Shown here in pieces: positions 1 through 64,000 of a stretch of 64,000 nucleotides of DNA. Source of the stretch: Enterococcus rotai. Lineage in GTDB: Bacteria; Bacillota; Bacilli; Lactobacillales; Enterococcaceae. Location: NCBI RefSeq assembly GCF_001465345.1, contig NZ_CP013655.1:806001-870000 (forward strand), read 5' to 3'. The notes beneath the pieces are model-generated. The model did no database searches. It was not told where the DNA came from and saw only the letters and a list, made by a program, of their open reading frames with translations. Numbering within the stretch: the first letter of the stretch is position 1; each line of letters opens with the position of its first letter. The position numbers and the translations under genes are program-made.

Positions 1-344
1 AAGGTCAAAATGTATAAGGCATCTGGAATTTGTTGATTATTAAATAGTAAAATCAATGGCGTAAAAATACCACCTAGGTAATATGAAATGAATGTCCAAT
101 AATTCAATCCAAATGAAGCATACCACGTATAAAAGATGCTTTCGTTTCCTTTTACAGCTGTATTGTAACTAGCAAAAAAATTCGATAACTGAGTGAAAGA
201 ATCACTAGCCATCACACTTCTTTCACTCCCTGGATAAATTCCAATGGATAAATAAACTGCTCCCATCAGCACTATTGGCAAAACAAAACTCAAAACGACC
301 ATTATACCATTCGCCTTAAAAATAGACTGTATCTTCTTTTTCAT
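1..344 (-). CDS. YfhO-family membrane protein, N-terminal part (partial)
   Basis: The gene begins at ATG 344 behind GGAGAAG and runs off the window start, so only about 114 residues are visible. It opens MKKKIQSIFKANG, followed by a hydrophobic helix and a loop with IGIYPGSERSVMASDS, then aromatic-rich membrane segments. This matches the start of YfhO-type polytopic proteins, GT-C-like enzymes linked in Firmicutes to glycosylation of teichoic acids and other cell-surface polymers. It lies 45 bp after the signal peptidase gene on the same strand and could be the last gene of the WxL transcript. The family call rests on the N-terminal pattern only. Confidence 0.6.
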   Translation of the reverse strand, partial: MKKKIQSIFKANGIMVVLSFVLPIVLMGAVYLSIGIYPGSERSVMASDSFTQLSNFFASYNTAVKGNESIFYTWYASFGLNYWTFISYYLGGIFTPLILLFNNQQIPDALYILT

Positions 345-389
345 ATCTTCTCCTTTTAAAAATGTCAAAACATTGTTGATTCACCTAAT

Positions 390-1028
390 TTAATGAATCC
401 TCCCCATTCGTGTAAATGGATAATAACGATATACTGCAACGCCTTCTATTTGATCCGCATCAATCAATCCTATAGTACGACTGTCTCGAGAATTATTGCG
501 ATTATCGCCTAAAACAAAATATTTCTTTTCTGGAATCCTCGCTAACCCTTCTAAAGAACGCGCAATACCTTGCGATAGTTTGATTTTAAGAGTGCCATCT
601 GGGATATCTGTCTGATTAACTGTTTTTCCACTACTGTTCACAGGTTCACGCAATTGATGATTCAAATACAAGTTGGTTCCATCTAACCAAATGGCATCAC
701 CAGGCAGACCAATAATACGTTTCACATAGGATTTACTCCTTTGGTCTTTCGGTTCGAACGTGACTACATCATAACGCTCAATTCTAGTGGTCTTCGAAAC
801 AATCATTCGATCTCGATTTTCAAAAGTTGGTAGCATGGAATTTCCATCAACTAAATGAGTACGGGTTGTAGACAGCATAATCAAGCAAAGTACTGTAAAA
901 AATACAAAGAATAGATTAGCTACCACATTTTTACCCCATCTTTTTTTACGCTTATTCAATTTTTGCTTAGAAGATTTTTTTCTTTTATTTATTTTTTGCT
1001 TAGGTAGTCTTTCATTTTTCAAGTGCAT
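390..1028 (-). CDS. Signal peptidase I, catalytically intact, WxL locus
   Basis: Type I signal peptidase of 212 aa that cleaves Sec signal peptides at the outer membrane face. It has a very basic cytoplasmic N-terminus (about 33 residues, Lys/Arg rich) and one membrane anchor at about 34-54. The catalytic Ser64 sits in DGNSMLPT and the general base Lys103 in YVKRIIGLPGD. The box E motif GDNRNNSRDSR is at 174-184. It lies 21 bp downstream of a second family member that has lost both catalytic residues. Its place in the WxL cluster suggests it matures the secreted products of this locus; that is inference. A third, also intact, paralogue lies at 42544-43089. Confidence 0.93.
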   Translation of the reverse strand: MHLKNERLPKQKINKRKKSSKQKLNKRKKRWGKNVVANLFFVFFTVLCLIMLSTTRTHLVDGNSMLPTFENRDRMIVSKTTRIERYDVVTFEPKDQRSKSYVKRIIGLPGDAIWLDGTNLYLNHQLREPVNSSGKTVNQTDIPDGTLKIKLSQGIARSLEGLARIPEKKYFVLGDNRNNSRDSRTIGLIDADQIEGVAVYRYYPFTRMGRIH

Positions 1029-1049
1029 ATCCCCACATCAAACTTAGCA

Positions 1050-1766
1050 TTAAAAACTTTTCATAGACTGCAACGGTAACCATCTCATACGCACTACGCC
1101 AATAATGTCTGTGTCCTCGACTAAACCATAATTTCGACTATCCGTTGAATATCGGCGATTATCTCCCAGTACAAGATACTTTTTTTCAGGAATTTTTTTT
1201 GCTCCAGAAATTTGATTCAAGGTAAAATCACCTGTCAATAACATTGAATCTTGGTGGGCATCTTTTAGTGGTTTTTCTAAATAACGTTCTACTTGAAATG
1301 TATCATCTATGTATAGTTGGTCATTTTTATAGTAGATATCTTCATCTGGCATACCTATTACTCTTCTTACGGATAAATCACGTTGTTTGTTTGCTTTCAA
1401 CACCACTAAATCAAAGCGCTTAATCGTTTCCAATTTATTTACAAATAGTCGATCTCCATTTGCTAATTCCGGCATCATGGCATAACCAGACACTTTTGGC
1501 ACTGAAAATAGAAAAAAAGACAAGGCATAGACAATCAGTCCAACAATAATTATCGCAATAATCAATTGTAAAAGAGTTGTTCGTAGCATCTTTACAAAAG
1601 TGGCTTTTTTCTTTCGCCTTTGCTTCTTCTTTTTATGCAAGCTGCTATTTTGGTTCTTCGCAATAATTTGGTTCTTTTTTCGCTTTTTCCCAACTTTTTT
1701 GGTTCTTTTTCGTTTCGAATCCAAAAGTGGTTTTGCTGATTTTTTTTTAGGTATTTTCGTGTTCAT
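1050..1766 (-). CDS. Signal peptidase I-like protein lacking the catalytic Ser/Lys dyad
   Basis: This 238-aa protein has the overall signal peptidase I fold signature: a basic N-tail of about 60 residues, a membrane anchor at about 64-88, box D-like VRRVIGMP, and an intact GDNRRYSTDSR box E at 201-211. The nucleophile motif reads GYAMMPE, with Ala96 (codon GCC) in place of Ser. The general-base position is Arg134 (AGA) instead of Lys, and LPGD is changed to MPDED. I checked both substitutions on the DNA. The frame is open and box E is conserved, which argues against simple decay. Dyad-less homologues are known from Streptococcus pyogenes pilus loci (SipA), where the protein acts non-catalytically in assembly. 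A chaperone or adaptor role for the WxL complex is inferred. Confidence 0.85.
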   Translation of the reverse strand: MNTKIPKKKSAKPLLDSKRKRTKKVGKKRKKNQIIAKNQNSSLHKKKKQRRKKKATFVKMLRTTLLQLIIAIIIVGLIVYALSFFLFSVPKVSGYAMMPELANGDRLFVNKLETIKRFDLVVLKANKQRDLSVRRVIGMPDEDIYYKNDQLYIDDTFQVERYLEKPLKDAHQDSMLLTGDFTLNQISGAKKIPEKKYLVLGDNRRYSTDSRNYGLVEDTDIIGVVRMRWLPLQSMKSF

Positions 1767-1789
1767 CTTTTAATCCTCTAAACCTAAAG

Positions 1790-2455
1790 CTAATTTTTCT
1801 TTTTTAATGCTGCTTCATTGATATTAAAGTGTTCGAATACTTTCTTTTGCTGTAGTTTAGCTTTTTCAAGATCTTCGTTGAACTCTGACATTTTCTCAGG
1901 ATTTTTCAAAAAATCTTCTTGTTGTGCTGCTAAATTGATTCCTAATTCCATCATAATTTTAAATTGCTTATTCAAAATCCCTTGTCCTTCAACCGTCAAA
2001 CGTTGATTGGCCAACCTATTCCCATAACTGGACAAACGTCCAGACAACTCTTTTATGTTATTAGCAATTTTCGTTTTATTATCATTATTTTCAGCTTCTT
2101 TCAACTGTAGATCTATTTGTTCTATAAGATAATAGCCTTGTACAATCGCATCAGAATCGCGCTCACTTAGGCTATTTGCTTGGTAGTACCTTGAATAAAA
2201 TGAACCACCACCACAAATAAAAGCAAGAACTAATAAGACAATCACATTAATCAGCTGACGCTTATATACTCCTTCTAATCTACGTCGTTCTCGTTTCAAT
2301 TTGATCCTTTTTCGTTTATTCTTTTTTCTGATTCCGCTTAAAAAGCGAATTTTTTTCTTTGTTGAAAAAAGAGAAAAAAGCAATAGGATTGAAAATAAGA
2401 AAAAGAGGATAGCGAACGAAAACAAACCTATAAATATCCAATCTAAAATACTCAC
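1790..2455 (-). CDS. WxL-locus membrane protein of unknown function
   Basis: No family is recognised with certainty. The 221 aa have two hydrophobic helices (about 5-30 and 68-84) separated by an extremely basic loop (RKKNKRKRIKLKRERRR) that should lie in the cytoplasm. A roughly 130-residue tail follows, rich in Leu, Lys, Asn and Gln with helix or coiled-coil character. It sits between the DUF916 gene and the dead signal peptidase with 22-23 bp gaps, so it is probably cotranscribed. The topology suggests a membrane partner of the WxL machinery, but no function can be assigned. Confidence 0.8.
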   Translation of the reverse strand: MSILDWIFIGLFSFAILFFLFSILLLFSLFSTKKKIRFLSGIRKKNKRKRIKLKRERRRLEGVYKRQLINVIVLLVLAFICGGGSFYSRYYQANSLSERDSDAIVQGYYLIEQIDLQLKEAENNDNKTKIANNIKELSGRLSSYGNRLANQRLTVEGQGILNKQFKIMMELGINLAAQQEDFLKNPEKMSEFNEDLEKAKLQQKKVFEHFNINEAALKKKN

Positions 2456-2477
2456 TTATCTATCCTCCGATTCCTTG

Positions 2478-3557
2478 CTATTTTCTTGATGGCTTTGTAC
2501 CAGGTTGTTTCTTTCTCTTTTTCTTTTTAGTCTTTTTCCCGACTTTCCTAACAATAAAGAAAATCACTATAACTAAAACAAATAATCCACCAACGATTCC
2601 AGCAATAAACGTCCAGTTTATTTTGCTTTCTTGCAATAAACTGACATCTTCAGCATTAAATTTGTCTGCTTCTTCATCTGTAATCGTGAAATCTTGATCC
2701 CATTCCCAGCGATCTGCTCCAGCCGTAACAATAATATGTGCAGAATAATCACCAGCAACCATTCGCTCACCTTGCATCGAAACTGGAAAATCTAACATTG
2801 AATTAGGTGCCATTCTCATAGCTGCCTTTTTAGTGTCATATAATACTTGATCTGATCCTTTCCCACTCACTTGAACATCAACAGTCATATCTTCAATGAA
2901 AGTGGCCTGAGTATTAGAAAAATTGACAAAGACTGTATTGCGATAATTTTTTTGATTTGCATAAACCTTATTTAAAGATAGTTCTGGCTTTACTTCTGTA
3001 TCGGTCTCTTTTAAAATCATTCCTACTAAATAGGCATATTTGTTAAGGATTGAGCCGCTTTGAGGTTTTTGTTCTTCATTTGTGATGTTCTGCATTTCAA
3101 TCCCACCAGTAATAATGCCATCATAAGATGATTCTGGCATCGTAATATCTAGGTCAATCGTTTTTTCTCCTTTTGGAGGTATTTTGACTTCGTCGGGACC
3201 TTTCACGATATCAACAAAATCATATTTTAAGGATGCATCGTTCTCAATCACGGTTGGTCCATATTCGATGACACCATTACTATTTGATTTAGCGCCATTT
3301 AATTTAACACTGATTGTTGTTTCTATGTCTGAAGGATTGGTCAATTTGATTTGAACTACTTGTTTTTGACCTGGTGTCATTTTCAAATCAAAGTAGCCAG
3401 TTTTTTTATCAACTTGATTCTCTGGATGAATCACCTCAAAGTTAAAGCCTCCCATATCTTTTTTGGAATTAGCATCTTCAGCATAAGCATTGCCTGCCAG
3501 TATAGCTGTTAGGAATATGTATAATAAAACTAAAAGTGCAAATACGCGTTTCTTCAA
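2478..3557 (-). CDS. DUF916/DUF3324 WxL-interacting protein
   Basis: The 359-aa protein has a signal peptide (1-27, AYA/ED), a DUF916 domain over about 38-160 (includes FEVIHPENQ and MTPGQKQVVQIKLTNPS), a DUF3324 domain over about 165-300, a transmembrane helix at about 315-338 and a short Lys-rich tail. In the family the DUF916 part binds peptidoglycan, the second domain is host-binding, and the protein forms complexes with WxL proteins. It is encoded directly after the two short WxL genes and separated from them by a 36-bp hairpin, the classic WxL operon order. Recognition is strong; partner specificity is inferred. Confidence 0.92.
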   Translation of the reverse strand: MKKRVFALLVLLYIFLTAILAGNAYAEDANSKKDMGGFNFEVIHPENQVDKKTGYFDLKMTPGQKQVVQIKLTNPSDIETTISVKLNGAKSNSNGVIEYGPTVIENDASLKYDFVDIVKGPDEVKIPPKGEKTIDLDITMPESSYDGIITGGIEMQNITNEEQKPQSGSILNKYAYLVGMILKETDTEVKPELSLNKVYANQKNYRNTVFVNFSNTQATFIEDMTVDVQVSGKGSDQVLYDTKKAAMRMAPNSMLDFPVSMQGERMVAGDYSAHIIVTAGADRWEWDQDFTITDEEADKFNAEDVSLLQESKINWTFIAGIVGGLFVLVIVIFFIVRKVGKKTKKKKRKKQPGTKPSRK

Positions 3558-3585
3558 TGAACATACCTTCTTTCAATCAATTAGA

Positions 3586-3621
3586 AATGAGTCATCGATG
3601 CATGACATCGATGAACTCATT
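3586..3621 (-). other. Intergenic RNA hairpin between WxL and DUF916 genes
   Basis: An inverted repeat with arms AATGAGTCATCGATG and CATCGATGAACTCATT (one bulged base) encloses a 5-nt loop. On the minus-strand RNA it is not followed by a clear U-run, so it looks more like a processing or stability element, or a weak attenuator, than a full terminator. Confidence 0.6.
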
Positions 3622-3651
3622 CCCAGAATTATTCAATTATTCTTATCGTTT

Positions 3652-4416
3652 TTATAACGGAGTATCACTAATAGTCCAAGTAATCTCAGCCGTATATTTA
3701 CCTACTGAAAGCATGTTGTCACCAGGTACAGTTAGTTTTACAGATTCTCTGATATTTTCAACACTTGTTGCTCTGTTACCAAAAGCAAGTTTGTATTGAC
3801 CAAAACCTTTAGTCGCATCTGTATTGTCAAGGAATAATGTGTTTTCTCCAGCAGCCAATCCATCTGCCGCTGGTTCTAATTTAACAGGAGTAGTAACTGC
3901 TCCAACTGGTTTTAAAGCTTCCGCATTAGCTGTACCATTAGATGCTACACGAGTATTAGCAAAAGTAATAAACGCACCTTTTAATTGGCTTCCGTTTGCA
4001 TGTGCAAATTGCGTTGATAATTTACCATAGATTTTGTAAGTGTGGTCTGTAGTTGAACGTACATCTTTAAAATCTACAAAGTTTTCCATATCACCAAAAG
4101 TAGCGTCATTAAATGGTTTTGCTTCATACGTTGGTGATGAACCATCAGTTAAAATATCATGTTTTTCAAAGTCTAATGGTGTGATACCAACGATTTTCAT
4201 ATCCGCTGTACTTGGATTTACTGGTGGGTAAGGTAAAACTGGTCCATCAGTATCTGGCGGTGTAATTGTATCTGGTGTTGTATCTTTTTGAAATTCTACA
4301 TTTCCTTCTCCTGCAAAAGAGTCACTTTCTGCTGCTTTTGTTGCCCCTGGTAGAGCCAATCCTAAGCCGATTACAGCTAGTAAAGCTGCTCCACAAATTT
4401 TGTGTGTGTTTTTCAT
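3652..4416 (-). CDS. WxL-domain cell-surface protein (254 aa)
   Basis: This secreted protein has a signal peptide (1-28), a Pro/Asp/Thr-rich linker (TPPDTDGPVLPYPPVNP) and a C-terminal WxL domain that gives non-covalent attachment to peptidoglycan. The distal motif is canonical: Trp247 in AEITWTISDTP at the extreme C-terminus. The proximal motif is altered: the equivalent stretch reads TYKIYGKLS, with Tyr/Ile where Trp/Leu is usual. The start is ATG behind AGGAGGAAAT. It is followed on the minus strand by the DUF916 gene. Probable structural component of the WxL complex. Confidence 0.93.
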   Translation of the reverse strand: MKNTHKICGAALLAVIGLGLALPGATKAAESDSFAGEGNVEFQKDTTPDTITPPDTDGPVLPYPPVNPSTADMKIVGITPLDFEKHDILTDGSSPTYEAKPFNDATFGDMENFVDFKDVRSTTDHTYKIYGKLSTQFAHANGSQLKGAFITFANTRVASNGTANAEALKPVGAVTTPVKLEPAADGLAAGENTLFLDNTDATKGFGQYKLAFGNRATSVENIRESVKLTVPGDNMLSVGKYTAEITWTISDTPL

Positions 4417-4445
4417 TTGTATTTCCTCCTAAAATTTTTCATTAT

Positions 4446-5258
4446 TTATGGCAACTCGGAAATTATCCAAGTTAACACCGTTTGGTATGGTACCGGATCA
4501 ATTTTAGTTGCCCCCGGTATAGACAACGTTACTGCACTGTTTTGATAGATGGGTTTATTTTCAAAATTTGGATCCAATAATGGTTTTCCATCCGGACCTA
4601 TGGCTGGACTTAATGTATTCGGCATAGCATTGGAATTCTCTTCCGATGCACCGAATTCAATCGACCATGTCCCTTTTCCCATATTATTTTTTGCTTCCGC
4701 CAAATTATATGTTTCACCAATATTATCAATTTTGATAATATCTTTCGAAACACTCGGCGCCTGAGATAAATCACGAGTTGAATTGACCCATGATTTATCA
4801 AAGGAAATCATCGCACCTTTTAATTCGTTGTTTAGCGTATTATTATTTTTAAATTGTGTTTCTTGGCGCACTTGCAAGCTCCAGCCACTTCTATTTGGGC
4901 GATAATCAGAGACCTGAATAAAATTCCCTCTAGGTCCTGTGTCTCCTAAAAATAATTGTGCATTAGCAGGATAAACTGTATCTTTTTTCGAAATTTTATT
5001 TTTCCCAAATGATAGTTTTGGAACAAAATCAATACGTAAATCACCAGTTGTATTTGGCGTCGGACCGGGATCAACCTTATTTCCTGGCTTTTCCGGGTCA
5101 AAAATACCTGCTTCATACTCTCCGTCAAATACAATTTCCCCTACATCAGTATGACTTTCTTGTGCATACGTAGGTGTATCTAATGCGGTTACCATCAGGC
5201 TCGTCCCTATAATTGAAAAACAGAAAATGGAAGTTACTAACAATTGTTTCACTTTCAT
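4446..5258 (-). CDS. WxL-domain cell-surface protein (270 aa)
   Basis: The protein has a signal peptide (about 1-32), a short linker with DPGPTPNTTGD, then a WxL domain with both motifs intact: SGWSLQV (Trp126) and TVLTWIISELP (Trp264) ending the protein. Its start codon overlaps the stop of the preceding YPSTG protein gene by 4 bp, so translation is probably coupled. It is expected on the cell wall with the other WxL and DUF916 products. Confidence 0.93.
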   Translation of the reverse strand: MKVKQLLVTSIFCFSIIGTSLMVTALDTPTYAQESHTDVGEIVFDGEYEAGIFDPEKPGNKVDPGPTPNTTGDLRIDFVPKLSFGKNKISKKDTVYPANAQLFLGDTGPRGNFIQVSDYRPNRSGWSLQVRQETQFKNNNTLNNELKGAMISFDKSWVNSTRDLSQAPSVSKDIIKIDNIGETYNLAEAKNNMGKGTWSIEFGASEENSNAMPNTLSPAIGPDGKPLLDPNFENKPIYQNSAVTLSIPGATKIDPVPYQTVLTWIISELP

Positions 5259-5602
5259 TCTGGCGTCCCTCCTTCTTTACCTTTTCTCTTTTTCAAAAGA
5301 AAGTAGAAAAGAACAAAGACTATAAGGGCGAAGCCACTGATTCCTAAACTTTTCTTCACCAATTCACCTGTTGAAGGATACCTGCCACGCGGTTTAGTCG
5401 GACTTGGTGCTACAGAGCTATTTTTTGTCTTAGGTACGTCGCTTTCCGTAGTACTGATGATTGTTTCTTCATAAAAATCAACAACGCCATCAGTTTGGAC
5501 TGCTCCGCCGTTATCTGCTGCCTGAACAGGCATAGCCGAAACACTCAGTAGAATTGTCACACCCACAAGAAGGCGAGTAAAACGTATGATATTTTTTTTC
5601 AT
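5255..5602 (-). CDS. Small surface protein with noncanonical YPSTG sorting-like signal
   Basis: The 115-aa protein has a signal peptide (1-28, VQA/AD), a short acidic and Ser/Thr/Pro-rich ectodomain and a C-terminal sorting-like module: YPSTG at 75-79, a hydrophobic helix at about 86-103 and a Lys/Arg tail. The first sorting residue is Tyr (codon TAT) rather than Leu. Small LPXTG-type proteins are usual in WxL operons. This one may be handled poorly by housekeeping sortase A, be used by a dedicated sortase not in this window, or simply stay as a membrane protein. It overlaps the downstream WxL gene by 4 bp. Confidence 0.85.
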   Translation of the reverse strand: MKKNIIRFTRLLVGVTILLSVSAMPVQAADNGGAVQTDGVVDFYEETIISTTESDVPKTKNSSVAPSPTKPRGRYPSTGELVKKSLGISGFALIVFVLFYFLLKKRKGKEGGTPE

Positions 5603-5620
5603 GTTTTCTTCTCCCTCTTT

Positions 5621-8600
5621 CTATGGTGTAAGACCTAACTTCCAAGTTATTTCTCCTTGATACTGTCCAAGTTTTTGAACATTCCCCGCTGGAACCTCAA
5701 GTTTCAAGCCCGCATGTCCCGGACCCCATCCAGAGCTAACAACATAGTCTCCAGCTGTTGCATGTGTCTGCGTCAAGACTCCTAAAGACTCCCCAGTTAG
5801 TGGAAACTCTTTTGTCCCAGTATTGTAGCGAACGGCTTCGCTCAACACTTTACTATTATCATCAACATTTCTCATTTCTTTTGTTAGAGCAGCTGTTAAT
5901 GTCCATTGCTTTAATGTTCCACGATTGTCAGAAACAACCAATGGTTTATCTAACTCAGGATTTTCAACTCTTGTATCTTTCATACCCGCAACATGTGTCT
6001 TAAAGTCGATTACAGTTGGTGCAGAAGTGATTGATAATGTTCCAAATACAGCCCCTGTACTAACTTCATTAGATTTAGCGTCATAAATATCATACTCAGG
6101 ATTGGCATTGATTCCAGGTACAAAGGATTCACTTGTTTCTCTTGGCGAATACCCATGCGCATATGCTGTGTTTTTAATATCCTGATCGACTGCTGACTGT
6201 TGAACAGTTACTTTAAACGTTACTTTGGCACTTTCTGTTGATTTGAGATCGCCGATTTTCACAGTAAGCGTACGAGTATCTGCTACATAAGAGAACTGAG
6301 CTGATGTAGCAAGCTCTCCATTAATTTTCACCTCAGCATTTGCTGGATCAAACTTTAAACCTTCTGCTAATTGATCAGTGATCCATGCATCTCTTAAAGT
6401 AGTGGCATAAGAAGCACTTTTGGCATTATTTACATTCAATGTATAGGTTAATGTATCACCTACCGACGTATTCCCATGTCCACTTGTAGTAAACTCTTTA
6501 ACAATTTTATTGGTATCCGGTAAAATATCTTTTACTTCATATTTTGCTACACCTTTGAACACTGCATCATGATAAGTATAATCTTGATACGGATTAATGT
6601 TGCCTTTATCTGTGTTTGTTACAGGCGGTTTGATCAATCCATTTGAATCATATGACTGTTTTCCGGCTGTATCTTCAAGATAGATACTTAGTTCTTTTTC
6701 TTTATCAACATACGCTGGTAAATTAAATACCCATTTACCATCTGGTTGGACTCTCGTGGTACCTAACAAGTTTCCTGTATCCTTATCACCATTGTCATAG
6801 TATACATAGACTGTGGCACCAACTTCTGAACCATCTCCAGCTAAAACCTTTGTTGCATTGTTTAAGTTAACATCAGTCAATTTTGCAGGTTCTGGTGGTG
6901 TTACATCTAAAATAGAGCGTTCTGGTGCTTGCAGTTCATCAGGCTTACTCGTGTGAACACTTTCCGTCCCTTCACCACTCTTAGACCCACGCCAAGCACC
7001 CACTACTTTGATTGTGTGCTCTTTCGTTAGAAACTTTCCCTCGGGTACTTGAATTTTTATAATCCCCGCCCTAGGTGCATCGCCATAAACCGATTCTCCA
7101 CCGTTTCCGTTCTCATCACCAATAGAACTTCCTATTTGTTCAAAATCTAATGTTCCATCCGCTTTATATACCTTTACACGTACATGGACTTCATCTGTAT
7201 AGGCGTCTCGATTTTCTTCACTTTTACCTTCAGGTACACTAGCATGACCCCAGATATATTTATCTGCATTAGTAGGAACTCTTAATTCGTCAACCACAGC
7301 ATTTTGATTATTGGCTGTCATCCTTGAATATGCATCTGCTCCAGCAAATTTCCCTTGAAAATCAGGATTATCTGTAGAAACAATATTGCTAAATCCACTA
7401 CCGCTTAAACTTGCGTTCAAAACAGTCCAAGATAAACTAGGATTTCCATCAAGATTTTGACCGTTCTTCCAAACAGATAAGTCTGATCCATTTAAAACAA
7501 ATGTCGAAGAAGCACCATTTTGGAAAATCAAGCCGCCTCCTGAAGAATCATTTCTAAAATCAAAATATTTTGGTTTCGTCATATTAAACGTTGTTGTATT
7601 ACTTGGTGAACTGAATATTCCATAGTTTGATCCAGCCGTTTTTCCACGTACTACAAAGTAAGCACCCTCGGTTTGTTCAACGTCAAGCATTTGGCTATTA
7701 CAATCAATAGCTGCTCCATAATCCGCTTCAATCAGCACATTCGAGTCTTCTCCTAATGCTTTAAAGTAACTAGTCTCTCTAGAGCTTCCCAGCCTAAATT
7801 GAATCCCTTGATTGCGACCATTAGCTCCTGGATTTCTCGGAGTACCGTCCCCTTTATTTTTTAAAAGAAAATCTGATCCACCTGAAACGATGATTGAATT
7901 ATTATTACTAAACATTCGAACGCCTGAATTATTCGTTGATTTCTTCAGAATATTTACTTTCGAATTATTGGAGACTTCGAAACTGTTATTCCCTTCATCA
8001 TAGAAACGAACTGCAGCAACTAGATTATTTCCATCTGCACTTTCTGCTTCAATATCTAAAGTACTGTTATCATCAACAATTAACTTCCCTCCAAGACTTC
8101 TCATAAAGAATGCTGGAGACCCACTTGTTGGCGCTAATGATTTTATAGCTAGTTTAGCTCCAGCTAAGATATTTACATTTGAAACTGAAGAAGTTGAATT
8201 CACCAGAAAAATCCCATCACTCGAAGCTCCACCTGTTGCGTAGCCGACCACATTAAGTTCAGTGTCTGCTCCTGATATTTCAAAATTTGCGACATTCATT
8301 GCTTGAACTACATTATAGTTACCAGTACTTTTTAGATTTACCTTCGAGCCTTCATTAACTAATAATGATGAACCAGAAATACTTGTCGTATAAAATCCTC
8401 GCACCAAATCTGCGGTTACATTTGCATGATCTGAAATTTTCAAATTTTTAGAGGCTATAAATGAATCAGCTGCTGTACTTACAAAATTATTTTCACCACT
8501 GATAACTACACTACCGTTTACCAAGCTAGTTAAACTTGATGCATTTCCAGTCAAAGTAGCTAGATTGTTTACTCTCAATTCCCAGTTAGCACTGTTGCTT

Positions 8601-9460
8601 GCAGTATTACTACGAAATATCGGTGTAGCACTACCACTATAATTCATATCTAAAAGCGCCATGAAGCTCCCTGGTGAAGCTGTCCCTAATGTGATATATC
8701 TAGCCAGAAAATCAATAGAGTGTGTAACGTTGCCATCTTTTCCATTAATAACTTTAGATCTTGTTGCAGTTGGTCCTGCAGACGTTGCAGAAAAATCGGC
8801 TTTCAAATTAATCCAATCAACAGATCCATCAGTTACAGCTGCTTTAAATTGCTCCCATGTACTTACATCGACTGGATTACTCGGAGTTGGTACGTCTACA
8901 CTCAAAGGAGAAACTGCATAGTTCACAGCTTGAATCAATGAACGTTCTACTAAGGTATTTGAATTTACTTCTGTTTCTGACGTTACAGCATCACTAACTT
9001 TTGGTACATCAAATGAAGTTGACGTTAAGACTTGTCCATCAGCATTTTTTAACGAGAAACTGCCTTTATCTAGCTTAGTATCTGGATCCACTTGAACCAA
9101 TAATGTAGTAACAAACTTACCACCATTTTCTTTAAAATCGAAATCCACACTGTTTAAATCTTTAGGCTGCTTTACAAGAACTTTATTCTCATATTCCGTC
9201 GGTACCCCATCAAATAAGTTTTCATCTCCGATCGGCATTGTTCCTTCAGCAGTTAAACGAAGTATTTCTTTATGCATCGTTGGAATAACCAAGTCAACTT
9301 TTAAAAATCCAGTGCCTTTATAGTCCGTATCTACTACTTGCAAACTATAACTCTCTTCATTTGCTTTTATAGGAGCTGTCTTTTTTAATCCCATAAACGT
9401 AACAACTGAGATCAATACTACCGCCAACAAACAGATTTTTATCTTTCTGCTAATTTTCAT
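5621..9460 (-). CDS. Large WxL-domain adhesin with beta-helix-like region
   Basis: This 1279-aa secreted protein has, in order: a signal peptide (1-34); an N-terminal beta-rich region; a long Asn/Ser/Val-rich stretch (about 200-700) starting VSTWEQFKAAVTDG, typical of the pectate-lyase-like adhesive beta-helix of Listeria and Enterococcus surface proteins; an Ig-like module (about 860-950); a DUF11-type repeat (about 990-1110, TYTLNVNNAK and TFKVTVQQ); and a C-terminal WxL domain (KQWTLTAAL, and GEITWKLGLTP with Trp1273). The start ATG follows GGAAAGGAGG. It is the first structural gene of the locus and probably its main ligand-binding component. Ligand unknown. Confidence 0.9.
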   Translation of the reverse strand: MKISRKIKICLLAVVLISVVTFMGLKKTAPIKANEESYSLQVVDTDYKGTGFLKVDLVIPTMHKEILRLTAEGTMPIGDENLFDGVPTEYENKVLVKQPKDLNSVDFDFKENGGKFVTTLLVQVDPDTKLDKGSFSLKNADGQVLTSTSFDVPKVSDAVTSETEVNSNTLVERSLIQAVNYAVSPLSVDVPTPSNPVDVSTWEQFKAAVTDGSVDWINLKADFSATSAGPTATRSKVINGKDGNVTHSIDFLARYITLGTASPGSFMALLDMNYSGSATPIFRSNTASNSANWELRVNNLATLTGNASSLTSLVNGSVVISGENNFVSTAADSFIASKNLKISDHANVTADLVRGFYTTSISGSSLLVNEGSKVNLKSTGNYNVVQAMNVANFEISGADTELNVVGYATGGASSDGIFLVNSTSSVSNVNILAGAKLAIKSLAPTSGSPAFFMRSLGGKLIVDDNSTLDIEAESADGNNLVAAVRFYDEGNNSFEVSNNSKVNILKKSTNNSGVRMFSNNNSIIVSGGSDFLLKNKGDGTPRNPGANGRNQGIQFRLGSSRETSYFKALGEDSNVLIEADYGAAIDCNSQMLDVEQTEGAYFVVRGKTAGSNYGIFSSPSNTTTFNMTKPKYFDFRNDSSGGGLIFQNGASSTFVLNGSDLSVWKNGQNLDGNPSLSWTVLNASLSGSGFSNIVSTDNPDFQGKFAGADAYSRMTANNQNAVVDELRVPTNADKYIWGHASVPEGKSEENRDAYTDEVHVRVKVYKADGTLDFEQIGSSIGDENGNGGESVYGDAPRAGIIKIQVPEGKFLTKEHTIKVVGAWRGSKSGEGTESVHTSKPDELQAPERSILDVTPPEPAKLTDVNLNNATKVLAGDGSEVGATVYVYYDNGDKDTGNLLGTTRVQPDGKWVFNLPAYVDKEKELSIYLEDTAGKQSYDSNGLIKPPVTNTDKGNINPYQDYTYHDAVFKGVAKYEVKDILPDTNKIVKEFTTSGHGNTSVGDTLTYTLNVNNAKSASYATTLRDAWITDQLAEGLKFDPANAEVKINGELATSAQFSYVADTRTLTVKIGDLKSTESAKVTFKVTVQQSAVDQDIKNTAYAHGYSPRETSESFVPGINANPEYDIYDAKSNEVSTGAVFGTLSITSAPTVIDFKTHVAGMKDTRVENPELDKPLVVSDNRGTLKQWTLTAALTKEMRNVDDNSKVLSEAVRYNTGTKEFPLTGESLGVLTQTHATAGDYVVSSGWGPGHAGLKLEVPAGNVQKLGQYQGEITWKLGLTP

Positions 9461-9497
9461 ACTTTTCCTCCTTTCCTCAAAAATGAGTGTTAATAAA

Positions 9498-9549
9498 TTA
9501 TATATATTTCAATTTTCCACCTACCTAGAGAATCTACTAGGTTAACTAG
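9498..9549 (-). promoter_or_regulatory. Candidate promoter and CTAG palindromes upstream of the WxL operon
   Basis: On the minus strand a TATAAT (9498-9503) lies about 40 bp before the adhesin start codon. Immediately upstream are ACCTAG-N8-CTAGGT (9523-9542) and an overlapping near-palindrome CTAGGTTAACTAG (9537-9549). No good -35 box is visible, which fits an activator-dependent promoter. Binding by the adjacent winged-helix regulator is inferred. Confidence 0.4.
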
Positions 9550-9665
9550 AAAAGAGAAAACAAATTGAATGAGTTATACTAAACTCCTCTTTGATACTTA
9601 GACAACAAATCAATCATCAAATATTGCTACACTTTTAATAAGTCCCCAGACTTTAACTTATATAT

Positions 9666-10385
9666 TTAGCCATTCAACATATACCCTTTCGAACGAATCG
9701 TCTTGATATACTCTTCGTCACTTTCTTCTACCTCAAGCTTCCTGCGTAAATGATATATAATATTCGCTACCCGATACTGCTTATCTTCATCTCCGCCGTT
9801 CCAAACATTTTTGTAAATTTCTTCGTAAGTCAGTGCTTGCCCTACATGATTACTTAGTAGCTCGATTGTTCGAAATTCAAGCTTAGTCAAACTTACTTCC
9901 TGCTTTCCATTTAGCAAGACACTAAAATTTGAAGGAACTAATTCAACTCGCTTTTTTGTTGGAGTAGTTTCCATGAGGCGTTTTTCCTCGTAAGAATCCT
10001 GGCTTTTTTGACTTTTTTTAGAGTATCGCTTCAAATTCCCTTGAATAAACAAGACCAGTTCGTCCGAATCAATCGATGTATTAATAATGCCGTCTGCTCC
10101 TAATTTCATGTATACAATTCTCGTGGACTTATCTGTATTCTCAGATAGTATCCACACTAAAGCAGAACTTTGCTCACGAACTTTAATAATCGACTCGCAA
10201 ATCACACTCATTTGATTCTTTGTCTCAGTTTCTTCAATAATCAAAGCATCTAATTCATCTGTCATAAGATCCAACTTGGACTTGTCATCTAAATAAGAAA
10301 TATTGTATTTTGATTCTTCCAATGCGTCTATGTATGTATCTTGGTTCGTTTTGGTGCTCGAAGAAATAATTCCAATGTTGTACAT
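9666..10385 (-). CDS. OmpR/PhoB-type winged-helix regulator with degenerate receiver
   Basis: The 239-aa protein has a C-terminal OmpR/PhoB-type winged helix (about 140-238: LTKLEFRTIELL, YRVANIIYHLRRKLE, IKTIRSKGYML). The N-terminal region has the length and pattern of a receiver domain, but the early acidic pair is replaced by IISSS, the phosphoacceptor strand reads ALIIEE (Glu for Asp) and the switch Lys is missing (GADGIINTSID). It probably works without phosphorylation. The start was set at ATG 10385 because GGAGGAG lies 7 nt upstream; the ATG at 10400 is inside that ribosome-binding site. No histidine kinase is nearby. It probably controls the adjacent WxL operon. Confidence 0.82.
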   Translation of the reverse strand: MYNIGIISSSTKTNQDTYIDALEESKYNISYLDDKSKLDLMTDELDALIIEETETKNQMSVICESIIKVREQSSALVWILSENTDKSTRIVYMKLGADGIINTSIDSDELVLFIQGNLKRYSKKSQKSQDSYEEKRLMETTPTKKRVELVPSNFSVLLNGKQEVSLTKLEFRTIELLSNHVGQALTYEEIYKNVWNGGDEDKQYRVANIIYHLRRKLEVEESDEEYIKTIRSKGYMLNG

Positions 10386-10519
10386 CTTTCTCTCCTCCAT
10401 ATTTTATGGTCTATGTTTTTATTCATTTTTCCCTATTATTAGTCTTTATATTTGCAGTATTCATAAATACTTTTTATACTAGATAAAATCAGTATTTAGA
10501 TGACTATTCTTCATTCTGT

Positions 10520-10538
10520 TTTTTCGGTAAAACAAGAA
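10520..10538 (+). repeat. Left copy of 19-bp inverted repeat flanking the recombinase
   Basis: TTTTTCGGTAAAACAAGAA here is repeated exactly in inverted orientation at 12110-12128, on the other side of the recombinase gene. The copy is itself nearly palindromic: AT-rich arms around a TTCGGT centre, as in tyrosine-recombinase core sites. It lies 135 bp upstream of the regulator start codon. Confidence 0.6.
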
Positions 10539-10571
10539 TAAACAAAGGCTATTCCTCGTTTGGATAGGTTT

Positions 10572-10604
10572 TGACGTTCCGCTGACGGCGATGTTGACGG
10601 CGAT
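10572..10604 (+). repeat. TGACGGCGAT tandem repeats, left of recombinase
   Basis: Two exact copies of TGACGGCGAT occur at 10583 and 10595 (12-bp period), preceded by a partial TGACG at 10572. The same tandem pair recurs in direct orientation at 11886-11907, across the recombinase gene. They could be arm-type binding sites for the recombinase. Confidence 0.6.
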
Positions 10605-10701
10605 GAAAAAAGAAAAAAAGCTCTAACTTTCCAAAAAAACGAAAGTCAGAAGCATAAAATAATGATTTGAAAAAGAAAAATAAGTAACAACCGTTATAAA
10701 A

Positions 10702-10730
10702 AAAAGAAAAAAAGGGAGTGCTATTCCCTT
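10702..10730 (-). terminator. Terminator of recombinase gene
   Basis: On the minus strand AAGGGAA-TAGCAC-TCCCTT is followed by a long U-rich tract. It lies 30 bp after the recombinase stop codon. Confidence 0.7.
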
Positions 10731-10759
10731 AAATTGGTTTAAAATCAACTTGGGCTTAG

Positions 10760-11860
10760 TTAGATAAGTGCTAGTTTTTTTATTGCTGCGCGCTGTTCTT
10801 CTATAAATGAATTTGTGTACGTGTCTAATGTTAGCTTGATAGATGAATGCCCTAACAAAGAACTTATTGCCGCAATATTAACACCCAACTCAACGCAACG
10901 TGTTGCAAACGTATGGCGGAGCGCATGGAAAGAAACATTCATTAATCCTATTTTCTGCTTGATTCGTTCAAAACGATAGCTGATTGTTCTAGGTTCTACA
11001 GAATGTCCTTCATTTGTTATGACGTATTCAGAGTGTGATTGTTTTTTACAGTGCAACAATGCACTCTTTACTTTCTTAGAAAGCGGAATGATCCGGTTAG
11101 CATTAGTGGTTTTTGGTATAGTTTCAATAATTTTTGTCCGTTGTCCAGTTGCACTTGGTAAGGCAATTCGTTGTTTTGTTCGTTGAACTTTTATTATAGA
11201 TGATTCAAAGTCGATATCCTCCCATTTTAGTGCGCAAATTTCACCAATACGCATCCCTGTTTCCAAAGCTAATAAGATAGGCAACCCTTTTATATCCTTC
11301 ACGCTTTCAGTTTCCACTGCTTTTTGTTGTACTCTAGTTAAAGCTAAAACTTTCCGTTTTTCAATTTTAGGTAGAATTGTCCGTTCACAAGGATTTAAGT
11401 ACACGTAGCCTCTTTCTTTTGCCGCTTCAAAACAGCTTTTTATAATTCGGAAAACAATATGAATAGAACTAGCCGCTAACGTTTCTGTTAATCGACTAAT
11501 CAATTTATCCATATCAAAAGCAGTGATTTTTTTTAGAGGTCTTTTCCCCAAAATAGGTAAAACGTATAATTGAAGTTTTTTACTATAGCTAGCATAAGTG
11601 CTTTCCTTTAGTGTTGGAGCCATGATTTCTGTCAGCCAAAGGTTCGACCACTCTCCAAATGTGCCGTAAAATTCTTTGGCTGCTCCACTATAAATGAGCG
11701 GTTTCTGTGCTTTCTTGTCTAATAACTGTTCCTTTACTGCTCGATATGATCGTGCATAAATATACCCATAATGAATTGTCCCATCTATTTTTCGTGCTTT
11801 AGGATAACGCCCTTCCCAGCGTCCATCCTTTCGTTTATAAATATTTTCTCCTCTAGCCAA
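10760..11860 (-). CDS. Tyrosine recombinase / phage-type integrase
   Basis: Site-specific recombinase of about 366 aa. It has an N-terminal arm-binding-like region (KRKDGRWEGRYPKARK), a SAM-like core-binding domain (about 70-160) and a catalytic domain with the full set of residues, numbered from the start used here: Arg204 (TGMRIGE), Lys250 (IPKTTNANR), His312 and Arg315 (HALRHT), His338 (LGHSS) and Tyr348 (DTYTNS). No ATG exists near the N-terminus; TTG at 11860 is chosen because AAGGA lies about 9 nt upstream (TTG at 11869 is the alternative). No excisionase, repressor or other mobile-element gene adjoins it. It is either a relic of an element or the recombinase of a small invertible segment (see flanking repeats). 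Confidence 0.92.
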   Translation of the reverse strand: MARGENIYKRKDGRWEGRYPKARKIDGTIHYGYIYARSYRAVKEQLLDKKAQKPLIYSGAAKEFYGTFGEWSNLWLTEIMAPTLKESTYASYSKKLQLYVLPILGKRPLKKITAFDMDKLISRLTETLAASSIHIVFRIIKSCFEAAKERGYVYLNPCERTILPKIEKRKVLALTRVQQKAVETESVKDIKGLPILLALETGMRIGEICALKWEDIDFESSIIKVQRTKQRIALPSATGQRTKIIETIPKTTNANRIIPLSKKVKSALLHCKKQSHSEYVITNEGHSVEPRTISYRFERIKQKIGLMNVSFHALRHTFATRCVELGVNIAAISSLLGHSSIKLTLDTYTNSFIEEQRAAIKKLALI

Positions 11861-11885
11861 AATAACCAATTCCTTCCTATATTAT

Positions 11886-11907
11886 TGACGGCGATTTTGA
11901 CGGCGCA
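11886..11907 (+). repeat. TGACGGCGAT tandem repeats, right of recombinase
   Basis: TGACGGCGAT at 11886 and TGACGGCGCA at 11898 have the same 12-bp period and the same orientation as the pair at 10583-10604. They lie about 25 bp upstream of the recombinase start. Confidence 0.6.
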
Positions 11908-12103
11908 TAAAAACAGTCCATATGTGACCCGTCATTAAATTTATTCTGAAAAAGTAAACTATTTCTTCGAAATTCTCATTTTTTTTAAATATTCTCTTAA
12001 AAATTGAAAATTTATATCGTTTTTTTATCGCTTTCGCTATTGATTTATCATATCCAAACCCATAGAATAGATTCAGATATCAAATTAATTTTAAATTTTT
12101 ATC

Positions 12104-12146
12104 AATCATTTCTTGTTTTACCGAAAAACAAGAAATGATTTTTTAA
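12104..12146 (+). terminator. Strong hairpin containing the right copy of the 19-bp inverted repeat
   Basis: A 16-bp perfect stem (AATCATTTCTTGTTTT pairing with AAAACAAGAAATGATT) around ACCGA is followed on the plus strand by six T. It looks like a rho-independent terminator, but no plus-strand gene precedes it. Its core (12110-12128) is the inverted copy of 10520-10538. The rest of the 570-bp gap 11870-12440 is AT-rich and shows no gene. Confidence 0.55.
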
Positions 12147-12348
12147 TATCAACACTATATTTATACTATTTTATATCTTTTGTTTTTTATCTTTTTCACA
12201 TCGATATTTTTGCTAAATAAAATAATTTGTATACCATTCTTTCAGCCCCCCACTTTAACCTATGCTATCCAACGATTCAATAATAGGTTAATTTAGCTTT
12301 ACTTCAAACTAAGGATACTCTTTACAGGCTGAAATTTTCCTCACAAAA

Positions 12349-12391
12349 AGAGGATGAAACAAAAGTAAAACTTACCTTTGTCTCATCCTCT
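12349..12391 (-). terminator. Terminator of WYL regulator gene
   Basis: An 18-bp imperfect stem (AGAGGATGA pairing with TCATCCTCT plus an ACAAA/TTTGT extension) is followed on the minus strand by TTTTTG, 48 bp after the stop codon. Confidence 0.75.
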
Positions 12392-12439
12392 AAGTGCGCA
12401 TAAACGCTTTACCCCATTCTCTTAATAACTACTAAATGG

Positions 12440-13360
12440 TTACTCTTTTCGGTACGTCTCACATAGCTTCACTATCTCTTGCTTATGTTTTTCTTGTAAG
12501 TCAATCGGTGAGATAACTTGGACACCATTACCGAACATCAATAAAAATGGTAACAGCGTTTTTTGCTGATTAGCGTAGATAGTGACCTCTACATGTGTAT
12601 CCGTAACTTGAATCTCATCATCTGTGTAATAGTCATATAATTTCCCTAAATCTTCTTTTCTAAATCTTAATCGAATCTTACTTCCATCTGCTTCCTCAAT
12701 CATTTGATTCCTATAGTCCGATGGCGTAAAAGTTGTTTTCTGTATCTTTAGTTGACGTATTCTCGTAATTTTAAAGTATCTAAACGCTTCTCGTTCCTCA
12801 CAGTAAGAATGGATGTACCAACTACCGTTCATCAACATCATTTCATACGGATGAATTAATCGTTTTGTATGCTCACCTTTGTTATCCACATAATCAATCA
12901 GTAACTTTTTATTTTGTTTCAATGCAAGATTGATGTAATTGATCTTCTTCTTAGTCTGCGCTTCAATTTCAGGGCGATGCATCGTTGGGGATTCCAAAAT
13001 AAAGTGCTTTCGTTTTTCTTTCAGTGAATCACCTTGTAATAACTCGATTTTTTCTTTGATCATATTTTGTTGATCAGCTATTCCAAATAATCCTTCGTTA
13101 ACATTAAGAGCATTAATGAGCTCTTGTCTTTCTTCATTACTATATGTATGTGTTCTCAATTTAAAAGAATTGACTAGAGAAAAGCCTCCATGACGTCCTG
13201 GATGTGAAACAATTGGGAACCCAGCGAATTCAATTGTTTCAATATCTCTAAAGATCGTTCTTTTCGTCACTTCAAATCGCTGGGCTAATTGAGCTGCTGA
13301 CACAACCTCACTATCTAAAAGTAGAACGATCATTGCTAATATACGCTCGATTTTTTTCAT
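12440..13360 (-). CDS. YafY/PafC-type transcriptional regulator (HTH-WYL)
   Basis: The 306-aa regulator has an N-terminal winged HTH (about 1-60, QLAQRFEVTKRTIFRDIETI), a central WYL domain (about 140-215, including SWYIHSYCEEREAFRYFKITRI) and a C-terminal WCX extension. Family members sense ligands or nucleic acid through WYL and control metabolic or stress genes. It is monocistronic with its own terminator, and no obvious target lies next to it. Confidence 0.88.
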   Translation of the reverse strand: MKKIERILAMIVLLLDSEVVSAAQLAQRFEVTKRTIFRDIETIEFAGFPIVSHPGRHGGFSLVNSFKLRTHTYSNEERQELINALNVNEGLFGIADQQNMIKEKIELLQGDSLKEKRKHFILESPTMHRPEIEAQTKKKINYINLALKQNKKLLIDYVDNKGEHTKRLIHPYEMMLMNGSWYIHSYCEEREAFRYFKITRIRQLKIQKTTFTPSDYRNQMIEEADGSKIRLRFRKEDLGKLYDYYTDDEIQVTDTHVEVTIYANQQKTLLPFLLMFGNGVQVISPIDLQEKHKQEIVKLCETYRKE

Positions 13361-13406
13361 GCGGAAGTCTCCTTAAACATTGTCTTTTTACACAGTATGA
13401 TTAAAA

Positions 13407-13443
13407 GGGATGAAACTAGTGTCGTAGCGTCTAGTTCCATCCC
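13407..13443 (-). terminator. Terminator of DUF1456 gene
   Basis: GGGATGAAACTAG pairs with CTAGTTCCATCCC across an 11-nt loop. TTTTAA follows on the minus strand. Confidence 0.75.
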
Positions 13444-13479
13444 ACAATTCTTCATTCGAAATAATTTTCATGATAAAAA

Positions 13480-13974
13480 TTATTCCCGATATTTGATCGC
13501 TAACCCTTTTAGAAAATTTCTTGCATAGCGATCGCCACATTCTTTGTAGTTTCGGTGCCCTTCTTTTCTTAAAATTGCACTTAATTCGCTATCTGAAGCG
13601 TAAACACCAGCAAGTCTCAAAACATCCAGCATATCATCACTTGTAAGTGTTAAAGCAATTTTCACTTTTTTAAGCAACACATTGTTCACGTTACTTTGGC
13701 TAGTAATCAAAAATGTTGGCTTAGGCTCCACACCATTTTTTACAGGCGGTTTTCCTCTTTTGAATGTAATCAATCCATTTAAAAAGGCCTCTAATGTACG
13801 ATTATCACAAACCGCATCCCGTGGTAGTTCGTCATCTTCATTTTGTTTTGTTAATAAAACACGTAACTCATCTCTTGTGATTTCTAAATCACCTAATTCA
13901 AAAATTTTGATCATATCTGTATCTTTGATATCTAACGCATAGCGTAAGCGAATCAATATATCGTTGTTATTCAT
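13480..13974 (-). CDS. DUF1456 (YehS-like) protein
   Basis: The 164-aa cytoplasmic protein consists of two similar halves of about 70 residues, each starting with a pattern like ILIRLRYALDIKDTDMIKIFELGD (first) or VLLKKVKIALTLTSDDMLDVLRLAG (second). This is the internal duplication of the DUF1456/YehS family. The function of the family is unknown. It is preceded by a good ribosome-binding site (GGAGGAGAAAG) and followed by its own terminator. Confidence 0.85.
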   Translation of the reverse strand: MNNNDILIRLRYALDIKDTDMIKIFELGDLEITRDELRVLLTKQNEDDELPRDAVCDNRTLEAFLNGLITFKRGKPPVKNGVEPKPTFLITSQSNVNNVLLKKVKIALTLTSDDMLDVLRLAGVYASDSELSAILRKEGHRNYKECGDRYARNFLKGLAIKYRE

Positions 13975-14164
13975 CTTTCTCCTCCAGAAAATATATCATT
14001 ATGTCTTAGTATAAAGCTTTCTTTCAGAGAATGCATCTATTTGTTTGAATTTAACTAGTCTATTCTTTACTACGCTCCGTGATAGACTGCTTCAAAATTA
14101 TAACTAGACTTTTTCCCCTTCATTTTTTAGTGTTGCACTTAAATTATATATTCTAGAACACGAA

Positions 14165-14210
14165 CAAAAAAATGTTGAACAGCAGTCTTTCACTAGCTCT
14201 TCAACATTTC
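14165..14210 (-). terminator. Terminator of oppA-like gene
   Basis: AATGTTGAA pairs with TTCAACATT, and a run of seven U follows on the minus strand. It closes the ald-peptidase-oppA operon. Confidence 0.7.
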
Positions 14211-14218
14211 TTTACTTT

Positions 14219-15850
14219 TTATTTTAAAGACACATTCTTATAATAAGGAGCGCCAATTGCGCGATAAACCAATCCTTCGACACGATCATTCACTAAGAAA
14301 GCTTCTGATGCTTGGTAAAGTGGGGTAACGGGTGAATTCTCCATCAAGACTTTTTGAGCATCTAATAACGTATTCCAGCGTTTTTCGTTTTCTGTAGCGT
14401 AAGTGGTTGCTGATTCTGTCAATAATTTATCGAATTCTTCATTGCTGAACTTGCCGTAGTTTTGTTCGCCGCCAGTTCTAAACAATTGTAAGAAGTCGTA
14501 TGGATCAGCATATGTTGCTGCCCATCCTGCTAAAACTACATCAAAGTCGCCTTTACTCATTTGATCTAAACGGTTTTTAAATGGTACGCTTGAAATGGTT
14601 ACTTTTAAGCCGCTTAAATTTTCTGTCAACAACCCTTGAACGTACTCAGATAATTTTTTCGCTGAGTCTGTATCCGACGTTAATAACGTGATGGATGCTG
14701 AGTCCACACCTAATTCTTTCTTCGCATCTTCCCAAAGTTTTTTTCCGCCTTCGATATCCGTTTTCATCAAAGCACCTGCTTCTTCAGCGAAATCTTTCCC
14801 TGTCTCTTGGTTAGCAATCCCTTTAGGAACAAATGCTTCAATTGCCATTGAACCATCTTTTAAAATGTTTTTAGCAATTTGATCTGAATTGATCAATTTT
14901 GTGATTGCATTTCTTGCATTTTTATTCGCAAAAACTTTATTTTCAGTGTTGTATTGTAAATAAGAAGTTGATGGATAAATGCGTGTCACCAATTCTGGAT
15001 TTTCTTTTTCTTGATCGACATATTCCCCTTTGATTGGCGCAATATCTGTTTCGCCAGCCTTAAACAAGTTGACATTTGTGCCGATTTCCTTACTTACTTG
15101 AACATTGACCTCGTCCAATTTAACTTTGTCGGCTGCTCTATATTTATCATTCTTCATATAATTCCATGTGATGCTAGTTCCATCCCAATCAGCAAGAGTA
15201 AAGGGACCATTATAGATCATGTTATCACTGTTTGTACCATAATCTTTGCCTTTTTCTTCAACAAATTTTTCATTCAATGGATAAAATGTTGGTTTTGCCA
15301 AAAGTGATGATAGATATGGAATTGGATATTCTAAATTGATTTCTAGAGTATGATCATCTACTGCTTTGACGCCTAAATCAGCAGCAGGCTTTTCTCCTTT
15401 AGAAATAGCTTTGTAGTTTTCAAATCCATCAAATAAATAAGCGTATTCTGAACCTGTTTTTGGATCTACTGTACGTTTCCATGAGTACACAAAATCCTTT
15501 GCAGTTACTGGGTCTCCATTGCTCCATTTTGCATCATCACGTAATTCAATGGTATATTTTTTTCCATCATTTGTTGGTGCAACGACTTCTTTTGCAATCG
15601 CTGGTGCCGAAGTACTGTCATCCGCAAACTCATACAACCCTTCCATTACTTGGCTGATTGCTGAAAAACTGACAACATCTGTTGCTTGAGAAATATCCAT
15701 CGTTGGCAATTCTGCGCTTTCCAATACTTTTAAAACTTGTTTTTTATCTCCAGTTGCTTCTTCTTTTTTGCTCCCTGTACTACAAGCAGCCAATGATACA
15801 ACTAATGCACTTGTAGCGATTGTTGTTAACGCCCACTTTTTCATGTTCAT
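14219..15850 (-). CDS. oppA: Oligopeptide ABC transporter substrate-binding lipoprotein
   Basis: Family 5 extracellular solute-binding protein, about 543 aa. It has a lipoprotein signal with lipobox SLAAC (lipidated Cys23) and the usual OppA signatures (WSNGDPVTAKDFVYSWKR, YNGPFTLADWD). It captures peptides for an Opp permease that is not encoded here. The start is placed at ATG 15850, ten bases after GGGGG; upstream start codons lie on or before that site. It is 32 bp downstream of the M42 peptidase gene, so peptide capture and degradation are coexpressed with alanine dehydrogenase. A paralogue lies at 52993-54639. Confidence 0.93.
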   Translation of the reverse strand: MNMKKWALTTIATSALVVSLAACSTGSKKEEATGDKKQVLKVLESAELPTMDISQATDVVSFSAISQVMEGLYEFADDSTSAPAIAKEVVAPTNDGKKYTIELRDDAKWSNGDPVTAKDFVYSWKRTVDPKTGSEYAYLFDGFENYKAISKGEKPAADLGVKAVDDHTLEINLEYPIPYLSSLLAKPTFYPLNEKFVEEKGKDYGTNSDNMIYNGPFTLADWDGTSITWNYMKNDKYRAADKVKLDEVNVQVSKEIGTNVNLFKAGETDIAPIKGEYVDQEKENPELVTRIYPSTSYLQYNTENKVFANKNARNAITKLINSDQIAKNILKDGSMAIEAFVPKGIANQETGKDFAEEAGALMKTDIEGGKKLWEDAKKELGVDSASITLLTSDTDSAKKLSEYVQGLLTENLSGLKVTISSVPFKNRLDQMSKGDFDVVLAGWAATYADPYDFLQLFRTGGEQNYGKFSNEEFDKLLTESATTYATENEKRWNTLLDAQKVLMENSPVTPLYQASEAFLVNDRVEGLVYRAIGAPYYKNVSLK

Positions 15851-15882
15851 TTTAATCATTCCCCCAATTTCTTTTTTTAGCA

Positions 15883-16959
15883 TTAAAACCTTTCGATTAT
15901 AGCTTCTGTTAAATCATTGATAATAGCGACAGCTAATTGACGTGCGGCTTCATAATCTTCATAAGCGACATATCCATAATGAGTATGTGCATAACGAACT
16001 GGCACTCCGATCACAATAGCTGGTACCCCTTTGTTGGTCAAATTGATAATAGCGCCATTAGTACCTCCGCCTTTTCTGACTGAACTTTGCATTGGTAAAC
16101 CATATTTTTCGGCAGTCTCTTTGGCAAAGCGCTGAAAGCGTGGATTCGTGATCATTGAAACGTCAAAGTTTCGGAGCATTGGTCCACGTTTTAAACCAGA
16201 TTGAATCATATATTCTTCTGAAAATGTATCATCCGCTGGGCAACCCTCAAACACGATCGCTAAATCAGGTTTAACATTATTCATTGCTACCGTTGCACCA
16301 CGCTCACCAACTTCTTCTTGGGCTGTCATCGTACCGATCAGATTGAATTTCGACTCTTTTTCTGATAGTTCCTTGAGTGTTTCAAGTAAGCAAGCACAAC
16401 CGATACGGCAATCAAATGCTTTCCCTAACATCACATCCGTTGTTTGGAGGTATTCAAAAGAGACATCTGGAATTACTGGATCACCAATTGCAATATTTAG
16501 TTTGTTTGCAACCTCTTCAGCACTAGTACAGCCTACATCGATCACCATATCATCAATCGTTTGGACTTCTTTCCGTTGTTCATCTGTCATAAAGTGTGGT
16601 GGTTTACTGGCGATGATTCCTGGCACTTCGTTGCCATCAGATGTTTTAATTCTTACTCGATGAGCAGGTACTGTATTGGCCACCCAACCGCCTAAAGGTA
16701 AAAAGCGTAATGTGCCATTGGGTTTGATTGCCTGAATGATAAAGCCAACTTCATCGCTATGAGCATCAAATACAATCGTTGGTTTATCCGCTTTGTGCTC
16801 ACCAACACGCATATAAACATTACGAATATGATCTTCACTAACTTCAGCAAACGGAGCTGAAAATTCTTTGGCAATTGCTACTACATCGTCTTCAAAACCT
16901 GAGACGCCAGAAGCATTTGATAAACGTTCAATTAAATGTAACGAGTCTTTTTTTGTCAT
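15883..16959 (-). CDS. M42-family metallo-aminopeptidase (FrvX/PepA-type)
   Basis: Cytosolic dinuclear-zinc aminopeptidase of 358 aa. Metal and catalytic motifs are visible: FDAHSDEVGF (His and catalytic Asp), GKAFDCRIGC (bridging Asp), TAQEEVGERGA (catalytic Glu pair), FEGCPADD and THYGYV (final His). Members form large dodecameric tetrahedral shells that trim peptides. It is 33 bp downstream of ald and 32 bp upstream of oppA, which suggests an operon for peptide and amino-acid use. Confidence 0.92.
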   Translation of the reverse strand: MTKKDSLHLIERLSNASGVSGFEDDVVAIAKEFSAPFAEVSEDHIRNVYMRVGEHKADKPTIVFDAHSDEVGFIIQAIKPNGTLRFLPLGGWVANTVPAHRVRIKTSDGNEVPGIIASKPPHFMTDEQRKEVQTIDDMVIDVGCTSAEEVANKLNIAIGDPVIPDVSFEYLQTTDVMLGKAFDCRIGCACLLETLKELSEKESKFNLIGTMTAQEEVGERGATVAMNNVKPDLAIVFEGCPADDTFSEEYMIQSGLKRGPMLRNFDVSMITNPRFQRFAKETAEKYGLPMQSSVRKGGGTNGAIINLTNKGVPAIVIGVPVRYAHTHYGYVAYEDYEAARQLAVAIINDLTEAIIERF

Positions 16960-16992
16960 GGCAGTGCATATCCTCCTAATAAATTTAACTAT

Positions 16993-18105
16993 TTATAATA
17001 CTGACTGAACTGAAGAAAAAGGCAAATTCAAATCAGTAGCAACTGCAGGGTTCGTCATCGCACCGTTTAACGTATTAACACCTGCTAATAATGCTGAATT
17101 TTGTTCTACTGCTTGTTCAAATCCTTTATTCGCTAGCTCAAGTACGTACTGTAATGTCGCATTAGCTAAAGCAAAAGTCGCTGTTTGAGGAACTGCCCCT
17201 GGCATATTTGCTACAGCATAATGAACTACACCATGTTTAACGTAAGTCGGCTGTTGATGCGTGGTCACTTCGTCGATCGTTTCAAAAATTCCGCCCTGAT
17301 CGATCGCAATATCAATAATTACAGAGTGTTCCGGCATTGAAACCACCATCTCTTCTGTCACCAAAACTGGCGCCTTACGTCCTGGAATCAAGACAGCCCC
17401 AATCACAAGATCCGCATCTTTTACTGATTCTTGGATATTGAAGTGATTTGAAACAAGCGTTTTAACCGCTCCATTGAACTGATTATCGATTTCTTGCAGC
17501 TTCTTGATGTTTACATCTAAAATTGTGACATCTGCACCTAAACCTAAGGCTATTTTAGCTGCATTACAACCTGAGATTCCTCCACCAATAATTGTTACTT
17601 TTCCTTTTTTTACCCCTGGCACACCACCTAGTAAAATCCCTTTTCCTTCGGGAACTTTTTCTAAGAACTGAGCACCAATTTGTGCTGCTAGGCGTCCAGC
17701 AATTTCACTCATTGGTGCTAGCAGTGGTAATTCTTTATTTGTTAATTGAACGCTCTCATATGCGATTGTTTTTGTTTTACGTCTCATCAACTCTTCGGCT
17801 AATGGCTTATTAGCTGCTAAATGAAGATAAGTGAATAAAACCAAATCTTCTCTTAAATATTGATACTCTTCTTTTAATGGTTCTTTTACTTTTAAAACTA
17901 ATTCTTGCGCCCAAGCTTCTTGAGCAGATGCGACAATTGTAGCGCCAACTGCGCTATATTCTTCATCATGGATCGACGCTCCTAAGCCCGCATTCGTTTC
18001 AACAAAAACCGTATGACCATGCTTAATGATATCTAAAACTCCAGAAGCTGGTAATGCTACGCGATTTTCACCATTTTTGATTTCTTTTGGAATACCTATT
18101 TTCAT
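16993..18105 (-). CDS. ald: Alanine dehydrogenase
   Basis: NAD-dependent L-alanine dehydrogenase (alanine to pyruvate plus ammonia), 370 aa, the usual length. It shows the N-terminal [22 protein letters not shown], the substrate-site Lys in LVLKVKEP, the catalytic His in YLHLAA, the NAD-binding [18 protein letters not shown] and the C-terminal [12 protein letters not shown]. It is the first gene of a three-gene operon with a peptidase and a peptide-binding protein and has a near-consensus promoter upstream. The context suggests catabolism of amino acids freed from peptides. Confidence 0.95.
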
Positions 18106-18163
18106 TATTCAGGACCCTCTCTACCTCATTGCTTATCTTTTTCTTTAATAAGCTACTTACTAG

Positions 18164-18192
18164 ATTATAGTTTAATGAAAGTTCATCCGCAA
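18164..18192 (-). promoter_or_regulatory. Sigma-A promoter of ald operon
   Basis: Minus strand TTGCGG (18187-18192), 17-bp spacer, TATAAT (18164-18169), about 60 bp before the ald start codon. Confidence 0.7.
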
Positions 18193-18241
18193 TACATAGA
18201 AAAAAATTTAATTTTCTCTTTCTTTTTTAATCGTCTATTCA

Positions 18242-18290
18242 AAAAAACGTCTGAAATAAATCGATAAAAGATTTATTTCAGACGTTTTTT
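18242..18290 (-). terminator. Terminator of lacD
   Basis: A 21-bp stem from 18242-18262 pairs with 18270-18290 around a 7-nt loop, with A/T runs at both ends. It starts right after the lacD stop codon and could act on both strands. Confidence 0.85.
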
Positions 18291-18291
18291 G

Positions 18292-19281
18292 CTATCCAAC
18301 TTCAACTTTTGATCGCCAAGAAGTGCCGCAACGATCAACGATTTCATTTAATGTTTCAATATTTTCTTTTCCTTGAGTAGCAAACCAATCACGACCTGCC
18401 GCTTCACCTTTTGCAGCAAAGGGCTTAACTCCTTCACGCCATGTTGCTCGTCCGCAGAGGACACCACTGAATTTAGAGCCAGCTTCTTTCGCAAACTCCA
18501 ACGTTTCTTGGAATAATTTCGTTGAAACACCTGCACTAAGAAAGATAAATGGTAGTTCTGTTAGTTCACTCTGTTTTTTAAAATAACCTAGAGCCTCTTT
18601 TTTACTATATACCACTTCATTTTCAGCGAAACCTTCTACATAATTCATATTTACTGGAACTTCCATTTTTAACACATCGATATGATACTGAGGTTTAGAA
18701 AATTCAATCATAGATTCCAACACTTTGTGAGGTTTAACTCTGGCAAATGCTGCTGAGCTAGCATCAGTGATTTCCGTGTCATACGTAACGATTTCCACAA
18801 AAAGAGGAATATCTTCCCCTAAGCACTCACTACCTAAACGCTCTACAAAAACATGTTTTAATTTATTGATCGACGCTGGTTCATCTGGATCATAATAAAG
18901 TAAAAACTTGATTGCGTCGGCTCCTGCTTCTTTCAGACGTGAGACAGACCATGTTTCTAGTAAATCTGGCATTCTACCTGGCGTTGAAGTATCATAACCC
19001 GTTTTTTCATAAGCTAATAATAAGCCACAATTCTTGTCACGTACTTTTGTTGCAGGCAAACCATACTCTGGATCGAGTAAAATTGCTGAAGCATATGGCG
19101 TAAGCTCTTGGGAAGCCACTTTTTTAAAGTCTACAATTTCTTCACCAGTAGCTATCGTGCTGGCATCTGCTATCATTTTTTTTAAAGACCCCCGTTGATC
19201 GATCGCTAATGCTTCGATCAGTCCTTTTTCATTTGACAGACGATTCAATGCATCCATTTTTGCTTGACTAATTTTGATCAT
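18292..19281 (-). CDS. lacD: Tagatose 1,6-diphosphate aldolase
   Basis: Class I aldolase of the LacD family, 329 aa. It splits tagatose 1,6-bisphosphate into dihydroxyacetone phosphate and glyceraldehyde 3-phosphate in the tagatose 6-phosphate pathway. It shows family stretches ALAIDQRGSLKKM, LLDPEYGLPA, DAIKFLLYYDPDEP (candidate Schiff-base Lys region) and GVLCGRATWREGV. No lacA, lacB or lacC lies nearby; it is an isolated aldolase with its own promoter and terminator, perhaps serving a broader sugar-phosphate role. A LacI-type regulator is divergently encoded about 600 bp away. Confidence 0.93.
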   Translation of the reverse strand: MIKISQAKMDALNRLSNEKGLIEALAIDQRGSLKKMIADASTIATGEEIVDFKKVASQELTPYASAILLDPEYGLPATKVRDKNCGLLLAYEKTGYDTSTPGRMPDLLETWSVSRLKEAGADAIKFLLYYDPDEPASINKLKHVFVERLGSECLGEDIPLFVEIVTYDTEITDASSAAFARVKPHKVLESMIEFSKPQYHIDVLKMEVPVNMNYVEGFAENEVVYSKKEALGYFKKQSELTELPFIFLSAGVSTKLFQETLEFAKEAGSKFSGVLCGRATWREGVKPFAAKGEAAGRDWFATQGKENIETLNEIVDRCGTSWRSKVEVG

Positions 19282-19328
19282 AGTAACGACTCCTTTGCTC
19301 TTTTTGAGGAAAACCTCTCTTACTTTTG

Positions 19329-19357
19329 AGTATACTCGCTGCTATTTAGAAAGACAA
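19329..19357 (-). promoter_or_regulatory. Sigma-A promoter of lacD
   Basis: Minus strand TTGTCT (19352-19357), 17-bp spacer, TATACT (19329-19334). The -10 lies inside the palindrome GAGTATACTC (19328-19337), a possible operator half for the nearby LacI-family protein. Confidence 0.65.
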
Positions 19358-19565
19358 AGAAGATGGTCTTTAAAAATCTAAAATAAGGGATAAGTTAAAA
19401 GCAACAGCTAATGTGCTAAACTGGTTCCCTGAAATGAAACAAGTTGATATTGTTCACCAAGAAAAAATATTATTGTCACATCCTTTTAATAAAATCAGTT
19501 CATTCCTCTTGACCTGATACGCGTTTCATACTTTATAGTTGAACAAAAGACAGGGGGAATTCGTT

Positions 19566-19856
19566 ATGATGAATGGTATGCTTGAACTAACTGATCGTCT
19601 AGGACTCGATTATTATTTTGTTTCTCTAGTCACCAATAATGAAACACTTATTATTCGTAGTTTGAATAACTATTGCAAACCGATCGATAAAACAGTAGAA
19701 TTGGCTGAAATAGAAGGATTGACGTTTGGAACAGAAGGCGAGCTTGATTTTATTTGTTTTGATTATGAAAAAGAACATTATCACTTTATTGATTATGGTA
19801 ATCACTTAGTGCCTTTTTTAAGCGATATTCTGAGTCCTGTAAGCGTTAGTCACTAG
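19566..19856 (+). CDS. Small protein of unknown function, upstream of LacI regulator
   Basis: I do not recognise a family. The roughly 96-aa acidic cytoplasmic protein begins MMNGMLELTDRLGLDYYF. ATG 19566 is preferred because AGGGGGAA lies 8 nt upstream; the TTG at 19539 precedes that site. A plausible extended promoter (TTGACC near 19509, TATAGT near 19534) lies just upstream. The stop codon is 18 bp before the LacI-type regulator start, so the two are probably cotranscribed and transcribed away from lacD. Confidence 0.7.
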   Translation: MMNGMLELTDRLGLDYYFVSLVTNNETLIIRSLNNYCKPIDKTVELAEIEGLTFGTEGELDFICFDYEKEHYHFIDYGNHLVPFLSDILSPVSVSH

Positions 19857-19874
19857 TTTTGAAAGGAGTCACTT

Positions 19875-20801
19875 ATGCCAACTATTCGTGATATTGCCAA
19901 ATTATCGGGCTATTCAGTGGCAACCGTTTCTCGTGTACTGAATGATCATCCTTATGTAGCGGAAGAAAAACGTGAAAAGATACTTAAAATCATGCAAGAG
20001 CTTGACTACATTCCAAACGCTAAAGCTCGTGATTTAAGTAAGGGAAAATCAAAGCATATCGCTGTTATGATCCCGTATGCGAATCATCCTTATTCTGATA
20101 AAATCGTCAGTGGTATTTTAAGCGCAGCCTTTGATGAAGGATACAAAGTGACTCTATTACCCACAAATTATGATCCTAAGATTGAAAAACAATATTTAGA
20201 TGACTTAGCCGCAAAAGCGTGGGATGGTATGATCATCACTTCGAAAAAAATTTCTTTTGAAATGATTGCCGGTTATTTAAAATATGCACCCATCGTTTGT
20301 TGTGAAGATACTGGGGATTTTCCGATTGCTTGTGTATCTATCAAACGTGAAGAATCTTATATTCACCTATTTGAACGCTTGAAAATGCAAGGTCATTCAA
20401 AAATTGGGTTGACGGTTGGAAGATCAGAAACTATTAGCGCTAGCACTGCCTTAGTCCTTGAAGCCTATCAAACGATTTTTGGGATATTGGACGATACGAT
20501 GATTGTGAGAAATTGTCGTTCTTTTGAAGACGGACTACAAGCTGGAATTCATTTTTCCAACGTAAAAGAACTTGATGTGATCGTAACCAATGGTGATGAT
20601 GTTGCAGCTGGTATTTTACAGTACATTGAAAAGGCTCAGATCACCGTTATCGGTGAGGAAAATTTATTATCTAGCCGACTTCTTGGTTTTTCCACTATAG
20701 ATCATCATTTAGATCAATGTGGAGAAGCAGCTTTTCATCTACTTTTTTCAACATCAACTAAAAGTGTTACCATTCCTTACACTTTTATTCAACGCACATA
20801 A
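19875..20801 (+). CDS. LacI/GalR-family transcriptional regulator
   Basis: The 308-aa regulator has an N-terminal LacI HTH (MPTIRDIAKLSGYSVATVSRVLN), a hinge helix (YIPNAKARDLSKGKS) and a periplasmic-binding-protein-like sensor domain (VMIPYANHPYSDKIVSGIL). Ligands of the family are mostly sugars or sugar phosphates. The position next to lacD suggests control of that aldolase, and a 10-bp palindrome sits on the lacD -10 box. The target is inferred. Confidence 0.9.
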   Translation: MPTIRDIAKLSGYSVATVSRVLNDHPYVAEEKREKILKIMQELDYIPNAKARDLSKGKSKHIAVMIPYANHPYSDKIVSGILSAAFDEGYKVTLLPTNYDPKIEKQYLDDLAAKAWDGMIITSKKISFEMIAGYLKYAPIVCCEDTGDFPIACVSIKREESYIHLFERLKMQGHSKIGLTVGRSETISASTALVLEAYQTIFGILDDTMIVRNCRSFEDGLQAGIHFSNVKELDVIVTNGDDVAAGILQYIEKAQITVIGEENLLSSRLLGFSTIDHHLDQCGEAAFHLLFSTSTKSVTIPYTFIQRT

Positions 20802-20817
20802 TGGTTTAACCATAATA

Positions 20818-20872
20818 AAAAAAACGATAAAACACAACGAGTACACATTGTATTTTATCGTTTTTATTATTA
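20818..20872 (+). terminator. Terminator of LacI-type gene
   Basis: AAAAACGATAAAA pairs with TTTTATCGTTTTT across about 18 nt. Symmetric A/T ends allow bidirectional use; it touches the stop codon of the convergent DUF1801 gene. Confidence 0.7.
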
Positions 20873-21268
20873 TCTTTTATGATACGTTAGTGCTTGTTCA
20901 ATACAGAAGCATAGCTCATTTATTGGCAGTTCTTCATCAGGATCAAGAACAATTGCTCGATTCTTAGAAAATTCAAAGATATCACTAAATAATGCTCTAA
21001 ACTCTTCTACTAAGGTTGTTTGGCAATGAAAGAACAATGCGATTTTTTTATCGCCAAAACGGTCGATCCGAATTGGGCTGCCTGATTTACTGGCTTTTGT
21101 CGCATAAGATGGCTGATTCCATTTCAAACTTTCTTCTAACTCACCTACGATTGTTAGTCCTGCAGCTGTATTAAAAATCAACTCTCTTATCTGTAACAGC
21201 GGTTGACGATAATCCATCGGATATTGCTCAAAGACATTTGCTACGTTTATGTCAATAATTTTTTCCAT
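20870..21268 (-). CDS. DUF1801-domain protein
   Basis: The 132-aa cytoplasmic protein matches the DUF1801 (YdhG-like) family: an N-terminal helical start (YPMDYRQPLLQIRELIFNTA) and the conserved ESLKWNQPSYAT, with a later KIALFFHCQTTL. The family, related to a frataxin-like fold, has no firm biochemical role. It is 22 bp downstream of the effector-binding protein gene on the same strand. Confidence 0.82.
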   Translation of the reverse strand: MEKIIDINVANVFEQYPMDYRQPLLQIRELIFNTAAGLTIVGELEESLKWNQPSYATKASKSGSPIRIDRFGDKKIALFFHCQTTLVEEFRALFSDIFEFSKNRAIVLDPDEELPINELCFCIEQALTYHKR

Positions 21269-21290
21269 TCTAATCCCTCTTTTAGAACTA

Positions 21291-21818
21291 TTATTTTTTT
21301 ATAGGAATCCATAATTCGCACCGATACTCCTCAGCTTCCATATCGCCTAGCGGATAGCATTCTACTCTTGATAGTTCAGTATTCTCAATCACTGAATTCT
21401 CACTCCATGGAGCACTTGTTTGTAGTTTCAGTTTCATCAAGTTATTCGGTTCAAATGGTTGTGTTTCATCGATTGCTGTGACACCAGCTGAAATTGCACC
21501 AATACATTCAAACACTACCCAATCAGATTTTGGAAATTGAATACGCTCCAAACTCTCCTCATTGATTTTCTGAGGTTGTGCACTCGTCCCAATCATATAG
21601 TTAAACGAGTCTTGTTGATTTTTATTACTATTAGAAACTCCTAGAATACCATGTACAGTACCATCTGCTACAGACATCAACTGATTAATGTTGTTTTCTG
21701 TTAAATTTGACCAGAATTGTGATATTTCATAAAAATTTTCATTTTTTTCGATTTTCGGCATTTCTTGTAAATATCCACCAACTGCAAAAGCTGCTTTTTC
21801 TTCGATTTTATAATTCAT
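21291..21818 (-). CDS. GyrI-like / AraC effector-binding domain protein
   Basis: About 175 aa, a stand-alone effector-binding fold as in the C-terminal domain of Rob and GyrI-like proteins: MNYKIEEKAAFAVGGY at the start, DWVVFECIGAISAGV in the middle and ECYPLGDMEAEEYRCELWIPIKK at the end. Such proteins bind small hydrophobic ligands. ATG 21818 is used because GGAGATG lies 8 nt upstream; upstream in-frame ATGs have no such site. No DNA-binding domain is attached. Confidence 0.82.
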   Translation of the reverse strand: MNYKIEEKAAFAVGGYLQEMPKIEKNENFYEISQFWSNLTENNINQLMSVADGTVHGILGVSNSNKNQQDSFNYMIGTSAQPQKINEESLERIQFPKSDWVVFECIGAISAGVTAIDETQPFEPNNLMKLKLQTSAPWSENSVIENTELSRVECYPLGDMEAEEYRCELWIPIKK

Positions 21819-21893
21819 AGTTTCATCTCCATTTATGTGATGACTATAAATTAACATGAGAATGATGACAACTTTATGTCATCATTTCTTAAA

Positions 21894-22619
21894 TCACAGA
21901 TCTGCTGAAGTAAAAACTTCTGATACGTCATCATCTTCTTCTAGTTTATCGATCAACATTTGAAGTTGCTCTTGTTGCTCAGCCTCAAGTTCGACCAGTG
22001 TTTGTGGAACCATTGTTAATTCCGCTTGAGCTAAACTATATCCGTCTTTTTCCAAAACATCGCGAACTGCAGTAAAATCTTCCGGTGCTGTATAAATTTC
22101 AAATACTTCTTCGGAGGTTTCTAAATCCTCCGCTCCTGCTTCCAACACATTTTCAAACATTGTATCTTCATCCACAGAAAGACCTGAACGTTCAATTGCA
22201 ATATAGCCTTTACGGTCGAACATATAGCTGACAGAACCTGTTTCTCCTAAAGAACCACCATTTCTAGTAAATGCGACTCGGACATTTGTTCCAGTCCGAT
22301 TGCGATTATCTGTCAGGGCATAGACTAAAATCGCCACACCAGCTGGTCCATAACCTTCATACGTAATCTCATCATAATGCTCATTTTCACCCGCACTGCT
22401 AGCCTTTTTGATCGCACGATCGATATTGTCATTAGGCATATTAGCAGCCTTTGCTTTATCCATCACTAATCTTAAAGCAGCATTCGTTGCAGGATCAGCT
22501 CCTCCTGCCTTAGCTGCCATATAAATCTCTCTTGATAACTTTTGGAAAATCTTCCCCCGTTTAGTATCCTGTGCATTTTTCCGACCTTGAATATTCTTCC
22601 ATTTACTGTGACCTGCCAT
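21894..22619 (-). CDS. yebC: YebC/PmpR-family protein
   Basis: Conserved YebC/TACO1 family protein, 241 aa from ATG 22619 ([18 protein letters not shown]), behind TTAGGAGGAG. An in-frame extension to 22706 exists but runs into a repeat element and has no ribosome-binding site. The three-domain family shows [18 protein letters not shown] and [18 protein letters not shown]. Members act as transcription regulators and, in recent work, help ribosomes through proline-rich stretches. The upstream region holds three tandem R1 elements. Confidence 0.95.
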
Positions 22620-22637
22620 TATTTCTCCTCCTAATTT

Positions 22638-22755
22638 AAAAGCTGAAAGAGCTTGGTCAGCCTTGACAGGAAAATAGGACAAATTGACTGTGATGCTCTT
22701 AGTCACATTCCATTTTTATCTTTTTCCCGAAAGGCTAGCTCTTGAAGCTAGATAA
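22638..22755 (+). repeat. R1 long-hairpin element, copy A
   Basis: A ~118-bp imperfect palindrome directly upstream of the yebC ribosome-binding site. Outer stem AGAGCT/AGCTCT, middle stem AGCCTT/AAGGCT, conserved GACAGGAAAATAGG and TATCTTTTTCCCGA strands, apical TGTGA/TCACA. It ends in GAAGCTAGATAA. Sequence differs from copies B and C exactly where partner bases also change. Confidence 0.75.
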
Positions 22756-22759
22756 TACT

Positions 22760-22876
22760 AAAAGCGTAGCGGGCTCGTCCAGCCTCGACAGGAAAATAGG
22801 AAATTATGACTGTGGTGCTTTTTACCTCATTCATAATTTATCTTTTTCCCGAGAGGCTAGCCCGTGTAGCTAGATA
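22760..22876 (+). repeat. R1 long-hairpin element, copy B
   Basis: Tandem to copy A. Outer stem CGGGCT/AGCCCG, middle stem AGCCTC/GAGGCT, the same conserved inner strands, apical AAATTATGA/TCATAATTT. Starts AAAGCGTAGC and ends GTAGCTAGATA. Confidence 0.75.
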
Positions 22877-22954
22877 TGGTGACAACGTTCCGTTCCGCTT
22901 CGCTTCACCTTGTACTTTTCAACATCAGTTCTTTTCATTTACTGTGTTTCAAAG

Positions 22955-23071
22955 CAAAAGCGGAATAAATCGGTTAATCCTGTAGAAAATGAGGAAATTG
23001 ACATTGAAACGTTCTTTGTTTCACTGACAATTTATTTATTTTCCTAAGGATTGATTTGTGCAGTTAGATAA
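22955..23071 (+). repeat. R1 long-hairpin element, copy C (diverged)
   Basis: The third tandem copy. Outer stem AAATC/GATTT, middle stem AATCCT/AGGATT: different sequences from A and B but still paired. Ends in CAGTTAGATAA. Beyond it (23072-23260) only a partial R1 start and AT-rich DNA are seen. Confidence 0.65.
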
Positions 23072-23260
23072 AGCAAAAGCGTAACGGTTTCTTTTATCTT
23101 GGCATTTAGTTTGCTATCTTCTATTTTACTATGCTTCTAAATAGTTGCAATAGCTATTCTTGCTCTATCGATTTGCTATAGCGAATACAATATGAAAGCT
23201 GAAGCAATCTCATAAGTAAATTTTTTGATTTTCAAAAAAACTAAGTTACATAAAACAGTC

Positions 23261-23389
23261 AATTTTGGCCTGCATTATTAAGAATTAGCAGAACCATTTC
23301 TACGTCTTAATAGTAGTTGCTCTAAGCAAAAATTACATGAAGGTCTACAACAATTAAGAAAGAGTATTTTATTTAAAAAAACTATCTAA
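23261..23389 (+). pseudogene. Decayed C-terminal fragment of a PLP-dependent aminotransferase
   Basis: The plus-strand frame reads VNFGLHY, a stop (TAA at 23279), then about 35 codons including EPFLRLNSSCSKQKLHEGLQ to a TAA at 23387. The pattern Phe-x-Arg-Leu-Asn followed by a helix with EGLxxL is the C-terminal end of MalY/PatB- or MocR-type aminotransferases. No upstream catalytic part remains. I read it as the tail of a deleted gene; similarity by eye only. Confidence 0.4.
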
Positions 23390-23392
23390 ATG

Positions 23393-23446
23393 AAATAAGG
23401 GAAAACAATGTCTTTTCAAGACCTGTTTTCCCTCGCTTTATTTTGT
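23393..23446 (-). terminator. Terminator of 69-aa gene
   Basis: GGGAAAACA pairs with TGTTTTCCC, extended by AAATAA/TTTATTT. It lies directly after the stop codon on the minus strand; the U-run is weak. Confidence 0.55.
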
Positions 23447-23655
23447 TAATCAATAATATCTAGACAAAGCTCAACACCACGTAGTATAAAGACTTCTCCA
23501 TTTTTGAATGGAATCGTACACTCTTCCTGAGCACCACTTAACAGTTGGATATTGATACATTCTGTATCTGGAAAAATCCGATAAGCTAACATTCCTAGAC
23601 TCTCTAGCGTAGCAGTATCTCTCGTTTTATTTTTTCTGATGGTTATATGTTCCAT
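23446..23655 (-). CDS. Small hypothetical protein (69 aa)
   Basis: No family recognised. From ATG 23655 (GAGGAG 9 nt upstream) it reads MEHITIRKNKTRD, then a mixed alpha/beta-like stretch ending ILRGVELCLDIID. It has no signal peptide or membrane helix. A terminator follows at once and the gene is isolated between R1 repeats and the YxeA gene. Confidence 0.6.
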   Translation of the reverse strand: MEHITIRKNKTRDTATLESLGMLAYRIFPDTECINIQLLSGAQEECTIPFKNGEVFILRGVELCLDIID

Positions 23656-23735
23656 GCTCAATCACTCCTCACTATTATTATAGAAGAGTTTCTTATGAAA
23701 TAACCTAGTTGTTTTATAAGATTTTTTTCATACGC

Positions 23736-24128
23736 TTATAACAAAGGAACAACGAGTTCAGGTAGTTCTTCTCGCTTAATTTCTTCCCAGTACATGACAT
23801 TTTGCCCTTTCACTGTTAATTTAAGAAATTTCCCAGGTGACAACTGCTTTCCAAACGAAATATAAGCCATTTTTCTAGGTTTTCCTATTCTGCTATAACA
23901 AGTTTGAACATACGTAAAATTATCTATTTTGCTAACCGAATCTGGGTATTTAGAGTCATATTTCTCTGTTGTCTTCGTATATAATACATCAGCTTTAACC
24001 AGTGGATTTAACCGATCGACCACTGCAGCTGCAGTCGATGTATTATTATATGTATATATTCTAAGACCGACAATACAGATCACAATCATAATAATCGTTG
24101 CGACAATCGATTTACAGAAACATTTCAT
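23736..24128 (-). CDS. YxeA-family (DUF1093) secreted/anchored protein
   Basis: About 130 aa with an N-terminal hydrophobic anchor (SIVATIIMIVICIVGLRIY) and an extracellular OB-like domain containing YVQTCYSRIGKPRKMAYISFG and VMYWEEI, matching YxeA/DUF1093. Family members are often near bacitracin-type efflux or VanZ genes; their role is unknown. ATG 24128 is chosen because GGGAG precedes it by 8 nt; a GTG at 24143 lies at that site. Confidence 0.82.
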   Translation of the reverse strand: MKCFCKSIVATIIMIVICIVGLRIYTYNNTSTAAAVVDRLNPLVKADVLYTKTTEKYDSKYPDSVSKIDNFTYVQTCYSRIGKPRKMAYISFGKQLSPGKFLKLTVKGQNVMYWEEIKREELPELVVPLL

Positions 24129-24244
24129 GCTTTTTTCTCCCACTTCTTTTATCAGTAGCTTTACTCATTCTATTCATCATAAAATTTTTTGTATTGATTT
24201 ACATCCAGCTTGAGACTGATTTTTAGAATTAAATGATATAAATA

Positions 24245-24277
24245 GAAAAAGCAACGCTCTGATGTCCAAAGCGTCGC
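24245..24277 (-). terminator. Terminator of VanZ-like gene
   Basis: GCGACGCT pairs with AGCGTTGC across an 11-nt loop; TTTTTC follows on the minus strand, right after the stop codon. Confidence 0.8.
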
Positions 24278-24280
24278 CTC

Positions 24281-24784
24281 CTATTTTTTCTTTAGTTTTT
24301 TAATACCTATTACAAGTAAGCAAAGTACCACTGCAGTCAACGCACCGATAGAATCTAACATTACATCCTGAAACAATGGTGTCCGTCCGCCTGTTAACAT
24401 TTGATGATATTCATCCAAACCAGCATAGCCCGTCGCTGTAAGCCAAGCCACAATGCCAATCAAAAGTGGTTGTTTGATTTTCATATTTAATCCGATAAAC
24501 CAACTACCACCTAATAAAAAATACGTCCCAAAATGAGCCCCTTTACGAATAAAGAACTCTACAAATTTAGCATAGCCTTTGGCGTGAATACTAACCTCAC
24601 TGCCAGCATAGCTAAATGAAATTCCTTTTAACTGTTCTTCAAATGGATGATTGCTCAATAGCTTATCCAGTAATCCGACTTGGGATTGTTGTTCATAGGT
24701 CTGAGAAGAGCTATAAAATAAAACTGCCATAATCAAAAATGCTACGATAATATAAAAATTACTATTTTTTAACTGTTTTTTCAA
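24281..24784 (-). CDS. VanZ-like membrane protein
   Basis: The 167-aa membrane protein has four predicted helices. It shows the VanZ-family signature set: FIRKGAHFGTYFLLGG (Lys-x-x-His-Phe), DEYHQMLTGGRTPLFQDVMLDSIGA. The name comes from teicoplanin resistance, but most members, including this one, lie outside van clusters and have no known activity. It is divergent from pepF and followed by its own terminator. Confidence 0.88.
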   Translation of the reverse strand: MKKQLKNSNFYIIVAFLIMAVLFYSSSQTYEQQSQVGLLDKLLSNHPFEEQLKGISFSYAGSEVSIHAKGYAKFVEFFIRKGAHFGTYFLLGGSWFIGLNMKIKQPLLIGIVAWLTATGYAGLDEYHQMLTGGRTPLFQDVMLDSIGALTAVVLCLLVIGIKKLKKK

Positions 24785-24899
24785 TTTGTCACCTCTTTCC
24801 CTATATTATAATCGCTTTTTTAAATAAAATAAACAATCACTCAATCTTTTTTCTTATGATATACTAGAAGAAATGAATTTAAGAAAGAAGGAATCAGAT

Positions 24900-26705
24900 A
24901 TGACTTACTCGCTTGTTTGGGATCTAGATAGTATTTTCCCTGGCGGCAGCCAATCGGTACAACTAGAGCAACGCTTAACAAAATTGAAAGATCAAAGTCA
25001 GGAGTACCATGACTTGATCGAACAATGGACACCAGAAAATGATGATCAGTATCAAAGTTTAGAACAAATTTTAGCGCTACAAGGAAATATCTCAGACGGT
25101 TTTTCACAATGTAGTAGTTTTATCAATGCACTAGCATCTGCGGATACAAAAGATAAGAAAGCCAAAATTTTATCTGGAGATCTTTTTTCATTATTACCTG
25201 CAATTCAGTTAGCAGAAACTATTTTTACAAAAAAATTGACAGAAATTTCTGAAGAAAAATGGCAAGAATTGATTGCATTACCTATTTTTGAATCCATTGC
25301 ATTTCGCTTAAGTGAAATCCGCCGTGATGGGATGCAGTTATTATCAGAACAAGAAGAAAATATCATCAACACCTTGTCTTTAGATGGCTTAAATGCTTGG
25401 AGTAGCCACTATGACACGATTGTAGCCAGTATTTCTATTCCATTCGAAGAAGGAGATCAAACAACACTTCTTTCTGCTGGACAAGCGTTTAACCGTATGA
25501 TGAGCGATCCTAACTCTGACGTACGCGAAAAATTATTTGTTGAATGGGAAAAGGCCTGGAGTGATAAAGCACCTTTATTAGCAGACACATTGAATCACTT
25601 GGATGGTTTTCGCTTGAGTGATTATAAATTACATGGTGTAACTGATTTCTTGGAAAAGCCATTAAACTATAACCGCATGCAAAAAGAAACACTCGATGTA
25701 ATGTGGGATACGATTCAAAAAAATAAACAACCATTTATCGATTTCTTAACACGTAAAGCCCAGTTGTTTGGCAAAGAGAAGATGGATTGGCAAGATCAAG
25801 ATGCCCCGATCATCTTAGGTGACTTAAAAGAAAAAAACTACAGTTTTGATGAAGCCGCAGCGTTTATCTTAGAAAATTTTGAAAAATTCAGTCCAGCCAT
25901 GGCAACTTTTGCGAAAGGTGCTTTTGAAAAGAGTTGGATTGAAGCCGAAGATCGCCCAGATAAACGCCCAGGAGGCTATTGTACAGAACTTCCTGAAACA
26001 AAGGAATCTAGAATTTTTATGACATTTGGAAATTCTATCAATGAAGTTGCAACCTTAGCACATGAATTAGGCCATGCCTTCCATAGTAGCGTGATGTGGG
26101 ACCTTCCAGCACTTGATCGAGAATACGCAATGAACGTTGCTGAAACAGCAAGTACGTTTGCAGAATTGATCGTTGCAGATGCCACATTGAAAAAAGCAGA
26201 AACACCAGAAGAAAAAATCAATTTATTGGATACGAAAATGCAAAATGCCATTGCCATGTTTATGAATATCCATTCTCGTTTTATTTTTGAAAATAATTTT
26301 TATGAAGCACGTCAAAAGGGACTTTTAAGTGAAGATGAAATCACTGAACTAATGCTAGAAGCACAAAAAGAAAGTTATCAAGATAGTTTGGGCACTTACC
26401 ATCCTCATTTTTGGGCAAGTAAACTTCATTTCTTTATTGATGATGTTCCATTTTATAATTTCCCTTATACATTTGGCTATTTGTTTAGTATGGGGATCTA
26501 TGCTTATGCAAATCAACAAGGTAGTGGTTTTGAAGATCAATATATCGCGTTACTTCGAGATACAGCATCCATGACTTCTGAAGATTTGGCTAAAAAACAT
26601 TTAGATGTAGACCTAACAAAACCTGATTTTTGGCAAGCTGGGATCGATCAAGTAATTAAAGATGTAAATGAATTTTTAGAGTTAACTGAGGATTATATTA
26701 AATAA
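24900..26705 (+). CDS. pepF: M3B-family oligoendopeptidase F
   Basis: Cytosolic zinc oligopeptidase, 601 aa. The zinc site is LAHELGHAFHS, with the downstream Glu in NVAETASTFAELIV. The family helical N-terminal domain includes FSQCSSFINALASADTKDKKA. ATG 24900 follows GAAGGA; a TATACT -10 lies at about 24860. It is monocistronic and degrades short peptides, which fits the peptide-uptake genes elsewhere in the window. Confidence 0.93.
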   Translation: MTYSLVWDLDSIFPGGSQSVQLEQRLTKLKDQSQEYHDLIEQWTPENDDQYQSLEQILALQGNISDGFSQCSSFINALASADTKDKKAKILSGDLFSLLPAIQLAETIFTKKLTEISEEKWQELIALPIFESIAFRLSEIRRDGMQLLSEQEENIINTLSLDGLNAWSSHYDTIVASISIPFEEGDQTTLLSAGQAFNRMMSDPNSDVREKLFVEWEKAWSDKAPLLADTLNHLDGFRLSDYKLHGVTDFLEKPLNYNRMQKETLDVMWDTIQKNKQPFIDFLTRKAQLFGKEKMDWQDQDAPIILGDLKEKNYSFDEAAAFILENFEKFSPAMATFAKGAFEKSWIEAEDRPDKRPGGYCTELPETKESRIFMTFGNSINEVATLAHELGHAFHSSVMWDLPALDREYAMNVAETASTFAELIVADATLKKAETPEEKINLLDTKMQNAIAMFMNIHSRFIFENNFYEARQKGLLSEDEITELMLEAQKESYQDSLGTYHPHFWASKLHFFIDDVPFYNFPYTFGYLFSMGIYAYANQQGSGFEDQYIALLRDTASMTSEDLAKKHLDVDLTKPDFWQAGIDQVIKDVNEFLELTEDYIK

Positions 26706-26768
26706 AAATAGAAAGAACTCAGTTCAAGGTAGAAAATACTTTGAATCGAGTTCTTTCTATTTCTTTTT
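26704..26768 (+). terminator. Terminator of pepF
   Basis: AAATAGAAAGAACTC pairs with GAGTTCTTTCTATTT, with an inner TTCAA/TTGAA pairing. CTTTTT follows on the plus strand. Confidence 0.85.
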
Positions 26769-26769
26769 A

Positions 26770-26802
26770 CAAAAAAAGAACCAGACAACAGTCTGATTCT
26801 TA
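26770..26802 (-). terminator. Terminator of sagA-like gene
   Basis: AGAATCAGAC pairs with GTCTGGTTCT around TGTT. A seven-U run follows on the minus strand. Confidence 0.85.
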
Positions 26803-26822
26803 AATTATTAGATTTAATTTGA

Positions 26823-28142
26823 TTACATACGTACAGCGAAACTTGGTGTGAATGAACCAACATTGCTGTATTCAACGCCTGTACTTTCGTTACCAGCGTG
26901 GATATAACCGCCGCCACCTGTAGCAATCGCTACGTGGTAAGAAGCACCTGGGCTACCCCAGAAGTATAAATCTCCAGCTTGAGCTTCCGCTACAGAGATA
27001 CGTGTACCAGCACTTTCTTGTGCACCTGTGTATCCACCGACATTACGTCCAGTTGATTGCATGAATGCATAATATACTAAACCAGAACAGTCAAAGCTAT
27101 TTGGACCTTTAGCACCCCATACATATGGTTTACCAACTTGTGCTGCTGCGATAGAAATTGCAGAACCGCCAGTTGATTCTGGTAGTGGATCTGGGTCTGG
27201 AATTGGATCTGTTTTAACAGGACCTGGAGTTGGTGTCGGAGTTGGATCAACTGTTCCGCCGCCTCCACCGTTATTATTAACAGGAGGTGTTACCACTTCA
27301 GTATTGTTACTATTATTTGTTGAGCTACCAGTAGTTGCTGATTCTTCAGTTGATGAAGCAGTTGTAGTACTTGGTTTTGTTGCTTTAGCAGCTGCAGCTT
27401 CTTCTGCAGCTTTTTTAGCATTTGCTGCTACTACTTTTTCTTGTTCTGCAATACGTGCTTGTTCTGCAATTGCAGCATCTTTTTCTTTTACTAAGCTAGC
27501 TTTTTGATCTTCAGCAGTTGCTCTTTCAGCAGCTAATGTTGTTTGTAATACATTCAAATCAGCTTCTGCTTTAACAAGATCGCCTTTTTGAGCTTCAAGT
27601 TCTACTTGATTATCTTGTAATTCTTGTAATTTTTCTTCGTTTTCAGTTTTCTTTGTTTCTACTGCTTTTTTATCTTCTTGTTGTTGTTTCACTAAGTTAT
27701 TGTTTGCATTAACAATCGTAGACATAGCTGTTACACGAGTAATAGCATCAGATACTGATTTTGCGTTCAATAATGCATCCATGTAGCTTGAGCTACCGCC
27801 ATTAACTTGTACGTCACGTGCTTGATTTTGGATAGCAACTTCACGTTTTTCAATACGTTTTGTTAATTGTGTAATTTCTTTTTCTAAGTTAGTCGATGTT
27901 GTTCTTAATTTGCCTTGTTCAGCTAATAAAGTTTCTGCTTTTTCATTAATAGAAGCTACTTGATCTTGCACCGCAGCCACTTGACTTTGAGCGTCAGCTT
28001 CTTTAGATTTCAATCCTGAAATTGCTTGGTCTTTTTGTTGAATTTTTGAATCCACTTCATCTGCTGATGCGATTGCTGGTAATGCTACAGATGTAAGAAC
28101 TAATGAGCAAGTCATTAATAATGGCAATATACTTTTTTTCAC
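26823..28142 (-). CDS. sagA: SagA-like secreted NlpC/P60 peptidoglycan hydrolase
   Basis: The 439-aa secreted protein has a signal peptide (1-27), a long coiled coil (about 28-235; PcsB/SagA-type), a Ser/Thr/Asn/Pro-rich linker and a C-terminal NlpC/P60 domain with the catalytic Cys in FDCSGLVYYAF and His in SYHVAIATG. Family members cleave peptidoglycan stem-peptide crosslinks during cell separation. The start is GTG 28142 behind CGGAGG. It lies next to salB-like and mreCD, so the segment is devoted to cell-wall shape and division. Confidence 0.93.
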   Translation of the reverse strand: MKKSILPLLMTCSLVLTSVALPAIASADEVDSKIQQKDQAISGLKSKEADAQSQVAAVQDQVASINEKAETLLAEQGKLRTTSTNLEKEITQLTKRIEKREVAIQNQARDVQVNGGSSSYMDALLNAKSVSDAITRVTAMSTIVNANNNLVKQQQEDKKAVETKKTENEEKLQELQDNQVELEAQKGDLVKAEADLNVLQTTLAAERATAEDQKASLVKEKDAAIAEQARIAEQEKVVAANAKKAAEEAAAAKATKPSTTTASSTEESATTGSSTNNSNNTEVVTPPVNNNGGGGGTVDPTPTPTPGPVKTDPIPDPDPLPESTGGSAISIAAAQVGKPYVWGAKGPNSFDCSGLVYYAFMQSTGRNVGGYTGAQESAGTRISVAEAQAGDLYFWGSPGASYHVAIATGGGGYIHAGNESTGVEYSNVGSFTPSFAVRM

Positions 28143-28199
28143 TATTCATTCCTCCGACTTTTTACTTATCATATAATGGTTCATCTTTTGAGTAATTTT

Positions 28200-28267
28200 C
28201 ATTCTAATATTGACAACGAAATCATTGTATCATAATCACATGTCATACATATAAAAATAATGTTACA
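28200..28267 (-). promoter_or_regulatory. sagA-like promoter with WalR-like box and extended -10
   Basis: The minus strand carries TGTAAC-N5-TTTTAT (28251-28267), close to the WalR consensus of two TGTWAH halves, then TGATACAAT as extended -10 and TCGTTGTCAAT. The 68-bp block aligns without gaps to the block at 29905-29972 before the paralogue. The remainder of the 28143-28507 gap shows no gene. Confidence 0.55.
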
Positions 28268-28450
28268 GGAGTATTTCATTTTTGAAAGTTAAACATGACG
28301 ACTGAAATAGAGGCTATTTATACCTTATGTACTTACTAAAACAATTCTTTCAACTCTATTTCTGATTGATTCAACGATCTGTGATCAAAAAAGACATGAA
28401 CAACTACACCGATTCTTATACCTTACTTTATTAGACAATATAATACAAAT

Positions 28451-28493
28451 AATCCTCATCGACAAAACTAAAAATGGTTTTGTCGATGAGGAT
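28451..28493 (-). terminator. Terminator of salB-like gene
   Basis: A 17-bp perfect stem (ATCCTCATCGACAAAAC and its complement) encloses 8 nt. The best T-run is on the plus-strand side (GTTTTTT); on the minus strand ATTATTTG follows. Confidence 0.6.
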
Positions 28494-28507
28494 GTTTTTT
28501 AATTGAT

Positions 28508-29845
28508 TTATCCTGGGAAACGCCATACAACTGCTCTAAAGTTTGCAGCATATGGACTTGGTGTCCAACCTGTAGTTGTCGATACATAACCTGATCCTGC
28601 TGGGTTATTTGATTCCACGATTTGAACTGAACTGCCGTTAACACCAACGACTAGAACTGTATGAACACCATCTAGCCATGCATCTGGACTAAGTGCGTTC
28701 TCGTATTGAACCACATCTCCAACTTGAACATCAGACCATGATACTTGAACTGCTCCTGATTGTGTATACCCACTATGCGGGCCACCTGGTGAGAATCTAA
28801 CACCGGCTGCATTTAGCCAATTTTGTACTGCTACGATACATTCACCACTTTGTCCCCAACCTGTTGGGTTTGTCTGACCAACAGCATTCAAGGCAATTTG
28901 AGCTGCTCTTTTCTTCGCTTCTGACACGCCGCCGGTCCCAATACTGCTACCGCCGCCAGTGTTATTATCGCTAGGTTTTTCTACTGGTTTTTCAGGTGTT
29001 GGTGCAACAGGTGTTGTATTCGTTGTTCCATTTTCTTCTACAACATTTGTTTTAGCAAGACCTGGATTTGACGCTTGTGCTTCTGCAAGTTTTACAGCGG
29101 CTTCAGCTTCTGCTTTTCTTTGCGCTTCTGCTTGTTTTGCTTGTTTCGCTTGCTCTTCTTCTAATTTCTTTTGAGCGGCTGCTTTTTGTTCAACATACTC
29201 AGATTTCTTGCCTTCTTCTGTTGAACGTTGTGCTTCTAAATCATTTTTTGCAATCTCTTGCTCAATTTTTAAAGTATCTAATGAAGCTTGCTTATCTGTT
29301 AATTCTTTTGTTGAAGTTTCTAGAACAGAAATTTGTGTTTCAACGGTTTTAGTCTTTTTCTCTACTTCTTTTTTATCAGAGTTTTGTTGCTCTAATAAAT
29401 CATTATTGGCTTTAACCAATGTAGAAATTCCTTGTACACGGCTAATTGCATCTGAAATTGATTCAGAATTAAGAATAACGTCTAAATAACTAGTACTCGT
29501 TCCACTAACTTGAACATCGCGAGCTTGGTTACGCATTTGAACTTCTCTTTTTTGAATACGAACATTTAAATCAGAAATTTCACCATATAATGTTGTGATT
29601 TCATCTTTAAGTGTTTTTTTCTTATCGGTCAATTCATCGATTTTTGTTGCTGTACTCAACATGTCAGCTTCGATTGCGGCTAGTTTAGTTGCAGCTTCTG
29701 ATTCTTTCGTTTTTAGTCCGTTGATGATTTCGTCTTGTTGTTCGATCTTTGTATCATAGTCATCTGCCACTGCAGCTATTGGCAAAGCAGCTGTGCTAAG
29801 AGTAATCGAACAGACCATCAATGCTGATAATATACTTTTTTTCAC
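28508..29845 (-). CDS. salB: SalB-like secreted protein with coiled coil and CHAP-like domain
   Basis: The 445-aa protein has a signal peptide (1-27), a coiled coil (about 28-245) very similar in start and layout to the SagA-like neighbour, a Thr/Pro/Gly linker and a C-terminal cysteine-hydrolase-like domain with Cys in SGECIVAVQNW and His in DGVHTVLVVG. This matches enterococcal SalB/PcsB-type proteins needed for normal division and envelope stress tolerance. The start is GTG 29845 with GGAGG upstream. The different catalytic domain from the neighbour suggests a shared targeting coil with swapped enzymes. Confidence 0.88.
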   Translation of the reverse strand: MKKSILSALMVCSITLSTAALPIAAVADDYDTKIEQQDEIINGLKTKESEAATKLAAIEADMLSTATKIDELTDKKKTLKDEITTLYGEISDLNVRIQKREVQMRNQARDVQVSGTSTSYLDVILNSESISDAISRVQGISTLVKANNDLLEQQNSDKKEVEKKTKTVETQISVLETSTKELTDKQASLDTLKIEQEIAKNDLEAQRSTEEGKKSEYVEQKAAAQKKLEEEQAKQAKQAEAQRKAEAEAAVKLAEAQASNPGLAKTNVVEENGTTNTTPVAPTPEKPVEKPSDNNTGGGSSIGTGGVSEAKKRAAQIALNAVGQTNPTGWGQSGECIVAVQNWLNAAGVRFSPGGPHSGYTQSGAVQVSWSDVQVGDVVQYENALSPDAWLDGVHTVLVVGVNGSSVQIVESNNPAGSGYVSTTTGWTPSPYAANFRAVVWRFPG

Positions 29846-29904
29846 GCTTAAGTCCTCCGGTGTTTACTTTTATGTATTTTATAATTGCTGAGTATTGTTT
29901 CAGT

Positions 29905-29972
29905 CATAGTTTCATTGACAACGAGCTAATTGTACCATAGCAGTATGACATACAGATAAACAGGATATTACA
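29905..29972 (-). promoter_or_regulatory. salB-like promoter with WalR-like box and extended -10
   Basis: Minus strand TGTAAT-N5-GTTTAT (29956-29972), then TGGTACAAT (extended -10) and TCGTTGTCAAT, in the same spacing as before the sagA-like gene. Confidence 0.55.
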
Positions 29973-30082
29973 AAATTGTTTCATGCAAGCTAATTAAATA
30001 ACGCTTGTAACTAGTACCAATCCGGTTTAACTATAGGTTTCACTAGTAAAGACTGTAATATTACACTCTAACTCCAGCTATA

Positions 30083-30118
30083 GAAAAAAGACTATTCATT
30101 CGCGAATAATCTTTTTAA
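30083..30118 (-). terminator. Terminator overlapping the end of mreD
   Basis: AAAGATTATTCG pairs with CGAATGAATAGTCTTT and TTTTTT follows on the minus strand. The stem includes the mreD stop codon region. Confidence 0.7.
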
Positions 30119-30601
30119 TGGATAAGAAAAAATAACAAATATCAACATATTAAAAAGTAAGGTTGGCCCTAAAACTTTTGTGATAAATAATAGTGGCGCA
30201 ACGTTTGATAGATGGAAAATGATTTGAAGTCCCACTGCAATCAATTCATACGTCGTTACAAAAATAATCATTCCGAAAAACGCTGTTAGCAAATTCGTAT
30301 GGACTACTCTCTGGAAACGATACATCATCATAACAGTTGCTACTAGTGCTACTGTATAAATCCCTATAATGCCAATATAATAACTATCGCAGACCATGCC
30401 TAAGACTAACGTCGTAATCAACAGATAACGTTTCGATAAATTGGGAACCGCCATCAAAAATGCTAATAACATAAGATGCGCATTCGCAAAATAGACGTTA
30501 TCCGTTAAATTTATGGCAGCCTGAGTCAATTGACCATCAATCAGCATAAGCAAAAAGAAAACCACAGGCGCATAGTATTTAACATTTTCTTTACGTATCA
30601 T
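30092..30601 (-). CDS. mreD: Rod shape-determining protein MreD
   Basis: The 169-aa membrane protein has about five helices, the MreD pattern (FFLLMLIDGQLTQA, LLFNMLIFVIFSYPLKRLF). It is part of the elongasome scaffold that in ovococci directs peripheral peptidoglycan synthesis. It is 7 bp downstream of mreC. No mreB is present, as usual in cocci. Confidence 0.92.
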   Translation of the reverse strand: MIRKENVKYYAPVVFFLLMLIDGQLTQAAINLTDNVYFANAHLMLLAFLMAVPNLSKRYLLITTLVLGMVCDSYYIGIIGIYTVALVATVMMMYRFQRVVHTNLLTAFFGMIIFVTTYELIAVGLQIIFHLSNVAPLLFITKVLGPTLLFNMLIFVIFSYPLKRLFANE

Positions 30602-30608
30602 TTATTCA

Positions 30609-31469
30609 TCATTCCCCCGCTCCAGCTAGTCGCTTGATGATCGTCACAACGGGAATCCCATACATATCAGCATAAGGTTTAACATACACTTCACGGTCTA
30701 GGCCATAGCTATCTGGTTTAACTTTTTGAACCACACCAACTGGTAAGTTTGCTGGAGAGTTTTGACCCAACCCAGATGTTTGAACGATATCGCCTTCTTT
30801 GATATCCATATCTCCTACTAATTGACTGATGATCAATGTGTTTTCCTTATCATCGTAATTCTTCAATAGTCCATAAGAATCCCCTTTTTCAGAATTGATT
30901 TGGACTGGGAAATGATTTGAATTTTGATTTTTAGATGTTAACAATTCTACTTTCGATGACGTCGCATTGACTTCAACGACACGTCCAATCAACCCTTTTT
31001 GCGCCATCACGGCCATATTCGGCTCGATCCCGTCATTTGATCCACGATCAACAATCAGGAGATCTTGCCACATATCAGGAGAACGTGACACAACGGTTGC
31101 CGTCACTTTTTCATAATTGCCTAACGTCTCGTTTAACGCTAATTCTTTCTTCAACGTTTCATTTTCTTTTTTTAAATTATCATTTTGAATCGATAACTCA
31201 CCATAACCATCGATCCGCTCTTTTAAGCGCACATTTTCATCATACGTGTTAAATAATGTACTGATCGATGAGATGCCACTGCCGATCACATTCGCTGGAA
31301 ATGAAATGACCTTATCGACAAAACTTACACTGTCGTTGACTGCAGATTGACCTAGATTGCTCTTCCCATCGTTTGCTCTATGAGCTGCGGTCAAACTGAT
31401 GATAGTAACCACGATGATCACTACGATTAACGTGATAATTATATTTTTATTTGGATTAAATTTTTTCAC
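30609..31469 (-). CDS. mreC: Cell shape-determining protein MreC
   Basis: About 286 aa: a short cytoplasmic N-terminus, one membrane helix (about 8-28), a coiled coil (about 60-100, ERIDGYGELSIQNDNLKKEN) and the paired beta-barrel MreC domain (VTATVVSRSPDMWQDLLIVDRG, MAVMAQKGLIGRVVEV, IVQTSGLGQNSPANLPVG). Start GTG 31469 (KKFNPNK) has GGGG 7 nt upstream; an in-frame ATG at 31529 lacks this. Operon with mreD. Confidence 0.92.
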   Translation of the reverse strand: MKKFNPNKNIIITLIVVIIVVTIISLTAAHRANDGKSNLGQSAVNDSVSFVDKVISFPANVIGSGISSISTLFNTYDENVRLKERIDGYGELSIQNDNLKKENETLKKELALNETLGNYEKVTATVVSRSPDMWQDLLIVDRGSNDGIEPNMAVMAQKGLIGRVVEVNATSSKVELLTSKNQNSNHFPVQINSEKGDSYGLLKNYDDKENTLIISQLVGDMDIKEGDIVQTSGLGQNSPANLPVGVVQKVKPDSYGLDREVYVKPYADMYGIPVVTIIKRLAGAGE

Positions 31470-31715
31470 ATCGACACCCCGAATAATCTTTAGACTGATA
31501 GCAATAATTTTACCACTAATTAGAAGCAAACAAAAGAGCTGTGGTGTCTCTTTACTTAATTTTATTAAATAAAATCATTTTTACAAAAAAGAGTGTGGAA
31601 CAAAAGTTGGTTCTCTTTTTGTTAAACACGTTAATCCCAAATAAACGTTGGGAGCAAACGGTCCTCCATGCTTCGAGGATCGGAGTGAAACGAGAACCGT
31701 AGATGCAGAAGCAGC

Positions 31716-31842
31716 CACTACGCTACGCTTCGATCACATTGTTGTAAATCACGAAGAATGAAGTGATTCGATGATGCACAATACAAGGTATCGGAAAGCT
31801 ACGTTGCTTCCTTTGTTTTCTAAGCGCTAAAGCACTAAGATT
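31716..31842 (+). repeat. R2 element module downstream of pnp
   Basis: About 125 bp (CACTACGCTACGCTTCGATC onward, to the GCGCTAAAGC hairpin) are about 95% identical to the complement of the segment near 54884-55008. Adjacent DNA in the 31470-32030 gap holds other hairpins and no gene. Short peptide-coding frames in both copies coincide because the DNA does. Confidence 0.75.
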
Positions 31843-31856
31843 TGAAGGCTTCGGAA

Positions 31857-31917
31857 ACAATAAGCCAGCATTCACAAAAATTTGGAGAACAATTTCCGTG
31901 AATGCTGGCTTATTGCT
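31857..31917. repeat. 17-bp perfect palindrome downstream of pnp
   Basis: CAATAAGCCAGCATTCAC pairs fully with GTGAATGCTGGCTTATTG across about 24 nt. It lies 114 bp after the pnp stop. No clean U-run follows, so it is not a textbook terminator. Confidence 0.6.
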
Positions 31918-32030
31918 GTAAAACACAGCGAGGTACGAGCTGATGTTACACAGTACCTACTTGGTTCTCGGGCCTAGACGCTTCTGTCCTAACCTCTTAA
32001 AACATGTAAACTAAAGCAAAAATCGATTGC

Positions 32031-34145
32031 TTATTTTTCTTTATTTTCTTCTGTCAACAACGCTTTACGTGAAACATTCACACGGCCTTGTTTATCGATT
32101 TCCATAACTTTTACAAGTACTTCATCGCCAAGTTTCACAACATCTTCGACATTGTTGACACGTTCATTGGCTAATTGAGAAATGTGAACTAGGCCATCTT
32201 TCCCTTTGATCAAGTTAACAAATGCACCGAATTTTTCGATACGAACGACTTTACCTAAGTAAACTTGTCCAACTTCAACTTCTTTTGTCAACTCTTCAAT
32301 GATCTTGATCGCTTTTTTGATCATATCTGCATCAGCAGAAGCAATACTTACATTACCTTCTTGATCGATATCAATCTTAACGCCTGTTTCATCGATAATG
32401 CCATTGATTGTTTCTCCGCCTTTACCGATTACATCTTTGATTTTGGCTGGAGCGATTTGGATCATTTCGATCTTAGGTGCATATTTACTTAACTCTGGAC
32501 GAGGTTCAGCTAATGTTGATGTCAATTCAGCAAGAATTTCCATACGAGCTTTTTTCGCTTGAGTCAATGCTTCTGTTAGGATTTGTTCCGTAATACCTTG
32601 GATTTTGATATCCATTTGAAGGGCTGTGATACCATCTTTTGTACCAGCAACTTTAAAGTCCATGTCGCCTAAGTGATCTTCTAAACCTTGAATATCTGTT
32701 AAAATCGTATAGTTTTCGCCATCGCTGACAAGTCCCATCGCAATTCCGGCAACTGGTGCTTTGATTGGCACACCAGCATCCATCAATGCTAAGATACCCG
32801 CACAGATACTTGCTTGTGAAGAAGAACCATTTGATTCTAAAACTTCTGATACTACACGGATCATGTAAGGGAAATCCGCTTCACTTGGAATAACTTGTGC
32901 CATTGCACGTTCACCTAAGGCACCATGACCGATTTCACGACGACCTGGGGAGCCTGCACGACCTGTTGAACCAACAGAGAATTGCGGGAAGTTATAATGA
33001 TGAATGAAACGTTTGCTATCTTCAACGCCTAGTCCATCAATGATTTGATGTTCACCAAGTGGTGCTAATGTCACAACTGACAATGCTTGTGTTTGTCCAC
33101 GAGTGAATAAACCGGAACCATGAACACGTGGTAAAATGCCAACTTCTGAAGCCAATGGACGGATTTCGTCTAATTTACGGCCATCAGGACGGATTTTATC
33201 GATCGTGATCAATTCACGAACAACATCTTTTTCTAGGTCCTCTGCAATTTGTTTCACTTCTTTGGCTACTTGCGCTTCCTCTTCATGACCAGCAAATTTT
33301 TCAGCATACGCTTCTTTTAGTTGATCTTTGATTGCATCGATATTGACTTCCCGAGCTAATTTTTCTTCTGTCATAACAGCTTCTTTCATTGGAGCATAAT
33401 AAGCTGCGAAGATTTCTTTTTTCAAGTCAGCATCGACTTGTAATAATTTGATTTCCATTTTTTCTTTACCGACAGCGGCAACGATTTCTTCTTGGAAAGC
33501 AACTAGTTCTTTAATAGCGTCAAAGCCGAAAAGTAACGCACCAAGCATATCTTCTTCTGATACTTCTTTAGCACCACTTTCAACCATATTGATTGCTTTT
33601 TTCGTTCCAGCAACTGTTAATTCGATATCTGTTTTTTCAGACTGTTCAACAGTTGGGTTTAATACGTATTCTCCGTCTACACGACCAACATCAACACCTG
33701 CGATTGGTCCGTCAAATGGGATATCTGAAATCGCTAAAGCTAAAGATGAACCAAACATTGCAGCCATTTCTGGTGTGCAATCTTGTTCCACGCTCATTAC
33801 TGTATTGGTGATTTGAACTTCATTACGGAACCCTTCTGCAAACATTGGACGGATCGGACGGTCGATCAAACGAGCTGTTAGTGTTGCACGTTCACTCGGA
33901 CGACCTTCACGTTTAATAAATCCACCAGGAATTTTCCCTACTGAGTACATTTTTTCTTCATAGTTAACAGTCAATGGAAAGAAATCAAAATCTCTCGCAT
34001 CTTTTGAAGCAACTGCAGCAGTTAATACTACAGTATCCCCATAGCGAACCAATACTGCACCATTCGCTTGTTTGGCTAATTGACCGATCTCAACTTGTAA
34101 GGGACGTCCGCCCCAAGTTGTTTTAAACACTTGTTTTTCTGTCAT
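32031..34145 (-). CDS. pnp: Polyribonucleotide nucleotidyltransferase (PNPase)
   Basis: 3'-5' phosphorolytic exoribonuclease, 704 aa. It has two RNase PH-like domains (the second with [16 protein letters not shown] and [18 protein letters not shown]), a KH domain (about 553-615, [15 protein letters not shown]) and an S1 domain (about 620-695, [19 protein letters not shown]). It is part of the RNA degradosome. It lies after rpsO with about 210 bp and a terminator between, the usual rpsO-pnp order. Confidence 0.97.
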
Positions 34146-34316
34146 GTCTTTGTTCTCCTTTGTTCTTCGGAAAAGTCAGACTACTACTAAACAAATGAAA
34201 AGATTCAAAAAAGTTGAGTCCTTTTATTTGGTTAGTAGATTCGCTTCAAACTTTCCAAAGAAACTTATTTTTTAGTAATTTAAGGCTACTTTACCTTTGT
34301 CGTTTTTGAATAAGCT

Positions 34317-34348
34317 AAAAAGCGAGGTTCGTTAAGAATCTCGCTTTT
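34317..34348 (-). terminator. Terminator of rpsO
   Basis: AAAAGCGAG pairs with CTCGCTTTTT around a 13-nt loop, directly after the rpsO stop codon. Confidence 0.75.
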
Positions 34349-34358
34349 CCTTTTTTGA

Positions 34359-34628
34359 TTAACGACGTAATCCTAAACGTTCGATCAATACGCGGTAACG
34401 TTGGATGTCAGTCTTACGTAAGTAAGCTAACAAGTTACGACGGTGACCAATTTTTTTCATTAGTCCACGGTAAGAATGATGATCTTTTTTGTGAACGCGA
34501 GCGTGTTCATTCAAGTGATTGATATCAGCAGTTAATACAGCGATCTGTACTTCTGGTGAACCAGTATCTCCTTCATGACGAGCGTATTCGCTAATGATTT
34601 CGTTTTTCTTTTCTTTTGACATTGCCAT
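34359..34628 (-). CDS. rpsO: Ribosomal protein S15
   Basis: The 89-aa small-subunit protein binds the central domain of 16S rRNA. It has the family stretch [22 protein letters not shown] and ends [16 protein letters not shown] 34628 ([12 protein letters not shown]) follows GAGGTG and gives the standard length; upstream in-frame starts are in the leader. Followed by pnp. Confidence 0.97.
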
Positions 34629-34724
34629 GTTTTTCACCTCTTCTTTAATAGTCATCTTCCTACTGAGTAATGCGTTGGTGATTCGCACAACCAAGTAAAA
34701 GACGGTATGTTTCCATACAGGTAC

Positions 34725-34753
34725 ACTTTACAGGAAAATTGTTAAAAATGCAA
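34725..34753 (-). promoter_or_regulatory. Sigma-A promoter of rpsO
   Basis: Minus strand TTGCAT (34748-34753), 17-bp spacer, TAAAGT (34725-34730). The 100-nt leader holds GTATGGAAACATAC, a short hairpin. Confidence 0.65.
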
Positions 34754-34911
34754 GACCAAGCTAACTCTTAGCAGTGTTTTTTTGAACAATTTATCCCCAT
34801 TCTTAATGGTTTTATGATAAACTGTATAGGCGAATAAATACATTAACGAAAAGATCCTAGTTTCCAGTCGAGACTGGGCTAGACTTTTAACTATAAAGGA
34901 GGAATTATCCC

Positions 34912-35475
34912 ATGATCACCATGGAGGATATTATCCGTGAAGGAAACCCCACACTAAGAGAAGTGGCACATGAAGTTACCGTACCGCTTTCTGATGAAGA
35001 TATCAAATTAGGACAAGACATGATGGAATTCTTGAAAAATAGTCAAGATCCTGTCAAAGCAGAAGAATTAGGCTTACGAGGCGGTGTTGGTTTGGCCGCA
35101 CCTCAGCTTGATATCTCAAAACGAATCATTGCCGTTCATGTCCCGAATGGCGATCTGGAAAACCCTGAACCGACATTGAGTGCCGTGATGTACAACCCTA
35201 AAATTTTAAGCCATTCAGTTCAAGATGCTTGTTTAGGCGAAGGCGAAGGGTGTTTATCTGTTGACCGTGAAGTTCCGGGCTATGTGGTACGTCATAACAA
35301 AATCACGCTTTCTTATATAGATACAGATGGCGTCAAACAAAAAATTCGTTTAAAAAATTATGAAGCTATCGTAGTTCAACATGAAATCGATCACTTGAAC
35401 GGGGTCATGTTCTATGATCACATTAATCCAGAAAATCCCTACGCATTGAAAGATGGCGTTTTGGTGATCGAATAA
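34912..35475 (+). CDS. def: Peptide deformylase
   Basis: The 187-aa metalloenzyme removes the N-formyl group from nascent proteins. All three motifs are present: [15 protein letters not shown] (metal Cys) and QHEIDHLNG (metal His pair). Its length and the insertion after [12 protein letters not shown] fit type II deformylases of Gram-positives. ATG 34912 follows AAAGGAGG. Monocistronic. Confidence 0.96.
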
Positions 35476-35480
35476 AGTAA

Positions 35481-35530
35481 AAGTGAAACAGGACAAACGC
35501 AACATGTTTGTCCTGTTTCACTTTTTTATT
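35481..35530. terminator. Bidirectional terminator between def and the HAD gene
   Basis: AAAGTGAAACAGGACAAAC pairs with GTTTGTCCTGTTTCACTTT around a short loop, with A and T runs on both sides. Confidence 0.88.
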
Positions 35531-35534
35531 CTAT

Positions 35535-36311
35535 TTAAATTGCTTTTAATTCTTTTAACGCTTTCCAAATACCGTCATTATCGTTGGTGTCTGTCACGAT
35601 TTTTGCTTCTTTTTGGATATGCGGTAACGCATTACCCATCGCTACACCAATACCTGCTTCACGTAACATTTCACGATCATTTTCACCATCGCCAAATGTA
35701 ATGATATCTTCACGAGCAATCCCCACACGATCTGCTAAGTTCAACAAGGTTGATGCTTTTGAACCATTCTTAGGCACAATATCGACACTTTCAGAATGCC
35801 AGCGGATAAAACGGAATTTTGAAAATTCACGATCAAACATCCCATCTGCCGAATCATCATAAAACGCTAATGCTTGATAGACATCATTTTCCTTTTGGAA
35901 GTTCACATCATATTCCGGTGCTTCAAAATCGATTGATCCCATCGCTTCAGCCATTTGGAGACGGCGATGATGATTGTTTTTCTTCACGTCATCCAGCCCG
36001 ACATAGGCCAAGCCGATTTCTCTTTTTTCTACCTCTGAAGCAAAACGATGCAATTCATCTTGATCTAATAAATTTTGAAAATATTGTTCATGATCTAAAA
36101 ATGCTGCGGCACCGTTACAAAGAACATAATTAGAAAAATCTAGATCTAAGATAATATCTTGCGCCATAAATCGGCTGCGTCCCGTAGCAATCGTTACAAG
36201 GTGCCCTTGTTGGCGTAACATCTTTAATGCTTCTCGGGTGCTCTCTAGTGGTTGTCTGTCTGTTCCCAGTAATGTTCCATCAATATCAAATGCAAAAAGT
36301 TTTCTTCTCAT
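35535..36311 (-). CDS. Cof-type HAD-superfamily phosphatase
   Basis: The 258-aa HAD IIB hydrolase has motif I AFDIDGTLLG, motif II VTIATGRSR, motif III Lys in NGSKASTL and motif IV ITFGDGENDREM. The Cof family acts on sugar phosphates, flavin nucleotides or pyridoxal phosphate; the substrate cannot be told from sequence. It is 22 bp downstream of the AlkD-like gene on the same strand. Confidence 0.92.
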   Translation of the reverse strand: MRRKLFAFDIDGTLLGTDRQPLESTREALKMLRQQGHLVTIATGRSRFMAQDIILDLDFSNYVLCNGAAAFLDHEQYFQNLLDQDELHRFASEVEKREIGLAYVGLDDVKKNNHHRRLQMAEAMGSIDFEAPEYDVNFQKENDVYQALAFYDDSADGMFDREFSKFRFIRWHSESVDIVPKNGSKASTLLNLADRVGIAREDIITFGDGENDREMLREAGIGVAMGNALPHIQKEAKIVTDTNDNDGIWKALKELKAI

Positions 36312-36333
36312 GGCGTAATAACTCGCTCGCTTT

Positions 36334-36981
36334 CTATGGTTTTGGCAAATACTTACTGCCTTCTCTAACGGCTAATGGGCTTAAATCAGTTTCCTCCATC
36401 AATGTTTGGACCCAATTTGGCTCCGTTTTACTATATTGACGCAAAGACCAGCCGATTGCTTTTTGAATAAAGAACTCATCTGTAGTTTTATCATAAATGA
36501 TGGCTTTTTTCAATAACACAGTGTTTGTTTTTTCTTTATATAACAGTTGCAAATTGATGGCAATCCGTCTGTGCCAAAAATCCTCTTCACCAAAAAAGGC
36601 ATCAAATAACTGCGGCATTTCTTCAAAATGTTGAGCGCCCCACAGTCCAAAAAACTTACGCCAAGCATCAACACTGTCCCACCAAGCTTTTTCGATCACA
36701 AATGGTTTGAAGTGTATCATGTCTTCAAAAGAGAAGCGCTTGACATTGACCGTTGCCAAATCGATTGCCAAATACTGGTACTCCCGTTCAGATTTCTGGT
36801 AATAGAAACATATTAAGTCAAACAATTCTGTGACTGGCATTTTTTTACTAACTTTCAATAGCTCTTTCTCTAACACCGCACGTTCTGGTGCTGCAACACC
36901 TGCAAAAGGAAATAAATTTTTCATGTAAGCGGCCATTTGCTGTGCTTTTTCTTTATTTTTGGGAAACACAATTTCATTCAT
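36334..36981 (-). CDS. AlkD-like DNA alkylation repair protein
   Basis: The 215-aa all-helical HEAT-repeat-type protein matches bacterial AlkC/AlkD glycosylases that remove alkylated bases without base flipping. Visible family features are FPFAGVAAPERAVLEKELL at the N-terminus and EKAWWDSVDAWRKFF, which holds the conserved Trp and Asp near the lesion. The last helices include FFIQKAIGWSLRQY. It probably forms a short operon with the HAD phosphatase gene. Confidence 0.88.
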   Translation of the reverse strand: MNEIVFPKNKEKAQQMAAYMKNLFPFAGVAAPERAVLEKELLKVSKKMPVTELFDLICFYYQKSEREYQYLAIDLATVNVKRFSFEDMIHFKPFVIEKAWWDSVDAWRKFFGLWGAQHFEEMPQLFDAFFGEEDFWHRRIAINLQLLYKEKTNTVLLKKAIIYDKTTDEFFIQKAIGWSLRQYSKTEPNWVQTLMEETDLSPLAVREGSKYLPKP

Positions 36982-37037
36982 CCTTTTGCTCCTTTTACTT
37001 CTTTCCTCTATCTTACTTCAAATCAGCCCAGACAGCA

Positions 37038-37080
37038 AAAAAAGCTGAAATGGAAATAGGTCCATCTCAGCTTTTCATTT
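37038..37080 (-). terminator. Terminator of formate/nitrite-type transporter gene
   Basis: AAGCTGAGATGGA pairs with TTCCATTTCAGCTT and seven U follow on the minus strand. Confidence 0.8.
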
Positions 37081-37082
37081 CA

Positions 37083-37880
37083 TTAGTCTAAATAATTTGT
37101 ATCAGCATTGTTCAACCAAGCATAACCTAAGCCCATTACTAAGCCACCACCGATAAAGTTACCGATCAAAGCAAAGAATAGATTGTGTGCTACGCTGCTA
37201 GCTGTCATTGCCGCCAATGTTCCGTGAGAAGCGAAATACGCTAAACTAAAAGCTGGGAAGTTGGCGATAACGTGCTCGTACCCTAAGAAAGCAAAGATGA
37301 AAATGATAAAAACGATAGCCGCAACTTTACCTGCATCATCTTTCATACGCATACTCACTAGCACTGCTGTATTTACCACAATATTAGCAAAAATTGCTTC
37401 AACTAAAATTTGTGTTGTTGTTTTATCTAATTTACCTGCAATCGACGTGAAGAAAAAGCTGTCAGCCGGTAAGTCCTGGAAAGGAACGGTCAAAGAAATC
37501 AAGTAACCAAAAAGAACCCCACCAACTAAATTAAAGAAAATACAGGTAAATAAAATTTTTGCAGCAAAAGAGAAGTTGATTTTTTTACGGTAAACTCCAA
37601 CTGTCATATATAACATGTTCGATGTCCCCAGTTCCGCATTCATATAAAGAATCATAACAAGTGACCAGCTGAACATGAAGGCATAAAGGATCTTGCCTAA
37701 GCCGTGGACCATTCCTTCACCTTTGATTGCAATCGCAAAAGCAACCGCTGTTCCTAATGTTAAAAACATGCAAGCAAGGATAGCGCGAAAAGCGTAACGC
37801 ATAAAACTGCTTTGGAATAAGTTCATTTTTTTACTAATTGATTTGTCGATCTGCTCAAACAATGGCGATACAGGTTTCAT
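37083..37880 (-). CDS. Formate/nitrite transporter (FNT) family channel
   Basis: The 265-aa membrane protein has six helices, as in FocA/NirC, aquaporin-like pentameric anion channels. It shows AELGTSNMLYMTVGVYRKKI, NLVGGVLFGYL, FANIVVNTAVLVSMR and NFIGGGLVMGLGYAWLN. ATG 37880 (MKPVSPLFEQIDKS) is chosen for AAGGAG 7 nt upstream. No pyruvate formate-lyase or nitrite genes adjoin it, so whether it carries formate, nitrite or another small anion is open. Confidence 0.9.
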   Translation of the reverse strand: MKPVSPLFEQIDKSISKKMNLFQSSFMRYAFRAILACMFLTLGTAVAFAIAIKGEGMVHGLGKILYAFMFSWSLVMILYMNAELGTSNMLYMTVGVYRKKINFSFAAKILFTCIFFNLVGGVLFGYLISLTVPFQDLPADSFFFTSIAGKLDKTTTQILVEAIFANIVVNTAVLVSMRMKDDAGKVAAIVFIIFIFAFLGYEHVIANFPAFSLAYFASHGTLAAMTASSVAHNLFFALIGNFIGGGLVMGLGYAWLNNADTNYLD

Positions 37881-38183
37881 TGTGTTTCTCCTTTTCAATT
37901 TGTTTTCATCTAATATTTTCAAAAACGTCCTTTATCATTTTAAAGACCAGCGGGTGTTTTGTCTAGTTCTTTTTCATACAAAGTAATACTTTTTTTCATA
38001 GCATAACAAATTGAAGGGGAAAATTCCAAATAAATCTATATTAGTCTAAAAACAAAAAAATCCATCTGAAGTAGGATGACATTATTTAAGCTAATGGTAA
38101 AATAGTAGTATCAACACTTACTTTCTCCATAAAAATGAAAAAGAAGATTTGGTATTAGCTTGAAGTTAGGGGGGACGAACATC

Positions 38184-39524
38184 ATGTATAGATCCATTCA
38201 AAACAATCAGCCACAACAGTTAAATCAAAAAGTTATTTCTCACTATCGTTCTTTAAAACGAAGAAACGACATTTTTATGGTCATTTTATTGTGGATCATT
38301 CTATCTTGCGGTTTCTTTTTCACCTTATTTTTTATAACAGAAAATCATTATCCTGCCAAAATAGATTCCTATGACCGACAATTGCTCAAACTTGAACAAG
38401 AACGTACAGACATTCTAGCTGGTAACATAGATACAGCAACAAAATCGTTTGATACTGTTTTGCAAGAAAACCTAGATAATTTAAAAGAGTATCCTCAACA
38501 GGAAAATAATTATTCTGTTGTTATTGACGGAACCGACAGTAATCTAGTAATCAACAAAAATAATATATTTGTTTCAGATAACGCAAACATGTTAGATGCT
38601 GCCGTAAAGAAAAAAATCTATGATCTGAACAAACAACTAGCTGCCAGTACCAACGGTGCTCAGTTAGAAGTCGTAACCGTCAGTAAATTGCCCCGTGGTG
38701 AAGATATTGAATCTTATGCCAATAAAATTTTCAATCAGCTAGGGATCGGTAGCAAAAATGAAAATAACGGTGTCTTATATTTAGTTGCTTTAGATGAAAG
38801 AGAATTCCGCTTAGAGGTGGGTTATGGATTGGAAGGGTTGATTCCTGATGGCCTAGCAGACACTATTATCAATGACGATACGGTTGTCGATCAGTTTAAA
38901 GAAGAAAATTACACTGTTGCTGTAACCCAAGTCGTGGATAACGTTTTCGCTTTAATGAACACAAAAACAGCCTTGGTCGATTCTAAAATCAATCAAGTTG
39001 AACAGCAAAGAAGCTCAGCTAAGTTTGCTCATTGGGGGTTATTCATCTTGTTGTTAAGCATCATAGTCGTTGGCCTAGTCTTGATCACCAGACTCGTACG
39101 TGCAAGAATGTCTTTAAAACTAAGCTATGATGCATATCAAGAACAAGTGTCCAGCAGTACCAATGAAATTCATCAATCTGATTCTCAATTACTTCTTGAA
39201 AAAATAAAACAAACAGACCTTTACTATATCATGCTCAGCGGAGCTTTTCTGATTTCTTCAAGAAGAGGTATACGGCGTGCACGAGCTAGAGGTAGACTAT
39301 TAAAAAATCCAACTGCTCAACCAAAAGCTTTTGGCCGTATTTTAATTGGCGATACTCTTTATTCAGGTAATGGAGACATTTTAACGACTGCCTATCTGAC
39401 ATCTAATTACAATGCTACTAATTGGTCAGACAATGATTCTTCTGGCAGCGGCAATGGTGGCTCTTCATGGGGCTCTTTCGGTGGGGGTTCATCTGGTGGT
39501 GGTGGCGCTTCTGGAGGCTGGTAG
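38184..39524 (+). CDS. TPM-domain membrane protein with Gly-rich tail
   Basis: About 446 aa. It has a cytoplasmic N-terminus, a first helix (about 35-57), an extracellular TPM domain (about 130-255; VSDNANMLDAAVKKKIYDLN, FRLEVGYGLEGLIPDG), a second helix (about 280-300) and a long cytoplasmic part ending in a Gly/Ser-rich tail (GGGSSGGGGASGGW). This is the YgcG layout. TPM proteins are tied to photosystem repair in plants and are poorly defined in bacteria. ATG 38184 follows GGGGGG; the TTG at 38160 precedes it. Confidence 0.88.
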   Translation: MYRSIQNNQPQQLNQKVISHYRSLKRRNDIFMVILLWIILSCGFFFTLFFITENHYPAKIDSYDRQLLKLEQERTDILAGNIDTATKSFDTVLQENLDNLKEYPQQENNYSVVIDGTDSNLVINKNNIFVSDNANMLDAAVKKKIYDLNKQLAASTNGAQLEVVTVSKLPRGEDIESYANKIFNQLGIGSKNENNGVLYLVALDEREFRLEVGYGLEGLIPDGLADTIINDDTVVDQFKEENYTVAVTQVVDNVFALMNTKTALVDSKINQVEQQRSSAKFAHWGLFILLLSIIVVGLVLITRLVRARMSLKLSYDAYQEQVSSSTNEIHQSDSQLLLEKIKQTDLYYIMLSGAFLISSRRGIRRARARGRLLKNPTAQPKAFGRILIGDTLYSGNGDILTTAYLTSNYNATNWSDNDSSGSGNGGSSWGSFGGGSSGGGGASGGW

Positions 39525-39532
39525 TTTATCTG

Positions 39533-39571
39533 TGATAACTCAAGAAAAAACTTGAGTTATCACTTTTTTTA
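39533..39571 (+). terminator. Terminator of TPM-protein gene
   Basis: GTGATAACTCAAG pairs with CTTGAGTTATCAC around six A and is followed by seven T. Confidence 0.9.
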
Positions 39572-39596
39572 CGTTATACTAATCTTTGTGTAAAAT
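39568..39596 (+). promoter_or_regulatory. Sigma-A promoter of rpsD
   Basis: TTTACG (39568-39573), 17-bp spacer, TAAAAT (39591-39596). It starts inside the T-run of the preceding terminator. Confidence 0.65.
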
Positions 39597-39599
39597 AAT

Positions 39600-39808
39600 G
39601 CAGCAGAAAAATAATAGGCTCGTCAACAATTCATTGCCTTGATTGATGTCTAGCTTCTAAGGTTTAATCATCTTATCGGCTATTCTTTTCAGGTTCAACT
39701 GCGTAACCACGGCTGCAAAGGGCGAAGGTTGAAGAATGAATTGAACGAATATGAATTTTTCAGAAGATTATTTTACTCCAAAAAATTATTTTATTGGAGG
39801 AATTTTTA
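39600..39808 (+). promoter_or_regulatory. rpsD 5' leader, probable S4 autoregulatory region
   Basis: The roughly 200-nt leader contains TTCAAC...GTTGAA (39690s-39732) and a hairpin CTCCAA (39776-39781) with TTGGAG (39794-39799) that would cover the rpsD ribosome-binding site. Firmicute rpsD leaders are known to bind S4; assignment here is by position and the SD-masking hairpin. Confidence 0.45.
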
Positions 39809-40420
39809 ATGTCACGTTATACAGGACCATCATGGAAAATCTCTCGTCGTCTAGGTATCTCTCTATCAGGAACTGGTAAAGAACTAGCACGTCGCCCATA
39901 CAAACCAGGACAACACGGACCAAACAGCCGTGGTAAAGTTTCTGAATACGGTATGCAATTAACTGAAAAACAAAAATTACGTCATATGTACGGTATGAAC
40001 GAACGTCAATTCGTTAACTTGTTTATTAAAGCAAGCAAGATCAAAGAAGGTAAACACGGTGTTAACTTCATGATCTTACTAGAACAACGTTTAGATAACG
40101 TCGTTTACCGTTTAGGCCTTGCTACTACTCGTCGTCAAGCACGTCAATTAGTAAACCACGGTCACGTTACTGTAGATGGCAAACGCGTAGATATCCCTTC
40201 ATACCACGTTGAAGTTGGTCAAGTGATTTCTGTTCGTGAAAAATCTCAAAACGTAGTAACAATCAAAGAAGCTGTTGAAGCAACTGTTGGACGTCCAGCA
40301 TTCGTAAGCTTTGACACTGAAAAATTAGAAGGTAGCTTCACTCGTTTACCAGAACGTGATGAATTATACCCTGATATCGACGAAGCTCTTGTCGTTGAAT
40401 ACTACAACCAAAAACTTTAA
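39809..40420 (+). CDS. rpsD: Ribosomal protein S4
   Basis: The 203-aa primary 16S-binding protein has an N-terminal S4 domain ([21 protein letters not shown]) and the S4 RNA-binding motif ([27 protein letters not shown]). ATG 39809 follows TTGGAGG; the in-frame ATG at 39794 overlaps this site. Codon use is strongly biased, as in highly expressed genes. Monocistronic between two strong terminators, as is normal for Firmicutes. Confidence 0.98.
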
Positions 40421-40457
40421 GATTCTCTTGCTATTATTGCATTATGGATCTTTCTCG

Positions 40458-40494
40458 AAAAAACCTTGTACAGTTTTTCTGTACAAGGTTTTTT
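40458..40494 (+). terminator. Terminator of rpsD
   Basis: AAACCTTGTACAG pairs with CTGTACAAGGTTT and seven T follow. Confidence 0.9.
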
Positions 40495-40506
40495 TATATA
40501 AAAAAT

Positions 40507-40547
40507 GAGAGCGAGACAAAAGTAAAAATACTTTTGCCTCACCCTTT
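40507..40547 (-). terminator. Terminator of ABC exporter genes
   Basis: GGGTGAGGCAAAAGTA pairs with TACTTTTGTCTCGCTCT; ATTTTTTA follows on the minus strand. Confidence 0.75.
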
Positions 40548-40582
40548 AAAACCAAATAAACATGTTATCTCATTTGCTTTTT

Positions 40583-41257
40583 CTAAGTTTTTTGTTTTTG
40601 CAACACGCCATCTTTCATCACATATACTTCATCGCAATGCTCAATCAAACGTTGATCGTGAGTGACCATGATCGTTGCTTTATTTTTTTCCTTTGTTTCT
40701 CTCGCTAATATTTTTACAACTTCAAAAGCCCGATCTGAATCTAAGCTTGCTGTAGGTTCGTCCGCTAAGATAATAGACGGATCATTATACAAGGCCCGAG
40801 CAATTGCTACTCGTTGACGTTCACCACCAGAAATTTCATCAGGATATTTTTTCTTCAACTTCTCAATTCCCAGCTCTGTTAATAACTTATTGACTTTCTC
40901 CATATCGGTCTTTTCTTTTTTCACTTTATCCACCAACCGCAGTTGCTTTTCCACAGTTAGAAATGGAACCAAATTTGATGCTTGTAAAATAAAACCAATT
41001 TCAGAGAAGCGTATTTTAGAGCGTATTTTCTCATTTTCTTTACTGAATGCTTCACTATTTATCTTAACCTCGCCATTCGTTGGCGTTTGCAAGCCACCAG
41101 CTAATGTTAAAAACGTACTTTTCCCCGAACCACTTGGGCCAATCACAGCCACAAATTTGCCTTTTTCCACAGAAAAATCTGTGGATTTCAATGCTTCGAT
41201 TGTCGTATCTCCATCTAAAAACTGTTTATCCACAGATAAAAATTCGATTGCTTTCAT
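40583..41257 (-). CDS. ABC transporter ATP-binding protein, MacB/HrtA type
   Basis: The 224-aa ATPase has Walker A GPSGSGKST, signature ISGGERQRVAIARAL and Walker B ILADEPTASLD, plus the LolD/MacB-type VIGPSGSGKSTFLTLAGGLQ. It pairs with the FtsX-type permease encoded 17 bp upstream. Such pairs are mechanotransmission exporters or lipid/heme/antimicrobial efflux systems; the layout resembles HrtBA, but the substrate is not shown by the sequence. Confidence 0.93.
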   Translation of the reverse strand: MKAIEFLSVDKQFLDGDTTIEALKSTDFSVEKGKFVAVIGPSGSGKSTFLTLAGGLQTPTNGEVKINSEAFSKENEKIRSKIRFSEIGFILQASNLVPFLTVEKQLRLVDKVKKEKTDMEKVNKLLTELGIEKLKKKYPDEISGGERQRVAIARALYNDPSIILADEPTASLDSDRAFEVVKILARETKEKNKATIMVTHDQRLIEHCDEVYVMKDGVLQKQKT

Positions 41258-41274
41258 GTTAAACGAACTCCCTT

Positions 41275-42360
41275 CTAACCTATTGCCTTCAGTGGATCAA
41301 TTTTTATGATCGTCCGGACAGAAAATAATGCACCTAATACAGCAATCACCAACATGATTCCGCCAATTGACAAGAAGAATAACCAATTTGTTTGAAACGG
41401 AACTGCTGTCGGCAATACAAATGAGGTTCCAAGCGTACCTAGTAACCCAAAAGTTATCCCCAACACGGCTAAAACAAAGGTTTGGACAATCACAGAGACA
41501 GCGATATAAAATCCAGAAATCCCTTGTGCTTTCATGATCCCAAAAATTGTTGCTTTTTGCATGGTCAATACATAAATGAAAATTCCAATCACGATTGCTG
41601 CAATGACGATCAAAAATCCGATCATGAAACCAAACGTCAGTACTTGGGCACTATACCCAGGCAATTTATTAATAAATGTGCCAATACTATAACGAGTTAG
41701 GCCATCATCTTTTACATGAACATTTTTTACTGCCCCATCTTTTGCTCGAAACACAATTGCGTTTACTCTGCCATTTTCTGAAGTATCTGTTTTTTCAAAG
41801 CGAATTTGTTGAAAAGCGGCTGTTGAGACATACAAAACAGGAGCAACATTAAATTTGGCATTGTTTGTAAATCCCACTACTTTTAGCTTTTTATCGTTTC
41901 CTGCCAGTTTTATCGTATCGCCCAACTGAACATTATTTTCTTTTTTCAGACTCTCATCCACGACCGTTTCATTTTCATTCTTAAACGCTTCTCCTTCGAC
42001 AATAGTTGGCATTAAAAACTCGTCTCTATTGATACCAAAAAAACTAGCATTGATTTTTTCAGCGTTCTTTTTATCTAATTGAATTACGGCTGCTGTTTGA
42101 CCAAGTACAGCTTTTTCTTTTGCCTCGACCTGATCCATTGATTTGATCGGAATCATCGACATGTTAATATTCGTATTTGATTCATCCGACAACACAATAC
42201 CATCTGCCTGCCACTTATCCACAGCCGTGCGATTATCTTCCGCCAAACCATATGCTAGACCTGTTAAAAAAAAGACTAAATACGAAATCAAAAACATCAC
42301 ACTAATGATCAATGCATAGCGTAATTTTGAACGGGTTATTTCATTCCAAGCTAAAAACAT
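41275..42360 (-). CDS. FtsX/MacB-type ABC permease (HrtB/DevC-like)
   Basis: The 361-aa permease has an N-terminal helix (about 16-38), an extracellular MacB-like periplasmic core domain (about 45-225) and three C-terminal helices (about 237-262, 285-310, 325-348) ending in VRTIIKIDPLKAIG, the usual FtsX-domain tail. It is encoded directly before its ATPase. HrtB and DevC proteins have the same size and order. No regulator gene adjoins it. Confidence 0.9.
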   Translation of the reverse strand: MFLAWNEITRSKLRYALIISVMFLISYLVFFLTGLAYGLAEDNRTAVDKWQADGIVLSDESNTNINMSMIPIKSMDQVEAKEKAVLGQTAAVIQLDKKNAEKINASFFGINRDEFLMPTIVEGEAFKNENETVVDESLKKENNVQLGDTIKLAGNDKKLKVVGFTNNAKFNVAPVLYVSTAAFQQIRFEKTDTSENGRVNAIVFRAKDGAVKNVHVKDDGLTRYSIGTFINKLPGYSAQVLTFGFMIGFLIVIAAIVIGIFIYVLTMQKATIFGIMKAQGISGFYIAVSVIVQTFVLAVLGITFGLLGTLGTSFVLPTAVPFQTNWLFFLSIGGIMLVIAVLGALFSVRTIIKIDPLKAIG

Positions 42361-42543
42361 TCTTCTTCCTCCTCCTTATCGTTTGATAAGTTCTGAAAAA
42401 AGTATAGCAAAATTTAGAGTTTACAACAAAATATTTGCTTTTACCTCCTCTAAAAAAAGCCACAAATTTGTCTACCTTTCTTCTTATTTCTGCCTATTAT
42501 TCTGATATACTAAAAGAAACAATAAGTAAAAAGGAGTTTATCT

Positions 42544-43089
42544 ATGAAAAAGAAACACAGCACACTTTATACAGTAATCCAATTTTCAATGATTTTGCTA
42601 TTTGCGCTTTTCCTTAGGAAGTTTGTTTTAACACCTGTGGAAGTTATCGGCATTTCAATGGAGCCAACTTATCATGAATCTGATCGCCTGTGGCAAACCT
42701 CTTTGGTCAGTCCAAAACGTTTTGATGTAGCAACTTTTCCGAGCCCACGAGATGGAAAACGAATCGTGAAACGTGTTGTCGGCTTGCCTGGTGATACAAT
42801 CCGGATGGAAAATGATCAATTATATATCAATGATAAAAAATATGATGAGCCTTATTTAGATGAATTTAAAGAAACTTTAACAGACGGACAACCCTTAACG
42901 GCTGATTTCACTTTGGCGAGTACAGCTGCTGGGCCCGCAACGGTTGTTCCAGAAGGAAAGTATTTTGTATTAGGGGATAATCGTCGCAAAGCCGATGATA
43001 GCCGTTACTTTGGTTTTGTGGATAAAGAGGATATTGTCGGTGTGGTTTATTTTCGGTATTATCCATTGAATAAGATCGGTGTACAATAA
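42544..43089 (+). CDS. lepB: Signal peptidase I (housekeeping type)
   Basis: The 181-aa enzyme has one N-terminal anchor (about 8-27), the nucleophile Ser38 in GISMEPT, general base Lys76 in IVKRVVGLPGD and box E GDNRRKADDSR. It processes Sec-exported precursors. It is monocistronic and preceded by an extended -10 (TGATATACT near 42503). Unlike the two WxL-locus members it lacks the long basic N-tail. Comparison with it makes the missing dyad of the 1050-1766 protein clear. Confidence 0.95.
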   Translation: MKKKHSTLYTVIQFSMILLFALFLRKFVLTPVEVIGISMEPTYHESDRLWQTSLVSPKRFDVATFPSPRDGKRIVKRVVGLPGDTIRMENDQLYINDKKYDEPYLDEFKETLTDGQPLTADFTLASTAAGPATVVPEGKYFVLGDNRRKADDSRYFGFVDKEDIVGVVYFRYYPLNKIGVQ

Positions 43090-43092
43090 AAA

Positions 43093-43131
43093 ATAAGTAG
43101 CCACTTCTATGTTGAAGTGACTACTTGTTTT
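43093..43131. terminator. Bidirectional terminator between lepB and DUF1054 gene
   Basis: AAGTAGCCACTTC pairs with GAAGTGACTACTT around six bases, with T-runs on both strands. Confidence 0.85.
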
Positions 43132-43132
43132 T

Positions 43133-43747
43133 TTATTGTTGTTTACTTGCTAGTTCATATAAAGACAATAACTCTTCATACGTTTTCAACATATAGGCAC
43201 GAGCTTTTTCAGGATCATTCAGCAAATTATCTGTCTTCCTAATAATTCGACCAATTTGGAATTCTCCTTTTTTTACATCGCGAAAACGAGTCAAATACTT
43301 TTCCAAATCCGCTTCATTCAAACGTTCGATCTCAGGTTGTGTGTGATCGATCGACAGATAAAAATCATCATCCAATTGTTTAAATAGTTCTTGATTATCC
43401 AAAAAAGCTTGAGCAATTGCTTTTTCATTTTTAGGATTATCAATTAGTGATAACCACATAAAAAGATAATCCGGCCAAATACCTAGTTGGAAATGTGCTT
43501 CCATTTTATAACCACGTTTTTTCTGACTCAAAGCTGACCAAGTATTTTCTGGCGGATAAACCGTTCTCCGACGGTGTTGAGCAATGTGAACAAAAAATTC
43601 TGTTTCGAGTTTCTCGCCTAATTTTTCAGCAAAATACTCATCTAATTCTTGAAATTTTGGTTGGATCGTTGAACGAATCCCAGCCATTCTTGGGTCTAAC
43701 CCTGCTATTGTAAAAACATCAAAATCTTTTTCAGTAAACATCAGCAT
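43133..43747 (-). CDS. DUF1054 (YktB-like) protein
   Basis: About 204 aa. It shows the DUF1054 pattern: FTEKDFDVFTIAGLDPRMAGIR, FVHIAQHRRRTVYPPENTWSA, YKMEAHFQLGIW. The function is unknown; members are conserved in Bacilli. ATG 43747 lies 10 nt after GGAG; the ATG at 43741 is the alternative, and the longer open frame up to 43852 overlaps the end of the upstream gene. Confidence 0.87.
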   Translation of the reverse strand: MLMFTEKDFDVFTIAGLDPRMAGIRSTIQPKFQELDEYFAEKLGEKLETEFFVHIAQHRRRTVYPPENTWSALSQKKRGYKMEAHFQLGIWPDYLFMWLSLIDNPKNEKAIAQAFLDNQELFKQLDDDFYLSIDHTQPEIERLNEADLEKYLTRFRDVKKGEFQIGRIIRKTDNLLNDPEKARAYMLKTYEELLSLYELASKQQ

Positions 43748-43779
43748 GTCTTCATTTCTCCTCTGAGCTGTTCTGTTAT

Positions 43780-44349
43780 TTAGTTGTGTAGTTGCTGCCA
43801 TTCCTCTAACGTAATTCCACGCATGACATCTGTAACGACTTTCCCTTTCCACATGCGAGCATTCGGGATATTCCCTTCTATTTTCATCCCAATTTTTTCC
43901 ATTACACGCCCAGATTTAGGATTATCAATATCATATGTTGCAAAAATTCGCATCAACTTTAGTTCTTCAAAGCCTAAACGGAGCAGTTCATTTGCTGCCT
44001 CTGGTACATAGCCATTACCCCAAAAATCTTTATTCAGCGCATAACCGATTTCTGCTATATGATGTTGACTCTCGATACGTAAATCGATCGTTCCAATGAG
44101 TTTTCCCGTTGTATTTAATTCAATTCCGTATTTTCCGAAAGGTGCACACATAAAATAATTAGCAATGCTTTCTTTGGTCTCTTTTATCGTTTGATGCCTT
44201 GGAAAAACATATCTACAGGTTTCTTCGTCAGATGCATATTCATACATATCATGAACATCACTTAGCGTTACGGGCCGCAACGTTAAGCGTTCTGTTTTTA
44301 GAGATTGATTTTCTGCAAAAATCAAATTTCGATTGATGACAATTTCCAT
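43780..44349 (-). CDS. GNAT-family acetyltransferase (RimJ/RimL-like)
   Basis: The 189-aa N-acetyltransferase has the RimJ/RimL layout: LKTERLTLRPVTLSDVHDMYEY at the start, an acetyl-CoA loop region ALNKDFWGNGYVPEAANELL and the C-terminal NPKSGRVMEKIGMKIEGNI. The substrate may be a protein N-terminus or a small amine. It is 32 bp before the DUF1054 gene and 68 bp after trpA; no terminator is seen after trpA, so read-through from the trp operon is possible. Confidence 0.9.
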   Translation of the reverse strand: MEIVINRNLIFAENQSLKTERLTLRPVTLSDVHDMYEYASDEETCRYVFPRHQTIKETKESIANYFMCAPFGKYGIELNTTGKLIGTIDLRIESQHHIAEIGYALNKDFWGNGYVPEAANELLRLGFEELKLMRIFATYDIDNPKSGRVMEKIGMKIEGNIPNARMWKGKVVTDVMRGITLEEWQQLHN

Positions 44350-44417
44350 AACTTCACCTGCTTTTCATACTACTTTACAGAAATTCAGGCTCAGTGGCAA
44401 GGGGAAAAATGAAAAAA

Positions 44418-45185
44418 CTAGTTTCTTACTGCTGCTTCAATAAAGGCTTTGACTTCGCTGTGTTTCCCTTCACTCAGCAGTTGTACGATTTTGCTTCCTA
44501 CGATCACTCCTGCACAACTTTTTCTAAAACGATCAACATGTTCCCTAGAAGAAACACCAAACCCGGCTAAAACTGGTTTATTACTGACTTGTTGAATATA
44601 AGCTAAATGTTCGTCTACTGTTTCTTCATAATTTCGACCAATGCCTGTTACACCATTGACTGCTACTGCATAAATAAAGCCGTCGCCCGCTTCGACTAAC
44701 TCTGGAATCCGTTCTTTTGGCGTCGTTAACGCCACTAATGGAATCAACGAAATATCACTGTCTTTTAAAAACGGTGCTAATCGTTCTTGATGCTCATAAG
44801 GTAAATCTGGAATAATCAATCCTAAGACATTCGTCTCAGCTAAATCTTGTACAAATGCTTCTAGACCATAACTAAAAATCGGATTGAAATACGTCATGAT
44901 GACTAATGGCGTTGGGGTTTTGACTTGTTTTAGCTGTTTAATTATTTTTCGTAGCGTCACTTTATTTTCCAATGCTCGCAGTCCTGCTGCTTGGATCACA
45001 GGACCATCTGCTACTGGATCAGAAAATGGAATCCCTAATTCAATCGCACTTGCACCGGCCTCTGTTAATAAATGAATTTCATCTGCTAATTGTTCTAGAC
45101 CTTGTGCTCCAGCCATAATATATGGAACGAAAATCGTTTCGTTGGCCTCTTGTTTTTCCTTCAATTGCTTTGTTAATGGTTTCAT
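44418..45185 (-). CDS. trpA: Tryptophan synthase alpha chain
   Basis: The 255-aa TIM barrel cleaves indole-3-glycerol phosphate to indole. The catalytic Glu ([18 protein letters not shown]) and Asp ([11 protein letters not shown]) are present, plus VTGIGR and [13 protein letters not shown] phosphate-binding loops. The start overlaps the trpB stop by 4 bp, so translation is coupled for the alpha2-beta2 complex. It is the last trp gene. Confidence 0.97.
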
Positions 45186-46375
45186 TGGTTCCCCTCCTCT
45201 TCCAATAATGCTTTGATTTGTTGGACATCTTTATCACCACGACCTGAAAGACAAACAACGATTTGCTTATCTGGGCCAAGTTCTTTTGCGATTTTTATTG
45301 CATGACTAACGGCATGTGCACTTTCTAACGCGGGGATGATCCCTTCTGTTTGGCATAAAATCTTAAAAGCAGTTAGTGCTTCTTGATCCGTTACCGATTC
45401 ATAACTTGCTCGCTTTGTCTCGTTTAAATGACAGTGTTCTGGGCCAAGGCCAGGGTAATCTAATCCAGCCGAAATCGAGAACGCTTCTAAAATTTGTCCG
45501 TCATCATCTTGAAGCAACTTCATCATAGCACCGTGAAGAACACCCGTTTTGCCTTTGTTGATCGATGCTGCATGTGCCTCTGTATCCAAACCTAATCCAG
45601 CTGCCTCAACACCGATTAGCGCTACATCATCATTGATAAATGGATAGAAAATTCCCATTGCATTACTCCCACCACCAACACATGCAACCACTGCATCTGG
45701 CAATTTATTTTCTACTTCTAAAAATTGCCGTCTAGCTTCAATTCCGATGATGCTTTGATAATCTCGAACAATTTCAGGAAATGGATGCGGTCCTAGGACA
45801 GAGCCCATCACATAATGAGTATCTTCAACATTGGCAACCCAAAATCGTAACGCTTCATTAACTGCATCTTTTAATGTCTTGCTTCCAGAAGTAACACTTT
45901 CAACTTTCGTACCTAATAATTCCATCCGAAAAACATTCAAGGACTGGCGAGCAACATCAACAGCTCCCATAAAAACCGTACACTCCATTCCAAACAAAGC
46001 AGCAACAGTCGCTGTTGCTACACCATGTTGGCCTGCACCTGTTTCTGCGACAATTTTTTTCTTGCCCATCTTTTTCGCCAACAAAATTTGCCCAATCGTA
46101 TTATTGATTTTATGCGCACCCGTATGGTTTAAATCTTCTCTTTTCAGATAAATTTTGGCCCCACCCGCATAATCTGTTAAACGCTCGGCAAAATACAAAG
46201 GATTTTCTCGCCCTACATATTGTTTCAAGTAATAATTCAGCTCTGTTTGAAATGCCTCATCTTTCTTAGACGCTTCATAAACTTCTTCTAATTCTTTCAC
46301 TGCATACATTAATGTTTCAGGGACAAATTGCCCCCCGAATTCTCCGTAAAACCCTTGATTTGGTTGATTATACAT
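45182..46375 (-). CDS. trpB: Tryptophan synthase beta chain
   Basis: The 397-aa PLP enzyme condenses indole and serine. It shows [13 protein letters not shown] at the N-terminus, the PLP Lys in [23 protein letters not shown] and the phosphate loop [11 protein letters not shown] 46375 ([12 protein letters not shown]) follows AGGAGG; an in-frame extension to 46444 consists of R1 repeat sequence and is not used. It overlaps trpA by 4 bp. The two R1 copies just upstream separate it from trpF. Confidence 0.97.
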
Positions 46376-46393
46376 GATTTTCCTCCTTGCAAT

Positions 46394-46503
46394 TAAAGTG
46401 TAGCGGGCTCGTTTAGCCTTGACAGAAAAATATGTTTGTGACATTTTTTGTCACAGGCAGATTTTATCTTTTTTCCGAAAGGCTAGCCCGCAAAGCTAGA
46501 TAA
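46394..46503 (+). repeat. R1 long-hairpin element, copy D (inside trp operon)
   Basis: A ~110-bp element with outer stem CGGGCT/AGCCCG, middle stem AGCCTT/AAGGCT, conserved GACAGAAAAATA and TATCTTTTTTCCGA, and apical TGTGACA/TGTCACA. It lies 19 bp upstream of trpB on the template, so it is transcribed inside the operon mRNA. Confidence 0.75.
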
Positions 46504-46505
46504 CA

Positions 46506-46632
46506 TTAAAGCTGAATGGACCGTTTAGCATCGACAGAGAAATAGGAAAACATGAAAGTGGTGTTCTTTACCGCATTCAGGTTTTATCTTTTTTCCGAGA
46601 TGCTGTTTCATGAACCTAGCCCGCAAAGCTAA
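46506..46632 (+). repeat. R1 long-hairpin element, copy E (inside trp operon)
   Basis: Tandem to copy D. The middle stem AGCATC/GATGCT shows a paired change against AGCCTC/GAGGCT. The conserved GACAGAGAAATAGG and TATCTTTTTTCCGA strands are present. Its end, AAAGCTAAC, supplies the trpF stop codon (TAG, complement of 46629-46631). Confidence 0.7.
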
Positions 46633-47219
46633 CGTGCTTTTTTTAGAAAAGCAATTATTTTATTCAGATCTTTTTCTCCATTTGTCTCAACGCCACTTGA
46701 TACATCGACTGCATACGGGTCAAATAGTTGTTTTGCTTGTTGGACATTTTCTGATGTTAGGCCGCCAGCAATGATGATTTTCTTGTTTTTAATCGAATTC
46801 GTATCTAACCTAGACCAATCAAATACTTGACCATTTCCCCCAACAAATCGCTGTGGTGGTGCATCGAATAACACATATTCTGTTGAGGTCTCTTGGATAA
46901 GCTTTTCTTGGGTTGAACCCTCAACAGGGATGGCGCGAATCAGTGGAACTGAAAAGGTTTCTGCTTTTAATAACCCATGAATTTGCACCATATCTAAGCG
47001 AGCTTGTCGAACGATCCATTCAACTTCTGATCGGCTCGGAGAAACAAATACGCCCACTTTTTTGACTCGTTTAGGGACAGCTTTCGTGATCTCTTTGACT
47101 TTTTCTGGGCTAATCTGACGTTTGCTTTCCGCAAAAACAAAACCAAGATACTCTGCCCCATGTGCAACTGCTGTATTTACATGTTCTTCCGTTTTCAATC
47201 CGCAAATTTTAACTTTCAT
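46629..47219 (-). CDS. trpF: Phosphoribosylanthranilate isomerase
   Basis: The 196-aa TIM barrel begins MKVKICGLKTEEHV with the catalytic Cys in KICGL and ends with IIAGGLTSENV and AVDVSSGVETNGEKD, including the catalytic Asp region VLFDAPP. It overlaps trpC by 4 bp. Its C-terminus and stop codon run into an R1 repeat, so the last residues may have been set by insertion of that element. Confidence 0.96.
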   Translation of the reverse strand: MKVKICGLKTEEHVNTAVAHGAEYLGFVFAESKRQISPEKVKEITKAVPKRVKKVGVFVSPSRSEVEWIVRQARLDMVQIHGLLKAETFSVPLIRAIPVEGSTQEKLIQETSTEYVLFDAPPQRFVGGNGQVFDWSRLDTNSIKNKKIIIAGGLTSENVQQAKQLFDPYAVDVSSGVETNGEKDLNKIIAFLKKAR

Positions 47220-47974
47220 CGTAAGACCTGCAATTCTTTGACTTTTGCTTTAGGATCATTTTCCCGCATCAACCCTTCACCAACTAAAACCACTTGATAA
47301 TTTTCTTTTACAAGAGCAACTTGTTGACCCGTTGAAAAACCTGATTCACTGATATAAACAGCATCTCTTGTTTGTTTTTTCCCTAGTTGTTGGCTGACTT
47401 CGATCGACACATCAAAGGTCTTCAGATTCCGATTATTCACACCGATTAGTTGAGCCGATAATCCTTCTGCTATTGCAAGTTCTTGTTCATCATGGACTTC
47501 TACTAAAACCTCTAACTCCAAGGCGACTGCTTTGGTGTATAACTCTGCTAGTTTCTGTTTAGATAAAGCCGAAACAATCAATAACACCATCGTCGCTCCA
47601 GCATTTCTTGCACGAATCAACTGTTTGTCATCGATGATAAAATCTTTACATAAAACTGAAATCGCTACCTGTGAAGCAACTGTTCGTAAATCTTCAATTG
47701 AGCCTTTGAAGAAGACTTCATCCGTTAATACAGAAATAGCTGTAACACCGGCTTGTTCATATGCTTGCGCTTGTTCGATTACGTTGACAGCTAGATTAAT
47801 AGCACCTTTAGATGGCGAAGCTCGTTTAACTTCTCCGATGATATGCATTTTCTCCGGATGCGCTTTGACTTGCTGATAAAATGAATCTGTTTTCCTTAAG
47901 GGTTGAACCTTCTCTAAAGGCATTGCCTGTACTTCTTGTTTCTTTTCATGAATAATTGTTTCTAAAAAATCCAT
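47216..47974 (-). CDS. trpC: Indole-3-glycerol-phosphate synthase
   Basis: The 252-aa TIM barrel enzyme shows IIGEVKRASPSKGAI (catalytic Glu/Lys), ISVLTDEVFFKGS, VLCKDFIIDD, LIGVNNRNLKTF and YISESGF, all typical. It is separate from trpF (no fusion) but coupled by a 4-bp overlap. Confidence 0.97.
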   Translation of the reverse strand: MDFLETIIHEKKQEVQAMPLEKVQPLRKTDSFYQQVKAHPEKMHIIGEVKRASPSKGAINLAVNVIEQAQAYEQAGVTAISVLTDEVFFKGSIEDLRTVASQVAISVLCKDFIIDDKQLIRARNAGATMVLLIVSALSKQKLAELYTKAVALELEVLVEVHDEQELAIAEGLSAQLIGVNNRNLKTFDVSIEVSQQLGKKQTRDAVYISESGFSTGQQVALVKENYQVVLVGEGLMRENDPKAKVKELQVLR

Positions 47975-48988
47975 TTAAGCTACCTCCTTTTGTACTTTGA
48001 TCAACTGCTGCAGTTTATCAAAAGCCTCACCGCTTGCAACACACTCTTTCGCCAACAGAATTCCTGCTTGAACGCTGGACACTTTACCATTGCTGAAAAA
48101 TCCTAATCCAGCATTTAATAAAACAGTATCCAAATATGGGCTCGCCTGATTTTTTAAAATTGATAACAGGATTTCTGTATTTTGTTCAGCCTTCCCACCC
48201 TGAATCGCCTCTATTGGGAGACGCGCAAACCCAAACTCTTCTGGTTCGATCGTATGCATGGTGATCCGTTGCTCTTCTAATAAAGCAAAATGGGTTGTTC
48301 CAGCCAACGTTGCTTCATCTAAGTTACCTGAACCATTAACAACTACCGCTCGCTTACGTCCTAATTCACCTAGCGTCTTCGCTGTTTCTTCCAATAGATC
48401 CCGCCGATAAGTGCCCATTAGCTGTGAGTCCAATCTTACTGGATTCGTTAACGGACCAATCAAGTTTAAAATTGTTGGTGTCCCCAGCTCTTTGCGGACA
48501 TTCATCACATATTTCATGTTCGGGTGCATGTGAGGTGCAAAAAGAAAAGCTAGACCAACTTCATTCAATACCGTACTTAGTTTATCCGGCGACAGTGTAA
48601 TATCAACCCCTAAACATTCAAAAAGATCAGCACTGCCTGATTTACTGGAAATACTGCGATTACCATGTTTGGCAACCGTTACACCACCGGCTGCTAAAAC
48701 AAAGGCAGCTGTTGTGCTAATATTGAAACTGCCTGATCGATCCCCACCAGTTCCACAATTATCCATAACATTCTCTTTTTGACAATCGATTATGACTGCT
48801 TTACGTTGGATCGTTTCTGCAATTCCGGCCATTTCTTCCGCCGTTTCTCCTTTGCATTTTAATGCTGTTAGAAAAGCTGCAATTTGACTATCTGTTAGTT
48901 GTCCTTCAAAGATTTTTTCCGCTACTTGTTGTGTTTCCAAACGTGTCAAATGTTGATTACTAAAAACTTTTTCAAAGAGTTCTTTCAT
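47975..48988 (-). CDS. trpD: Anthranilate phosphoribosyltransferase
   Basis: The 337-aa enzyme transfers phosphoribose from PRPP to anthranilate. It shows NCGTGGDRSGSFNISTTAAF (PRPP loop), KHGNRSISSKSGSADLFE and LLNLIGPLTNP-like LNLIGPLTNPVRL. Directly abuts trpC and trpG. Confidence 0.97.
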   Translation of the reverse strand: MKELFEKVFSNQHLTRLETQQVAEKIFEGQLTDSQIAAFLTALKCKGETAEEMAGIAETIQRKAVIIDCQKENVMDNCGTGGDRSGSFNISTTAAFVLAAGGVTVAKHGNRSISSKSGSADLFECLGVDITLSPDKLSTVLNEVGLAFLFAPHMHPNMKYVMNVRKELGTPTILNLIGPLTNPVRLDSQLMGTYRRDLLEETAKTLGELGRKRAVVVNGSGNLDEATLAGTTHFALLEEQRITMHTIEPEEFGFARLPIEAIQGGKAEQNTEILLSILKNQASPYLDTVLLNAGLGFFSNGKVSSVQAGILLAKECVASGEAFDKLQQLIKVQKEVA

Positions 48989-48989
48989 C

Positions 48990-49565
48990 TCATTGTTCCT
49001 CCATTACTTGGATAAAATTTTTGATAATTGCTGCACCGCTTGAAGTGCCGATCGATTCTGGATGAAATTGAAGGCCGAACACTGGATATTTTTGATGTTC
49101 AATTGCCATAATCTCTTGATCATCCGTTGCTATTGCAGTAACTAGAAATTCTGATGGCAACGTTTGACGATCAATCACAAGTGAGTGATACCGCATCACT
49201 GAATCTTCTTGAGCTATCCCTTTAAAAAGCTGACTGTCTTTATTCGTTTTAATAAGTGACTGCTTACCGTGACGAATTTTCTTAGCCAGTATAACTTTGG
49301 CTCCGAATACTTCCCCAATTGTTTGATGGCCTAAGCAAATACCTAGTATTGGCTTCTTTTGGTAAAACTGCTGGATCAGTTCTTTTACATGCCCAGTCTC
49401 TTCTGGCGTTCCAGGTCCAGGAGAAATAATGATTGCCTTAGCCTGATCTGCCAGCTGAAAAATAGTATCTGAATCATTTCGAGTAATCACAACTTCTTGG
49501 TCTGCACCAATCAATTGAGCTAGATTATGTGTAAATGAATCATAATTATCAATGAGTAAAATCAT
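48990..49565 (-). CDS. trpG: Anthranilate synthase component II (glutamine amidotransferase)
   Basis: The 191-aa class I amidotransferase has the catalytic Cys in ILGICLGHQTIGE, the His-Glu pair in FGLQFHPESIG and the N-terminal LIDNYDSFTHNL. It feeds ammonia to TrpE and overlaps trpE by 4 bp. It could also serve folate synthesis (PabA role) if no separate pabA exists. Confidence 0.96.
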   Translation of the reverse strand: MILLIDNYDSFTHNLAQLIGADQEVVITRNDSDTIFQLADQAKAIIISPGPGTPEETGHVKELIQQFYQKKPILGICLGHQTIGEVFGAKVILAKKIRHGKQSLIKTNKDSQLFKGIAQEDSVMRYHSLVIDRQTLPSEFLVTAIATDDQEIMAIEHQKYPVFGLQFHPESIGTSSGAAIIKNFIQVMEEQ

Positions 49566-50926
49566 TCTCCCACCTCCAACAGTGCTTTTGCTTTATGCAA
49601 TGTTTCTTCATACTCTTTTGCAGGATCAGAATCGTAAACAATGCCTGCACCGGCTTGAACATACGCTTTATTTTTATGAACAACCATCGTTCGGATGGCA
49701 ATAGCAAAATCAGCCTGATCATTTTTCGACAGATAGCCCACGGCTCCAGCATAAATGTTTCGTTTAACTGGTTCGATCTCATAAATCCGTTGCATCGCTC
49801 TAATTTTCGGTGCCCCACTAACTGTCCCTGCCGGTAAAGTTGCTTTCAAGGCATCCATTGCGGTCAAGTCCTGTTTCAGCTTTCCAGTTACTACAGAGAC
49901 TAAGTGCATAACGAACCGATACTTTTCAACGATCATATAAACTGGCACTTCAACAGAACCGATTTCACTTACTTTCCCTATATCATTGCGGCCAAGATCA
50001 ATCAACATCAAATGCTCTGCTCGTTCTTTTTCATCAGTAATCAACTCTCGTTCCAACACCAAGTCTTGTTCAGCTGTCTGTCCTCGTTTTCGTGTTCCAG
50101 CAATTGGGTTTGTCGTGACAAGTTGATTTTTCACGCTCACTAGACTTTCCGGAGAAGAACCGATCACATAAGTTTCACCAAAGTCTAGAAAATATAAGTA
50201 GGTGGAGGGATTGGTCACCCGTAACCTACGATAATAATCAAATGGAGCTTCTTCAAAATCAGCAGTTAAACGTTGTGATGGTACCATTTGGAACATATCA
50301 CCTTGTTTGATATATTCTTTTATTTTGGTAACGACTGCTTCAAATTGTGGCTTACTAAAATTACTTTTGTAATGCAGTTTCTTCAAATGGATAACTTTTT
50401 GTTCTTCTTGGTTTGGTGTTTGAAGTTCTTTTATTTTTTGTATGATCGCTTCAGCTAGCTCTTCTTCTCCACGTTTCGAGTAAGTATTCGCTTCGACTAA
50501 AACTATTTTTTCACTAACATGATCAAATATTAAGTACGAATCAAATAAGTAAAAATGAATATCTGGAACGTTCAATTCGTCAAATGGCTGTTGCCCTAAA
50601 TCTTCGTAGCAAGCAATCACATCATAGCCAACATAACCGATCGCCCCACCTTGAAAAGGTAACTCTGCTGAGACTTCTTCTTGTTTCAAGACGTATTTTT
50701 CGATTTCCTTTAATGGATCTTTTACCGTTCTTGTTTGACCATCGATCGTGAACTGATGACCGAAACAAGTGATTTCAGAAACGGCATCCCACGCAATAAT
50801 CGAATAGCGTCCTTTGCTTTTATCTCTGGGAATACTTTCCAAAAGACATTTGTTCGTTCCTTTGATTCTTAAAAAGGCTGATATCGCAGTTAGATAGTCT
50901 GCTTGGATTTCTTTGATTCGTTGCAT
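49562..50926 (-). CDS. trpE: Anthranilate synthase component I
   Basis: The 454-aa chorismate-using enzyme has the C-terminal catalytic core: [77 protein letters not shown]. It is the first gene of trpEGDCFBA, behind two T-box modules. Trp feedback residues of the LLES type occur near the N-terminus (KCLLESIPR). Confidence 0.96.
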
Positions 50927-50984
50927 GAGATTCCCTCTTTTCTATTTTTTATTTCAGATTTTGATAGAATATGTGATTCTCTAG

Positions 50985-51122
50985 TAATAAAACATCTCTC
51001 ATTTCGCTCGCCAAGTACCGTTCATTATCTACTCTGGCGAAGCCAATCGTAGTCCTTCAATTTCTAAGAGCTTCAGCTCTTAGAAATTGATGAGATCGAA
51101 ATTCAGTGTAGTGATTCACAGC
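50985..51122 (-). repeat. R2 element after trp T-box terminator
   Basis: Minus strand: GTGAATCACTAC next to the T-run, then the TCTAAGAGC/GCTCTTAGA hairpin, then GGACTACGATTGGCTTCGCC and AACGGTACTTGGCGA. The modules match the elements at 54780-55092. It fills most of the space between the T-box and trpE. Confidence 0.65.
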
Positions 51123-51124
51123 AA

Positions 51125-51345
51125 AAAGCCCTCACAAAACAGACCACTAGCTGTTTTGTGAGGGCGAATAATAGTATCCACGGTACCACCTCAATGAAAA
51201 GGGTATTTCTTTTTTAGTAACCTTTAGTAACTTTATACTATATCAGCGATGATAACGTGAATGTTATAAAGTTATTTTCGTTTACTAGGGAGTTGTTGTT
51301 CACTACTAATCTTTTATTGGATCAGAGCGTTTGGTGATTCCTAGT
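51125..51345 (-). promoter_or_regulatory. T-box riboswitch module, trp operon, promoter-distal copy (stem I atypical)
   Basis: On the minus strand GGTGGTACCGTGG (51178-51190), the tRNA-acceptor-binding antiterminator, is followed by a terminator (GCCCTCACAAAACAG stem, 51126-51164) and five U. Upstream parts resemble a T-box body (ACTCCC, CGTTATC), but I find no AGAGAG/stem I with a clear specifier loop; the 5' part grades into R2 sequence. Confidence 0.75.
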
Positions 51346-51422
51346 AAGGTTACTTCTTTCCCTTGGCACGCCTTGTATTGTTCGTCATCTGTTCTGGCGG
51401 ATCCAGCCACAGCAGTTTACAA
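51335..51422 (-). repeat. R2 element between the two trp T-box modules
   Basis: Minus strand: GTTGTAAACTGCTGTGGCTG, CGCCAGAACAGATGACGAAC, AAGGGAAAGAAGTAACCTTA. It aligns over about 100 bp with the R2 element after the third T-box. It begins right after the terminator of the upstream T-box. Confidence 0.65.
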
Positions 51423-51426
51423 CAAA

Positions 51427-51690
51427 AGCCCCCAAACCACACAAAAATCTGTGGTTTGAGGGCGAACTATTCACGGTGCCACCTCAAGTTTGAAAGAAAT
51501 TCTTTCCTCTTATCAGTCGTCTATCAACGACCTTACTCTATAACGGGAGTTCCCGAAAATGCCTACTATAGTTCAACATTTTGCTCGAAAGTCCATTCAC
51601 AACCCATCCCTTACTGATTCGCAGTCCCATCAGCTCTCTGAAAAGTTCCAGTGTTGTTACTCCTCTTTCTCAAAGCTTTGCTATTGAGGA
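51427..51690 (-). promoter_or_regulatory. T-box riboswitch, trp operon, promoter-proximal (Trp specifier)
   Basis: Minus-strand RNA: stem I with GAAAG/CTTTC and ACAAC/GTTGT helices around a loop whose 3' strand is GAATGGA. This gives specifier UGG (51593-51595), tryptophan. Then AGAGAGCTGATGG, a stem III region with ACTCCCGTTAT, the T-box GGTGGCACCGTGA (51471-51483) and a terminator (51427-51464) with U-run. Uncharged tRNA-Trp should allow read-through to trpEGDCFBA. Confidence 0.88.
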
Positions 51691-51692
51691 TA

Positions 51693-51721
51693 ATCATATT
51701 AGAAAATTCTAATCTTGTCAA
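51693..51721 (-). promoter_or_regulatory. Sigma-A promoter of trp operon
   Basis: Minus strand consensus TTGACA (51716-51721), 17-bp spacer, TATGAT (51693-51698), just before the first T-box. Confidence 0.8.
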
Positions 51722-51752
51722 CGATTTTTTATCTATTTTTCATTTTCCACTT

Positions 51753-52988
51753 TCAGACCTTTGATTTAGCAAGGTTTTCTTTGATAATTTCGACTATCGT
51801 TTTTGCGGTTAATTCCATTGACTCAAGCGTAATAAATTCATATTGTCCATGGAAATTTTCGCCACCGGTGAATAAATTAGGTGTTGGGATCCCCATAAAT
51901 GAAATTTTCGAACCATCCGTTCCACCACGAAAAGGTTGAATATCTGGTTTGATGTTTAAGTTTTCCATTGCTTTGACTGCAAGCTTTACAGGTGTCATAT
52001 CTTTTTCGATAATTTCTCCCATATTGTAATATTGGTCTAAAAACTCTATAGTTACGCGCTCTTTGTCCAAAGTGCCATTTAATTTAGAGATTATTTCAGC
52101 TAGTGTGTTTTTTCTATTTTGAAAAAGTTCTTTATCATGATCACGGATAATATACGTCAATTCGGCGTGATCTAAACTTCCAATAAATTTTGTCAGCAAG
52201 TAAAAGCCTTCGTACCCTCGTGTTTTTTCGGGAACTTCTTCTTTAGGCAGTTGGGCATCGATCTTCTCACCCAATTTAATGGCATTGATCATGACACCAT
52301 AGGCTGTTCCAGGATGTACGCTTGTCCCTTCGATTTTAATCACAGCTTGTGCCGCATTAAACGTTTCATACTCAAAACAACCGACTCTGCCGCTATCTAT
52401 TGTATACGCAAATTTTGCTGGAAAATTTGCTGCATCAAAACCGTCTGCTCCACGGCCGATTTCTTCATCTGGTCCAAATGCCAGTAAGACTTCACCATGA
52501 GGAATCTCAGGATGCGCCAGTAAATATTCCACCGCATCTAAAATTTCAACGATTCCCGCTTTATCATCAGCACCCAATAATGTTGTGCCATCCGTTGTAA
52601 TCAACGTTTGTCCTGTATACTCTTTTAAATTGGGAAATTCTTCTGTTGCCATGATAATCCCTAATTTTTCATTCAACACCACATCTTGGCCGTCATAGTT
52701 TTGGAAAACCTTTGGCTGAATATTGTCAGCATTATAATCTGCTGTATCCAAATGAGCAATAAACCCGATTACCGGTACATCCTCACGTGTTGTTGCAGGT
52801 AGCGTTGCTGTTAAAAAGCCATTTTTTTCATTGTAATGAATCTCAGAAAGTCCGATTTCAGCTAATTCCTTTTCAATGATTCTAGCAAACTCTACTTGTC
52901 CTCTTGTCGTCGGAACTGTCTGACTGGCTGCATCAGAGCGTGTATTGACTTTAACATAACGGATAAATCGTTCTAATAATCGGCTCAT
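51753..52988 (-). CDS. pepT: Peptidase T (tripeptidase)
   Basis: The 411-aa M20-family zinc aminotripeptidase has the metal ligands in GFIAHLDTADYN, LGADDKAGIVEILDA, FGPDEEIGRGADGFD (catalytic Glu) and YTIDSGRVGCFEYETFNAAQA, and the late PFRGGTDGSKISFMG. It starts 4 bp after oppA stops, so a peptide-binding protein and a tripeptidase are made from one T-box-controlled mRNA. Confidence 0.96.
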   Translation of the reverse strand: MSRLLERFIRYVKVNTRSDAASQTVPTTRGQVEFARIIEKELAEIGLSEIHYNEKNGFLTATLPATTREDVPVIGFIAHLDTADYNADNIQPKVFQNYDGQDVVLNEKLGIIMATEEFPNLKEYTGQTLITTDGTTLLGADDKAGIVEILDAVEYLLAHPEIPHGEVLLAFGPDEEIGRGADGFDAANFPAKFAYTIDSGRVGCFEYETFNAAQAVIKIEGTSVHPGTAYGVMINAIKLGEKIDAQLPKEEVPEKTRGYEGFYLLTKFIGSLDHAELTYIIRDHDKELFQNRKNTLAEIISKLNGTLDKERVTIEFLDQYYNMGEIIEKDMTPVKLAVKAMENLNIKPDIQPFRGGTDGSKISFMGIPTPNLFTGGENFHGQYEFITLESMELTAKTIVEIIKENLAKSKV

Positions 52989-52992
52989 TTTT

Positions 52993-54639
52993 CTACTCCT
53001 CTAAGTAAGCTGTTCTAAGGTTGAAGTAATCACCGTATAAGTGATAACTGATCCCTTTGATTTTCGGATTGATCAAGTAGTTAGAAGCACTTTGGTAAAG
53101 TGGCACTTGGGCTGCATCTTGATCTAATAAAATAGCTTCCGCTTCTTTGTAATCATCAAACTGTTTGTCTGGTGTATTAGCATTGACCGTACGGGCATTT
53201 GTAATCAGTTTATCGTAATCAGCATTTTTATATGAACCATAGTTATAGGCAGAGTCTCCAGCGTACAAATTGAAATAAGAATCTAAATCACTGCTTCCAG
53301 CAATCCAGCCAGACAATGATAGCTCATAGTTTTTATCTTTACGCGTTTGTAGAACATTATTTTTTGGTTGTGCATTGATCGTGATTTCTAACCCTTTTAA
53401 GTTTTCTTGTAATTGACTTTGAACGTACTCAGAGATTTTTTTACCATTATCGTCATCAGAAACTAAAAGTGATAGTTTGATTTTATCCCCTAAATCCGCT
53501 TTGGCTTTCTCCCACTCAGCTTGCGCTTTTTTCACATCATAAACTGAATGATCCCCACTGAACTTTCTGAAGTCTTCAGATGTTTCAGGATTTTTATATA
53601 GCCCACTTGGAATTAAACCGTTCAATGGTTTTGAACCATCGTTTAGTACACTTTTCGTCAATGCATCTTTGTCGATCGCTTGTGCAATTGCTTTGCGTAA
53701 ATGAAGATTATCTGGCGCCGTATCTGCTTTTTTATTGAAATCTAGGTAGTAATTGGCAACATCCGAATGAGTAACATAGCCCTTATCATCACTGTATTGT
53801 TGAACGTACTGACCACTGATCCGAGTTAGATCCAACTCGTTTGATTGGTACAAATTGATACCTGTATTTTCTTCTTTGATCGTATTGACATTCACTTCTT
53901 CTAGTTTCACTTTATCTGCATCATAATACTCCGGATTTTTCTTTAATGTCCATGTATCTGATGATGCATCCCAATCCGTTAAGATAAATGGACCACTATA
54001 AAGTAAATGATCACTATCTGTTGCATAGTCTTTGCCTTGTTTTTCAACATATGCTTGATTTTGTGGTGCTAACCAACCAATTGATGCGACTGTTAAAAAT
54101 GATGGTTGTGCTTGTTCTAACGTCACCTCAAACTCTTTTTCACTTGGTGCAGATAGACCAATTTCATCAATTGCTTTTTCACCATTACGGATTGCTTTGC
54201 TATTTTTTACATTGTCTAGCAAGTATGCGTTTGGACCAATCGTTGCAGGTGTTACTAATTTTTTCCATGAATAAAGGAAATCCTGTGCAGTAATCGGTTC
54301 ACCATCGCTCCACTTGATATCGTCTCTTAGGGTAAATTTATAAGATAAACCATCTTCACTAATATCCACTTTTTCAGCTAATCCTGGAATTGGTGTACTA
54401 TCATCATCGAAGCGATATAATCCTTCAAAAAGATGTTGAACGATTGTAAAGGTGTTTTTATCCATTGTTTGTGTTGTATCTAAGGTTGAGAGCGGAGCAG
54501 GTGAGCTAATTTCAATTTTTTGAGTTGTTGCAATTGCCCCATCTTCACTTTTTGTTGTTTCTTTTTTGTCATTGCCCCCACATGCTGTTAGTAATAATCC
54601 CGTTACTACAGCGCTTACGACTAATAATTTTGTCTTCAT
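52993..54639 (-). CDS. oppA: Peptide ABC transporter substrate-binding lipoprotein
   Basis: Family 5 solute-binding protein, about 548 aa, with lipobox LLTAC and the OppA-type WSDGEPITAQDFLYSWKKL and LYSGPFILTDWDAS. ATG 54639 follows GGGGG. It is a paralogue of the protein at 14219-15850 (same layout). Its mRNA carries a long leader with a T-box (specifier best read as Met) and R2 repeats, so uptake is induced when an amino acid runs short. Permease and ATPase genes are elsewhere. Confidence 0.93.
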   Translation of the reverse strand: MKTKLLVVSAVVTGLLLTACGGNDKKETTKSEDGAIATTQKIEISSPAPLSTLDTTQTMDKNTFTIVQHLFEGLYRFDDDSTPIPGLAEKVDISEDGLSYKFTLRDDIKWSDGEPITAQDFLYSWKKLVTPATIGPNAYLLDNVKNSKAIRNGEKAIDEIGLSAPSEKEFEVTLEQAQPSFLTVASIGWLAPQNQAYVEKQGKDYATDSDHLLYSGPFILTDWDASSDTWTLKKNPEYYDADKVKLEEVNVNTIKEENTGINLYQSNELDLTRISGQYVQQYSDDKGYVTHSDVANYYLDFNKKADTAPDNLHLRKAIAQAIDKDALTKSVLNDGSKPLNGLIPSGLYKNPETSEDFRKFSGDHSVYDVKKAQAEWEKAKADLGDKIKLSLLVSDDDNGKKISEYVQSQLQENLKGLEITINAQPKNNVLQTRKDKNYELSLSGWIAGSSDLDSYFNLYAGDSAYNYGSYKNADYDKLITNARTVNANTPDKQFDDYKEAEAILLDQDAAQVPLYQSASNYLINPKIKGISYHLYGDYFNLRTAYLEE

Positions 54640-54779
54640 TTTGTTTCCCCCTTCAGTATCTGTATACATTAGCTACTCCTACCTTATTATGTGAATATGA
54701 AAATGAGGTGTTTTTGTCCTTGCTACTGCTTGGATTGTACATCATCAAGTCTCCTCGTTCTTTATGATGTACAACAATG

Positions 54780-55092
54780 AGATTGAAACGCAGTGATTCA
54801 CTAGTTAGGTTACTTCTCTCCCTCTAGTCGCCAAGTATTGTTCATCATCTACTCTGGCGGAGCCAATCGTAGTCCTTCAATTCTTAGAGCTTTAGCTCTT
54901 AGAAAACAAAGGAAGCAACGTAGCTTTCCGATACCTTGTATTGTGCATCATCGAATCACTTCGTTCTTCGTGATTTACAACAATGCGATCGAAGCGCAGC
55001 GTAGTGATTCACTAGTTAGGTTACTTCTCTCCCTCTGGTCGCCAAGTATTGTTCATCATCTACTCTGGCGGAGCCAATCGTAGTGATTCACA
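54780..55092 (-). repeat. R2 composite element in oppA-pepT leader
   Basis: Two copies of a GGCTCCGCC...TACTTGGCGA module (54828-54874 and 55040-55085) flank a central ~125-bp module (about 54884-55008) that matches 31716-31842 in opposite orientation. The block begins right after the T-box terminator. No gene is present between 54640 and 55644. Confidence 0.75.
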
Positions 55093-55093
55093 A

Positions 55094-55365
55094 CAAAAAA
55101 CTCTCATCCTGTAAAGGACGAGAGTTCTAAACTTTCGCGGTACCACCTTCAATTAGCTTATATAATAAGCCCACTCTATCAGTACAAACATACTGAGGCG
55201 CTATAACAGGCGCACCTGAAGTGATCTCAACGTGTTCGATCAATTTGTTCAAAGGCCATTTTCTTTTCCATATTCACTGCCTCTTTCCACCTACCGAGAC
55301 TCTCTTTAAGTTATCTGGAAAATACTTTCCTCATCTTCACATTTAATTTTAATAGATAATGTATT
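55094..55365 (-). promoter_or_regulatory. T-box riboswitch of oppA-pepT (specifier probably Met)
   Basis: Minus-strand RNA: an AGTA loop-E strand in stem I (GAGG/CCTT and TTTTCC/GGAAAA helices), AGAGAGTCTCGG, specifier-loop strand GAAAATGG giving AUG (55257-55259) followed by a purine, T-box GGTGGTACCGCG (55136-55147) and a terminator ACTCTCGTCCT/AGGATGAGAGT with six U (55094-55126). A UGG reading is possible but would be followed by C. Confidence 0.85.
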
Positions 55366-55371
55366 ACAAAG

Positions 55372-55401
55372 ATTGTAGCATAGTAAAATAGTGAACGTCA
55401 A
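55372..55401 (-). promoter_or_regulatory. Sigma-A promoter of oppA-pepT T-box transcript
   Basis: Minus strand TTGACG (55396-55401), 18-bp spacer, TACAAT (55372-55377) with TGC extension. Confidence 0.7.
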
Positions 55402-55644
55402 TAAACTTCTAAACATTTTATTTCCCTTAACCGTTCTACATTTCCCATTATATCATGATCTGTAAACGTTATTTTAAATTAAGTAAGATAGTGAATTTTA
55501 TTATACATTTTAAAAAACACGCTTTACTTCATTCTCTATTTCTTACAAAAAATATCGTTTTTTTGATAAATTCGTTTATCTTGTAAATGATATAATTTAA
55601 ATAGTATTAAAATATTTTAATACTAAAAGGAGGAAGCGGTAAAA

Positions 55645-56898
55645 ATGAAAACAAACAAAAAATTTGCTAGCCTAGCTTTGGTTACGCTACTAGCACCAAC
55701 ATTGTTGAATGCCCAACTTGCGTTCGCAGAAGATACACAATCTGCACCAGTTGAGCAACAAGAGGTTGTTCCTGAAGAGAAACAGCCTGAAGCTGAAAAA
55801 GAGGTTGACGTTGAAACACAGCCTGAAGCTGAAAAGGAAGTGCCTCAGGAAGAAACGAAACCTGAAAGCAAACCGGAACAAGAAACACCAAAAGAAGAAG
55901 CGAAACCTGAAGCTACACCAGAGGCTGAAAAAGAAGCTGAAAAAACAGAAACACCTAAAAAAGAAAAAGCTGATACAAACGTTACAGTGATCGTTAACAT
56001 CGTTGATCAAGACGCTGGCCCGATTCATACACTTTCTTTTACAGGTGAAGCAGGTACAACTCAAAATGTGTCCCTAGATTTAACACCAGGAGCTTATACG
56101 TTTGTTTCTACTTCAAATGGAATGGCAATTCCTATTGCGGATGCTGCTGGCAATTTAGGTCTACAATTAACTTTCCCAGATACCAATCAGATTGTTTCTG
56201 TAACTGTTAAGAAACTTGCTGGTATCGTTGGTGGAAACGTTTATGTTGCTCATATTGATGATCGCGGTCTTGAGTTAACTCAGGCTATCACAATTCTAGG
56301 CGGTTTCATTGGTGAGTCTTACACAACTGAACCAAGAAATATCCCTGGTTATATCTTAGTAAATACACCAGCTAATAGTGTTGGCGAGTTTACAGACACT
56401 GAACAAGAAGTTATTTATCGCTATGATCGTGTTCAAACAACCGTTAGTGTCGTTTGTGTAGATGAGAATGGCGTACCACTAGGAAATGTTGTATCCGAAG
56501 TTGGTAAATTTGAAGATGCCTTCACTATTACAGCACCTGAAGTACCTGGTTATGAATATCTTGGTATTTCTCAAGCAGCCTATTCAGCAAACCCTTCTAT
56601 GACCTTTGAAGGAACATATGGATTGGAAGATCAAAGCTTTGTTGCTACTTATAGAAAAATTGTAGATGTTCCTACGATTCCTACTGCACCGACAGCTCCA
56701 ACACCAGGAATCCAAAAAACAACAATACCATCTCTATTACCAGCACCAATCAAAACAGATCTTGTAAAAAAAGAACATAAAACTTTACCTGAAACAGGCG
56801 AAACTGAAACAAGTTCTTTCGTTGCTTCACTTGGCTTGACTATCATTGCAGCAGTTTACTTCACTAAGAAAAAACGTGAAGATGAATTTAGTTTATAA
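55645..56898 (+). CDS. LPXTG cell-wall-anchored protein with MucBP-like repeats
   Basis: The 417-aa surface protein has a signal peptide (1-28), a Glu/Lys/Pro-rich stalk (about 30-110) with repeats such as QPEAEKE, a beta domain (about 112-195), two MucBP-like repeats (about 200-265 and 270-345; GYILVNTPANSVGEFTD, YEYLGISQAAYSANPSM), a Thr/Pro linker, then LPETGE, a hydrophobic helix and KKKRED tail for sortase A. Extended -10 TGATATAAT near 55588 and AGGAGG before the start. Probably an adhesin; ligand unknown. Confidence 0.93.
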   Translation: MKTNKKFASLALVTLLAPTLLNAQLAFAEDTQSAPVEQQEVVPEEKQPEAEKEVDVETQPEAEKEVPQEETKPESKPEQETPKEEAKPEATPEAEKEAEKTETPKKEKADTNVTVIVNIVDQDAGPIHTLSFTGEAGTTQNVSLDLTPGAYTFVSTSNGMAIPIADAAGNLGLQLTFPDTNQIVSVTVKKLAGIVGGNVYVAHIDDRGLELTQAITILGGFIGESYTTEPRNIPGYILVNTPANSVGEFTDTEQEVIYRYDRVQTTVSVVCVDENGVPLGNVVSEVGKFEDAFTITAPEVPGYEYLGISQAAYSANPSMTFEGTYGLEDQSFVATYRKIVDVPTIPTAPTAPTPGIQKTTIPSLLPAPIKTDLVKKEHKTLPETGETETSSFVASLGLTIIAAVYFTKKKREDEFSL

Positions 56899-56916
56899 TC
56901 AACTTAAATAGTATAT

Positions 56917-56960
56917 AAAAAGAGAGTATAACTCAGCCACGCTGACTTATACTCTCTTTT
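56917..56960. terminator. Bidirectional terminator after LPXTG gene
   Basis: AAAGAGAGTATAA pairs with TTATACTCTCTTT, with inner CTCAG/CTGA pairing. Confidence 0.85.
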
Positions 56961-56976
56961 ATCACTGATTCAAGTT

Positions 56977-57939
56977 TTACTTCAACGCTTTTTGCACATC
57001 TTCAATCATCAAATGAGTAGACTCTAAACCGCCACCACTCAAGTACCAAACATCAGGCTGTAAAGTAATCACTTTACCGTTTTTACCTGCATTTGTTTGC
57101 TTAACTAATTCGTTATTTTCAACATTATCATTCGTATCATCCCCGCCGATTGCCTTCGTACGATCAACTACAAATAAGATGTCTGGATTCTTTTCTAACA
57201 CATATTCATATGAAACACTTTGACCATGCGTAGAAGCTTCGATAGCATCATCTGCTTGTTTGAACCCAAAGGTATCATGAACGATGCCAAAACGAGACCC
57301 TGTACCATATGCTGAAAGTTGGCCTTCATTTACCAAAACAACTAATGCTTTTTCATCGCTAGCTTGTGCTTTTTCTTTAACATCTGTAATTTCTTTTTCT
57401 AAATCTGCAATTTTTGTTTTTGCTTCATCTTTTTTGTCGAAGATTTCAGCTAAGGTTTCAATATTTTTCTTTGTAGAGTTCCATGTATCTTTGGCATCTA
57501 CTGATAAATAAATTGTTGGTGCAATTTTACTTAGTTTATCTTGAAAATCTTGTTGACGTCCAGAAATAATGATCATGTCTGGTTTTAATTGATTGATTTT
57601 TTCTAGATCTGGTTCTTTGATCCCGCCTGCAGATTCTACTTTTTTATAATCAGCTAAATAGGCTGGTAGGTTCTTTGTTGGCGCACCGACAACTGTATCC
57701 CCGACACCTAAGGCATCCATCGTATCCAATGAGCCGTTATCAAAAACAACAACTTTTTTAGGATTTTTAGGAACTTCAACAGAACCATTTGAATCTTTTA
57801 CTGTGATTGTTGTTGCTTCTTTACTAGAATCTTTTGATGCTGAGCCATTTGTCGTTTTTTTATCATTATTTCCACATGCACCTAAAGTAAGTAAGGCAAT
57901 CATTGAGATTGTTGCAACTGCTAAGAATTTCTTTTTCAT
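56977..57939 (-). CDS. Siderophore-type ABC transporter substrate-binding lipoprotein (YclQ/FatB-like)
   Basis: The 320-aa cluster A-II (FepB/FhuD-like) binding protein has lipobox LTLGAC, NPKKVVVFDNGSLDTMDALG, KPDMIIISGRQQDF and a long central helix. This matches catechol-siderophore binders YclQ/FatB. It is the last gene of a permease-permease-ATPase-binding protein operon and is separated from the ATPase by 315 bp filled with R1 repeats. The ligand is not provable from sequence. Confidence 0.9.
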   Translation of the reverse strand: MKKKFLAVATISMIALLTLGACGNNDKKTTNGSASKDSSKEATTITVKDSNGSVEVPKNPKKVVVFDNGSLDTMDALGVGDTVVGAPTKNLPAYLADYKKVESAGGIKEPDLEKINQLKPDMIIISGRQQDFQDKLSKIAPTIYLSVDAKDTWNSTKKNIETLAEIFDKKDEAKTKIADLEKEITDVKEKAQASDEKALVVLVNEGQLSAYGTGSRFGIVHDTFGFKQADDAIEASTHGQSVSYEYVLEKNPDILFVVDRTKAIGGDDTNDNVENNELVKQTNAGKNGKVITLQPDVWYLSGGGLESTHLMIEDVQKALK

Positions 57940-57969
57940 TTCATTTCCCCCAATTTAATTAATGTTTTT

Positions 57970-58009
57970 TATACTGCTCAAAAGCTAAACGAGTGCGTTA
58001 CGCTTTTCT
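57970..58009 (-). repeat. R1 half element, copy F
   Basis: Only the 5' half of an R1 element (AAAGCGTAACGCACTCG to GAGCAGTAT) is present, adjoining the binding-protein leader. Opposite orientation to copies A-E on the chromosome. Confidence 0.6.
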
Positions 58010-58010
58010 T

Positions 58011-58133
58011 ATGATCTAGCTTCACACATTAGCCTTATCGGCAGTAACAAATAATAATTCACAGAGAAAAACACTCTGTTAAAATTATTATTATTATACT
58101 GCTCAAAGGCTGAACCAATGTGTTACGCTTTTC
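58011..58133 (-). repeat. R1 long-hairpin element, copy G
   Basis: Minus-strand hairpin with outer stem ACACATT/AATGTGT, middle stem AGCCTT/AAGGCT, inner GCAGTA/TACTGC and apical ACAGAG/CTCTGT. The inner part differs from other copies but remains fully paired. Ends GAAGCTAGATCAT. Confidence 0.75.
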
Positions 58134-58136
58134 TCG

Positions 58137-58255
58137 TGATCTAGCTTCACTTACTAGCTCTTCGGAAAAAAGATGAATACTGCTAGTGGCAAAAATCGCC
58201 ACAATCATTATTCCCTATTTTTCTGTCAGAGCTAAACGAGTGCGTTACGCTTTTC
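58137..58255 (-). repeat. R1 long-hairpin element, copy H
   Basis: Minus strand: outer CACT/AGTG, middle AGCTCT/AGAGCT, conserved GACAGAAAAATAGG and CATCTTTTTTCCGA, apical GTGGC/GCCAC. It starts at the stop codon of the ATPase gene. Confidence 0.75.
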
Positions 58256-59013
58256 TAATTAAAATACATACAGAATCTTTTTCCTTCAATTTCACAAATT
58301 CGGATGTTCATATCATAAAGTTTATTCAAAACTTCGGATTGAATAATGTCATCTGTGCTACCATGGGTAAATAGTCGACCGTCTTTCATTGCTACGATCT
58401 CATCAGCATAGCTCGCTGCAAAATTGATATCGTGAAGGACGATAATGACTGTTTTTCCAAATTCATCTACCAAGCGCCGTAACGTCTGCATCATTTGAAC
58501 CGCAAAGTTCATATCCAAATTATTTAATGGCTCATCCAGTAAAATATAATCTGTATCCTGCGCCAAAACCATGGCAATATATACTCTTTGTAATTGGCCA
58601 CCTGATAATGTATCGATCAATTCATCGGCAAGATTTAATAGCCCAAGGTTTTCCATTGCTTCTTCGACTTTTTCATGATCTTCTTTCTTTAAACGACCTT
58701 TACTATAAGGAAAACGGCCAAAATTGACTAACTCTCTAACTGTAATTTTTAGATTGATGCCGTTTGTTTGCTTTAAAATCGATAGTTTTTTAGATAATTC
58801 ACTTTGTTTCCAAGTTTTCACTTCGTTGTGATCTAAATAAATTTCACCAGTATCTTTAGGGATCAAGCGACTCATCATTGAAAGCAGCGTACTTTTCCCT
58901 GCCCCATTCGGACCAATAAAAGCAGTCAATTTTTGCTCCGTAATGGGCAATTGAACTTCTGAAACAACAATCTTTTCACCATATCGTTTTGATACATTTT
59001 TGATTTCAATCAT
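58255..59013 (-). CDS. Siderophore-type ABC transporter ATPase (YclP/FatE-like)
   Basis: The 252-aa FecE/FepC-type ATPase has Walker A GPNGAGKST, signature LSGGQLQRVYIAM and Walker B DYILLDEPLNNLD. It overlaps the upstream permease gene by 4 bp. It powers import with the two permeases. Confidence 0.94.
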   Translation of the reverse strand: MIEIKNVSKRYGEKIVVSEVQLPITEQKLTAFIGPNGAGKSTLLSMMSRLIPKDTGEIYLDHNEVKTWKQSELSKKLSILKQTNGINLKITVRELVNFGRFPYSKGRLKKEDHEKVEEAMENLGLLNLADELIDTLSGGQLQRVYIAMVLAQDTDYILLDEPLNNLDMNFAVQMMQTLRRLVDEFGKTVIIVLHDINFAASYADEIVAMKDGRLFTHGSTDDIIQSEVLNKLYDMNIRICEIEGKRFCMYFN

Positions 59014-59978
59014 CTGCGCTGCTTCCTTTCACTAATGATTTTTCCAACAAAATAGACACCACCGCCAAATTCAATCACAATACTTAATGTTGTATTCAGC
59101 TGAAAAACTTGTTCTACAAGAAATTGACCAAATACAAGCAGTAGAATGGACAACAAACTTCCACCTAAAAATAACTCACGATGCTTATAAGTTCCCATCA
59201 ATTGATAACTCATATTGGCGACAATGAACCCAAGAAACGTGACTGGCCCGACTAATGCTGTGGATAATCCAATCAAAGCACTGATTACCGTTAAGAGTAC
59301 AAACTGAAATCTCGGAACATTAATTCCTAAACTCGTCGCTTGTTCGTTCCCTAGATGCAGAACATCTAGCGCATGACTTTTCAACCACAAAAAACCAACT
59401 AAAAACGTAATTAAAATCCCAGCTATCAACAAATGCTGACTATTCACATTTCCAAAACTAGCAAATAATTTTCCTTGCAACAGATCATACTCATTTGGAT
59501 CCATTACAACTTGTAAGAAAGTACTAATACTATTGAAAAAAGTCCCTAAAATAATCCCGATCATCAATAATAGAAATAGATCATTCCCACCTTTTTTCAA
59601 CAAAAAATGAGATAACATAATGCTAGCACTCACCATTAACAAAACATTCAATAAAAATGTGGCGATCGTTTCATTACCTAACAACTGCTGTCCACCTAAA
59701 AAGAAAAACAGTAAGGTCTGGATAAAAACATATAGTGAATCCAGTCCTAAAATATTTGGCGTTAAAAAGTGATTTTGTGTCATAGTCTGAAAACTGATCG
59801 TCGAAAATGTTGCTGCAATCCCGACAAAAACAAATGCTAATAATTTTTTTCCTCTAAGCTCTAAGGCAAAGGCCCAATTCCCATACGTTTTATACGACAG
59901 GTATAAAGCACAAACCGCAATCACGGCGATCAACAATAAAATAACTTTTACCGCTGATGACTGGAAGAATTTCTTCAT
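59010..59978 (-). CDS. Siderophore-type ABC permease 2 (YclO/FatC-like)
   Basis: The 322-aa FecCD-family permease has about nine helices, with the family stretches TFSTISFQTMTQNHFLTPNILGLDSLY and VALVGPVTFLGFIVANMSYQL-like segment (the ATPase-coupling region). 4-bp overlaps on both sides link it to the first permease and the ATPase. Confidence 0.93.
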   Translation of the reverse strand: MKKFFQSSAVKVILLLIAVIAVCALYLSYKTYGNWAFALELRGKKLLAFVFVGIAATFSTISFQTMTQNHFLTPNILGLDSLYVFIQTLLFFFLGGQQLLGNETIATFLLNVLLMVSASIMLSHFLLKKGGNDLFLLLMIGIILGTFFNSISTFLQVVMDPNEYDLLQGKLFASFGNVNSQHLLIAGILITFLVGFLWLKSHALDVLHLGNEQATSLGINVPRFQFVLLTVISALIGLSTALVGPVTFLGFIVANMSYQLMGTYKHRELFLGGSLLSILLLVFGQFLVEQVFQLNTTLSIVIEFGGGVYFVGKIISERKQRR

Positions 59979-60922
59979 GCTGTTTTCCTCCTCATCAGTA
60001 ATGCGATAAAGATAAAGCTGCCTAGCACACCGACTACAACACTGACAGGCACTTCATAAGGCGCTATCACAACTCGAGCCAAAACATCACATGCCAGTAA
60101 AAAGATACTGCCTCCGACCGCCGTAATTGCCAATGTGTTCTTCATATGATCTCCATAACGCATCGATACCAAGTTGGGAACGATCACACCTAAAAAGGGG
60201 ATATTTCCTACCATAATCAAAACCACAGCGCTAGATAGTGCTACGATGCCTAAGCCAAATAATTGGATACGCTGATAATTCAATCCCAAATTGGTTGCCA
60301 TATCTTCCCCCATACCGACTACTGTGAATCGATAAGCAAAAAGATAGGTGATAATCAATAAAGGAATCGTTAGATAAAGCAGTTCATAATTGCCTTTCAT
60401 CACTGTGGAAAAATTTCCCTGCAGCCAAGAAGACATATTTTGAACTAACTGAAATTGATACGCAAAAAAAGTTGCCACTGATCCAATGATATTACCAAAC
60501 ATCACACCAATCAACGGAATCATCACTTGATTTTTTGCAGGTAGAAACCGTGTTAAATAAATAAAAATCAACGTTCCAACAAAAGCAAACAAGAATGCGA
60601 TGAATGAGCGAAATAATAACGGTGCACTAGGGAAAAAGATCATCACAACCAAAATACCTAATCGCGCACTATCCATCGTACCTGCTGTGCTAGGTGAAAC
60701 AAATTTATTCTGTGTTAAATGTTGCATGATCAATCCAGAAATACTAATAGTACTTCCAGCGATCACTAAACTGATCGTTCGAGGTATCCTTGTTGTTAAC
60801 AATACTAATTGTTGCTGTGAATCCCATTGAAACAATTGTGTTAGAGAAATATCTTTCACTCCAACAAAAATCGATGCTACAATCAAAAGGAGTAAGAGAA
60901 CAAATAGGCCTATTTTTTTCAT
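59975..60922 (-). CDS. Siderophore-type ABC permease 1 (YclN/FatD-like)
   Basis: The 315-aa FecCD-family permease has RIPRTISLVIAGSTISISGLIMQ, NKFVSPSTAGTMDSARLGIL and FLGVIVPNLVSMRYGDHMKN. It is the first gene of the operon and forms a heterodimer with permease 2. A Fur box lies about 75 bp upstream, so the operon should be derepressed under iron limitation. Confidence 0.93.
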   Translation of the reverse strand: MKKIGLFVLLLLLIVASIFVGVKDISLTQLFQWDSQQQLVLLTTRIPRTISLVIAGSTISISGLIMQHLTQNKFVSPSTAGTMDSARLGILVVMIFFPSAPLLFRSFIAFLFAFVGTLIFIYLTRFLPAKNQVMIPLIGVMFGNIIGSVATFFAYQFQLVQNMSSWLQGNFSTVMKGNYELLYLTIPLLIITYLFAYRFTVVGMGEDMATNLGLNYQRIQLFGLGIVALSSAVVLIMVGNIPFLGVIVPNLVSMRYGDHMKNTLAITAVGGSIFLLACDVLARVVIAPYEVPVSVVVGVLGSFIFIALLMRRKTA

Positions 60923-60996
60923 ATACTTGCTCCATTTTTCTACTTGCTAGAATAAAATTCTCAAACACTAAAAGAGCTTGTTCGGCCTTTCTAATT

Positions 60997-61015
60997 GAGA
61001 ATGATTTTCATTCTT
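60997..61015 (-). promoter_or_regulatory. Fur box of the iron transporter operon
   Basis: GAGAATGATTTTCATTCTT is a near-perfect inverted repeat matching the Fur consensus GATAATGATAATCATTATC at most positions. It is enclosed by a longer inverted repeat (TCTAATTGAGAA at 60990-61001 with TTCTCAATTAGA at 61073-61084). Confidence 0.8.
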
Positions 61016-61170
61016 ACTTATTAGTCTATGCGAAATTCGTGATAAAAGCAATACTTTTTTAGCTTTTATCCCTTCTCAATTAGAGCCGAGTTTCAACTTC
61101 TCCAAACGTTTCAGACTTGATCTATGCTATAATTTGAAGTAAGACTATATGGAAGCAGGTTAGATAATTA

Positions 61171-61620
61171 ATGGCACAAGATGACTTACAGAAACATTTA
61201 GACAATGCAATGTATGGCACCCCGTTGCTGAAACCCGATGAACAGCGCAAGTATATGGGCACTTTCCGTGAAAGATGTTATCTCACGATGACAATTGAGC
61301 AGATGAAAAAGACAGAAGACAAAGCGAATTTTTTGAAAGAACTAGCACAACACCCCGACGCTACCGTTCTTTTAAATGGTGCAATGGCTATCGATTTACA
61401 GTCTGCTTATATTAAATTGATCAATGAGCGACAAACAAAATTTACAGTCGTCAATGATTTTGTTGAAAATACACCTGATGCTTTGGGGTTAGTTTTAACG
61501 GCAACTAAAGCTGTAAATGAAGAAATAATCGATATTGAGCAAAAATATCCTAAACAAACCTCTGAACTGTCCAAAACAGAACAACCTAAAAAAGGGTTCT
61601 GGCATAAATTATTTCATTAA
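61171..61620 (+). CDS. YueI family (DUF1694) protein
   Basis: The 149-aa cytoplasmic protein begins DDLQKHLDNAMYGTPLLKPDEQRKYMGTF and continues with the family's TFRERCYLTMT and VLLNGAMAIDLQSAYI. The YueI fold resembles L7Ae-type RNA-binding proteins but its role is unknown. An extended -10 (TGCTATAAT) lies about 40 bp upstream. It is followed after 12 bp by a second small gene. Confidence 0.85.
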   Translation: MAQDDLQKHLDNAMYGTPLLKPDEQRKYMGTFRERCYLTMTIEQMKKTEDKANFLKELAQHPDATVLLNGAMAIDLQSAYIKLINERQTKFTVVNDFVENTPDALGLVLTATKAVNEEIIDIEQKYPKQTSELSKTEQPKKGFWHKLFH

Positions 61621-61632
61621 ATAGGAGGAACT

Positions 61633-62043
61633 ATGATGGTAAACCCAGATTTATTGAAACAAGATTTAGCTGACGCATTAAATGCTCATATTAAATTGTT
61701 GCGTGAAGTAGAACAAATCGAAGTGGATCATATGGATGCCTTTACGTTTATGATGCGTAGCTTTGGTTTTATGTTGGACCGATCGCCTAAAGTGTTGCTA
61801 GGACAGGATAATGAAGCGTTGAATTATATGATGTTTCAGTATTATAGTTTGTTGACAGAACTTAAGTATAATTTGATTTTGAATTATCCATATGCTCGGT
61901 TGCAAGGGAAGACGATGAAAGAGGTCGTTGAAGTGTTTCCGACAACGTATGAATGCGAGATGAAGCAATGGTGGGAAGAGAAGACTGGATTGGCTATTGA
62001 GGAGACGAAGCAGACCATTTTGATTAAGGAATTGGACTATTAG
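61633..62043 (+). CDS. Hypothetical protein cotranscribed with yueI
   Basis: No family recognised. The 136-aa (or 135-aa) largely helical acidic protein has no signal peptide. ATG 61633 lies 4 nt after GGAGG; ATG 61636 (7 nt) is at least as likely. It shows IEVDHMDAFTFMMRSFGFML and a Trp pair near the end (MKQWWEEKTG). It forms a two-gene unit with the YueI gene. Confidence 0.75.
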   Translation: MMVNPDLLKQDLADALNAHIKLLREVEQIEVDHMDAFTFMMRSFGFMLDRSPKVLLGQDNEALNYMMFQYYSLLTELKYNLILNYPYARLQGKTMKEVVEVFPTTYECEMKQWWEEKTGLAIEETKQTILIKELDY

Positions 62044-62065
62044 AGTTATTTCATCAGACAAAATA

Positions 62066-62108
62066 AAAAGAGAGATTCGTCCTTTTTCAGGCGAAATCTC
62101 TCTTTTTA
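62066..62108. terminator. Bidirectional terminator after YueI unit / BceB-type gene
   Basis: AAAAAGAGAGATT pairs with AATCTCTCTTTTT, with inner CG pairing. T-runs on both strands. Confidence 0.85.
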
Positions 62109-64000
62109 TTATCTTTCGACTAACTGATAATACACTTTTGACGTACGCCAATAAATGACAAAATAGGCCAAAGAAAAAATCAGCACACATATAATCGTTG
62201 TTACAATCAATAAGTAAGAATTGTTCAGTTCAAACAATGTCATTAATTTTCTTATGATCGGAAAAGCAAAACTTAAATGGATCACTGCAACAATGATCGG
62301 TAAAAAGAATACTAGCAAAATTTGTTGCTGAATCGTTTTTTTCACTTCTTTATGACTTAGGCCAACTTTTTGCATGATGATAAACCGTTCTCGATCGTCA
62401 CTACCTTCTGAAACTTGTTTGTAGTAAATGATCAAGGTTGTGGCCATTAAAAAGCTGATTCCAAAGATAATCCCTAAGAAGAAAAAGCCGCCATATAATA
62501 ACCGCATTTCTTCCCGATCTTTATCGATCGAAGTTACTGTCAACGAACGCTCTAATTCTTCATTCCCGCTCACGGCTGCGATCGCTTGAAATCTTTCCTG
62601 CAGCGCCTCTGCAATTTCCATTCTTTTAGTCATAGAGCCTGCTAATTTAAAGCTGACAATTGAAACAGGGGTTGGCGTAAACGGAAAGACTGATTCTTTG
62701 AAGTTCTCAGCTATTCCTTCGAAAAATGTTGTACTCGCTACTTTATCAGGAATCACCAGAATCAAAGAGCCTAAAACTGCATCTTCTTCTTTCGGTGCAA
62801 ATATAAACTGTTTAAGTGTATCTTTCACTTCAAATACTTGATTGCTAATAGTGATTCTTTTTTCCTTATACTCACCAGAAACAGGGTAAACATAAACCTC
62901 ATTATTTGCTAAAGTCAGCTTTTCCCTTTCAATACGATTATACTCACTTAAAGATATGAAGCGAATTCCAACAATATTGCTATAATTTGAAAAGGCTTCT
63001 TTTAATTGGGTAAACGAATCGTCATTTTCTTTCAACGTGATCAGAGGACTTGAAAGCTTAGCATACTTGACTTCTTCAATTGCTGACCCTTGATTTTTTA
63101 CTACATCGTTTATCGTTTGTTTCGTTTCGTCCATTGGCAAAGCAACCTCTACAGAATTTTCAAATGGATTTCTACTTTGAATGATTTTTTCCTGTCCGAT
63201 ATACAAACAAACAGTGGATGAGATTGTTACTAATGCCATCGTACATAAAATGGAAATCGTTGCGAGTCCAGCCCCATTTTGTTTCATCCGAAAAATCATG
63301 CTGGAAATCGAGATGAAATTATTCGGTCGATAGTAGAATTGTTTATTTTTTTTCAACAGTTTCAACAGCGTGACGCTTCCTGCGATAAAAATACTATATG
63401 TCCCGATAATCACCAAAATGACGGCAATAAAAAATTGAGTCAAGGCCTTTACTGGTGAATCGATTGTTAATGAAATACCATACCCAGCACTTAGACAAAC
63501 AATTCCTATTAGAGTAAACAACCATTTTGACTTAGGTTCTTTTTCTCCCGAACTCGCTTGTCCCAATAGCTCGATTGGTTTCGTCTTCCTGACTTCCCAA
63601 GTATCATATAAAAATGTGCCCATAAAAATCCCTAAAAATAGTAATGAAACCTGTCCTAACGATGCTACAGAAAATTCATAGACAAAACCATCTCCAAAAC
63701 CTGTCAAACGCTTCAAAACGAGAAACATTAGTTTAGATAATACTGCACCTGAAAGTAATCCGACAGTTAACGTAATGAATAATGTCATCAGATTTTCAAT
63801 CAACATCATCACAGTTAAGTTTTTCTTATCCATCCCTAAAATATTGTATAGCCCTAGTTCCTTTTTACGTCGCTTCATCAAAAAGCTGTGGGTATAAAAC
63901 GTAAAAATAATGGTAAAAATCATAATGATCTTACCACCTAAACCAAACATCACTTTAAGTGAGGAAGCTCCTTTTAGCGTATCTAGACCTTGATTATTAC
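62109..64000 (-). CDS. BceB-type FtsX-domain ABC permease (partial, 5' end beyond window)
   Basis: At least 630 codons are visible; the frame stays open to the window end (LKVMFGLGGKII preceded by further in-frame codons), so the GTG/ATG near 63953 is internal. It shows the signature of BceB/VraG permeases: SFLMKRRKKELGLYNILGMDKKNL after the first helix, a large extracellular domain (about 225-450 of the visible part) and C-terminal FtsX helices with ERFIIMQKVGLSHKEVKKTI. These transport or sense cell-wall antibiotics such as bacitracin and peptides, together with an ATPase and two-component system probably just upstream. Confidence 0.88.
   Translation of the reverse strand, partial: NNQGLDTLKGASSLKVMFGLGGKIIMIFTIIFTFYTHSFLMKRRKKELGLYNILGMDKKNLTVMMLIENLMTLFITLTVGLLSGAVLSKLMFLVLKRLTGFGDGFVYEFSVASLGQVSLLFLGIFMGTFLYDTWEVRKTKPIELLGQASSGEKEPKSKWLFTLIGIVCLSAGYGISLTIDSPVKALTQFFIAVILVIIGTYSIFIAGSVTLLKLLKKNKQFYYRPNNFISISSMIFRMKQNGAGLATISILCTMALVTISSTVCLYIGQEKIIQSRNPFENSVEVALPMDETKQTINDVVKNQGSAIEEVKYAKLSSPLITLKENDDSFTQLKEAFSNYSNIVGIRFISLSEYNRIEREKLTLANNEVYVYPVSGEYKEKRITISNQVFEVKDTLKQFIFAPKEEDAVLGSLILVIPDKVASTTFFEGIAENFKESVFPFTPTPVSIVSFKLAGSMTKRMEIAEALQERFQAIAAVSGNEELERSLTVTSIDKDREEMRLLYGGFFFLGIIFGISFLMATTLIIYYKQVSEGSDDRERFIIMQKVGLSHKEVKKTIQQQILLVFFLPIIVAVIHLSFAFPIIRKLMTLFELNNSYLLIVTTIICVLIFSLAYFVIYWRTSKVYYQLVER

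What the first reader, a model, noticed from the sequence alone, without database searches (positions are those of the whole stretch)
1050..1766. Dyad-less signal peptidase I homologue paired with an active one in a WxL locus
The nucleophile Ser is Ala96 (GCC) and the general-base Lys is Arg134 (AGA), both read directly from DNA, while the anchor, box E (GDNRRYSTDSR) and an open 238-codon frame are kept. Two intact paralogues in the window (Ser64/Lys103 and Ser38/Lys76) make the comparison internal. In S. pyogenes pilus loci a dyad-less homologue (SipA) has an assembly role. A similar scaffold for WxL/DUF916 complexes would be new to my knowledge.
Basis: partly seen in the sequence, partly recalled or inferred. 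Interest (0 to 1): 0.75.

Follow-up and report, generated by a model that had tools for sequence, protein, structure and literature searches.

The report
Dead signal peptidase in WxL operons
A relative of the enzyme that clips export signals off secreted proteins has lost its cutting residues but is kept, under strong selection in its relatives, beside surface-adhesin genes of enterococci, which suggests it has become a helper for building that surface complex.

Summary
The protein at 1050-1766(-) is a type I signal peptidase homologue with Ala96 for the nucleophile and Arg134 for the general base; both paralogues in the window keep Ser/Lys. It is no strain mutation. It belongs to a family ("SPX" here) encoded behind an unannotated membrane protein ("TM221") in a stereotyped WxL operon, nine times in this genome. 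Of 90 distinct SPX sorted by that position, 0 keep both Ser and Lys (Arg in 84; Ser site S44/G29/A12/M5). All 47 distinct peptidases directly downstream keep both. dN/dS is 0.07-0.19 in 18 of 18 computable pairs of relatives. SPX is a selected pseudoenzyme.

The active neighbour is optional (48 of 90) and travels with a YfhO glycosyltransferase-like gene (46 of 47). The steady partner is TM221. SPX is not a SipA or SpsA orthologue. A SipA-like membrane scaffold for WxL/WxLIP assembly is the likeliest mechanism, but inferred. Thirteen held papers contain both "WxL" and "signal peptidase"; passages read in four describe no such gene in a WxL operon. New variant of a known kind.

The parts
1050..1766 (-). 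SPX: signal peptidase I homologue without the catalytic dyad (Ala96, Arg134); basic cytoplasmic tail, one membrane anchor, external S26 fold (predicted)
390..1028 (-). SPA: signal peptidase I homologue with intact Ser64/Lys103, optional neighbour of SPX
3..368 (-). 5' end of a YfhO-family membrane protein (878 aa in L050; runs off the left edge of the window); a YfhO-like gene follows SPA in 46 of 47 modules
1790..2455 (-). TM221: unannotated membrane protein; predicted membrane helix hairpin with basic inner part and an outer helical bundle; directly upstream of SPX
2478..3557 (-). WxLIP (DUF916-DUF3324) protein
   Evidence: PF06030 3.4e-37, PF11797 4.4e-44
3652..4416 (-). small WxL protein
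   Evidence: PF13731 1.5e-24
4446..5258 (-). second WxL protein
   Evidence: PF13731 1.3e-43
5255..5602 (-). short LPXTG protein, EF2685/EF0750 family
   Evidence: NF053819 1.2e-26
5621..9460 (-). large WxL adhesin-like protein (pectate-lyase-like region, fimbrial isopeptide domain, C-terminal WxL)
9666..10400 (-). regulator with a winged-helix domain and a weak receiver-like part; similar genes lie upstream in L042-L045 and downstream in L048

Best explanation
SPX is a pseudo-signal-peptidase. An active SPase I copy in a WxL operon lost its general base (Lys to Arg) early, and its nucleophile then drifted between Ser, Gly, Ala and Met while the fold and most box motifs were kept (shown by comparison; the order is the simplest reading of the tree). 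Inferred: it sits in the membrane beside TM221, binds signal or near-membrane segments of newly exported WxL, WxLIP or LPXTG partners without cutting them, and holds them together until the complex is assembled and handed to the wall, as has been proposed for SipA in some streptococcal pili. Cleavage is left to the housekeeping peptidase or, where present, to SPA of the SPA-YfhO cassette.
Against: No binding partner is shown. SipA itself showed no binding in pull-downs (PMC4049620). TM221 occurs without SPX next to it in 4 of 30 loci and on one plasmid, and 12 other WxLIP genes in this genome have no SPX or TM221 in the stretches fetched, so SPX is not required for WxL clusters as such. 41 of 90 SPX keep Ser with Arg. 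The model is less confident around 91-100 and 201-210, the catalytic loops, as well as in the inner tail and at the C-terminus. S. aureus SpsA, a comparable dead homologue, is described as dispensable (PMC12445088 passage).
Confidence: 0.46

Rival explanations
1. SPX is a regulator of signal peptide cleavage: it competes for, or delays, cleavage of selected precursors by SPA or the housekeeping peptidase, or forms a mixed complex with them.
For: Fold and many box residues are kept. SPA lies directly behind SPX in 48 of 90 cases, median gap 24 bases.
Against: 42 of 90 SPX have no SPA neighbour, and no link of the Ser-site residue to SPA presence is evident, except that the five Met copies all have SPA. 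A YfhO-like gene follows SPA in 46 of 47 modules, so SPA's tie may be to that gene.
Confidence: 0.22
2. SPX is a receptor or anchor whose basic inner tail and altered pocket (Tyr95, Arg134) bind something other than a peptide, such as lipids, wall polymer precursors or a glycan, to place the WxL complex.
For: Inner tail has median net charge +24.5 and median length 65.5 in 90 SPX. Fixed residues are new at the pocket while positions 131-132 are not kept. YfhO-like genes follow in 49 of 89 modules with at least 500 bases downstream.
Against: SPA tails are also basic (median +12). 40 of the 89 modules have no YfhO-like gene behind them. No ligand evidence.
Confidence: 0.14
3. SPX is still a peptidase with an altered mechanism, for example a Ser-Arg pair.
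For: 41 of 90 have Ser with Arg. Boxes D and E are otherwise largely kept.
Against: 46 of 90, the window copy among them, have no Ser. The Ser278-equivalent is not Ser in 57 of 90. The 186 repressor, a relative by superfamily, has Arg at the base position and is likened there to SipA, which has no peptidase activity (PMC12984324 passage).
Confidence: 0.04
4. SPX is a relic paralogue without function.
For: One copy in this genome (L047) has no common start codon in its longer frame and a short C-terminus; one in G016 (L141) is a shortened near-copy of another, with stops upstream.
Against: Low dN/dS, invariant non-catalytic residues, retention in many operons and species.
Confidence: 0.04

Closest known systems
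Streptococcus pyogenes SipA (LepA) of pilus operons
   Same: Type I signal peptidase fold without the dyad, encoded in a surface-structure operon (PMC4049620, PMC7900414 passages).
Staphylococcus SpsA, upstream of SpsB
   Same: Dyad-less signal peptidase homologue directly upstream of an active one (six staphylococcal rows without Ser+Lys; the name SpsA is my assignment by position and literature).
   Different: Branches with staphylococcal peptidases, not with SPX; other residues at the two sites (N/A/E/S with G/S); reported dispensable in S. aureus (PMC12445088 passage).
Active type I signal peptidases (SpsB; E. faecalis EF3073, 4me8)
   Same: Same family by Pfam/NCBIfam and fold; 38% identity over the structural match to SpsB.
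   Different: Catalytic Ser and Lys are lost, in most copies also the Ser278-equivalent; Tyr/Phe at 95 is new.
WxL/Csc gene clusters (WxL proteins, WxLIP, LPXTG protein)
   Same: The operon carries the described components (PMC9772566, PMC10599100, PMC1534035 passages).
   Different: The passages read list small and large WxL, DUF916 and LPXTG proteins; none mentions a signal peptidase gene, a TM221-like gene or a YfhO gene in the cluster.

Membership tests
Type I signal peptidase (S26A), as sequence and fold family | Profile match over the curated cut-off and the S26 fold | tested here: met
Type I signal peptidase (S26A), as active enzyme | Ser nucleophile and Lys general base | tested here: not met
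   Ala96 and Arg134; 0 of 90 family members have both
SipA pilus-assembly family | Orthologous sequence; gene among pilins and a pilus sortase | tested here: not met
   Profile E 3e-5 to 4n31 over box E only against 6e-41 to 4nv4; no sortase hit among the 10 window proteins scanned
SipA pilus-assembly family | Needed for assembly of the surface structure of its operon | not testable with these tools
   needs a deletion experiment
Staphylococcal SpsA | Groups with staphylococcal SpsA-type rows in a tree | tested here: not met
   Those rows fall among staphylococcal peptidases, SPX with SPA
WxL gene cluster component | Encoded with WxL, WxLIP and LPXTG genes on one strand | tested here: met
   Window order and 8 further WxLIP-TM221-SPX operons in the genome
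Pseudoenzyme under selection | dN/dS clearly under 1 without the catalytic residues | tested here: met
   For the family: five Gly/Arg pairs with dS under 1 give 0.11-0.18. Not measurable for the window copy itself, nearest relative 48% identical

The most novel reading that the evidence does not exclude
Enterococci use a many-copy export-assembly platform not described in the papers seen: a dead signal peptidase (SPX) and a membrane helix-bundle protein (TM221) form a unit that receives WxL adhesins as they leave the Sec channel. About half of the copies add a cassette of a dedicated live peptidase and a YfhO glycosyltransferase that trims and glycosylates the adhesin on the same platform.
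Probability: 0.3. Interest if true: 0.78.

Novelty: new variant of a known kind. Interest (0 to 1): 0.6.

Why it matters
Dead signal peptidases are known from some pilus operons and from staphylococci, and how SipA works is unsolved. Here is a much larger family: nine copies in this genome and ten fetched from one relative (G002), 90 distinct sequences, a likely order of loss (base first, nucleophile later) and a steady partner. It offers many natural variants for asking what a signal peptidase fold does when it does not cut, and adds three candidate parts (SPX, TM221, SPA-YfhO) to WxL surface complexes, whose assembly is not understood.

Tried and rejected

Dropped or partial: dN/dS used 19 hand-picked pairs (orthologues or paralogues) of the 48 listed at 72% or more, one saturated. 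The tree used 161 rows after 65-70% redundancy cuts, from 90, 47 and 88. The 90 include a shortened copy (L047) and a broken near-copy (L141). The regions fetched from other genomes were a selection of the hits printed, which itself was a capped list; the 80 loci were capped too. The TM221 search scored at most 7 candidates a genome. An earlier count said 15 SPA in the TM221-led loci; the table shows 13, of 13, with Ser+Lys.

Full report
OBSERVATION. The reading frame at 1050-1766 on the minus strand has 238 codons. Residue 96 is Ala (GCC) and residue 134 is Arg (AGA). The protein matches Pfam Peptidase_S26 (E 1.8e-38) and the bacterial signal peptidase I model TIGR02227 (3.2e-38) above their cut-offs. 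The neighbour at 390-1028 and the third copy at 42544-43089 keep Ser and Lys. The finding is confirmed as read.

SETTING. The gene lies in a minus-strand run: regulator (9666-10400), large WxL protein, short LPXTG protein of the EF2685/EF0750 family, two WxL proteins, WxLIP (DUF916-DUF3324), a 221-residue membrane protein with no family (TM221), SPX, SPA, and the start of a YfhO-family gene that runs off the window. The window is C1:806001-870000 of a 3.75 Mb genome with 16 matches to the signal peptidase family. The genome has 25 WxLIP matches: 22 full-length, two fragments and one under the cut-off.

THE FAMILY IN THIS GENOME. Nine WxLIP genes are followed by TM221 and then an SPX. All nine SPX have Arg at the Lys position; the Ser position is Ser in three, Gly in five and Ala in the window copy. 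The seven other peptidases keep Ser and Lys. Twelve further WxLIP genes in the stretches fetched (L051-L058) have no strong TM221 match and no SPase match near them (the weak TM221-profile hit there is a 387-residue WxLIP protein). One full-length WxLIP site, near 1555005, was not fetched.

THE FAMILY ELSEWHERE. I fetched loci from related genomes and sorted SPase homologues by position. Directly behind TM221: 90 distinct SPX, Ser site S44 G29 A12 M5, Lys site R84 Q2 K2 M1 F1, none with Ser and Lys together (the two with Lys have Ala). Directly behind SPX: 47 distinct SPA, all with Ser and Lys; 48 of the 90 SPX have one. Others: 88 distinct, 81 with Ser and Lys; of the seven without, six are staphylococcal homologues and one is an E. 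rivorum SPX parted from TM221 by a large WxL-type gene (L063). Because position defined this group, I also went the other way, from a TM221 profile. Of 30 loci so obtained, 26 have an SPase homologue directly behind TM221, none with the dyad (25 Arg, 1 Val); 4 have another gene there. Some of these genes are the same as in the first set. TM221 was found in 35 of 395 genomes drawn from the order, in 6 of 80 genera, 20 of the 35 from the window's genus, itself included. Named carriers in the loci include E. crotali, E. rivorum, E. termitis and Vagococcus allomyrinae. E. faecalis and E. faecium reference strains were not examined.

SELECTION. Nei-Gojobori dN/dS for 19 SPX pairs gave 0.066 to 0.185 in the 18 with a defined dS; 11 pairs have dS under 1 (0.106-0.185), five of them Gly/Arg pairs with neither catalytic residue. 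Seven SPA pairs gave 0.089-0.187. No relative of the window copy closer than 48% identity was found, so its own ratio could not be measured.

ORDER OF LOSS. In a tree of 161 rows with the two catalytic columns left out, SPX rows together with L063 lie on one side of a branch (support 75, so not firmly shown). The 38 SPA rows form a group with support 97 that also holds one peptidase of this genome with no SPX beside it (L004). Within SPX the Lys site needs 4 changes and Ser/non-Ser needs 14; among the 98 other rows they need 1 and 2. The simplest reading is one early loss of the base, Arg then being held, with repeated later change of the nucleophile. The Ala/Lys copies of G010 (L173, L174) may be a separate route.

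THE CASSETTE. A YfhO-like gene follows SPA in 46 of 47 SPA-bearing modules and follows SPX in 3 of 42 without SPA (89 modules with at least 500 bases downstream). In this genome 5 of 7 full-length YfhO matches lie in SPX operons. The window's protein is related to PgfM1/PgfM2 of streptococci, far below those models' cut-offs; the pgf operon is involved in modification of S. mutans surface proteins (PMC5856776, title and start of abstract). SPA therefore looks tied to YfhO at least as much as to SPX.

MECHANISM. Shown: SPX is a conserved pseudoenzyme of the signal peptidase fold, selected in the relatives tested and placed with WxL genes and TM221. Inferred: it binds export-linked segments of its operon's products without cutting and helps assemble them at the membrane. 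The closest functional precedent is SipA, which is essential for some pili though no binding was detected in vitro (PMC4049620: abstract, section 8, first part of section 12). S. suis SipF, by contrast, keeps its catalytic residues (PMC2797073 passages). Staphylococcal SpsA shows that a dead copy can sit beside a live one and be dispensable (PMC12445088 passage). The WxL complex itself has some support: two E. faecium WxL proteins bind their cognate membrane protein in vitro (as reported in PMC5817068, passage).

LITERATURE. Searches of the held library: 13 papers hold both "WxL" and "signal peptidase". I read passages of four of them (PMC1534035, PMC8262879, PMC5817068, PMC6152273) and passages of PMC10599100 and PMC9772566 (no "peptidase" in either main text). 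None of these passages describes a signal peptidase gene, live or dead, as part of a WxL cluster. The other nine were seen as list entries only, and most subscription papers are not held.

Noticed in passing
genome G000: Sixteen signal peptidase I matches in one 3.75 Mb genome, 12 of them in SPX operons (9 SPX, 3 SPA); 12 to 27 matches to the SPX protein per genome in the 21 other genomes of the genus.
   Followed up: yes
window 1790-2455: TM221 is a conserved membrane protein family without a Pfam or NCBIfam model that fits, directly behind WxLIP, also found without SPX beside it in some other genera.
   Followed up: partly
window 3-368 and L050:7733-10369: A YfhO-family gene follows the active signal peptidase in 46 of 47 modules, a cassette that suggests glycosylation of WxL adhesins.
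   Followed up: partly
L234 (E. wangshanyuanii plasmid NZ_CP021876.1): A plasmid-borne WxL cluster with TM221 but no SPX, near a gene annotated as BsaA family SipW-dependent and an IS21 element.
   Followed up: no
L173 and L174 (G010): Two SPX copies have Ala at the nucleophile but keep Lys, perhaps a second route to loss of the dyad.
   Followed up: partly
L124:409-822: In a Lactobacillales MAG an intact Ser/Lys signal peptidase (short reading frame) precedes a WxL2-like gene and, judged by eye, a second WxL-like and a WxLIP-like gene, with no TM221 seen in the 4.3 kb contig: perhaps the state before the dyad was lost.
   Followed up: no
L047 (G000:C1:3738614-3739051): One SPX copy has no common start codon in its longer frame and a shortened C-terminus.
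   Followed up: partly
window 10760-11869: A phage-type integrase gene lies beside the operon's regulator; no tRNA gene was found in the window.
   Followed up: no
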